33,850 nucleotides of DNA from Verrucomicrobiota bacterium. Its GTDB lineage: Bacteria; Verrucomicrobiota; Verrucomicrobiia; Limisphaerales; VHCN01. A model generated the notes under the pieces. The model made no database searches. It was not told the DNA's origin and was given only the letters and a program-made list of their open reading frames with translations. The stretch is from positions 1-33,850 of the forward strand of contig VHCN01000034.1 in the NCBI GenBank assembly GCA_016871675.1. The letters run 5' to 3'. Position numbers and translations under genes: made by a program. Every line of letters begins with the position of its first letter. Position 1 is the first letter of the stretch. Positions 1 to 33,850 of the stretch are shown here, in pieces.

Positions 1-84
1 TGGCCTCTCTCCGTGTGCACCAACGGCGGCGCAAAGGGACGAAGTCGACTTGCGCACGGTCGCCGAGTCGTGTTCCATGAGGCC

Positions 85-876
85 ATGAAACCCCACGCGA
101 CCCAAGGTCAGTTGTTGTTGCTGGTGACGATCGGAGTGTCCCTCACCAGCGGGTGCATGACAGTCCCGGAGACAGGACGGCGGCAGTTGAACCTCATACC
201 GCGGCAAGCCGAGATGGAACTGGGCATATCCAGCTTCAACCAGATGAAGAGCCAGTCCCGGCTCAGCGCGGACGCCGGCCTGCAGGCGATGGTGCAGCGG
301 GTGGGCCGGCGGATCGCCGCGGTCGCGCCGTTGCAGGGTGCGCAGTGGGAGTTTGTGGTCGTGGAGAACAATGAGGCGAACGCCTTCTGCATGCCCGGTG
401 GCAAAGTGGCGGTATACACCGGCATACTCCCCATCACGAAGGACGAAGCGGGACTCGCCGCGGTGATGGGCCACGAAGTCGCGCACGCGGTGGCTCGGCA
501 TGGGGCCGCACGTATCAGCGAGGCGATGATGTTTCAACTGGGAGCTCAGATGCTCAACCAGGCACTCGCGAGCAGTGATCCGCGCACCCGCGCCGCATGG
601 ACCCAAGCCTACGGACTCGGGACGACTCTCGGCTGGGAACTTCCTCATAATCGCACTCAAGAATCCGAGGCGGACAAACTCGGCCTGCTCTACATGGCGC
701 GTGCCGGCTACGACCCCGAGGAAGCCGTGAAGTTCTGGCAACGGTTTGCCGCCTACAACAAAAGCCGCGGTGGCGGCCAACTCTGGTTTTTGCGAACGCA
801 CCCCGTGGACGAGAAGCGGATTGCCGATTTACAGAAGGCGATGCCGGAAGCCAAAGCGCAGTTCCGCCCCAAGTAG
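85..876 (+). CDS. M48 family metalloprotease, predicted lipoprotein
   Basis: This is a zinc metallopeptidase of the M48 family, in the BepA/LoiP/YcaL-like group that handles outer-membrane proteins in the periplasm. The HEVAH zinc motif lies at residues 130-134 and the ExxxD third-ligand motif (E193 to D197) about 60 residues later. The NEANAFCMPGG segment at 96-106 is also typical. The ATG at 85 is chosen over an in-frame ATG at 13 because it starts directly before a hydrophobic stretch (residues 10-20) ending in a lipobox-like TSGC with Cys24, and a GAGG sits just upstream. The mature protein would be a lipid-anchored 240-residue peptidase, a normal size for a stand-alone M48 domain without TPR repeats. 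It converges on the cytochrome gene that ends at 920 and has no obvious operon partner in the window. The family is firm; the substrate is not known. Confidence 0.9.
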   Translation: MKPHATQGQLLLLVTIGVSLTSGCMTVPETGRRQLNLIPRQAEMELGISSFNQMKSQSRLSADAGLQAMVQRVGRRIAAVAPLQGAQWEFVVVENNEANAFCMPGGKVAVYTGILPITKDEAGLAAVMGHEVAHAVARHGAARISEAMMFQLGAQMLNQALASSDPRTRAAWTQAYGLGTTLGWELPHNRTQESEADKLGLLYMARAGYDPEEAVKFWQRFAAYNKSRGGGQLWFLRTHPVDEKRIADLQKAMPEAKAQFRPK

Positions 877-919
877 CAACTGTCCGCGGAAGCCTTGACG
901 AGATTCCGACTGCCGCCGC

Positions 920-2086
920 TCAGCGCGACGGGGCGCGGTCACCGGCTTTCTTCGCGAGTTGTTCAAGGGTTGCGCCGAACTCCCCCGCTCGCTTGTGGTC
1001 GAAATCCGGCACCGATTGCGCCATGGAGAAGAGGGCGTTGATTTCCACGTCGAGGTCCTTCCGTCCGAGCGCGGTCGCGAGCCGGTCCAGCGCGAGCACA
1101 AGGCGCTCGGCGCGCCGCGCGTGAATCAGCGGCGACTGCCCCTTGTCACGGAAGTCCGTCGCCGCCGCGGCAAGCAAGCGAATCGCGTCCGCGCTCGTCT
1201 TGGCTGTCCAGTCGCTGGCCCCGGCCTTTCGAGCGAGGTCATCAGCGGCCTCCTGAGCTTTGGCCGCGTTGGAGGTCGAGATCTCGGCACTCACGGCGCG
1301 GAGCGTCGGAAGTGACTCATCCGCTCCGGCCGCCTTTTGAAGCAGCCACACGAGCGCGGACCATCGCGCTGCGAGCGCGGCATTGGCGGGTTCCTTGGCG
1401 AGTTGCGAACTGATTTCCCGCAGCGCCACCGCCTGTCCCACGAGCCAGGCGCGCCCACCGTTGTAGTTGCCGCGTTCGATCCAATGCCGGGGCTGCGTGA
1501 CGCTTTGCCCGTCAAGTTCGAAGATGAGTTCCGGATGGCCGGCGTTGATAAGCGGCGTCTCGACGTTTTGATGGCACGCGACACAGGAGCTGGCGCGCGT
1601 GTGGAGATCGCGCAAATCGCGGAGGCCGCCCGCCACCTTGTCCGCGTGCGACAAATCCTTGCGAGTGTGGGAAAGCAGCCAACGCTCCGCGGGCCCGTGG
1701 CAATTCTCGCAGGAGACGCCGACGCCCGGCGGGATGGTCTTGGCAAACGCCGCGGCCGGCACCTCATGGAACGGCGCGTGGCAGGTGGTGCAGCGGACGC
1801 TCTTCGTGGCGTCGGCGATTCCCGCAGCCTTGGCGATTTGCTCCGAGCGCGCGCTGGTGAGGGTGTTGGCGGCACGGGCGTGAAAGTCGAGCCGCCGCCA
1901 GGTGTCCACTTGATGGCGCATCTCCCCTGCCCCGCCGTGGCACCCGGAACTGCTGCAGGATTCGATCCCCAAAAACTTCGACGGAGCGCCGATCGAGGAA
2001 CATTGAAAGGCCGTGACGACGAAAAGAATGAGAGCTGGCTGCAGCCGGACCGCGTGCGGGTGGAGAATTCTGGGTTGTCTTGCCAC
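920..2086 (-). CDS. Tetraheme cytochrome c (cytochrome c554-like)
   Basis: This is a predicted periplasmic multiheme electron carrier. Four heme c attachment sites are visible: an expanded CSSSGCH (CX4CH) at residues 44-50, then CTTCH at 99-103, CENCH at 126-130 and CVACH at 168-172. An NAGHPEL segment at 181-187 resembles the distal His-ligand motif of cytochrome c554-like proteins. Residues 230-388 are Ala-rich, probably helical and heme-free. The start is uncertain. A longer frame reaches an ATG at 2209, but that would overlap the divergent reductase gene. The GTG at 2086 gives a basic N-terminus and a hydrophobic signal-like segment at 17-27, so it is preferred. Divergence from the redox operon at 2117, with about 30 bases between, suggests shared control and a role as partner of the decaheme protein. 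That role is inferred. Confidence 0.85.
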   Translation of the reverse strand: MARQPRILHPHAVRLQPALILFVVTAFQCSSIGAPSKFLGIESCSSSGCHGGAGEMRHQVDTWRRLDFHARAANTLTSARSEQIAKAAGIADATKSVRCTTCHAPFHEVPAAAFAKTIPPGVGVSCENCHGPAERWLLSHTRKDLSHADKVAGGLRDLRDLHTRASSCVACHQNVETPLINAGHPELIFELDGQSVTQPRHWIERGNYNGGRAWLVGQAVALREISSQLAKEPANAALAARWSALVWLLQKAAGADESLPTLRAVSAEISTSNAAKAQEAADDLARKAGASDWTAKTSADAIRLLAAAATDFRDKGQSPLIHARRAERLVLALDRLATALGRKDLDVEINALFSMAQSVPDFDHKRAGEFGATLEQLAKKAGDRAPSR

Positions 2087-2116
2087 GTCGCTTTTGTTAA
2101 GTGAAGCCCCACCTGA
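2087..2116. promoter_or_regulatory. Short divergent intergenic region of the redox locus
   Basis: Only about 30 bases separate the proposed GTG of the tetraheme cytochrome from the ATG of the reductase operon. Promoters for both directions must therefore overlap each other or lie inside the coding ends, unless one start is mis-assigned. No clear -35/-10 pair and no Shine-Dalgarno sequence is visible here. The call rests on gene arrangement alone. Confidence 0.3.
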
Positions 2117-3421
2117 ATGCAACCCCTCATTGACAAGGCGCAAGCCGCGCTTGGCGGAAACCTTGGCCTGACGCTGGGGTGTTTGATCATCGCCGCACTC
2201 GCCGTTCAAGTGCTCGTGATGCTGGCGTCAACCCTCCGTCGCGTCGTCGGCGAGGGAACCCAGCGCACACTCGAGCGCGAACGGCTTGAACTCCTCGTCA
2301 AGTCTGCCCGTTCCGAGTGGCAGGACAAGCAGGCGGCCAAGGATCTCTGGAATGGTTACCGGAAGTTCACCGTCTCGAAGAAAATCAAGGAATGCGACGG
2401 CGTGTATTCGTTTCACCTCGCGCCGCATGATGGCAAGCCGTTGCCGCCGTTCAAGCCGGGCCAGTATCTCACTTTCTCGCTCGATGTTCCCGGCCGCGAC
2501 AAGCCCGTGGTGCGCTGCTATTCGCTCAGCGACGGCCCGATTCACACCACGCACTACCGCGTGACCATCAAGAAGGAAGGCCCTCCCGCAGACAAACCGG
2601 ACCTCCCGCCGGGCGTGGCGTCGAGCTACTTCTGCGACGCGGTCAAGGAAGGCGACATCCTCAACGTCAAGGCGCCGACCGGGCACTTCTACCTCGACAT
2701 GGCCAAGCCGAATCCCATCGTGCTGCTCGGAGGGGGCATCGGCGTGACGCCGATGTTGAGCATGGCGAAGGCCGTCGCGGCGAGTGGTTCGAAGCGCGAA
2801 GTGTGGTTCTTCTACGGCGTCCGCAGCACGCAGGAGCACATGTTGAAGGAGGAAATCCAGACGCTCGCCGAGGCTCATGACAACATCCGGTTGCACGTGT
2901 GCTACAGCCGGCCGGGCAAAGGAGACGTCAAGGGACGCGACTACCACCACGCCTCGCGCGTGACGCCGGAGTTGCTCAAGGAACTGCTGCCGTCGAACAA
3001 CTACGAATACTACCTGTGCGGCGCCGGGCCCTTCATGCAGACCCTCAACGAGGGGCTCGAAAGTTGGGGCGTGCCCGAAAAGGAAATCCACTACGAGGCG
3101 TTCGGACCGGCCACGGTGAAGAAGAAAGCGCCCCCGAGGACTGCGAGCGAAACGGCATTCCTCTCCAAGTTTACCGTCACATTCAGCAAGTCCGGCAAGA
3201 CGTGCGGCTGGGATCCCAGCGCGGAGAACGTGCTGAAGTTCGCGCAGGCGCAAGGCGTGCACATCGACTCCGGCTGCTGCACCGGCGGCTGCGGCTCGTG
3301 CGTGGTCGCCGTCAAGGGAGGCAAGTTCAAGCACACGAAAGATCCTGACAACCCGCCCGAGGCCGGGTCCTGCCTCACGTGCATCGCGCAGCCCGCGGGC
3401 GACCTCGTGCTCGACGCCTGA
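2117..3421 (+). CDS. Membrane-anchored FAD/NAD(P)H reductase with C-terminal [2Fe-2S] domain
   Basis: This is a predicted inner-membrane flavoprotein that passes electrons between NAD(P)H and a [2Fe-2S] cluster. One N-terminal helix (about residues 17-38) is followed by RR, which puts the catalytic part in the cytoplasm. The ferredoxin-reductase FAD domain carries RCYS at 133-136. The nucleotide domain has GGGIGVTPM at 205-213 and CGAGPFM at 301-307. The plant-type ferredoxin domain at the C-terminus has C387, C392, C395 and C422 (CX4CX2C...C). The order FAD, NAD, then Fe-S is that of Hcr- and dioxygenase-reductase-like proteins; NqrF has its Fe-S domain first. An anchor helix followed by an FNR module does recall NqrF, but no other Nqr subunits are nearby. 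It is first in the operon, 18 bases before the next gene, and is the likely electron entry or exit point. Confidence 0.88.
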   Translation: MQPLIDKAQAALGGNLGLTLGCLIIAALAVQVLVMLASTLRRVVGEGTQRTLERERLELLVKSARSEWQDKQAAKDLWNGYRKFTVSKKIKECDGVYSFHLAPHDGKPLPPFKPGQYLTFSLDVPGRDKPVVRCYSLSDGPIHTTHYRVTIKKEGPPADKPDLPPGVASSYFCDAVKEGDILNVKAPTGHFYLDMAKPNPIVLLGGGIGVTPMLSMAKAVAASGSKREVWFFYGVRSTQEHMLKEEIQTLAEAHDNIRLHVCYSRPGKGDVKGRDYHHASRVTPELLKELLPSNNYEYYLCGAGPFMQTLNEGLESWGVPEKEIHYEAFGPATVKKKAPPRTASETAFLSKFTVTFSKSGKTCGWDPSAENVLKFAQAQGVHIDSGCCTGGCGSCVVAVKGGKFKHTKDPDNPPEAGSCLTCIAQPAGDLVLDA

Positions 3422-3439
3422 CGCCCCCGAGCGCCGACG

Positions 3440-5149
3440 ATGAGCGAAACCCCGACCATCATCCAGCGACCCGGACGATTCGACAATCCGTTCGAGCCCG
3501 AAGGATTGGGCGACGCGCAGGTCGCAAGACTTCTCAAGGTTGCGCCGTTCAAGGAGATGGACCCGAATGGATTTCCGAAGCGCACCTCGCTCGCGGACAT
3601 CCTCAAGCACGACATGCGCGTGCGGACCTTCGGCAAGGGCGAACTCATTGTGCGCGCGGGCGACTACGGCACGTCGGCGTTCATGGTGTTGAGCGGGTCC
3701 GTGCGCGTCGTGTTGCAGCCAGGCCTGCCCAACTCCGTGCTCGGGCGGCGCGAGACCCGCAAGGTCGGCTGGTTCCGCGCCTTCGCGCAATTGTGGTCCA
3801 ACTCCAAACAGCCCGAGATCCGAACACCGAGCCAGCTCAAGCAGGATTCGCGCGTTGCCGCCCGCCAGGCCGGCAAGGAAGTGAAGGTCTTCCTTCAAGA
3901 TGTCCCCCGCGTGCTCGACGAGCATCGCACGTCGGAAATGCAGGCCGGCGAATTCTTCGGCGAACTCGCCGCGCTGACCCGGTCGCCGCGCAGTGCGACG
4001 GTCTTTGCCGCGGCTGAGGGCACCGAGATGCTCGAAGTCCGCTGGCAGGGCTTGCGCGACCTGATGAGATACGACGAAAGCCTGCGGAAGCACATCGAAG
4101 AAACCTACCGCGAGCGGGCGCTCGCCACGCATCTGCGCGAGATTCCCTGCTTCGGCCACCTCACACCTGAACAACTGATGCTTGTGATGGCCGAGACCGA
4201 ATTCGCCACCCACGGTGACTACGAATGGTCCAAGGGCGCGAGCAGCGCCAGGACGCAGGAAACCGTCATCGCAAGCGAGGGCGATTATCCGAATGGCGTC
4301 GTGCTCATCCGCTCCGGCTTCGCGCGGCTCAGCCAGAAGTTCGGCAACGGCCAGCGGACTCTGAATTACCTGGGCGCGGGCCGCGACTACGGTTTCGCTG
4401 AAATCGCGCACAACTTCCGCAACAAGGACAACCCCGTCACCCTTCAGCACTCGCTCAGCGTCATCGGCTACACGCACGTCATCGTCATCCCCACCCGCGT
4501 GATGGAACAGGTGGTCCTGCCGACCTTGCCGGCAGACTTGATCCCCGAGTTGACCGGGGCTCCCGCCGCCCGTGGCGATTTCGAGGCCGCCGCCGAGGCG
4601 GACGCCGGCGCGCACATCGGACCTGACGTGATGGAATTCCTGACGGAGCACCGCTACTTCAACGGCTCCGCGACGATGCTCATCGACCTGGAGCGTTGCA
4701 CCCGCTGTGACGATTGCGTGCGCGCCTGCGCCTCCACTCACGACAACAACCCGCGGTTCCTTCGGCACGGCCCGACCAACGGCCGCATCATGGTCGCCAA
4801 TGCCTGCATGCACTGCGCCGACCCGGTATGCATGATCGGCTGCCCGACGGGCGCCATCCACCGCGAGTCCTTCGCCGGGCAGGTCACCATCAACCAGGCC
4901 ACGTGCATCGGCTGCACCGCTTGTGCGAACCAGTGCCCTTACGAGGCTATTCGCATGGTCGACGTGCGCGACGGGGACGGGAACTTCATCCTGGACGAGG
5001 CCATGCGACCGATCATCAAGGCCACGAAGTGCGACCTCTGCGTCGAGCAATACGGCGGACCGGCCTGCGAGCGCGCGTGCCCGCACTCGGCGCTCGTGCG
5101 GATGAACATGAACAACCTCGACGCATTCGCCCGCTGGCTCCGACGATGA
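3440..5149 (+). CDS. Tandem cNMP-binding domains fused to four-cluster [4Fe-4S] ferredoxin
   Basis: This 569-residue soluble protein joins a sensor to an electron-transfer module. The first cyclic-nucleotide-binding fold spans about 60-210 and is split by an insert at 95-165. Its phosphate-binding cassette looks intact: FGELAAL at 173-179 with E175, and RSAT at 184-187 with R184. A second fold at about 275-365 has lost the cassette arginine. Residues 420-547 hold sixteen cysteines in four groups: C420/423/426/430, C456/459/464/468, C489/492/495/499 and C531/534/543/547. This matches the NrfC/DmsB/PsrB-type electron-transfer subunit with four [4Fe-4S] clusters. No HTH is seen, so it is not a Crp-type regulator. 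Its TGA overlaps the next ATG, so the membrane cytochrome is translationally coupled. The inferred role is a wire between the flavoprotein and cytochrome b, possibly gated by a cyclic nucleotide. Confidence 0.9.
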   Translation: MSETPTIIQRPGRFDNPFEPEGLGDAQVARLLKVAPFKEMDPNGFPKRTSLADILKHDMRVRTFGKGELIVRAGDYGTSAFMVLSGSVRVVLQPGLPNSVLGRRETRKVGWFRAFAQLWSNSKQPEIRTPSQLKQDSRVAARQAGKEVKVFLQDVPRVLDEHRTSEMQAGEFFGELAALTRSPRSATVFAAAEGTEMLEVRWQGLRDLMRYDESLRKHIEETYRERALATHLREIPCFGHLTPEQLMLVMAETEFATHGDYEWSKGASSARTQETVIASEGDYPNGVVLIRSGFARLSQKFGNGQRTLNYLGAGRDYGFAEIAHNFRNKDNPVTLQHSLSVIGYTHVIVIPTRVMEQVVLPTLPADLIPELTGAPAARGDFEAAAEADAGAHIGPDVMEFLTEHRYFNGSATMLIDLERCTRCDDCVRACASTHDNNPRFLRHGPTNGRIMVANACMHCADPVCMIGCPTGAIHRESFAGQVTINQATCIGCTACANQCPYEAIRMVDVRDGDGNFILDEAMRPIIKATKCDLCVEQYGGPACERACPHSALVRMNMNNLDAFARWLRR

Positions 5150-6015
5150 ACGCGTTCGCCAATCGCAGGTGGCTCGCCGTGCTGATGCTCATCGCGGCGA
5201 TCGTCGGACTCCTCACCGTTTGGCGCGAGTTCGACGTGTTCATCCCGCGCATGCCGTATCTCACGGGCTGGGTGCTGCTGCTGCTCATGCTCTTTCTGAC
5301 ACTCTACAACGGCCGCAAGAAGCTTCCGTTTCTTCCCGCAATCCGGTCGGAGACGTGGCTGCAGGTGCACATCTACGTCGGCTTGTTCACGGCCGCACTG
5401 TTCGCCGTCCACCTGGGCATGCGCATGCCCACGGGATGGTTCGAGTGCACGCTTGCGTGGCTTTACGTGCTCGTGATGCTCAGTGGCATCGGCGGGCTCT
5501 TCATTTCGCGCATCTTTCCGAAACGCCTCACCACACGCGGGGGCGAAGTGTTGTTTGAGTCCATCCCGGCCGTGCGCCGCGCGCTGGCCGAACAGGCCGA
5601 ATCGCTCGCCCTCAAGGCCTTGCCCGCCGCGAAAAGCGCGACGATCACCGAGTTCTACGTCGCGCACCTCCAGCACTGGTTCGCCGCGCCCCGGAACACT
5701 CTTGCCCACTTATTCGAAATCAGCAGTCCGCTCAACAAGCTCCTCCACCGCATCGGCGAATTGGATCGCTTCCTCAACGACGAGGAGCGCAAGCTCATGT
5801 TTGGCGAAGAGGTCGAAGCGGGTGAGGAGCCCAAACAGCACATACCTGGTATCGCCGACCTTGTCCGGCAGAAGGACGCGCTCGACTATCATTACTCGCT
5901 CCAGCTCACGCTCAAGCTCTGGCTGTTCGTCCACATCCCGCTCACTTACAGCCTGCTGGTTTTCTCGCTCGTCCACGTCGTGCTGGTGTTCGCTTTCATG
6001 GGAGGCACGTCATGA
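5146..6015 (+). CDS. Five-helix membrane protein, probable diheme cytochrome b
   Basis: This 289-residue protein has five predicted membrane helices at about 10-26, 40-54, 73-91, 101-121 and 257-285. A cytoplasmic domain of roughly 135 residues lies between helices 4 and 5. Helix 3 carries H75 and H89 and helix 5 carries H263 and H277. Both pairs have thirteen residues between them, which is the spacing that lets two helices hold two stacked b hemes in cytochrome b and related proteins. Charge distribution puts the N-terminus in the cytoplasm, so helices 3 and 5 run in parallel. The ATG at 5146 overlaps the stop of the Fe-S gene, and its own TGA overlaps the next ATG. The long open frame upstream of this start is a shadow of the preceding gene. 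The likely role is to move electrons across the membrane; no family name was recognised. Confidence 0.8.
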   Translation: MNAFANRRWLAVLMLIAAIVGLLTVWREFDVFIPRMPYLTGWVLLLLMLFLTLYNGRKKLPFLPAIRSETWLQVHIYVGLFTAALFAVHLGMRMPTGWFECTLAWLYVLVMLSGIGGLFISRIFPKRLTTRGGEVLFESIPAVRRALAEQAESLALKALPAAKSATITEFYVAHLQHWFAAPRNTLAHLFEISSPLNKLLHRIGELDRFLNDEERKLMFGEEVEAGEEPKQHIPGIADLVRQKDALDYHYSLQLTLKLWLFVHIPLTYSLLVFSLVHVVLVFAFMGGTS

Positions 6016-7742
6016 GCGAACCGCTGCAACCGCCGGGATTTGACGCCGACCAATACGCGCGCCCCAACCAGAACTGGGTTTGCGGCTACGCCTGCGAAGG
6101 GCGCGCCTGCAAACTCGGGCCAGGACCAGGCGGCGAATGTCGCGCCACCGCCGAGTGCAAACCCGTCCTAGATCTCAAGCCCGGTGAAACCAAAGGCCGC
6201 TGGCGTTGCACCCGGTCGAAAAACCAGGGCGGCGCGTGTGAATTGGGGCCGGGCCCCGACGGCACCTGCTGTCGTCCCCTGCCCCGCTGTTCACCCGTTC
6301 GCAGCCTGCGCGTGCGGCGCGGGCGACTCACCCTCGCCGTCACGGCGCTCACCGTCGGCGCGCTGCTGGTCCTGCTCTACGGACCGTGGCGCCTCACGTT
6401 CATCAACCCGGGCCCGGTTTCCTCTCACCACACGGGCAAGGCGTTTGCCGAATTGCTTCGCGAACAATCAAAGGGCGCGCCCAAGTCTGCCGCGCTTGCC
6501 GCGAGCGCGTTCGGGGCGGACCAAGGTTGCGCCGTCTGCCACACCGAGGCGCTCGCCGGCCCGGCGGGATGGCTGAAGGCGGCCTTCACGGTGAAACCCG
6601 GGCCGTTCGAAGTGAACAAACTTGCCGCGGTATCGCGGGCTGAGATGACCTCCATCGATCGCGCGTGCCTCAAGTGCCACAAGGATCACACGTTCCACCA
6701 ACCCAACGTCGTGCGCGACCATTCGTGTTCATCGTGCCACCGGGAGCACCTCACCAGCGGACACATGCGAAAGCCGGAGGATGCGCAATGCCTCTCGTGC
6801 CACGGCGACGGCGCCACGATGCAAGCCTCGGCTGCGAAGGGCCGAGAAATCGCCGCCAAGCGGCCAAGCGAATTTGAATACCGTTCGCACCTCGGCCCTC
6901 ATGTGTTTGGGGTGCCGCGTCCGACCAATGGCTACACAAAGGTCTTCGCCTCGTTCGCCGGCGACCACCCCGAATTCCAAGTGCACGCGGACAAGCTGAG
7001 CGATACGAATCCGCTCCGCTTCAACCATGCGCTGCACTTCTCCTCGACGGTGCCTCCGATCAATGGCAGGAAACTCGACTGCGCGAGCTGCCATGAGCCG
7101 GATGCCTCGGGCGCGTATTATCGCAGGGTGAATTTCGAGCGACACTGCCGCAAGTGCCACTCACTTCAATTCGATGCGGGCAATCCGCAACTTCAGCTCC
7201 CACACGGGAACGAAACCTTCGTGCGCTCGTTTCTGCGCAGCCTGCCCGCGCACTACGCGGAGCTCGCCCGCCGCGAACACAAGCTGAGCCGCGCGGAGGA
7301 AATCGCACGGTTCGTCGCCCGCAGCATGAGTGGCCTCACGGAGCGGTTTGAATCAGGCGAAGGACTCGAGCGCCGCGTCTTCATGAGCACTGAGCGCTGG
7401 GCGCCCGTCGCGAGTGTGGGAGGCTCACCCACGCTCGGCGCCGCGCCTTTTGCCGGTTGCGCGTGGTGTCACAAAGTAACGGAGTCTCCGGGCACGGTTC
7501 CGCCGCAATTCGAAGTCGCCCGCCCTTCGATGCCGGAGCGGTGGATGCCTCGCGGGAGTTTCAACCACGCAAAGCACCAGCACCTCGACTGCGCCAAGTG
7601 CCACGACGTCGCCCGCAGCAGTGTCACCGCGGATGTCAACCTCCCGCGCAAGGCCCTGTGCGCCGAGTGCCACAGCCCGAAGGGCGGCGTCGTGCATTCA
7701 TGCTCGACCTGCCATTCGTTCCATACGACGCACCGGCGGTGA
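6012..7742 (+). CDS. Membrane-anchored decaheme cytochrome c with duplicated Cys-rich head
   Basis: This 576-residue protein has ten CXXCH heme sites, starting at residues 173, 219, 239, 260, 357, 379, 483, 527, 550 and 564. One helix at about 106-123 anchors it, with the heme part in the periplasm. The cytoplasmic head (residues 20-95) has ten cysteines in two repeats: W..C24..C33..C43..C49 and W..C66..C76..C86..C93. Each repeat contains the phrase LGPGP followed by a Gly-rich turn and Cys. The head may bind zinc or an Fe-S cluster; that is inference. The gene is last in the operon and its ATG overlaps the cytochrome b stop. It is the likely periplasmic terminus of the chain and could hand electrons to the divergent tetraheme protein. 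It resembles the loosely defined cytochrome c3/multiheme families but was not matched to a named enzyme. Confidence 0.9.
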   Translation: MSEPLQPPGFDADQYARPNQNWVCGYACEGRACKLGPGPGGECRATAECKPVLDLKPGETKGRWRCTRSKNQGGACELGPGPDGTCCRPLPRCSPVRSLRVRRGRLTLAVTALTVGALLVLLYGPWRLTFINPGPVSSHHTGKAFAELLREQSKGAPKSAALAASAFGADQGCAVCHTEALAGPAGWLKAAFTVKPGPFEVNKLAAVSRAEMTSIDRACLKCHKDHTFHQPNVVRDHSCSSCHREHLTSGHMRKPEDAQCLSCHGDGATMQASAAKGREIAAKRPSEFEYRSHLGPHVFGVPRPTNGYTKVFASFAGDHPEFQVHADKLSDTNPLRFNHALHFSSTVPPINGRKLDCASCHEPDASGAYYRRVNFERHCRKCHSLQFDAGNPQLQLPHGNETFVRSFLRSLPAHYAELARREHKLSRAEEIARFVARSMSGLTERFESGEGLERRVFMSTERWAPVASVGGSPTLGAAPFAGCAWCHKVTESPGTVPPQFEVARPSMPERWMPRGSFNHAKHQHLDCAKCHDVARSSVTADVNLPRKALCAECHSPKGGVVHSCSTCHSFHTTHRR

Positions 7743-7765
7743 GGGGTTCGACCTTCGCGGTGCAG

Positions 7766-7783
7766 GCGCGGCGGTTTCCGCGC
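7766..7783. terminator. Hairpin between convergent genes
   Basis: A perfect 6-bp GC stem (GCGCGG and CCGCGC, loop CGGTTT) lies in the 46-base gap between the decaheme cytochrome and the oppositely oriented peptidase. It has no clear T-tract, so it could be a bidirectional weak terminator or chance in GC-rich DNA. Confidence 0.3.
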
Positions 7784-7788
7784 TCGCT

Positions 7789-9522
7789 TCATCCCAGTCG
7801 CGCCAGTTCCCCGCGCACCAGTTCCACGAGCGGCCGGGCAGTCGCGCGGCTGAAGTCGAACCGGCATCCCGCGGTGGCGAAGAGCTCCGGGAGCGGGCGC
7901 GACCCGCCGAGCGTGAGGCCGGCCTTGTAATCGCGCAGCGCCCGCGTCTTGTCCCGGCGCGAGTTGGCCCACACTTGCAGCGCGCCCAGCTGCGCAATGC
8001 CGTATTCCACATAATAGAATGGGTGGAGAAAGATGTGCAGTTGCTTGTGCCAGTAGTTCGCGCGAGCCGGCTCGTGCCCGGACCAGTCCACGTCGCCGCC
8101 GAAGCGCTCCATCAAGTCCACCCAAGCCGCAGTGCGCTCCGCGCGCGTGTGACCGGGATGCGTGTAGATCCAGTGCTGGAACGCGTCGATCGTCGCCATC
8201 CACGGGAAGAAGTTGATGATGCCTTCGAGATGCGTCTTGCGGGCGCGGTTCGCTTCGGACGCCCCGTAAAACTCCTCGAGGAATTCAGCGCCGAGCAACT
8301 CCATCGCCATCGAGGCCACCTCGCAGAACTCGATCGGCGCGCCGCGATAGGCGAACAGGTCTTCCTCGCGCGTGGCCACCGCGTGAAAGGCGTGGCCGGC
8401 CTCGTGCAGCATCGTGTCCACGTCGCGCTGAAGCCCGACGGCGTTCATGAAGATGAATGGCAGTCGTGATTCCGAGAGCGTGGATTGGTATCCACCCGGC
8501 GCCTTGCCCTTCCGGTTTGCCAGGTCGAGCAGCTTGAGATCCTGCATCATCCGGAATTGCCGGCCGAGTCCGCCGGCGTCCACCTTGTCGAAGATGCGCT
8601 GTGAACGCTCCACCAGTTGCGGCACATCCTCGAAGGGCCGCAGCGCGGGGCGATTCAGTGCGTCCACCGCGGTGTCCCACGGGCGCAGCGACGAGATGCC
8701 GAGGTGGCGCTTTCGCTCGGCTTGCAACTGTCGCACCACGGGCATGAACTCCGTCTCGACCGCCTCGTGGAACTTCACGCAATCCGCCGGCGTGTAATCA
8801 AAGCGCCCCCGCAGCTTGAAGGCGTAGTCGCGGTAATTCGCGAAGCCCGCGTTCTTCGCCATCTGCTCGCGCAGCGCCATTTGCTGCTCAAAGATGGTCT
8901 CGAACTTGTCCGCCTCGGCGAGGCGCCGGCTCGCGACGAGTGTCCAGGCTTCCTCGCGCAGCGGGCGGTCAGGCTCCTCGAGATAACGCGCCATCTGGAC
9001 CAGCGTGCGCTCCTCGCCGCGGAAAGTCACCGTGAGCGCGCCCGCGAGCTTCTGGTATTGCTGGCCGAGCTTGGCCTCCTGGGTCTCGAGCGGCACGTTG
9101 GCCTCGCGATAGAGGTCGACGCGCAACTGCGTGTCCCGGTCGAAGACCGCGTAACGCGGCCGTGGCAACAGCGCGCGCAGCGGATGCGCGAGGTAAAGCT
9201 GCGCGAGCTTGAACTGCCGCGTCTTGAGTTCCGGCTCGATCTTCTCGACGAAATGCAAAAACGCGGACTCGGCGCCCGGGTCCTCCGTGTGGCACGTCAT
9301 GCCGATGTAACGCTTCGAGCCCTCCTCCTCAAGTGCCGCGGCCAGTTCGCCGCCGTCGATCAGCCAGCGCTCGAACTCCGCCACGCTGCCGCACCCGGCG
9401 GCGCGCTCTTCGAGCCGGTCATAGAGCGGCGCCACCTGCAGCCAGTCCCCGAGGTCAATGGTCTGCGGGACGAACGCGCGCGGTGTGTGGACGGGGAGTT
9501 TTCCGAACGGCAGCAAACTCAT
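7789..9522 (-). CDS. M3 family oligoendopeptidase
   Basis: This is a cytoplasmic zinc peptidase of the M3 family (oligoendopeptidase F/thimet type), which cuts short peptides. The signature HEAGH lies at residues 373-377 within MLHEAGHAFHA. A following IEFCEVASMAMELL segment at 397-410 supplies the third zinc ligand, a glutamate. The 577-residue length and the all-helical N-terminal half (about 1-340) fit the family. The ATG at 9522 starts close to the first conserved part, and no signal peptide is seen. It is the last gene of a minus-strand run of hydrolases, but a 232-base gap separates it from the amidohydrolase, so it may have its own promoter. The substrate cannot be read from the sequence. 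Confidence 0.92.
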   Translation of the reverse strand: MSLLPFGKLPVHTPRAFVPQTIDLGDWLQVAPLYDRLEERAAGCGSVAEFERWLIDGGELAAALEEEGSKRYIGMTCHTEDPGAESAFLHFVEKIEPELKTRQFKLAQLYLAHPLRALLPRPRYAVFDRDTQLRVDLYREANVPLETQEAKLGQQYQKLAGALTVTFRGEERTLVQMARYLEEPDRPLREEAWTLVASRRLAEADKFETIFEQQMALREQMAKNAGFANYRDYAFKLRGRFDYTPADCVKFHEAVETEFMPVVRQLQAERKRHLGISSLRPWDTAVDALNRPALRPFEDVPQLVERSQRIFDKVDAGGLGRQFRMMQDLKLLDLANRKGKAPGGYQSTLSESRLPFIFMNAVGLQRDVDTMLHEAGHAFHAVATREEDLFAYRGAPIEFCEVASMAMELLGAEFLEEFYGASEANRARKTHLEGIINFFPWMATIDAFQHWIYTHPGHTRAERTAAWVDLMERFGGDVDWSGHEPARANYWHKQLHIFLHPFYYVEYGIAQLGALQVWANSRRDKTRALRDYKAGLTLGGSRPLPELFATAGCRFDFSRATARPLVELVRGELARLG

Positions 9523-9589
9523 GCGCGGGACGATGCGGGGTCAACCGGGCCAATCCAAGCCGGAAGTGGTCAATCAGGCGCTCGTGCGG

Positions 9590-9754
9590 TCACTTCTTCA
9601 AGAGTGCAGCAACCCTGTCACGGGTGGCGGGCGTGATCTTTTCAGGCCGCGGCTCGACCCCGATGACGAGATTGATCACTTGCGTTTGGATCCTGCGGCC
9701 CGGCTCCGGTTCCAGGACCTGACCTGCCGTCTTGGCCGCGCGGGGGTGCGGAGT
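9590..9754 (-). other. Coding-like 54-codon stretch after the amidohydrolase stop
   Basis: Directly after the amidohydrolase TGA, the same frame stays open for 54 codons and ends at a TGA at 9590-9592. The translated text contains QTQVINLVIGVEP and ends RVAALLKK, which reads more like a natural C-terminus than random GC-rich frame. No ATG is present; a GTG lies in the middle. It may be the tail of a decayed gene, a short GTG-started peptide or chance. Apart from this, the gap from 9523 to 9754 shows nothing recognisable. Confidence 0.2.
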
Positions 9755-10786
9755 TCAACGATATGGGCCCCGGAGAACTGTCCCCGGTCGCTTGGGAAGG
9801 GGCGCGGGGCCAGCCGGGGCGCCGGCGAAGAACACTGTTTCCGCGGTCTTGCGCAACATCCAGTCGCGGTCGGAAGGTGAAAGGAAGTCCAGCCGTTCGC
9901 GCACGAGCGAGAGCGAGGCAGCGTAGGTGTGCGCGCCCTGCACTTGATACGGACAGTCGCTCGCCCACATCAGCCGCTTCGCGCCGAAGGCGTCGCGCAC
10001 CCGGCGGATCATCGGCGCGAGGTCCAGATACGGCGCGGCCTTGCGGCCAAGCGCGTAGAAGGCGGAGGTTTTCACGAACGTTTTCGGAAACTTCGCCAGC
10101 GCGCACAAGAGAGCAAGCTCGCCGTCGAGAATCTGCCCCGTGACGCCGATGCGCGCGAAGTGATCCACAACGACGTGCGTGCGCGGGAACTTGGAGCACA
10201 TGACCGCGAGCGCAGGCAACGCCGCGGGATTGATGAGCGGGCAGATGGCGAGATTCTCGTCCGCGGCGGTGGCCCACATCGTCGCCATGCCGGAAGAGCC
10301 CAGCCACGCGTCCGGTGCGAGCCGTCCCGGGGAGATGCGGAAGCCGCGGACGCCCTGCTTCGCCAGGTCGCGCATCGCGTCGCGCACGCGCGGCGCGTTC
10401 TCGTCCACGATCCCCACGCCGCTGAAGACGCCGGGGAAGCGCCGCATCGCGTCGAGCATGTAGCGGTTGTCGTGGTGGTAGAAGCTCATCTGAATGAGCA
10501 CGACTCGCGAAACCCCGTTCGGCCTCGCGATCGCCAGCAACTCCTCCGGCGTGAAGCTCGGCGGCTGCATGTCCTTTACCGCGAATCCTTCCGCGAGCGG
10601 AAACGACTTCGTGTCCGGCGTCCATACGTGCACATGCGCGTCCACGTGGCCTGGCGCGCCGCCTTCGCCGACGATGGTCTCGCAGCCGGAGAGCGCTCCC
10701 GTCGCCAGCGCGGCGGCGGATGCCTTCATGAAGGTGCGGCGGGACGGGGCTGGCGAATCGGCCGTGTGCATGCGTGATGGAAACAC
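9755..10786 (-). CDS. Amidohydrolase-family protein, Tat/lipoprotein signal
   Basis: This is a TIM-barrel metal-dependent hydrolase of the amidohydrolase-2 type (related to 2-pyrone-4,6-dicarboxylate lactonase and uracil-5-carboxylate decarboxylase relatives). The HVDAHVHVW motif at residues 47-55 gives the strand-1 HxH metal site. VVDHFAR supplies a later His, and LMWASDCPY the family's conserved Asp near the end. The N-terminus has a twin-arginine motif, SRRTFMK, then a hydrophobic segment and the lipobox LSGC, so the protein is probably exported folded and lipid-anchored. The start may be the ATG at 10786 or the one five codons later at 10771. It sits 63 bases after the M20 peptidase gene and may be in the same transcript. 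The substrate is unknown. Confidence 0.85.
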   Translation of the reverse strand: MFPSRMHTADSPAPSRRTFMKASAAALATGALSGCETIVGEGGAPGHVDAHVHVWTPDTKSFPLAEGFAVKDMQPPSFTPEELLAIARPNGVSRVVLIQMSFYHHDNRYMLDAMRRFPGVFSGVGIVDENAPRVRDAMRDLAKQGVRGFRISPGRLAPDAWLGSSGMATMWATAADENLAICPLINPAALPALAVMCSKFPRTHVVVDHFARIGVTGQILDGELALLCALAKFPKTFVKTSAFYALGRKAAPYLDLAPMIRRVRDAFGAKRLMWASDCPYQVQGAHTYAASLSLVRERLDFLSPSDRDWMLRKTAETVFFAGAPAGPAPLPKRPGTVLRGPYR

Positions 10787-10849
10787 TGCACGGGGTCGCG
10801 CGTCAACGCGCTGCGAAGGCGCTGGAATCCCTCGCGCCGCGCCTGCCCG

Positions 10850-11992
10850 CTACTCGAAGCGCAGCATAAACTGCCGGTAGAACTCGAACGCCGCCTCCAC
10901 CTGGTCGCACTCGACGTATTCCACCGCCGCGTGCGCGCGGTCAATGCTGCCCGGCCCGATGAGGATGCTCGGCAATCCCTGCCTCGACAGCTTGCTCGCG
11001 TCACTTCCGAAGGGCACACCGCACGGTTCGCCGTTCAGCCGCAAGCCGCGCAGGATTTCCGATGCGAGGCGCACCGGGGCGGCGTCGGCTGGAGTCGAGA
11101 GTCCTTCGTCGCGCGTGCGGGGCGGAAGTTGCTCGACGTTCAAGCCAGGCGCATCCGCCTTCAGCCGGTCGAGCATTCGCTGATAACCCGCGAGAACGTC
11201 GTCGGGCTTCTCGCCGGGCAGCAGTCGGCGGTCAATCTCGATGGTGCACTCGTCGGGGACGAAGTTCACCTGCACGCCGCCCGAGACGAGTCCGACGTTG
11301 AGCGTGCCGGGGCCGAGCAGCGGATGCTGCCGCGCGGCGAGCGCCCGGTGCTCCTCCTCAAACGCAAGTATCACCCGCGCCATGTGGCTGATTGCGTTGA
11401 CGCCGAGGTGGGGCTTGCTGCTGTGCGCCGCCCTGCCCCGCGCCACGACCTTCCAGCGCAGCACGCCCTTGCCCGCGATGACGACGCGCATGTCCGTCGG
11501 CTCCGCCACCACCGCGGCCTGCCCCGTGAGCCCCTCGCAGAACTTCACCACTCCGCGATACGAGTATTCCTCGTCCACCGCGGCGCAAAGCAGCACCTCG
11601 CACGGCGGCGTGATGCCATCGCGCTTGAGCGAGGCGAGCGCGTGCATCATCGCGCACAACCCGCCCTTGTCGTCGCACGAGCCGCGGCCAAAGAGTTTTC
11701 CGTCGGCGACCGTGGGCTCGAACGGTGGAATCGTCATGCCGGAGATGGCGACGGTGTCGGTGTGCGCCTCGAACACGATGCGTTTGCCGGGCACGCGGCC
11801 GGGCAGGCGCGCGACGACGTTCGGTCGGTCGGGAAAGACTTCCTGGTCATGCGTCTCGATGCCGCGTTGCGCGAAGAAGTCACGGATGTAAGCCGCGATG
11901 AACTTCTCCGGTCGCCCACCCGGATACGAGGGACTGACGCTGTTGATGCGGACGAGTTCGGCGAGAGTGTCGAGAAGGCGTGGCTCGGCCAT
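10850..11992 (-). CDS. M20 family metallopeptidase (ArgE/DapE-like)
   Basis: This is a di-zinc amidohydrolase of the M20/ArgE/DapE/ACY1 superfamily, likely an amino-acid deacylase or peptidase of the cytoplasm. Metal and catalytic motifs are in place: AHTDT at residues 76-80 (H77, D79), GSCDDKGG at 104-111 (D107), DEE at 140-142 (the general base and a zinc ligand) and AEPTD at 163-167. The central dimerisation domain follows from about 175, with the motif RAAHSS. The ATG at 11992 is preferred to one 18 codons upstream because it gives a 380-residue protein beginning right at the conserved helix and leaves the upstream gene intact, with a 5-base gap. That spacing puts it in an operon with the alpha/beta hydrolase. 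Specificity cannot be decided here. Confidence 0.9.
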   Translation of the reverse strand: MAEPRLLDTLAELVRINSVSPSYPGGRPEKFIAAYIRDFFAQRGIETHDQEVFPDRPNVVARLPGRVPGKRIVFEAHTDTVAISGMTIPPFEPTVADGKLFGRGSCDDKGGLCAMMHALASLKRDGITPPCEVLLCAAVDEEYSYRGVVKFCEGLTGQAAVVAEPTDMRVVIAGKGVLRWKVVARGRAAHSSKPHLGVNAISHMARVILAFEEEHRALAARQHPLLGPGTLNVGLVSGGVQVNFVPDECTIEIDRRLLPGEKPDDVLAGYQRMLDRLKADAPGLNVEQLPPRTRDEGLSTPADAAPVRLASEILRGLRLNGEPCGVPFGSDASKLSRQGLPSILIGPGSIDRAHAAVEYVECDQVEAAFEFYRQFMLRFE

Positions 11993-11997
11993 GGGAA

Positions 11998-13122
11998 TCA
12001 ATGCGGCTTCAAATGCTTGTCGAACCACGCGAGGGTCTTCTCCCACATCTCCGGCAGATATTGGTGGCCGAGGCCGGGATAGAGTTCACTGGCGTAGTCC
12101 GAGTCCTTGCCGACGAGTCTCCACACCGGCCGCACCCTGGCTTCGATCGTCCGGATTCCATCCGCAGGCGAACCGCCGTCCTCTTCGCCCGTCATGAAGA
12201 GCACCGGGCGGGGCGCGATGCACGCGATGACGGCCTCCGTGTCGAAGTGGCGGAGCATGCCCGGCACGAAGTAATAGATACCGTGGGCCGAAAGCTTGCC
12301 GTGAGCCGTGAGGTTTTGGTAACGGGTGAGGCACGCGACCGGCACGCCGGTCTTCAGGCGGTCATCGAGCGCCAAAAGCCACCACGCGCGTGTCGCGCCC
12401 ATGCTGAAGCCCGTCACGCCGACGCGCGCCGCATCCACCTCCGGCCGCGAACAGACGTAGTCGAGCGCCATCAGGTCATCGCGCAACATCATTCCCCAAA
12501 GCGACCGGCCGAGCCACAGGTTGAACTTGCTCGCGGTCATCTCGCCCGCGCCGCCCTTCTCGTTCGGGCCGCCCGGACCCTTCCCGTCGCGTTCGCCGAA
12601 GCAGTAGGCGTCAATCGCGATCACCACGAAGCCGCGCCTTGCCAGTTCCGGTCCCGGCGCGACCGGCACGGGATTGCCCGCGATGAACAACTCCTCCTTG
12701 CCGCCCTTGCCATATTGGCCGCCGTGCTGATGGCAGTAGAGAATCGCCGGCGCCTTCTTGCGGGCGCTCGCAGCCTTCGGCACAAGCAAGTAACCCGGCA
12801 CGGTCGCGCCCGCGCCGTTGTCGAACTGAAACTTCTCCACCACGAAGTCTCCCCGGTCTTCACGCGAAAGGGTCTTCACAGGAAAGCCCGCCGGTCGTGG
12901 CGGGAGTTCACCCAGCAACCGGCCGAGCGTGGCTCGAATCTCCCCGCGGCGGCGGGTCCACGCCGCCTTCGTCTCCGGCACGGTGAATTCCGGCACCTGC
13001 CGTGCCGCGCCGAGCCAGCGCGCGCCTTCGTGGATGTTGGTCTGGCCCATCAGCGTAAAAGTCCCGACGAGCAACACGATGCCAATCCCGGGCCCTGGGC
13101 GAAGTGGGGTGGTGGAAATCAT
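11998..13122 (-). CDS. Secreted alpha/beta hydrolase (acetyl-xylan-esterase/dienelactone-hydrolase-like)
   Basis: This 374-residue alpha/beta hydrolase has an N-terminal hydrophobic signal segment (about 11-25). The nucleophile elbow is GFSMG at 238-242 with Ser240. A likely acid lies in TGEEDGG at 311-317, and the catalytic His is H353 in LGHQY. The oxyanion region is YCHQHGGQ at 129-136. Large secreted esterases of this shape are common in Verrucomicrobiota next to polysaccharide-degradation genes, but no glycoside hydrolase is adjacent here. It heads the minus-strand run that continues with the M20 peptidase 5 bases later. It may be a carbohydrate esterase or a peptidase-like hydrolase; the sequence does not decide. 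Confidence 0.82.
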   Translation of the reverse strand: MISTTPLRPGPGIGIVLLVGTFTLMGQTNIHEGARWLGAARQVPEFTVPETKAAWTRRRGEIRATLGRLLGELPPRPAGFPVKTLSREDRGDFVVEKFQFDNGAGATVPGYLLVPKAASARKKAPAILYCHQHGGQYGKGGKEELFIAGNPVPVAPGPELARRGFVVIAIDAYCFGERDGKGPGGPNEKGGAGEMTASKFNLWLGRSLWGMMLRDDLMALDYVCSRPEVDAARVGVTGFSMGATRAWWLLALDDRLKTGVPVACLTRYQNLTAHGKLSAHGIYYFVPGMLRHFDTEAVIACIAPRPVLFMTGEEDGGSPADGIRTIEARVRPVWRLVGKDSDYASELYPGLGHQYLPEMWEKTLAWFDKHLKPH

Positions 13123-13212
13123 GGCGTCACCGGACTTCGGGCGGGATTAGAGCGCATGCAATCCGTGAAGTCATCCGCAAACGCGGCCGGGACCCGCGCC
13201 GCCAAAACTCAC

Positions 13213-13240
13213 TTGCCTTCCAACTCGCTCCCCCTAACGT
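13213..13240 (+). promoter_or_regulatory. gcvP: Possible promoter of gcvP
   Basis: TTGCCT at 13213-13218 and TAACGT at 13235-13240 are separated by 16 bases and sit just upstream of the gcvP ATG. If used, transcription would begin at or within a few bases of the start codon, giving a nearly leaderless message. No glycine riboswitch is visible in this short gap. The match to consensus is modest. Confidence 0.22.
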
Positions 13241-13249
13241 CGCGCGCAC

Positions 13250-16099
13250 ATGGCTTTGTCCGCGCACCCCGACAGCTTCGTCCGCCGGCACATCGGCCCG
13301 CGACCGGAGGAGCTTCAACAGATGCTCGCCACCATCGGCTGCGACAGCCTCGATGCCCTTGTCGATGCCACCGTGCCCGCGGGCATCCGACGGCGCGAAC
13401 CGCTCAACCTCCCCGCCGCCACAAGCGAGTTCGATGCCCTTGCGCGGCTGCGCTCCATGGGCGCCAAGAACCAGGTCTTCCGCTCGTTCATCGGCATGGG
13501 CTATCACGATTGCATCACGCCGCCCGTCATCCAGCGCAACATCCTCGAAAATCCCGGCTGGTATACCCAATACACGCCGTATCAGGCCGAGATCTCGCAA
13601 GGCCGCCTCGAGATGCTGCTCAACTTCCAGACGATGGTCTGCGACCTGACCGCGCTCGAGATCGCCAACGCCTCGATGCTCGACGAGGCGACCGCGTGCG
13701 CCGAGGCGATGATGATGTGCCATCGCTTGAAGGCCGCCGAGGGCCGCGCCGCATTTTTCATCGCGGCCGATTGCCATCCTCAGAACATCGAAGTCACGCA
13801 GGCGCGCGCCCGCGCGCTCGGCATCGACGTCGTGGTCGGCTCGCACGAGTCCCTCGCGCCCGACGGCAGGTTCTTCGGCGCGCTCGTCCAACATCCCGCG
13901 ACCGACGGCTCCATCCGCGATCTCGGCGGCTTTGCTGACAAGGTCCACGCCGCGGGCGCGTTGCTCGTCGTCGCCACGGACCTGCTCGCGCTCACGCTCA
14001 TCAAGCCTCCGGGCGAGATCGGCGCGGATGTCGCGGTCGGCAGCGCGCAGCGGTTCGGCGTCCCGCTCGGCTACGGCGGGCCGCATGCGGCGTTCATGGC
14101 CACGCGCGGGGAATTCAAGCGCCAGCTTCCCGGCCGGCTCGTCGGCGTGTCGAAGGACGCGCGCGGCCGGCCCGCCCTGCGCCTCTCGCTCGGCACACGC
14201 GAGCAGCACATCCGCCGCGAGAAGGCCACGTCGAACATCTGCACCGCGCAGGCGCTGCTCGCGAACATGGCCGCGGCCTACGCGATTTATCACGGGCCCG
14301 GCGGCTTGAACGCCATCGCGACGCGCATCCACTCGCTCACCACCGTGCTCGCCGAGGGACTCAAGCGCCTCGGCCACGCGGTGGTTCACGCGCACTACTT
14401 CGACACGTTGCGCGTCCAGCCCGCCGGCACATCCTGCGCCTCCATCCTCAAGCTCGCCGAGTCCCACCGCATCAACCTCCGCGCGCCCGACGCGCACACC
14501 GTGTGCATCGCCCTCGACGAAACCACCACGCCCGGCGACCTGCGAACACTCTTCCAGATCTTCAACGACGACAAACCCGCCGACCTCGATCTCAACCTGC
14601 CCGCATTCTCCTCCCCATCGGCAGGCGCCCGCCGGCATTCGGCCATCCTCACCGCGCCCGTCTTCCACCGGCACCACTCCGAGACGGAGATGCTGCGTTA
14701 CCTGCGCCGGCTCGAAGCGCGCGACCTCTCGCTCTGCCAGGCGATGATCCCGCTCGGTTCGTGCACGATGAAGCTCAACGCCACGTCGCAGATGTTCCCC
14801 GTGAGCTGGCCGGAGTTCGCGCGGATTCATCCGTTCGCGCCCCTGCGCCAGACCCGAGGCTATCAGGAACTCTTCGCCCAACTCGAGGACTGGCTTGCCG
14901 AAATCACCGGCTTCGCGGCCATCTCGCTCCAGCCCAACGCCGGCTCGCAGGGCGAATACGCCGGGCTCCTGTGCATCCACGCCTTCCACGCGAGTCGTGG
15001 CGAGGCGCATCGCAACATCTGCCTCATTCCCACGAGCGCGCACGGCACCAATCCCGCGAGCGCGGTGATGGCCGGCCTCCGCGTCGTCGCCGTCGCGTGC
15101 GACAAGGAGGGCAACATCGACCTCGCCGACCTCCGCGCCAAAGCCGCCGCGCACCACGCGGACCTCGCGTGCCTCATGGTCACCTACCCGAGCACGCATG
15201 GTGTCTTCGAGGAAAGCATCCGCGACATCTGCGCCATCATCCACGAGCACGGCGGACAGGTCTACATGGACGGCGCGAACATGAACGCGCAGGTCGGCCT
15301 CTGCCGCCCCGGCGACATCGGGGCGGATGCCTGTCATCTGAACCTTCACAAGACGTTTTGCATCCCGCACGGCGGCGGCGGTCCCGGCATGGGCCCCATC
15401 GGCGTCGCCGAACACCTCGTCGGGTTCCTGCCCGGCCACAACGTCATCAACCTCGGCGGCGAGAATCCCATCGGCGCCGTGAGTGCTGCGCCGTGGGGCA
15501 GCGCCAGCATCCTGCCGATCTCGTGGAGCTACATCGCGTGCATGGGGCCGGACGGACTCGCCGAGGCCACCAAGGTCGCCATCCTCAACGCCAACTACAT
15601 CGCGCACCGCCTCGACAAGTTTTTCCCCGTGCTCTACCGCGGCCGCGGCGGACGCGTCGCGCACGAGTGCATCCTCGACTTGCGCCACTTCAAGAGCGTC
15701 AGCGCCGAGGACGTCGCGAAGCGGCTCATGGACTTCGGCTTTCACGCGCCCACCCTTTCGTTCCCCGTGCCCGGCACGCTGATGGTCGAGCCCACCGAGA
15801 GCGAGTCGATGTTCGAGCTCGACCGCTTCTGCGATGCCATGATCGCCATCCACGCCGAGATCACGGCCATCGAATCCGGTGCGATGGACAAGGCGGACAA
15901 CCCGCTCAAGCACGCGCCGCACACGGCCGAGGCCCTCGCCGCCGCGGACTGGACCCACCCCTACTCGCGCGAGCAGGCGGCCTTCCCGACGCGGCACGAG
16001 CGCGCGCAGAAGTTCTGGCCCGCCGTCAGCCGCGTGGACAATGTCTTCGGCGACCGCAACCTCGTCTGCTCCTGCGCCGGGATGGAAGCGTATCAGTGA
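13250..16099 (+). CDS. gcvP: Glycine dehydrogenase (decarboxylating), P-protein
   Basis: This is the PLP-dependent P-protein of the glycine cleavage system. It decarboxylates glycine and loads the aminomethyl group on lipoyl-GcvH. At 949 residues it is the fused single-chain form rather than the split GcvPA/GcvPB form. The N-terminal RRHIGP motif, the mid-protein [11 protein letters not shown] segment, and the PLP lysine K701 in [16 protein letters not shown] are all present. The start at 13250 gives the usual N-terminus. gcvT and gcvH are not in the window, so the operon is split in this genome. folD, five genes away on the other strand, acts on the methylene-tetrahydrofolate that the cleavage system produces, but there is no sign that the two are co-regulated. 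Confidence 0.97.
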
Positions 16100-16458
16100 T
16101 GCGAACGCCGGGGACGGCACCGGCCACCGCCAAGCAACGCAAGGAGCGCAACGAAGGAGGACCTCGGAACAGGACGCGCCGGAACGCAACCGGCGCAATT
16201 CACTTCTTGTGCTGGCGGTGTCCCAGGCGGGCTTTGTGGCGGCTGTTGCCGGTGTGGCGGGTCGTGTTGCGACTTGCGGCGTGTCGCGGCGCGGCTCACT
16301 TGATTTTTCTTCTGATCGGCGGGTTGGTGAATCCGCGGGGCCGGAATGGAATTCGCCTCTCCCCGGAGTCGCGACGACGCCGGGCCCGAACGTTCACACC
16401 TCCCGCCGTCTCCGTTTCCTTCGTTGCCTCCTGTTCAACGCCGGCTGACGCGCGGGCG
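16100..16458. other. Intergenic region without recognisable genes
   Basis: This 359-base gap lies between the convergent ends of gcvP and the NYN gene. Open frames cross it on both strands but their translations are Arg/Pro/Ala-rich, lack conserved-looking segments and have no convincing start. An AAGGAGG at about 16155 is not followed by a start codon at a useful distance. No strong hairpin or tRNA was seen. Confidence 0.5.
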
Positions 16459-17271
16459 CTACTCGGCGGTGTTGACGGTGTAGCCGCCGGATTTTCCGTC
16501 GGCTTCGACTTTCAAGAGGCCGCGTTTCTGGGCTTCGAGCAGGAGGTCGTTGAAGGAACGAAATCCGTGGGCGCGCTCGTTGAAGCCGGGGTTGCGGCGC
16601 TTGATGGCCTGTTTGATCATTGAGCCCCACACCCGTTCGTCCGCGCCGCGTTCGCCGTTGAGGGCCTCGAGGGTTTCGACGACGAGTTCGAGGGCCTTGT
16701 CGAGGGATGGACCTTTGTTTTCGTCGCCCGCGGGCTTCGCCGCCGCGGCCACCGAGGTGCTGCGGGGGCGCGAGCGAGCGCGGTCGGCGCGGACGAGGTC
16801 GTCGTAGTAGATGAAGTCGTCGCAGTTGCCGATGAAGAGGTCGGAGGTGGAGTTCTTCACGCCCACGCCAATGACGGTCTTGGCGTTTTCGCGGAGCTTG
16901 CTCACGAGGGGCGAGAAGTCCGAGTCGCCGCTGATGATGACGAAGGTGTCCACGTGGCCCTTGGTGTAGCAGAGGTCGAGGGCGTCCACGACCATGCGGA
17001 TGTCGGCGGAGTTCTTGCCGGACTGCCGGACGTGGGGAATCTCGATGAGCTCGAAGGCGGCCTCGTGCAGGCCGCGCTTGAAATCCTTGTAGCGGTCGAA
17101 GTCGCAGTAGGCCTTCTTGACGACGATGTGGCCCTTGAGCAGGAGGCGCTCGATGACCTTGGTGATGTTGAAGGCGGGGTAGTTGGCGTCGCGCGCGCCG
17201 AGGGCGATGTTCTCGAGGTCGAGGAACACGGCCATGGTGGCGTCGGCATCCTTGGGGGCGGGAGGGTTCAT
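16459..17271 (-). CDS. NYN-domain (LabA/DUF88-like) protein with C-terminal LOTUS/OST-HTH domain
   Basis: This 270-residue protein pairs a PIN-like nuclease fold with an RNA-binding domain. The NYN domain (about 12-160) has its acidic residues in FLDLENIA (D18), SADIRMVVD (D90, D96) and ISGDSDFSPL (D116, D118). A charged linker follows at 160-190. Residues about 195-268 form a winged-helix OST-HTH/LOTUS domain with GFNERAHGFRSFNDLL. The acidic set suggests metal-dependent RNA cleavage, as in other active NYN proteins. The ATG at 17271 is chosen because the 51 extra codons upstream read as non-coding repeat-derived sequence. It is a single gene flanked by non-coding DNA on both sides. Its RNA target is unknown. 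Confidence 0.9.
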   Translation of the reverse strand: MNPPAPKDADATMAVFLDLENIALGARDANYPAFNITKVIERLLLKGHIVVKKAYCDFDRYKDFKRGLHEAAFELIEIPHVRQSGKNSADIRMVVDALDLCYTKGHVDTFVIISGDSDFSPLVSKLRENAKTVIGVGVKNSTSDLFIGNCDDFIYYDDLVRADRARSRPRSTSVAAAAKPAGDENKGPSLDKALELVVETLEALNGERGADERVWGSMIKQAIKRRNPGFNERAHGFRSFNDLLLEAQKRGLLKVEADGKSGGYTVNTAE

Positions 17272-17423
17272 TCCGTTGGGAGGAGAGCTTAGCGAACCAG
17301 CGGCGTGGGGACAGCCGAAAGTTTCGCAAGGGGTGGAGACGGGCGCGTGCCTGTTTGTTGCGACCTCCCGGGAGGGACAGCTCCGACCGGGGGAAAACGC
17401 GGCGACTTGGATGCAAGCGCACA

Positions 17424-17484
17424 CCCCTCACCCGGTCCTGCTCCGAGCGGGACCACTCTCTCCCTTCGTCGGACGAGGGGAGAG
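17424..17484. repeat. REP-like palindromic element, copy 1
   Basis: This element starts with CCCCTCACCC and carries two adjacent hairpins. The first, 17434-17454, pairs GGTCC with GGACC and continues inward through GCTC and GAGC. The second, 17458-17484, pairs CTCTCCC with GGGAGAG and continues to a 13-bp stem with one G-T pair. It shares its second hairpin and its leading CTCACCC block with the element at 17538-17600. Nearby, CCTCCCGGGAGG at 17364-17375 is a separate 12-base palindrome. Confidence 0.6.
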
Positions 17485-17537
17485 AACCAATGGCCGGCAA
17501 CTGCCGCGATTTCGACCCTTGAACCCGAACGGACACT

Positions 17538-17600
17538 CCTCACCCCATCGCTCTCCCCTCCTCCGAGGAGGGGAGAGGGTGTCCGAAGGGCGGGTGAGGG
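17538..17600. repeat. REP-like palindromic element, copy 2 (nested inverted repeat)
   Basis: A 13-bp perfect stem lies at 17551-17577 (CTCTCCCCTCCTC and its complement around a single C). It is enclosed by an outer pair, CCTCACCC at 17538 and GGGTGAGG at 17592-17599. Such CTCTCCCC/GGGTGAGG elements recur between genes in many GC-rich bacterial chromosomes. With copy 1 it fills most of the 429-base gap between the NYN gene and the hypothetical gene; the rest of that gap shows no gene. Confidence 0.65.
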
Positions 17601-17700
17601 GTGGCTGTGCGCCAACCGGTTCATGGGTAGGGATGCAGTGAAGGGGCAGGAACCGGGATGCGCCCGAACGGAGCCGGACGCTTTCAACATGAAGCTGCTC

Positions 17701-18144
17701 TCAAGCGGCGGGCCCGGCGGCGGGCGGACCGGGTTGCCCCGCGGGCGGGGGCGGCACGACGATCACGGGAAGGGGGAAACGGAGTTTCATCACGTCGTCC
17801 ACGAGCACTTCGACCCAATAGACGCCGTCGGTCTTGAATTCGAGTCCGCCGAAGACGGTGGCGTTGGTGGTGTTCATGCCCGGGTCGTTCAGCGCGAATT
17901 TCATCTGCGACTGCCGGAGCACGGTCAACTGGTCGGGCGCCATGACGCGCACGACCTCGGAGAACTGCCCGAGCCCGGCGCACCAGCGGTTGAACACGCA
18001 GAGGCGGCCTGCGGTGACGGGAACCTGCGGCAGCCGGATGACGCTCAGGATGCCGAGCACGATGAAGTTGCCGTTGGCTTCCTGGCGGATGTCCTCGCAC
18101 AGGAGCGAGCATTGCAGGTCGGGGAGGATGCGGTTGGGGGTCAT
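17701..18144 (-). CDS. Conserved hypothetical protein, beta-rich
   Basis: This 147-residue protein has no signal peptide and no catalytic motif that was recognised. Residues about 10-125 look like alternating beta strands (for example NFIVLGILSVIRLP and GVYWVEVLVDDVMKLRFPL), followed by a Pro/Ala/Gly-rich tail. The pattern 'CSLLCEDIRQEANGNF' followed by strands recalls small domain-of-unknown-function proteins (possibly DUF6941), but this is recollection only. It lies 44 bases downstream of folD on the same strand and may be cotranscribed with it. The frame is supported by the sensible strand pattern and by the start lying cleanly within the gap. Function unknown. Confidence 0.65.
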   Translation of the reverse strand: MTPNRILPDLQCSLLCEDIRQEANGNFIVLGILSVIRLPQVPVTAGRLCVFNRWCAGLGQFSEVVRVMAPDQLTVLRQSQMKFALNDPGMNTTNATVFGGLEFKTDGVYWVEVLVDDVMKLRFPLPVIVVPPPPAGQPGPPAAGPAA

Positions 18145-18188
18145 GGGGATTTCCGATTGCCGGGTGCGGGTTGCCGGTGGGGGAATGG

Positions 18189-19076
18189 TCAGGCCGTGGC
18201 CAGTTCGGCGGCGCGGACGGTGTTGGACATGAGCATGGCAACGGTCATGGGGCCGACGCCGCCAGGATTCGGCGTGATGAGGCCCGCGATGGGCTGGACC
18301 GCGGCAAAGTCCACGTCACCGACGAGCCGCGAGCCGTTCTTGGCGGTCGCATCGGGGACGCGGTTGACGCCCACGTCGATGACGACCGCGCCGGGGCGGA
18401 CCATCGCGGCCGTGACGAAGTTCGCCACGCCCATCGCGGCGATGAGGATGTCCGCCCGCCGGCAATGGGCCTGGATGTCGCGGGTGCCGGAGTGGCAAAG
18501 GGTGACGGTTGCGTTCGCGTAGCTGGACTTCTGGCAGAGGATCGCGGCCATGGGCTTGCCGACGATGTTGCCTCGGCCGAGGACGGTGACTTCCGCGCCC
18601 ACCGTCTTGACGCGCGAACGGATGAGCAGCTCGTGGATGCCCGCGGGCGTGCAGGGAACGAATCCCGTGCTGTCGCCGAGCATGAGCTTGCCGACGTTGA
18701 GCGGGTGAAAGCCGTCCACGTCCTTCGAGGGCGAGACGGCGGTGAAGATGGTGGCGGAATCGATGTGTCGCGGGAGCGGCGCCTGGACGAGGATGCCGTG
18801 GAAGGCGGCGTCGGCGTTGAGCCTGGCGATGAGTTGGAGGAGTTCGGATTGCGTGGTGGCCTCGTGCAAGACCTCGGTCTTGGCGTGGAACCCGAGTTGC
18901 GCGCAGGTGCGCTCCTTCATGCCGACGTAGACCTTGGAGGCCGGGTCTTCCCCGACGCGCACGAAGGCGAGCCCGGGCTGGATGCCGCGGGACTTGAGCG
19001 CGGCGACGCGCTGGGAGGTTTCCGCGAGGAGCTGGGAGGCGATGGCGCGGCCGTCGATGAGGTTCTGCGGCTGCAT
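18189..19076 (-). CDS. folD: Bifunctional methylenetetrahydrofolate dehydrogenase/cyclohydrolase
   Basis: FolD interconverts 5,10-methylene-, methenyl- and 10-formyl-tetrahydrofolate in the cytoplasm using NADP. The active-site motif SKVYVGMK (residues 47-54, Y50 and K54), GILVQAPLP (94-102), PSKDVDGFHP (116-125) and the Rossmann motif VLGRGNIVGKP (165-175) are all present, as is the terminal TPNPGGVGPMT. At 295 residues the length is standard. The ATG at 19076 overlaps the TGA of the upstream SH3-domain gene by one base (TGATG), so translation is probably coupled. A longer frame reaching 19256 is not needed and overlaps that gene. The cyclohydrolase and dehydrogenase activities are both expected to be intact. 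Confidence 0.96.
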   Translation of the reverse strand: MQPQNLIDGRAIASQLLAETSQRVAALKSRGIQPGLAFVRVGEDPASKVYVGMKERTCAQLGFHAKTEVLHEATTQSELLQLIARLNADAAFHGILVQAPLPRHIDSATIFTAVSPSKDVDGFHPLNVGKLMLGDSTGFVPCTPAGIHELLIRSRVKTVGAEVTVLGRGNIVGKPMAAILCQKSSYANATVTLCHSGTRDIQAHCRRADILIAAMGVANFVTAAMVRPGAVVIDVGVNRVPDATAKNGSRLVGDVDFAAVQPIAGLITPNPGGVGPMTVAMLMSNTVRAAELATA

Positions 19077-20404
19077 CACTCGACGGTCTTGAGCGTCTCG
19101 ATGCGCAGCACGGGCATGCGCGGCCAGCGGCGGTCGATCATTTCCTCGCCGGTGACGAGGATCACGCGGCCCTTGATGGAAGCCCACGGGACGCTTTCGT
19201 TGGTCGAGTAGAGGTAGTTGATGGTGCGGCCGGTGTAGATGTCGGCGAGTTCCCAATTGGAGGGCGCCTGCACGTTCCAGACCTTGCGCACGATGCCCTC
19301 GCGGGTCACGACGCGCGGCGGACCGGGCTCGGTCTCGACGACGGGCGGCGGCGTGTTGGTGGAGGTCACGGCGAGCTTCTTCGGCGGCGGCGCCTGGGCG
19401 CGCTTGGCGGCGTCGCGTTGCTCGCCGGTCTCCTGTCCGCCGCCCCAGCCGAAGATGCGGCTCCAGATGGAGCGTTTCGGCGGCGGGACTTGAATCTGAT
19501 AATACACCTCGCCGCCCGCGGGCGCCGTGGCGGCGGCGGATTCGGACTTCGCAGCGGCGGCGGGAATCGCGGCGGCGGAAGTCGGCGTGCCGGGAGTCGG
19601 ACTCGGCGCCGTTGCGACGACCGGCGTCGCTGATGTCACCGGCGGCACGGCTGGAGTGGTCGTCACAGGAGTCGTGACGGGCGCGGTCGCCGGCAGGGCA
19701 GCGGCGGGCGAAGCGGGGGTGAGCAGGGCGGGATTCGAGGGGACGGTGGTGAGCGGATTGGTGCGAATGGGCTCGACGCGAACGAGCGTGGGCTCGGAAA
19801 GCGGTGCGGGCGTGGTGCTGGGATCCACGCGGCCGCCCGAAATGGACGGATCGGATCCAGGACGGACGGCGGTGGGCGAACCGCTGGCGCGGACGCCGGA
19901 CTTGCCCGAAGACGTGGAGGAGGCGGTGGCCTCGCCCTCGCCGGACTTCCGGATGACGGTTTCAGCCGCGACGAACGCGCTCGCGCCGGGAGGCGGCTCA
20001 ATCTCCATCCACGCGCCCGAGGTGCGGAGCGGCTTCACGGGAGCGCCCTTCTCCATGCGGGCGACGATGCTGTAATTCTCGCCGGGGCCGGCGCGGACGT
20101 TGAGCTTGGGCACGTGGACGGCGTTGTTCGAGATGAAGCTGTTGAAAACCCAGACGGGGGTGTTGGCGGGCAGCGCGATGCGGAGCCAGGCCCTGGGTTC
20201 GCCGGCCTTCGGCGCCTTGACCGGAATCTGCTCGAGCACGGTGACGGTCTCGCCCTTCTTGAGCTGGGTGATGACCTCGCTGTTGAGCGTGGCCTGGCCG
20301 CGGATGTTTACGCGGTTGTCCTTCACGGTCGCGGTCTGTTCCGCGGCGGGCGCGGTGGCGGCGAGGAACAGTGCGGTCAACAGCAGGCTGCGTTTCGTTC
20401 TCAT
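19076..20404 (-). CDS. Exported protein with tandem bacterial SH3 domains
   Basis: This 442-residue protein has a cleavable signal peptide (MRTKR then a hydrophobic core, AAA-like end near residue 21). Two SH3b-like domains follow: about 24-92, with VNIRGQATLNSEVITQLKKG, and about 95-150, with LNVRAGPGENYSIVARMEKG. These folds usually bind cell-wall peptide. A long Ala/Pro/Thr/Ser-rich spacer runs from about 155 to 300. A compact C-terminal region (about 365-442) with GIVRKVWNVQAPSNWELAD and a GRVILVTGEEM segment looks like another small beta domain. It overlaps the pseudouridine synthase upstream (ATGA) and folD downstream (TGATG), which suggests one transcript despite unrelated functions. 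The protein likely acts in the periplasm or envelope. Confidence 0.85.
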   Translation of the reverse strand: MRTKRSLLLTALFLAATAPAAEQTATVKDNRVNIRGQATLNSEVITQLKKGETVTVLEQIPVKAPKAGEPRAWLRIALPANTPVWVFNSFISNNAVHVPKLNVRAGPGENYSIVARMEKGAPVKPLRTSGAWMEIEPPPGASAFVAAETVIRKSGEGEATASSTSSGKSGVRASGSPTAVRPGSDPSISGGRVDPSTTPAPLSEPTLVRVEPIRTNPLTTVPSNPALLTPASPAAALPATAPVTTPVTTTPAVPPVTSATPVVATAPSPTPGTPTSAAAIPAAAAKSESAAATAPAGGEVYYQIQVPPPKRSIWSRIFGWGGGQETGEQRDAAKRAQAPPPKKLAVTSTNTPPPVVETEPGPPRVVTREGIVRKVWNVQAPSNWELADIYTGRTINYLYSTNESVPWASIKGRVILVTGEEMIDRRWPRMPVLRIETLKTVE

Positions 20405-21111
20405 GATGGGTTGAGTAAAGTTTTAATTTCGGGCGCTGTCAATGTCCGCCAACGGCCGGAGCGCAGTTCGCCGAGGCGGATGCGCCCGATTTGCGTGCGC
20501 TGGAGCGCGCACACCGTCAGACCCAGATACTCGAAGAGCCGCCGCACTTCGCGATTCTTGCCCTCGGACAACTCCAGCTCGACGATGCTGCGCGTGTTGT
20601 TGGCATCCACCAGTTGGACGCGCTCGGCCTTCAGCAGCTCGCCCTCGTGCTGAACACCCTCGAGAAACTTGCGCAGCATCGGACGCTCGACCCGCCCGTC
20701 AACCACGGCGCGATAGTGCTTCCGCACGCCGTATCGCGGGTGCGTGAGCCGAAGACAGAAATCGCCGTCGTTCGTGAGGAAGAGCAGGCCTTCGCTCTCC
20801 CGGTCGAGGCGGCCGACGGGCACCAGAGAGGCCCATTTCGAGGGCAGCACATCATAAATCGTGCTGCGCCCAAGGTCGTCGGAACGCGTGGTGATGACGT
20901 GCGGCGGCTTGTTGAACGCGATGTAGAACTTCTCGCGAACCCGGAGCGGCGCGCCGTCGAGCGTGACCTTGTCAATGGCCGGGTCCACCTTGGTGCCAAG
21001 CTGGGTGACGACCTTTCCATTCACGGCCACGCGCCGCCCGGCGATGAGCTGCTCACCGGAGCGACGCGAGGCGACGCCGGCCTCGGCCAGGAATTTTTGA
21101 AGGCGGACCAT
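20401..21111 (-). CDS. rluB: rRNA pseudouridine synthase, RsuA/RluB family
   Basis: This enzyme converts specific rRNA uridines to pseudouridine. An S4 RNA-binding domain spans residues about 2-48, with RLQKFLAEAGVASRR. The catalytic motif GRLDRESEGLL at 100-110 holds the catalytic D103. The ending GKNREVRRLFEYLGL followed by RTQIGRIRLG is typical. At 236 residues it matches RsuA/RluB/RluE/RluF; the RluB assignment is a guess among these. The ATG at 21111 is used because the 134 codons upstream read as non-coding and overlap the small basic protein gene. Its stop overlaps the next gene's start by four bases (ATGA), so it opens the rluB-SH3-folD run. Confidence 0.93.
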   Translation of the reverse strand: MVRLQKFLAEAGVASRRSGEQLIAGRRVAVNGKVVTQLGTKVDPAIDKVTLDGAPLRVREKFYIAFNKPPHVITTRSDDLGRSTIYDVLPSKWASLVPVGRLDRESEGLLFLTNDGDFCLRLTHPRYGVRKHYRAVVDGRVERPMLRKFLEGVQHEGELLKAERVQLVDANNTRSIVELELSEGKNREVRRLFEYLGLTVCALQRTQIGRIRLGELRSGRWRTLTAPEIKTLLNPS

Positions 21112-21215
21112 GAGTCGCTGCGAGTCACGACCGCGGGACGGCGGCGGATTCCCACCGTGCGCGAGGTTTCGAAACCGCGGCCCTGGACAGGCAAGCCGCC
21201 CATCCGCGGGGCGGG

Positions 21216-21371
21216 TTACGCCTCGGGCCGGGTCTTCGGGAGGCCGGTGACGCGGTTGCCGGGATTCCACTGCCCGCGCTTGCGCAGCAGCGCGACGCGC
21301 TCGAAACGCTTGAGGACATTCCGCTTGGCGCCGGTGGAGCTTGCGGCGCGGAGACTGCGATGCTGTGACAT
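21216..21371 (-). CDS. Small basic protein of the Chlamydiae/Verrucomicrobia type
   Basis: A 51-residue Arg/Lys-rich protein beginning MSQHRSLR with the core AKRNVLKRFERVALLRKRGQ, then a GLPK motif near the C-terminus. It matches, from memory, the short basic protein conserved in Verrucomicrobia and Chlamydiae (TIGR04137, possibly ribosome-linked). The short ATG at 21371 is preferred over an upstream ATG at 21479 because only the part from MSQH looks conserved. It lies 104 bases upstream of the pseudouridine synthase on the same strand, which fits a ribosome-related role. It has its own possible promoter upstream. It is the strongest phylum marker in the window. Confidence 0.88.
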   Translation of the reverse strand: MSQHRSLRAASSTGAKRNVLKRFERVALLRKRGQWNPGNRVTGLPKTRPEA

Positions 21372-21415
21372 AAAAAGTTGCGGGTTGCCCGGCGCCCGGC
21401 GCGCGCGGGAAGCGG

Positions 21416-21443
21416 TTTGTAGCAGAACGCGCCGTCGAAGCAA
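21416..21443 (-). promoter_or_regulatory. Possible sigma-70-type promoter of the small basic protein
   Basis: On the minus strand TTGCTT (21438-21443) and TACAAA (21416-21421) are 16 bases apart, about 45 bases upstream of the proposed start. The match is partial. The rest of the 149-base divergent gap to the DUF1501 gene (21372-21520) shows no other motif. Confidence 0.3.
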
Positions 21444-21520
21444 ATGGTTTGTTCGCCCCGGCCGGTGGTTCCGCGCCATCGTGCTTGAATCCGGGCCCGC
21501 AGGCTGGCGTCATCGGTGCG

Positions 21521-22969
21521 ATGCGGCATCACGCGCCCAACCCGGAACACCTCGCGCTCACGCGCCGGGAGTTTCTCAACCGCTGCGGCCTGGGCATGGG
21601 CGCGCTCGGGCTGGCCTCGCTGTGCGCCGAGCACGGATGGCTCGCGCCGACGGCGGACGCAGCGGACTTCACCAACCCGCTTGCCGTGAAGCCGCCGCAC
21701 TTCCCGGTGAAGGCCAAACGCGTCATCCACCTGTTCATGAACGGCGGGCCGTCGCACGTGGACACCTTCGACCCCAAGCCCGCGCTCACGGCGAACGCCG
21801 GCAAGCCGCTGCCCTTCGAGCTGCGCACCGAGCGCCGCACGGGCGTCGCGCTCGCGTCGCCGTTCAAGTTTGAGAAGCGCGGCAAGTCCGGCATCGAGGT
21901 GAGCGAGCTCTTCGCGCACACCGCCGAGTCCATTGACGAGGTGGCGATGATCCGGTCGATGCACGCGGACGTGCCGAACCACGAGCCTTCGCTGATGCTG
22001 CTCAACTGCGGCGACGCGCGGCAGGTGCGGCCGAGCATGGGCTCGTGGATCACCTACGGGCTCGGCACGGAGAACCAGAATCTGCCGGGCTTCATCGCGA
22101 TGTGCCCCGGGTATCCGATCCAGGAATCGCAGAACTGGCAATGCGCGTTCCTGCCCGGCGTGTTCCAGGGCACGCACATTGACACCAAGAACACGCAGAT
22201 CGAGAAGCTGATCGAGCACGTCAAGAACCGCTACCAGTCCACCGCCGAGCAGCGCGAGCAGCTCGACTTGTTGCAGCGACTCAACGAGCGGCACGCCGCC
22301 CAGCGCGCGCGCGAGGCGCAACTCGAGGCGCGCATCCAGAGCTTCGAGCTCGCTTATCGCATGCAGGGCGATGCCGCGGACGCCTTCGACGTGAGCCGCG
22401 AGCCCGAGCCCATCCGCCGGATGTATGGCGAGGGCACGCAGGCGCGGCAGATTCTCATCGCCCGGCGGCTCATCGAGCGCGGGGTGAGATTCGTGCAAGT
22501 GTGGCACGGCGACGGACAGCCGTGGGACAGCCACGACGACCTCGAAGTGCAGCACCGCAAGCTGGCCGGCCAGTGCGACCGCGCGATCGGCGCGCTGTTG
22601 AAGGACCTCAAGCAGCGCGGCCTGCTCGACGAAACGCTCGTCATCTGGGGCGGTGAATTCGGCCGCACGCCGACGGTGGAGTTGCCGAATCCCGGCAGCA
22701 ACGCCGGCAGGATCAACGGGCGCGACCACAATCACTGGGGTTACACCACGTGGCTCGCGGGCGGCGGGGTGAAGGGGGGATACGTCCACGGTTCGACCGA
22801 CGAATTCGGATTCAAGGCCGCGGAGAAGCCCGTGCACGTCCACGATTTGCAGGCGACGATCCTCGCGCTGCTCGGCTTTGACCACGAGCGACTCACCTTC
22901 CGTCACGCCGGCCGCGACTACCGCCTCACGGACGTCCACGGCGAAGTCGTCCGCGACCTGATTGCGTAG
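21521..22969 (+). CDS. DUF1501 family protein, Tat-exported
   Basis: This 482-residue protein belongs to the DUF1501 family, abundant in Planctomycetes and Verrucomicrobia and related in fold to alkaline phosphatase/sulfatase proteins. A twin-arginine motif LTRREFLN at residues 13-20 is followed by a hydrophobic segment, so it is exported folded. Conserved blocks include FMNGGPSHVDTFDPKP, IRSMHADVPNHEPS, WGGEFGRTPTV and the NHWGYTTWLAGGGVKGG region. The ATG at 21521 is chosen because the preceding 24 codons do not look coding and the Tat motif sits close behind it. In many planctomycetes and verrucomicrobia it pairs with a DUF1549/DUF1553 cytochrome-containing gene; none is here, so this copy stands alone. 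It converges with the helicase gene with only 3 bases between stops. Biochemical role unknown. Confidence 0.93.
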   Translation: MRHHAPNPEHLALTRREFLNRCGLGMGALGLASLCAEHGWLAPTADAADFTNPLAVKPPHFPVKAKRVIHLFMNGGPSHVDTFDPKPALTANAGKPLPFELRTERRTGVALASPFKFEKRGKSGIEVSELFAHTAESIDEVAMIRSMHADVPNHEPSLMLLNCGDARQVRPSMGSWITYGLGTENQNLPGFIAMCPGYPIQESQNWQCAFLPGVFQGTHIDTKNTQIEKLIEHVKNRYQSTAEQREQLDLLQRLNERHAAQRAREAQLEARIQSFELAYRMQGDAADAFDVSREPEPIRRMYGEGTQARQILIARRLIERGVRFVQVWHGDGQPWDSHDDLEVQHRKLAGQCDRAIGALLKDLKQRGLLDETLVIWGGEFGRTPTVELPNPGSNAGRINGRDHNHWGYTTWLAGGGVKGGYVHGSTDEFGFKAAEKPVHVHDLQATILALLGFDHERLTFRHAGRDYRLTDVHGEVVRDLIA

Positions 22970-22972
22970 CCG

Positions 22973-25033
22973 TCAGCGCATGGCCGCCGAGGGGCGGAGG
23001 TCCCACTCTTCGAGCAATTCCCGCGGGAGTTCGCGCAGGAAACGCGACGACTGCTGCATCTCGGCGCCACCGCCGAACGAGGAGCGCAACAGCGGGTGGC
23101 TCAAGTAGAGTTCGTCCTTCGCACGTGTGATCGCCACGTAAAACAACCGCCGCTCCTCCTCCTCGCCGTCCACCGCATTGAGGGCGCGCGCGTTTGGGAA
23201 CATCCCCTCGCAGAGCATGATCACGAACACGACGCGGAACTCGAGTCCCTTCGCCTGATGGATGGTGGAGAGCCGCAAGCGTTCGTCGTCCCGATCCGGT
23301 TTCGAGTCCTGCTCCTCGGCATCCACGTTGGTCAGCAGCGCGAGCTGCGTGAGAAAATCCTCGAGCGTCGGGAAACGGCGGGAGAAGACCGCCAGCTGCT
23401 CGATGTCCTCCATGCGGGCGCGGTAGTTGGCGAAGTTGGCCTTGAGGTGATCCTCGTAGCCGGCCTCGACCACGAGCGCGATCATCTTCTCCGTGTTGCC
23501 GAGGGTCCCGGGCGCCTCGAGCTGCGACATCGTGGCGGCAAACTGCGCCCACGCGACGGCGGTTTTCCTCGGGATGGCGGCGCCGCAGGATTGGAGCGCC
23601 CGGGCAAGGCGAGGCGCGGTGGTTGGAGACCCCGGTTCGACGTCAACGGATGCCGCCCCGGAACCCGGAAGCCGGAACCTGGAACTGAATGCGGCCCAAA
23701 GCTTGTCGGCGGTCTTGCCCCCGATGCCGGGAAGCATCCGGATGAGGCGCTTGAAGGCGAGCTCGTCGCGCGGGTTGGCGACGAGCTTGAGGTGCGCGGC
23801 GACGTCCTTGATGTGCGCCTGTTCGAAAAACCGGACGCCGCTGGTGATGCTGAACGGGATGTTCCGGCGCGTGAGTTCAAGCTGCAGTTCAAGCGAGTGA
23901 AAGTGCGAGCGGTAAAGCACAGCCATGTCGCGCAGGTCGAAGCCTTCGTCGCGCAACTCAAGCGCCCGCTGCGCCACAAACGCGGCCTGTTCCGGGCCGT
24001 CGCCGCATGCGACGAGCACGGGACGCGGGCCGGACGGCCGCGCGGCGGCGAGCTGCTTGGCGAACTGGTGGATGTTCGGCGCGATGGCGGCGTTGGCGAG
24101 CGAGAGGATTTCCGGCGTGCTGCGGTAGTTGGTCTCGATCTTGTAGATCGTCGCGCCGGGATAACGCTTGGGAAACTCGAGGATGTTGCGAAAGTTGGCG
24201 CCGCGCCACGAGTAGATGCTTTGCGAGTCGTCGCCCACGGCCATCACGTTGTTGTGGCGGGCGGCGAGGAGGTCGATGAGTTCTCCCTGCAGCTTGTTCG
24301 TGTCCTGATACTCGTCCACGAGCACGAACTGGAACCTGCGCTGATACGATTCGCGGATGTCCGCATGGTCGCGCAGCACCCGCAGCCACAACGCAAGCAG
24401 GTCGTCGAAGTCCATCAACCCGCCGGTGCGCCTGCGCTCCACGTAGCTTGTGTGCACGGCGACGATCTGCGCTTCGAGCGGCGTGAAGTAGTCGTAATCT
24501 GCACGGAGCAGTTCACCGACGCTGCGGCCGGTGTTGACCGCGAGCGAGAAGATCTCCCCGAGCACGTCGGCCTTCGGGAAGCGCGTGGCCTTCATGTCGA
24601 TCTTCGACTCGTCGAGGCAGGCTTTGATCAGGTCGGCCGCGTCTTCACGGTCCATGATGGTGAAGTCGCGCGGCCAGCCGAGGACGTCCGCATGGCGGCG
24701 CAGGAAACGGTGTCCGACGGAATGAAACGTCCCTCCCCAAAGCGCCGAGAGATCGCTGCCGAGCAGGTCGCCGACGCGGCGCATCATCTCGCTCGCGGCC
24801 TTGTTCGTGAACGTGAGCAACAGCATCCGCTCGGCGGGAATGCCCTGTTCCAGCAGCCAGGCAACGCGATACGTGAGGGTGCGCGTCTTGCCAGAGCCCG
24901 CCCCGGCAATCACGAGGGCGGGGCCGGGGGTGGCGGTGACAGCGGCGAGTTGTTGCGGATTGAGTTCGCGGGCGTAGTCGATGCGCAAGTCCACCGGCGG
25001 GCGAAACTCGTGGAGGGCATACTCGCGCGACAT
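22973..25033 (-). CDS. UvrD/Rep/PcrA-type ATP-dependent DNA helicase
   Basis: This is a superfamily 1A 3'-5' helicase for repair or replication restart. The Q motif LNPQQLAAV (residues 24-32), Walker A AGAGSGKT (43-50), motif Ia LTFTNKAASEM, DEYQD (240-244), motif IV-V with TIHQAKGLEF and motif VI with LFYVAITRAKDELYL are present in order. It is 686 residues, a little shorter than UvrD. The ATG at 25033 is chosen because the 128 codons upstream belong to the decayed kinase region. Near residue 450 a Pro/Gly/Ser-rich stretch replaces usual sequence. There the DNA shows short GGAACC-like direct repeats (about 23657-23690). A choice between uvrD, pcrA and rep is not made. Confidence 0.94.
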   Translation of the reverse strand: MSREYALHEFRPPVDLRIDYARELNPQQLAAVTATPGPALVIAGAGSGKTRTLTYRVAWLLEQGIPAERMLLLTFTNKAASEMMRRVGDLLGSDLSALWGGTFHSVGHRFLRRHADVLGWPRDFTIMDREDAADLIKACLDESKIDMKATRFPKADVLGEIFSLAVNTGRSVGELLRADYDYFTPLEAQIVAVHTSYVERRRTGGLMDFDDLLALWLRVLRDHADIRESYQRRFQFVLVDEYQDTNKLQGELIDLLAARHNNVMAVGDDSQSIYSWRGANFRNILEFPKRYPGATIYKIETNYRSTPEILSLANAAIAPNIHQFAKQLAAARPSGPRPVLVACGDGPEQAAFVAQRALELRDEGFDLRDMAVLYRSHFHSLELQLELTRRNIPFSITSGVRFFEQAHIKDVAAHLKLVANPRDELAFKRLIRMLPGIGGKTADKLWAAFSSRFRLPGSGAASVDVEPGSPTTAPRLARALQSCGAAIPRKTAVAWAQFAATMSQLEAPGTLGNTEKMIALVVEAGYEDHLKANFANYRARMEDIEQLAVFSRRFPTLEDFLTQLALLTNVDAEEQDSKPDRDDERLRLSTIHQAKGLEFRVVFVIMLCEGMFPNARALNAVDGEEEERRLFYVAITRAKDELYLSHPLLRSSFGGGAEMQQSSRFLRELPRELLEEWDLRPSAAMR

Positions 25034-25109
25034 GGCGCGATTGAATGGCGGCGCCCCGGGTGCGGGAAGGAAAAACGAAGACTGTCCGGGCGGGAATTCG
25101 ACGGGCGAT

Positions 25110-25530
25110 GCGGCTGCGGCCGTTTCACGCGGATGCCATGAATGACCCACTCGGCCCGGTGCGAGCCGGAGCCAAACGGGCCGGGCGCGAGGCGGCGCAG
25201 CTTGAGTTGCAGGTGGGAGCTCGCGTTCGGGAATTGCCCCGGGATCGGAATCGTCGCGTAAGCACGCTTCGGGCTCAGCAGCACGCCGTTGGCGAGGCTC
25301 CAACCCTGCCCATTTGTCGCAACGGTGCCGGGATGAAGCTGCGCGAATGCGCAAAGGCCACCGCGTCGCAAACCTTCTGGAAGATGGTGGGCAGCTGATT
25401 GAGCGGACACCGGGCAATCATCGCGGCGTCCTTCGTGCGGGGCTTGAAGAGCACTTCGCCGAGCGTGACGCCTTGCACGGGTTTCATCGTGTAGAAGAGG
25501 CGTCCCTGCGCGCCCGTGCCCATGTCGTGC
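25110..25530 (-). pseudogene. Serine/threonine protein kinase, decayed and internally deleted
   Basis: On the minus strand, about 25345-25530 encodes kinase-like text: a HDMGTGAQGRLFYTM segment, VQGVTLGEVL, then LPTIFQKVCDAVAFAHSR. In intact verrucomicrobial kinases this leads straight into the HRDLKPEN catalytic loop. Here it becomes SFIPAP and the frame soon ends. From about 25335 down to 25110 another frame reads GQGWSLANGVLLSPKR, then a beta-rich segment like the C-terminus of a large kinase. The simplest reading is deletion of the catalytic and repeat regions plus frame loss. No full-length start is found; the portion from 25531 to 25715 shows only weak open frames. It sits just upstream of the helicase start and would not make an active kinase. 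Confidence 0.7.
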
Positions 25531-25715
25531 ACGCATGCCGCCGCGGGTGATCTCGCGACCGGGCTGACAAGGGGATTGGCTCGCTTGCACTGGAAAGGGT
25601 GCAGCCGGGAATACTGAAGCACACAACCAACCACTCTTGGGGGAAATAGCATGGACGCCATATTGACCACCCGACGGGAAACTGCTTCACTGCCGACGAA
25701 CTTAGAAACTGAAGC

Positions 25716-26234
25716 ATGAAGTGGAGTTCTCCCATGCTGACGCTTGTTGCGTGCACCCTCGGTGCGTGTTCCAAGCCACCGCAACCCGCGAAGGGTCTCG
25801 AACTGGCCACGCCGCCTCGCGCACAGTCAGCGCCTCCAGTCGCGCCGCAAGCCGCGCCAGACCCGGGCGTCGCCGCTTCGCCCGGTGGCAATGCGCCTGC
25901 GCCGAGCCCTGCGCCCGTTGCGCCTCCGGTCGCGCAGAATCCGAGCGTCGTCACCCCGGTCCGCGTCATCACGGTTGACGCGGCGTTTGCAACCAAGCAA
26001 CCCAAGGCCGCCGCGCCTCGCGCCGCCGGCCCTCAGGATGTTTTGGATGCCCTCAACCGGGCGCTCAGTGCTCACCTCGCCACCGGCAAACCCGCGCCCG
26101 CCACCATCGAGGACCTCGTTCACGCCGGGGCGCTCAAACGCCTTCCCGCGGCACCGCCGGGGATGAAGTTTACGATCGACGCCGCCCAGGGACAGGTTGT
26201 GCTTGCTCCCGCAGGGGGTGGCGCGAACCGATGA
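25716..26234 (+). CDS. Proline/alanine-rich lipoprotein of unknown function
   Basis: This 172-residue protein has a lipoprotein signal: MKW, a hydrophobic run, and the lipobox LGAC with Cys18. Residues 25-75 are Pro/Ala-rich. The C-terminal 75 residues look folded: [14 protein letters not shown], then [15 protein letters not shown], then a short beta pair with [13 protein letters not shown]. The arrangement is known in Verrucomicrobia next to pseudopilin genes, where such a domain reads like a small periplasmic partner. Its stop overlaps the ATG of the pseudopilin gene (ATGA), so the two are translated together. Function not known. Confidence 0.75.
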
Positions 26235-27229
26235 GCCCATCAGCAAAGATGAAGACAAACCCAAGACCCCGATCCGGTCGCCAGCGCGGTTTCACGCTCA
26301 TTGAACTGCTCGTGGTCATTGCCATCATCGCTATCCTCGCGGGATTGTTGCTGCCCGCGCTCGCGGGCGCGAAGCAGCGCGGGCGCGCCATCGTGTGCGC
26401 AAGCAATGTCCGGCAGTGTGGTCTGGCGCAGGCCATTTACGCGGACGACTTCGACGACAAGATGCCGTATGCCGGCATGAGGTCGAGTCCGACGACGCAA
26501 TGGTCTTGGGACGATTTGGTCAGCTCGTATATGGGAATCCGGCAGACGCAGGCGGAGTTTGACAGCTTCGTGGCGAGCAATGTTGCCGCCGTCGTGTGGT
26601 GTCCGGCGGACAAAGTCCATCGCAATCCCGCGTTCGTCGCCCTTGGCGCCAAGCCTAGGACTTATGCGATGCCGACGCACAACATGATCGCCTTGAACCC
26701 GAACGGAGCTAACCCGCCCGTAGCGGCGCGCGACTGGCCACCGGGACCGAACAATGGAACCGGCATGGGGCTCCACTGGGATATGGGCGGATTGAACGGG
26801 ACGCCAAACCTGATTTTCCCGGGGTCGAACTGGACACCTTCCGACCCGGCGCCTCCCAATATCGCGCCCAGATCTCAGCTCGCCATTCGCAAGTCCACGC
26901 TCATCAAGCCCGAAGGGATCATCAATCTCACCGAACGGATTTCTCCGGACAACGTCGCAGGGCAGGCTCAATACGTCATCGGTGGTTCGCTCGGACTCAT
27001 CTCGATGCGAACCGTGATCAACTCGCCGATCACTCACCTCGAATCGCGCGTGCTCGAAACTTACAACATCACCCTCACCTTCACGAGCGTCCTGCAATAC
27101 CATGGCGGCACGATGGTCTACCAGATGGCCGACGGCCACGTGGAACGGCTGAAGCCGGAGGCGACCCTCGGCGCCGCGACGAATCCGGATTTGCAAGTCG
27201 GCATGTGGACGTTGAGGCCCGATGACTAG
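26231..27229 (+). CDS. Prepilin-type N-terminal methylation protein (pseudopilin-like), copy 1
   Basis: A type IV pilin/type II secretion pseudopilin signal sits at residues 20-44: RG then [18 protein letters not shown], cleaved between G20 and F21, with the conserved Glu25 at position +5. The 290-residue globular part ends in a MADGHVERL segment characteristic of the large verrucomicrobial and planctomycetal DUF1559-like pseudopilin group. The start ATG overlaps the lipoprotein gene stop. It is probably processed by a prepilin peptidase and anchored in the inner membrane. Many such paralogues occur per genome in this phylum, and their individual roles are unclear. Confidence 0.9.
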
Positions 27230-27294
27230 CCGGCGCGTCGTGGCTCGTCGGCTAAAGTCTGGACTCACCGCGGCGCCTCCACCATGCTCGCCGC

Positions 27295-28314
27295 ATGGCC
27301 GAGCACAAGGTTTCCGAAGTATTGAGCAAGCCCGACGCGGCGCTCGAAGTCACGCTCCGGCCATCGCTCTTCTCGGATTTCACCGGACAGACAAAGGTCA
27401 AAGAGCGGCTCGAGATCGCCGTGGCCGCGGCGCGGCAGCGCAGGGAGTCCCTCGACCACATCCTGTTGAGCGGCCCCCCGGGCCTCGGTAAGACGACGCT
27501 CGCAAACATCCTCGCCAAGGCAATGGGTTCCAACCTCCGCGCCACCAGCGGGCCGACGATCGAGAAAGCCTCCGACCTCGCCGGGTTGCTCACGAACCTC
27601 GACGAAGGCGACGTGCTGTTCATCGATGAAATCCACCGGCTGCAAAAGACGATCGAGGAGTATCTCTACCCCGCGATGGAGGACTTCAAACTCGACATCA
27701 TCATCGATCAAGGGCCCAACGCCCGGAGTGTCCGGCTGAACTTGCCGCGCTTCACGTTGATCGGCGCCACAACACGCAGCGGATTGCTCACGGCACCGTT
27801 GCTCACCCGCTTCGCCATCCGCGAACGCCTCGACTACTACCAAGCGGATCAACTCCACCAGATCGTGGTCCGCTCCGCGCGGCTGCTCGGAGTTGAAGCG
27901 GAAGAATCCGCCGCCATGGAGATCGCGCGCCGCAGCCGCGGCACGCCTCGCATCGCGAATAACCTGCTCCGTCGCGTGCGGGATTACGCGCAGGTCAAAG
28001 GCAACGGCAGCATCACGTCGGCCGCCGCCGATTCCGCGCTCGCCATGCTGGAAATCGACCGCGACGGCCTTGATGAGATGGACAAGCGAATCCTGGAGAC
28101 CATCATCATCAAGTTCAGCGGTGGCCCCGTGGGAATCAGTTCGCTCGCAGTTGCCGTGGGAGAGGAAGCCGACACGCTCGAGGAGGTTTATGAACCCTTC
28201 CTGATCATGGAGGGCTACCTCCACCGGACTTCCCAGGGGCGGGTCGTGACGGAACTGGCCTTCAAGAAACTTGGCCTCAAGCCGCAAGGGGCGAAACAGC
28301 CCAGTCTGTTCTGA
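27295..28314 (+). CDS. ruvB: Holliday junction branch migration ATPase RuvB
   Basis: RuvB is the AAA+ motor that drives branch migration with RuvA during recombination repair. Walker A GPPGLGKT lies at residues 60-67, Walker B LFIDEIH at 108-114, sensor-1 GATTR at 157-161 and the LLTRF arginine-finger region at 169-173. The C-terminal winged helix follows with [10 protein letters not shown] and the near-terminal GRVVTELAF segment. At 339 residues the length is normal. ruvA and ruvC are not adjacent. The ATG at 27295 is 65 bases after the pseudopilin stop; no other start fits the conserved N-terminus better. Confidence 0.97.
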
Positions 28315-28562
28315 AGAGCGGCGGCAGGCAAACCCGGCGCCCGGGCGGCGCAGTTCCAACCATGCCGCGCGAGCGACCAAGCCGCCGGAACGGCAATGGA
28401 TTCATCCGGAGTCCTACGTAGCGCCAAGCGGGGATTTTGAACCATGCATCCTTCCCTCCCGGCCCGGCCAAGACCGCACGCTTGCAAACGAGATGCTTCG
28501 TCCTCCTTCCTTGACCTTCCAGCGACCCTTGCCCATCGTCTCGCCGCACACGGACTGACTGA

Positions 28563-29012
28563 ATGGATCTAAATCCCGCGCCCGAATCTCCGGACCGTGA
28601 CCTGACGCCCGCCGTGGGCGCGGAAACGGACGTCGCGCGCCTCGGCCACAGCACGCCGCCGCCCCCGCACGAGCAAACAGCGGATGAGGATGCCGATATC
28701 GCGGATTGGGACCGCGTGGCCGCGATGAGTGAATTCCGATCGCTGCTTCGCGCGAAGGCCGCGTTCATCGTTCCGGCCGTCTTGTTCTTCGTCATCTACT
28801 ACTTCGCGCTGCCCGTGCTGGTCGGCTGGTTTCCCGAGCTGATGGACAAGCGCGTCGGCCCGGTGAACGTCGCGTATCTCTTCGCCCTCTCACAGTTCTT
28901 CATGGCGTGGGTGCTCGCCTACGTTTACCTGCGCAAGGCCGCGAGATTCGACGGCCAGGCGGCGGATGTCATCGCCAAGCTTGACGCGTCGAAGAAAGGC
29001 CGCTCGAAATGA
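28563..29012 (+). CDS. yjcH: DUF485 small membrane protein (YjcH-like)
   Basis: This 149-residue protein has two membrane helices, at about 71-95 ([20 protein letters not shown]) and 103-122. The core [15 protein letters not shown] and [19 protein letters not shown] match DUF485 proteins, which are nearly always encoded just before an ActP-type symporter. The N-terminal 55 residues are an acidic/proline-rich extension not seen in the short E. coli form. Its stop overlaps the actP ATG (ATGA). It likely assembles with, or regulates, the transporter. The 248-base gap before it holds no recognisable gene. Confidence 0.88.
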
Positions 29013-30667
29013 TCCCGCTCCTCGCCGCCGCTGCCGAGCCAGCCGCCCTGCCCGCGGGGTTTCATTTCACGCCTGCGCTCGGCATGTTCCTCGCCTTTGT
29101 CGTCGTCACGCTCGCCATCACGTATTGGTCTGCGCGGAAGTCCACGGGCGCGAGCAATTTCTTCGCGGCAGGCCGCGGCATCACCGGCTGGCAGAACGGG
29201 CTGGCCGTCGCCGGCGACTATATGAGCGCGGCGAGCTTCCTCGGTATCGCGGGAATGATCGCCTTCAAGGGCTATGACGGCTTCATGTATTCCGTCGGCT
29301 GGCTCGTCGCCTATCTCACCGTCCTGCTCGTCGTCGCCGAACCGCTGCGCAACGCCGGCAAATACACGATGGCGGACGTGCTCGCCTACCGCCTCAGCCC
29401 GCGCCCCGTCCGCGCGATGGCTTCCCTTTCCACACTGACCGTTTCGACGTTTTACATGATCGCGCAGATGGTCGGCGCGGGCGCACTGGTCAAGCTCCTT
29501 TTGCCCGGCGTGAGTTACGAGGCGGCGGTGACCGGCGTCGGCGTCCTGATGATCGTCTACGTGGTTTTCGGCGGAATGCTCGCGACCACGTGGGTGCAGA
29601 TCATCAAGGCCGTGCTGCTCATGAGCGGTTCGCTGTTCCTGAGCGTGCTCGTGCTCAACCACTTTGATTTCAGCCTGGCCAAGTTTTTTGAAGCCATTGG
29701 CAACGTCCCCGTGGCCGGCCCGGACGGCACGATCGTGCACCGGGATTTTCTCAGGCCCGGCTTGAAGTTTGGGGCGGCGGTGACGAATGGCTGGGGGCCC
29801 TTGGACCAGGTCTCGCTTGGACTCGCGCTCGTGTTTGGCACCGCGGGCTTGCCGCACGTGCTCGTGCGCTTTTACACCGTGCCCGACGCGAAAACCGCTC
29901 GTGTCAGCGTCGTTTGGGCGATGGCCATCATCGGCTCGTTCTACATCATGACCACCTTCCTCGGCTTCGGGGCGGCGACGATTCTGACGCCAGCGAACAT
30001 CAGCGTTGAAAACATGAGCGCCCCGCTGCTTGCCAAGGCGCTCGGCGGGGAGACCTTCTTTGCATTCATCAGCGCCGTCGCGTTCGCGACCATCCTCGCG
30101 GTGGTCGCCGGGTTGACCATCAGCGCGAGCACCAGCTTCGCCCACGATTTCTACACCAACGTGCTGCACCACGGGCGCGAGCGCGCCCCCGGCGAGGAAG
30201 TTCGCATCGCGCGCATTGCGTCATTCGTCGTCGGGGCCGTGGCCATCCTTCTTGCGATCAAGCTCCAGACCATCAATGTCGCATTCCTCGTCGGCCTCGC
30301 CTTTGCCGTCGCGGCCAGCGCGAATCTGCCGGTCATCGTCCTCTCCCTCTTCTGGAAACGCTTCAACACCTCGGGCGCGGTCTGGGGGCTTGGAGCCGGT
30401 CTCCTCGGCAGCATCGTCCTGATTATTCTAAGCCCGAGCGTGATGGGCGTGGACCCCGCGGGCACCCCGGCCGACAAGATGCACTTGATTCAATCGCCGG
30501 CACTCTTCCCGCTCACGAATCCCGGCATCGTGAGCATTCCCCTCGGATTTCTCGCCGCGTGCCTCGGCACGATGTTGAGCAACGACCGCACAAGTGAAAC
30601 CAAGTTTGCCGAGCTGACCGTGCGCGCAAACACCGGCCTCGGCTCCGAGAAAGCCACGGCGCACTGA
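29009..30667 (+). CDS. actP: Cation/acetate symporter, SSS family
   Basis: This 552-residue solute:sodium symporter matches ActP, which imports acetate and short carboxylates. The segments [46 protein letters not shown] and [17 protein letters not shown] are hallmark blocks of the ActP branch. About thirteen membrane helices are visible as repeated hydrophobic runs. The short N-terminal [14 protein letters not shown] stretch may be a cleaved signal, as in E. coli ActP. Coupling with the DUF485 gene by a four-base overlap supports the call. Acetyl-CoA synthetase is not in the window. Confidence 0.95.
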
Positions 30668-30687
30668 TTCCCCTTGCGGCGCGGCGA

Positions 30688-30705
30688 CCCGCCCCCGCAG
30701 GCGGG
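30688..30705. terminator. GC hairpin after actP
   Basis: CCCGCC and GGCGGG (6-bp stem, 6-base loop) lie 21 bases after the actP stop. No T-run follows, so as an intrinsic terminator it would be weak. It may instead be part of the small palindrome-rich patch before the pseudopilin fragment. Confidence 0.3.
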
Positions 30706-30710
30706 CCGGC

Positions 30711-30773
30711 GCCGGGAACGCCATCTCCACGGACGTCCTCTGGATCATGCAACACACCGGCGGGCCGCAGTGA
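30711..30773 (+). pseudogene. Orphan C-terminal pseudopilin fragment
   Basis: A short frame ends at TGA 30771-30773 and reads ISTDVLWIMQHTGGPQ. The neighbouring pseudopilin (30879-31709) ends [12 protein letters not shown], so the pattern D-[VI]-L-W-x-x-x-H-T is shared. No prepilin N-terminus is present upstream because actP ends at 30667. It is probably a leftover tail of a deleted paralogue. It is too short to be sure. Confidence 0.4.
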
Positions 30774-30878
30774 GCCCCGGGCAAGGCTGCGTTTCCCGCT
30801 CATGAATCTTGCTGGCGACTTGTCCGTCCTGTCTTCCGTGCGCTGCGCGCTCAACGCGCCACCGCGCGAACCCGCGCC

Positions 30879-31709
30879 ATGACACAAGCCCATCCAACCC
30901 GCGACACCCGTGCACCGTCCGCTTTCACTTTGATCGAACTGCTCGTCGTCATCGCCATCATAGCGATTCTCGCGGGCATGCTCCTGCCCGCCTTGAGCAA
31001 GGCCAAGGAAAAGGCCAACAGCGCGAAGTGCATCGCGAACAACAAGCAACTGCAACTCGCGTGGACGCTCTATTATGGCGATTTCGACGACCGGCTTTGC
31101 CGCAACCCCGGCGCCGTCGCCCGCACTCAGACCAACAACACCTGGTGCGCCGAGGGACAGCGCCCCGGCGCGACGGGTTACGTGGCCGGCAACGAGACCA
31201 ACACCACCCTCTTCATGCACGCGCAACTCGGCCGCTACGCGCAAGCCGCGGCGATTTTCCGGTGCCCGTCGGACCGCTTCGAATATCCCGGCGCCGTGTC
31301 GACCTACGTCCGCAGCGTCTCCATGAACAACTGGATGAATGGCGGCATCCGGCCGAATCCCTTCCCTGCCCCGCCCGCCCAGCAATTCAAGCTCTTCCAG
31401 CGCATTGTTGACCTCAACAGGCCCTCCGAACTTTACGTCTTCACCCACGAAGACCCGAACTCGATCGATGACGGCTACTTCGCCATCGACATGTCCACGA
31501 CCAACGCTTGGACCGGATGCAACCTTCCCGCGGCGTTGCACCTCGGCGGCACTTCGTTTGGATTCGCCGACGGAAGGGCCGAGACCCACAAATGGGGACA
31601 GACCCGCCTCTCCGCCGGAAGCGCCACCTCCATTGGCGGAGTCGTCCGCCCCGCCACCGTCACAGACGGCGTGGACATCCTCTGGCTTAAAAGGCACACC
31701 ACGGAGTAA
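30879..31709 (+). CDS. Prepilin-type N-terminal methylation protein (pseudopilin-like), copy 2
   Basis: This 276-residue pseudopilin has its cleavage/methylation signal at residues 15-35 ([18 protein letters not shown]). The residue before the cleavage-site Phe16 is Ala rather than the usual Gly, and Glu20 is at mature position +5. The globular part has the same layout as the protein at 26231-27229: a helix with [18 protein letters not shown], a segment with CPSDR, and near the end [12 protein letters not shown]. The gene precedes the sugar-acid operon by 70 bases but is unlikely to share its function. Both proteins belong to the expanded family typical of this phylum. Confidence 0.9.
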
Positions 31710-31779
31710 CCGCGAAGCACGTGCGGCGCGCCGATTGCGCGCTTCCAAAGCCCCCCCGCGCAGCGCACACTCCGCGCCC

Positions 31780-33030
31780 GTGCTGACTCTCGAGCCATTC
31801 ACCATCGGCGTCGGCGACCGCTTCGCCCATCAGGCAAAAGCACAGCTTCATGCCTTCCAACTCGCCGCGGCGCAGGGCGTCGCCGCGGTGCCCGTCTGGA
31901 ACAAGTCCAACCGCGAGCACACGTTCATCGGCTCGCACCCGCAAAGCGTCCTCGATGCCGCGCAAGCCGCGGTGAAGTCACTGGGCTGGACCGGCGGCTG
32001 GCACGTGGATGCCGATCACATCCGGCTCGAGACCGTCGACAAGTTCCTCGCCTGCTCTGACTTTTTCACCATTGACGTCGCCGACAGCATCGGAAAGCCC
32101 GCCGCGCCCTCGGACGTGCGGGCGTTCGTGGACCGCCACCCCGAACTCGCCGGCACCGTGAGCATCGCGGGCGCCGGTGCGCCGTTCACGACCACGCGGG
32201 CAGACGTCGCGCGTGTCGCCGGCAAGTATCTCCTGGCCGTTCAGGACGCCGGGACCATCTATCGCCACATCGCCGCACGGAAAGGCGGGGACAACATCAT
32301 CGCAGAAGTTTCGATGGATGAAACCGACGTGCCGCAAACGCCGCCGGACTTGCTGATCATCCTTGCCGCACTTGCGGATGAAAAGGTCCGCGCACAAACC
32401 ATCGCGCCCAAGTTCACCGGCCGGTTCAACAAGGGCGTGGACTACGTGGGCGACCTCTCGCAGTTCGAGCGCGAATTCAACGACGACCTCGCCGTCCTCG
32501 CGCACGCCGTGAAGTCCTACGGGCTTCCGGCGAACCTCAAACTCAGCGTCCATAGCGGCAGCGACAAGTTCAGTTTGTATCCGATCATCCGCCGCGCACT
32601 GAAACGCACCGGCGCGGGCGTCCATCTCAAGACCGCGGGCACGACATGGCTGGAGGAACTCATCGGCCTCGCCGAGTCGGGCGGCGACGGCCTCGCCCTC
32701 GCCAAGGAGATTTACGCCTGCGCCCTCGCGCATGTGGATGAGCTTTGCGCCCCCTACGCAAGCGTCATCGACATCCAGCGCGACAAACTCCCCGGCGCGG
32801 GCACCGTCGCTCAGTGGAGCGCCGCACAACTTGCAAACGCATTGCGGCACATCCCGTCTCATCCCGAATTCAACCCCAGCATCCGCCAGCTCCTGCACGT
32901 CTCCTTCAAGCTCGCCGCCAAGGCCGGCACCCGCTACACCGACCTGCTGAAAGCCAACGAAGCCACCGTGGCCAGGAACGTGACGGCGAATCTTTTCGAA
33001 CGCCATTTGCAACCTCTGCTAATCGGATGA
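31780..33030 (+). CDS. uxaE: Tagaturonate epimerase, UxaE-like
   Basis: This 416-residue protein resembles UxaE, which interconverts D-tagaturonate and D-fructuronate in galacturonate breakdown. The putative metal site is in GWHVDADHIRLE (H75, D77, D79, H80). Other typical blocks are EVSMDETDVPQTPPDL, KFTGRFNKGVDYVGD and LSVHSGSDKFSLYP. The GTG at 31780 is taken as the start because the frame upstream runs into the pseudopilin gene. It heads a run with an RbsD/FucU-family gene (6 bases) and an isomerase, consistent with uronate or related sugar catabolism. UxaE proteins of other bacteria are a little longer, so the exact substrate may differ. Called from memory of motifs. Confidence 0.8.
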   Translation: MLTLEPFTIGVGDRFAHQAKAQLHAFQLAAAQGVAAVPVWNKSNREHTFIGSHPQSVLDAAQAAVKSLGWTGGWHVDADHIRLETVDKFLACSDFFTIDVADSIGKPAAPSDVRAFVDRHPELAGTVSIAGAGAPFTTTRADVARVAGKYLLAVQDAGTIYRHIAARKGGDNIIAEVSMDETDVPQTPPDLLIILAALADEKVRAQTIAPKFTGRFNKGVDYVGDLSQFEREFNDDLAVLAHAVKSYGLPANLKLSVHSGSDKFSLYPIIRRALKRTGAGVHLKTAGTTWLEELIGLAESGGDGLALAKEIYACALAHVDELCAPYASVIDIQRDKLPGAGTVAQWSAAQLANALRHIPSHPEFNPSIRQLLHVSFKLAAKAGTRYTDLLKANEATVARNVTANLFERHLQPLLIG

Positions 33031-33036
33031 ACAACC

Positions 33037-33429
33037 ATGTCCCTCCAGCAAGGCATCCTCAATCCAGGCATCCTCTCCCTGCTCGCCCGGGCGCGGCACA
33101 CAAACGCCATCGTCCTCGCCGACTGCGACTTCCCGTCGTGGCCCGGCCTCGAGACCGTGGACGTCTCGCTCGTGCGCGGCACGCCGACCATTCTCCAGGT
33201 GCTCGCGTTCATCCAGCCCCACTGGAAATGGGGCGCGGCATTCATGGCGAAAGAATTTCTGGAACAAAACGACAAGCGCACCCGCGCCGCGTTTGTCCGG
33301 GCGTGCCGTGGAATGGACTTGAGCTTCGAGCCGCACGCAGACTTAAGGCGCCGCATCCCGTCCGCCATCGGGCTGATCCGCACGGGCGACGCCACGATTT
33401 ACAGCAACATGCTGCTCGTCTCCGCGTGA
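33037..33429 (+). CDS. RbsD/FucU family sugar mutarotase/pyranase
   Basis: This 130-residue protein belongs to the RbsD/FucU family, small decameric proteins that interconvert anomers or ring forms of sugars such as ribose and fucose. The ILNPGILSLLARARH N-terminus with H21, D29 in VLADCDFP, and the closing ATIYSNMLLV with Y122 and N124 are the family's active-site elements. It begins 6 bases after the epimerase stop, so the two are in one transcript. A fucose- or uronate-related substrate would fit better than ribose, but this is inference. Confidence 0.9.
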   Translation: MSLQQGILNPGILSLLARARHTNAIVLADCDFPSWPGLETVDVSLVRGTPTILQVLAFIQPHWKWGAAFMAKEFLEQNDKRTRAAFVRACRGMDLSFEPHADLRRRIPSAIGLIRTGDATIYSNMLLVSA

Positions 33430-33469
33430 CGGACCGCCGGTTTCCAAGCGGATGCGCAGACCACAACCG

Positions 33470-33850
33470 ATGAAATCAGCCGTGACCATCTCCCTCGTGC
33501 CCGAGGCGCGCGGCGGACCGTTTGTCTTTTGGGACGACCTCGAAACCGGCTTTGCCGCGGCCGCCCGTCACGGCTTCGATGCCGTGGAGATCTTCATGGC
33601 ATCTTCGAATGCGATCCCCTTGAGCCGGGTGCAAAACTTGTGCGCGAGCTATTCCCTCAAGCTCGCGGCCGTCGGCACCGGCGCGGGCTGGGTGAAGCAC
33701 AAGCTCCGCCTCACCGACGCCGATCCCGCGGTGCGCCAGCGTGCCAGGGAGTTCATCTTTGGCATCATCAACTTCGCGGGCATCCTCGGTGCGCCGGCGA
33801 TTGTCGGCTCGATGCAGGGTCGATTCGAAGGCGCGGTGTCGCGCGAACAG
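33470..33850 (+). CDS. Sugar phosphate isomerase/epimerase (TIM barrel), cut by window end
   Basis: A frame opens at ATG 33470 and continues unbroken for 127 codons to the edge, so the C-terminus is missing. The N-terminal strand SAVTISLVPEARGGPFVF, then the helix GFAAAARHGFDAVEIF, with later LAAVGTGAGWVKHKLRL and IINFAGILGAPAIVGSM, follow the AP-endonuclease-2-like barrel of xylose isomerase-type sugar isomerases. It lies 40 bases after the RbsD/FucU gene in the same operon. The substrate cannot be assigned. Confidence 0.85.
   Translation, partial: MKSAVTISLVPEARGGPFVFWDDLETGFAAAARHGFDAVEIFMASSNAIPLSRVQNLCASYSLKLAAVGTGAGWVKHKLRLTDADPAVRQRAREFIFGIINFAGILGAPAIVGSMQGRFEGAVSREQ

Follow-up and report, generated by a model that had tools for sequence, protein, structure and literature searches.

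A conserved five-gene module from Verrucomicrobiota as a candidate inner-membrane entry to an extracellular electron transfer system

The window analysed here, a stretch of 33,850 nucleotides from a Verrucomicrobiota bacterium (contig VHCN01000034.1), carries an operon of four genes, A, B, C and D, together with a fifth gene, X. The products of A-B-C-D and X probably make up the inner-membrane and periplasmic part of an electron conduit that crosses the cell envelope (we assign this a probability of about 0.6). This reading is supported by the topology of the proteins, by their cofactor complement and by co-occurrence. In its best form, which we hold with the same confidence, the unit would be the inner-membrane entry of a new extracellular electron transfer (EET) system that is fed by NAD(P)H and possibly gated by a cyclic nucleotide. 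Gene content, gene order and cofactor ligands of the unit are conserved, and the unit co-occurs with a set of outer-membrane proteins.

Gene layout of the window

An earlier note on this DNA had described one operon of four genes with ATGA overlaps. The positions of the four ORFs, their arrangement and the overlaps were all confirmed in the sequence: A, B, C and D are intact ORFs of a true operon, in which B and C overlap at 5146, C and D overlap at 6012 and the gap between A and B measures 18 bases. Third-position GC is 0.77-0.85 and identity across phyla is 35-65%, which rules out chance. The features and their coordinates are:

X, 920 to about 2107, minus strand: secreted tetraheme c554-like cytochrome with three CXXCH motifs and one CX4CH motif (PF13435, E = 5.8e-11)
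A, 2117 to 3421, plus strand: membrane-anchored FAD / NAD(P)H / [2Fe-2S] reductase (FAD_binding_6, NAD_binding_1, Fer2)
B, 3440 to 5149, plus strand: cyclic-nucleotide-binding domains and a four-cluster [4Fe-4S] ferredoxin (PF00027, E = 5.2e-22; Fer4 families)
C, 5146 to 6015, plus strand: membrane protein with two predicted bis-His heme-b sites and a cytosolic helical insert (from alignment, conservation and AlphaFold)
D, 6012 to 7742, plus strand: cytosolic eight-cysteine domain, one TM helix and a periplasmic ten-heme domain (ten CXXCH)
D residues 24-93, 6081 to 6290, plus strand: two four-cysteine repeats without a known family

The start codon of X is uncertain, as its ORF opens at 2209 and overlaps A. 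The flanks (13-876, plus strand, and 7789-13122, minus strand) encode an M48 peptidase, an M3 peptidase, an amidohydrolase, an M20 peptidase and an abhydrolase, which are unrelated to the operon. Scans of the window for tRNAs and Rfam families found nothing.

Conservation of the unit across genomes

Within the phylum, C was found in 12 of the 241 Verrucomicrobiota genomes searched. A search of genome contigs with an alignment of B gave 537 tblastn relatives, and the best 80 of these 537 were fetched; the rest may include plain ferredoxins. After three duplicates had been taken out, 90 loci were scored. All non-duplicate loci that have B, C and D show the order B-C-D on a single strand (87/87), and the carriers belong to Verrucomicrobiota, Planctomycetota, Alphaproteobacteria, Nitrospinota, SAR324 and others. 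The complete set of A, B, C, D and X was present in 74 of the 90 loci. X stands divergent from A-B-C-D in the most frequent layout (53 loci, nearly all from Verrucomicrobiota) and lies inside the operon, as A-X-B-C-D, in 11 loci, including some from SAR324, Nitrospinota and Latescibacterota. Since X is retained in one or the other position across loci, it belongs to the unit. The four genes proposed earlier are therefore real members of the set, which has to be extended by a fifth. The genes stay together in relatives, a check that the earlier note had called for, and the order and content shared over the 90 loci support one conserved unit. Viral contigs were searched for relatives of B and none were found. 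In genome G121, each of the two copies of the module (L021 and L024) contains genes interrupted by frame breaks, which reflects either sequencing errors or decay.

Two Verrucomicrobiota genomes, G013 and G167, keep a shorter B-C-D together with the outer-membrane pair P2/M10 described below and have no adjacent A. No homologue of A was found in G013 at E <= 1e-20; G167 has one elsewhere in its genome that is only 30% identical. Input of NAD(P)H through A is therefore not obligatory. Of the NAD(P)H-to-periplasm wire suggested earlier, the parts capable of carrying electrons across the membrane stand, but the module may take its electrons from NAD(P)H and from other sources as well; in these two genomes, a different donor such as ferredoxin or a quinol would need to supply B or C. 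The same loci bear on a reading in which the b hemes of C trade electrons with the menaquinone pool and A and B form an accessory or regulatory branch. Retention of B-C-D without A agrees with such a quinone link, as does the fact that the known inner-membrane entries of EET, CymA, CbcL and ImcH, are quinone-linked (PMC6295460). On the other hand, A is retained in nearly all loci with its FAD/NAD/[2Fe-2S] set intact, and the four-cluster B is retained even where A has been lost. We consider a quinone-linked module possible but doubtful.

Cofactor sites of the five proteins

A begins with a single N-terminal hydrophobic segment, which is followed by the Pfam domains FAD_binding_6, NAD_binding_1 and Fer2. 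Its RxYS motif is kept in 80 of 81 homologues and the cysteine pattern of Fer2 in 78 of 81. With all three domains and their motifs in place, A is predicted to be an NAD(P)H-dependent FAD/[2Fe-2S] reductase, and the hydrophobic segment bears out the membrane anchor that had been assigned to it. The four heme motifs of X, whether this gene is divergent from A or within the operon, were found in 76 of 77 homologues.

The description of B as a cNMP-domain protein with four [4Fe-4S] motifs is borne out by Pfam matches and by conservation. The cNMP_binding family matched in three stretches, which by eye correspond to two domains, and each of the 16 cysteines of the four CxxCx(2-8)CxxxC clusters is kept in 89 or 90 of 90 homologues. 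In the first cyclic-nucleotide pocket, G174, E175 and R184 are present in 89 of 89 aligned rows, as part of a predicted phosphate-binding cassette with Glu and Arg (FGE..A...PRxAT). The second domain, judged by eye, lacks the Arg motif. Six matches to class III cyclases were found in the window's genome, which may thus be able to supply a cyclic-nucleotide signal. The intact pocket suggests that the wire might be gated by cAMP or cGMP, and the cyclase matches would fit such gating. The C-terminal part of B matched the HydN model with 66.9 bits (E = 1.5e-18), which is under the cut-off of 260.

C carries two histidine pairs, H75/H89 and H263/H277, each spaced by 14 residues within a hydrophobic helix, and the four histidines are kept in 86-89 of 89 homologues. 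An AlphaFold model made from 67 sequences (mean pLDDT 93.7) has one pair in helix 68-89 and the other in helix 236-288. Such an arrangement of two His pairs is typical of two-heme cytochromes b. Judged by its His spacing, C fits the pattern of a two-heme membrane cytochrome b (NOX/FRE, b561 or CbcL-like), in agreement with the earlier assignment as a diheme-type membrane protein. No Pfam family reached the cut-off for C, the best being DUF4079 below it with E = 0.009. A PDB sequence search with C gave no match, and a PHROGs search gave nothing for C or D. Foldseek and VIA searches of the PDB with the model of C returned only helical-bundle matches (TorS sensor, ABC exporters), which were taken as no assignment.

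D has a single TM segment at about 103-131, ahead of ten CXXCH motifs, as expected for the ten-heme cytochrome that had been described. Ten motifs were counted in 81 of 86 D rows; fewer were present in the remaining five, of which the inspected ones are cut off by a contig end. A new feature was found before the TM segment, namely two four-cysteine repeats (C24, C33, C43, C49 and C66, C76, C86, C93), whose eight cysteines are invariant in 84 of 84 sequences. Pfam gave no match in this Cys-rich stretch. R100 and R103, which are also invariant, lie directly ahead of the membrane and, by the positive-inside rule, place the Cys domain in the cytosol. Likewise, the distribution of positive charges in the sequences predicts A, B and the Cys domain of D to be inside and the hemes of D to be outside. 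The only two D proteins without the Cys domain (L025, L026) come from both genomes whose loci lack A.

Candidate outer-membrane partner sets

Clustering the neighbours of distant loci revealed recurring envelope proteins and no recurring catalytic enzyme. In Verrucomicrobiota loci, D is often followed by P2 (~800 aa) and M10 (~1300 aa, ten hemes, LVIVD repeats), which were seen in 36 and 30 fetched loci, respectively. A gene for an HbpS-like protein (PF03928), which may serve in heme sensing, chaperoning or degradation, lies near the module in 32 loci, close to P2/M10. In the window's genome, this trio is located on contig C61 and not beside the operon; there (L111, 11700-14132, minus strand), the HbpS-like gene adjoins the P2/M10 pair. 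P2 and M10 match exactly the same 7 of 241 phylum genomes, all of them among the 12 with C (hypergeometric p = 9e-11 over the 241 genomes, uncorrected for their relatedness). Among 22 further module genomes without M10 in the fetched flanks, M10 was found elsewhere in 21. The remaining one is a bin labelled Acetobacteraceae, probably through misbinning; its locus L088 (PLSD01000112.1) has a Verrucomicrobiota-type module with 62% identity in B, and the bin is without M10. By adjacency, by the 7/7 within 12/241 and by the 21/22, the inner-membrane module is genetically linked to the P2/M10 pair.

The model of P2, weak overall with a mean pLDDT of 56, shows 18 long strands, with strand regions mostly at pLDDT 80-90; the PDB entry that it matches best is AlgE, an alginate exporter (E = 1.4e-15). 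The window genome's own P2 had no match in Pfam, and M10 matched only short heme domains and LVIVD. P2 is thus a predicted outer-membrane beta-barrel encoded directly ahead of the multiheme M10, both in Verrucomicrobiota loci and on the genome's own C61. Because an 18-strand barrel of the AlgE type is narrower than MtrB, a cytochrome may not fit inside P2.

The module of other phyla, and that of some Opitutaceae, adjoins genes for M5, a cytochrome with five hemes, and P1, a protein of ~480 aa. In Hwanghaeella grinnelliae Gri0909 (L102), for instance, a stretch of ~12 kb contains A, B, C, D, X, M5 and P1. Of 8 genomes that were reached by way of loci, 7 had M5 elsewhere. No M5 match was obtained in three g14 genomes and in L083 although the module is present, and P1, P2 and M10 were not found in the three g14 genomes either. 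P1 has no detectable homology to P2 and no match in Pfam or the PDB; it may be a barrel. In the tree of B, a single branch (support 100) divides the P1-partnered from the P2-partnered modules, so that one inner module is paired with two different outer sets. One Opitutaceae bin, PLKS01 (palsa_1470; L082, L104), has both a P2-partnered and a P1-partnered module. Acidic repeats of the DDxLL / EEGDSLLD kind were noticed in long D proteins of the P1 lineage (L019, L020, L021) and in M5 near the N-terminus (L093, L104), and are possibly a docking motif common to D and M5. Separately, contig C27 of the window's genome (L148:7005-7811) carries a seven-heme Paired_CXXCH cytochrome that adjoins an 804-aa gene with one CXXCH; no recognised porin was found beside this cytochrome.

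Instead of serving an outer-membrane assembly, D and X could supply electrons to a reductase or peroxidase in the periplasm; the outer pair would then be a separate system that happens to be in the same genomes. This would fit the location of P2/M10 on another contig in the window's genome as well as the three g14 genomes with the module and without P1, M5, P2 and M10. However, P2-M10 directly adjoin D in many loci, the co-occurrence stands at 7/7 and 21/22 and no catalytic neighbour recurs, which makes a path confined to the periplasm unlikely. We judge it very improbable that the module is a split ferric reductase working with a surface heme or iron receptor and helped by the HbpS-like protein. 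A and C do resemble the NOX/FRE electron path (H-x13-H pairs), and the HbpS-like gene lies beside P2/M10 in 32 loci, but the ten- and four-heme wires plus a ten-heme secreted cytochrome far exceed the needs of ferric-siderophore reduction, and no TonB-type gene is among the recurring neighbours. The earlier note had called the endpoint of the wire unknown. The consistent set of partners indicates that the endpoint is probably the outer membrane or the outside of the cell.

Proposed electron route

Assuming that the unit is an outward conduit, NAD(P)H would reduce FAD and then the [2Fe-2S] cluster in A, which would pass electrons to the four [4Fe-4S] clusters of B. From there, the b hemes of C, two in number, would carry them across the inner membrane to the ten c hemes of D. 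D would hand them over to X, with its four c hemes, and X to the outer-membrane assembly, which would be formed by P2 as an AlgE-like barrel and M10 as a ten-heme cytochrome with LVIVD repeats (contig C61) in the window's genome and by M5 and P1 in other phyla. In the final step, electrons would be transferred to an extracellular acceptor, for which humics or Fe(III) are natural guesses. Binding of cAMP or cGMP at the intact pocket of B might switch the wire. We infer the physical complex, this route, its outward direction, the acceptor and the gating from the conserved features of the unit. Only tentatively do we go further and propose a quinone-independent, cyclic-nucleotide-gated NAD(P)H:extracellular oxidoreductase with interchangeable, unrelated outer conduits, in which the eight-cysteine domain of D, a putative metal domain with Zn or Fe-S, is a part of the wire or its switch.

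The same parts function both ways, and the porin-cytochrome systems PioAB and MtoAB run inward (PMC6344600). An inward conduit would oxidize a donor at the outer membrane, such as Fe(II), reduced humics or a partner cell, and make NAD(P)H by way of D, C, B and A. However, NAD+ reduction from donors at ~0 mV needs energy and the unit has no proton- or ion-pump subunit; moreover, the carriers inspected belong mostly to heterotrophic lineages. We therefore regard the inward direction as improbable and return to the outward conduit. If this reading is true, soil and lake Verrucomicrobiota as well as marine Planctomycetota and Alphaproteobacteria could dump (or take up) electrons. What is known of EET comes largely from a small number of metal reducers, and the entry points characterised so far are fed from quinones. 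The Verrucomicrobiota carriers, which are abundant and mostly uncultured, would have an undescribed route out of the cell, which would matter for the balance of fermentation and the loss of carbon at anoxic sites rich in humics.

Comparison with known systems

Single parts of the module resemble known proteins. The C-terminal part of B is similar to four-cluster ferredoxins of the NrfC/HydN/DmsB type. In contrast to these, B carries a fusion to cyclic-nucleotide-binding domains whose pocket is intact, and it is paired with C instead of NrfD or a molybdoenzyme. The NOX/FRE path is alike in that electrons pass from an FAD/NAD(P)H domain in the cytosol to a stacked pair of b hemes, held by two helices that each carry two His ~14 residues apart. 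Here, however, the path is split over separate proteins, five TM helices are predicted, an Fe-S carrier is inserted and a c-type wire lies outside. No sequence or fold match of C to NOX/FRE was found in the Pfam, PDB and fold searches.

CymA, CbcL and ImcH, which are quinone-fed inner-membrane quinol oxidases of EET (PMC6295460), share with the module that inner-membrane multiheme or b/c-type proteins feed periplasmic cytochromes. According to the earlier note, no characterised complex of such composition is known, and the literature searched (of partial coverage, with most subscription papers outside it) likewise held no description of the gene combination. To our knowledge, none of the CymA, CbcL and ImcH entries contains both an FAD/NAD/[2Fe-2S] reductase and a cNMP-[4Fe-4S] protein.

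For Verrucomicrobia from bogs, He et al. (2017, PMC5615132) described a porin together with an eight-heme cytochrome (porin-MHC), which have homologues in IMCC26134; the inner-membrane step was given only as 'ET in IM'. That system is found in the same phylum as the window's module, and the two share one organism, as IMCC26134 (L074) carries the module with P2/M10. Another locus of IMCC26134 (L149:7150-10271, G140:C1) encodes a membrane protein with six hemes and, downstream of it, a 269-aa cytochrome with seven CXXCH and immediately after this a 763-aa protein that matched nothing in Pfam. Matched by description only, this heptaheme and 763-aa pair is likely the porin-MHC of He et al. An identification of P2/M10 with the porin-MHC was dropped, because this other locus fits their description better; set apart by description, P2/M10 seems to be another system.

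The overall plan of the conduit is most familiar from the porin-cytochrome systems of EET (MtrCAB; OmbB-OmaB-OmcB of Geobacter), which are alike in having a periplasmic multiheme cytochrome, an outer-membrane barrel and a large cytochrome. In contrast to these systems, P2 is AlgE-like with 18 strands, M10 bears LVIVD repeats, and the inner-membrane entry would be built from NAD(P)H, Fe-S and b-heme carriers.
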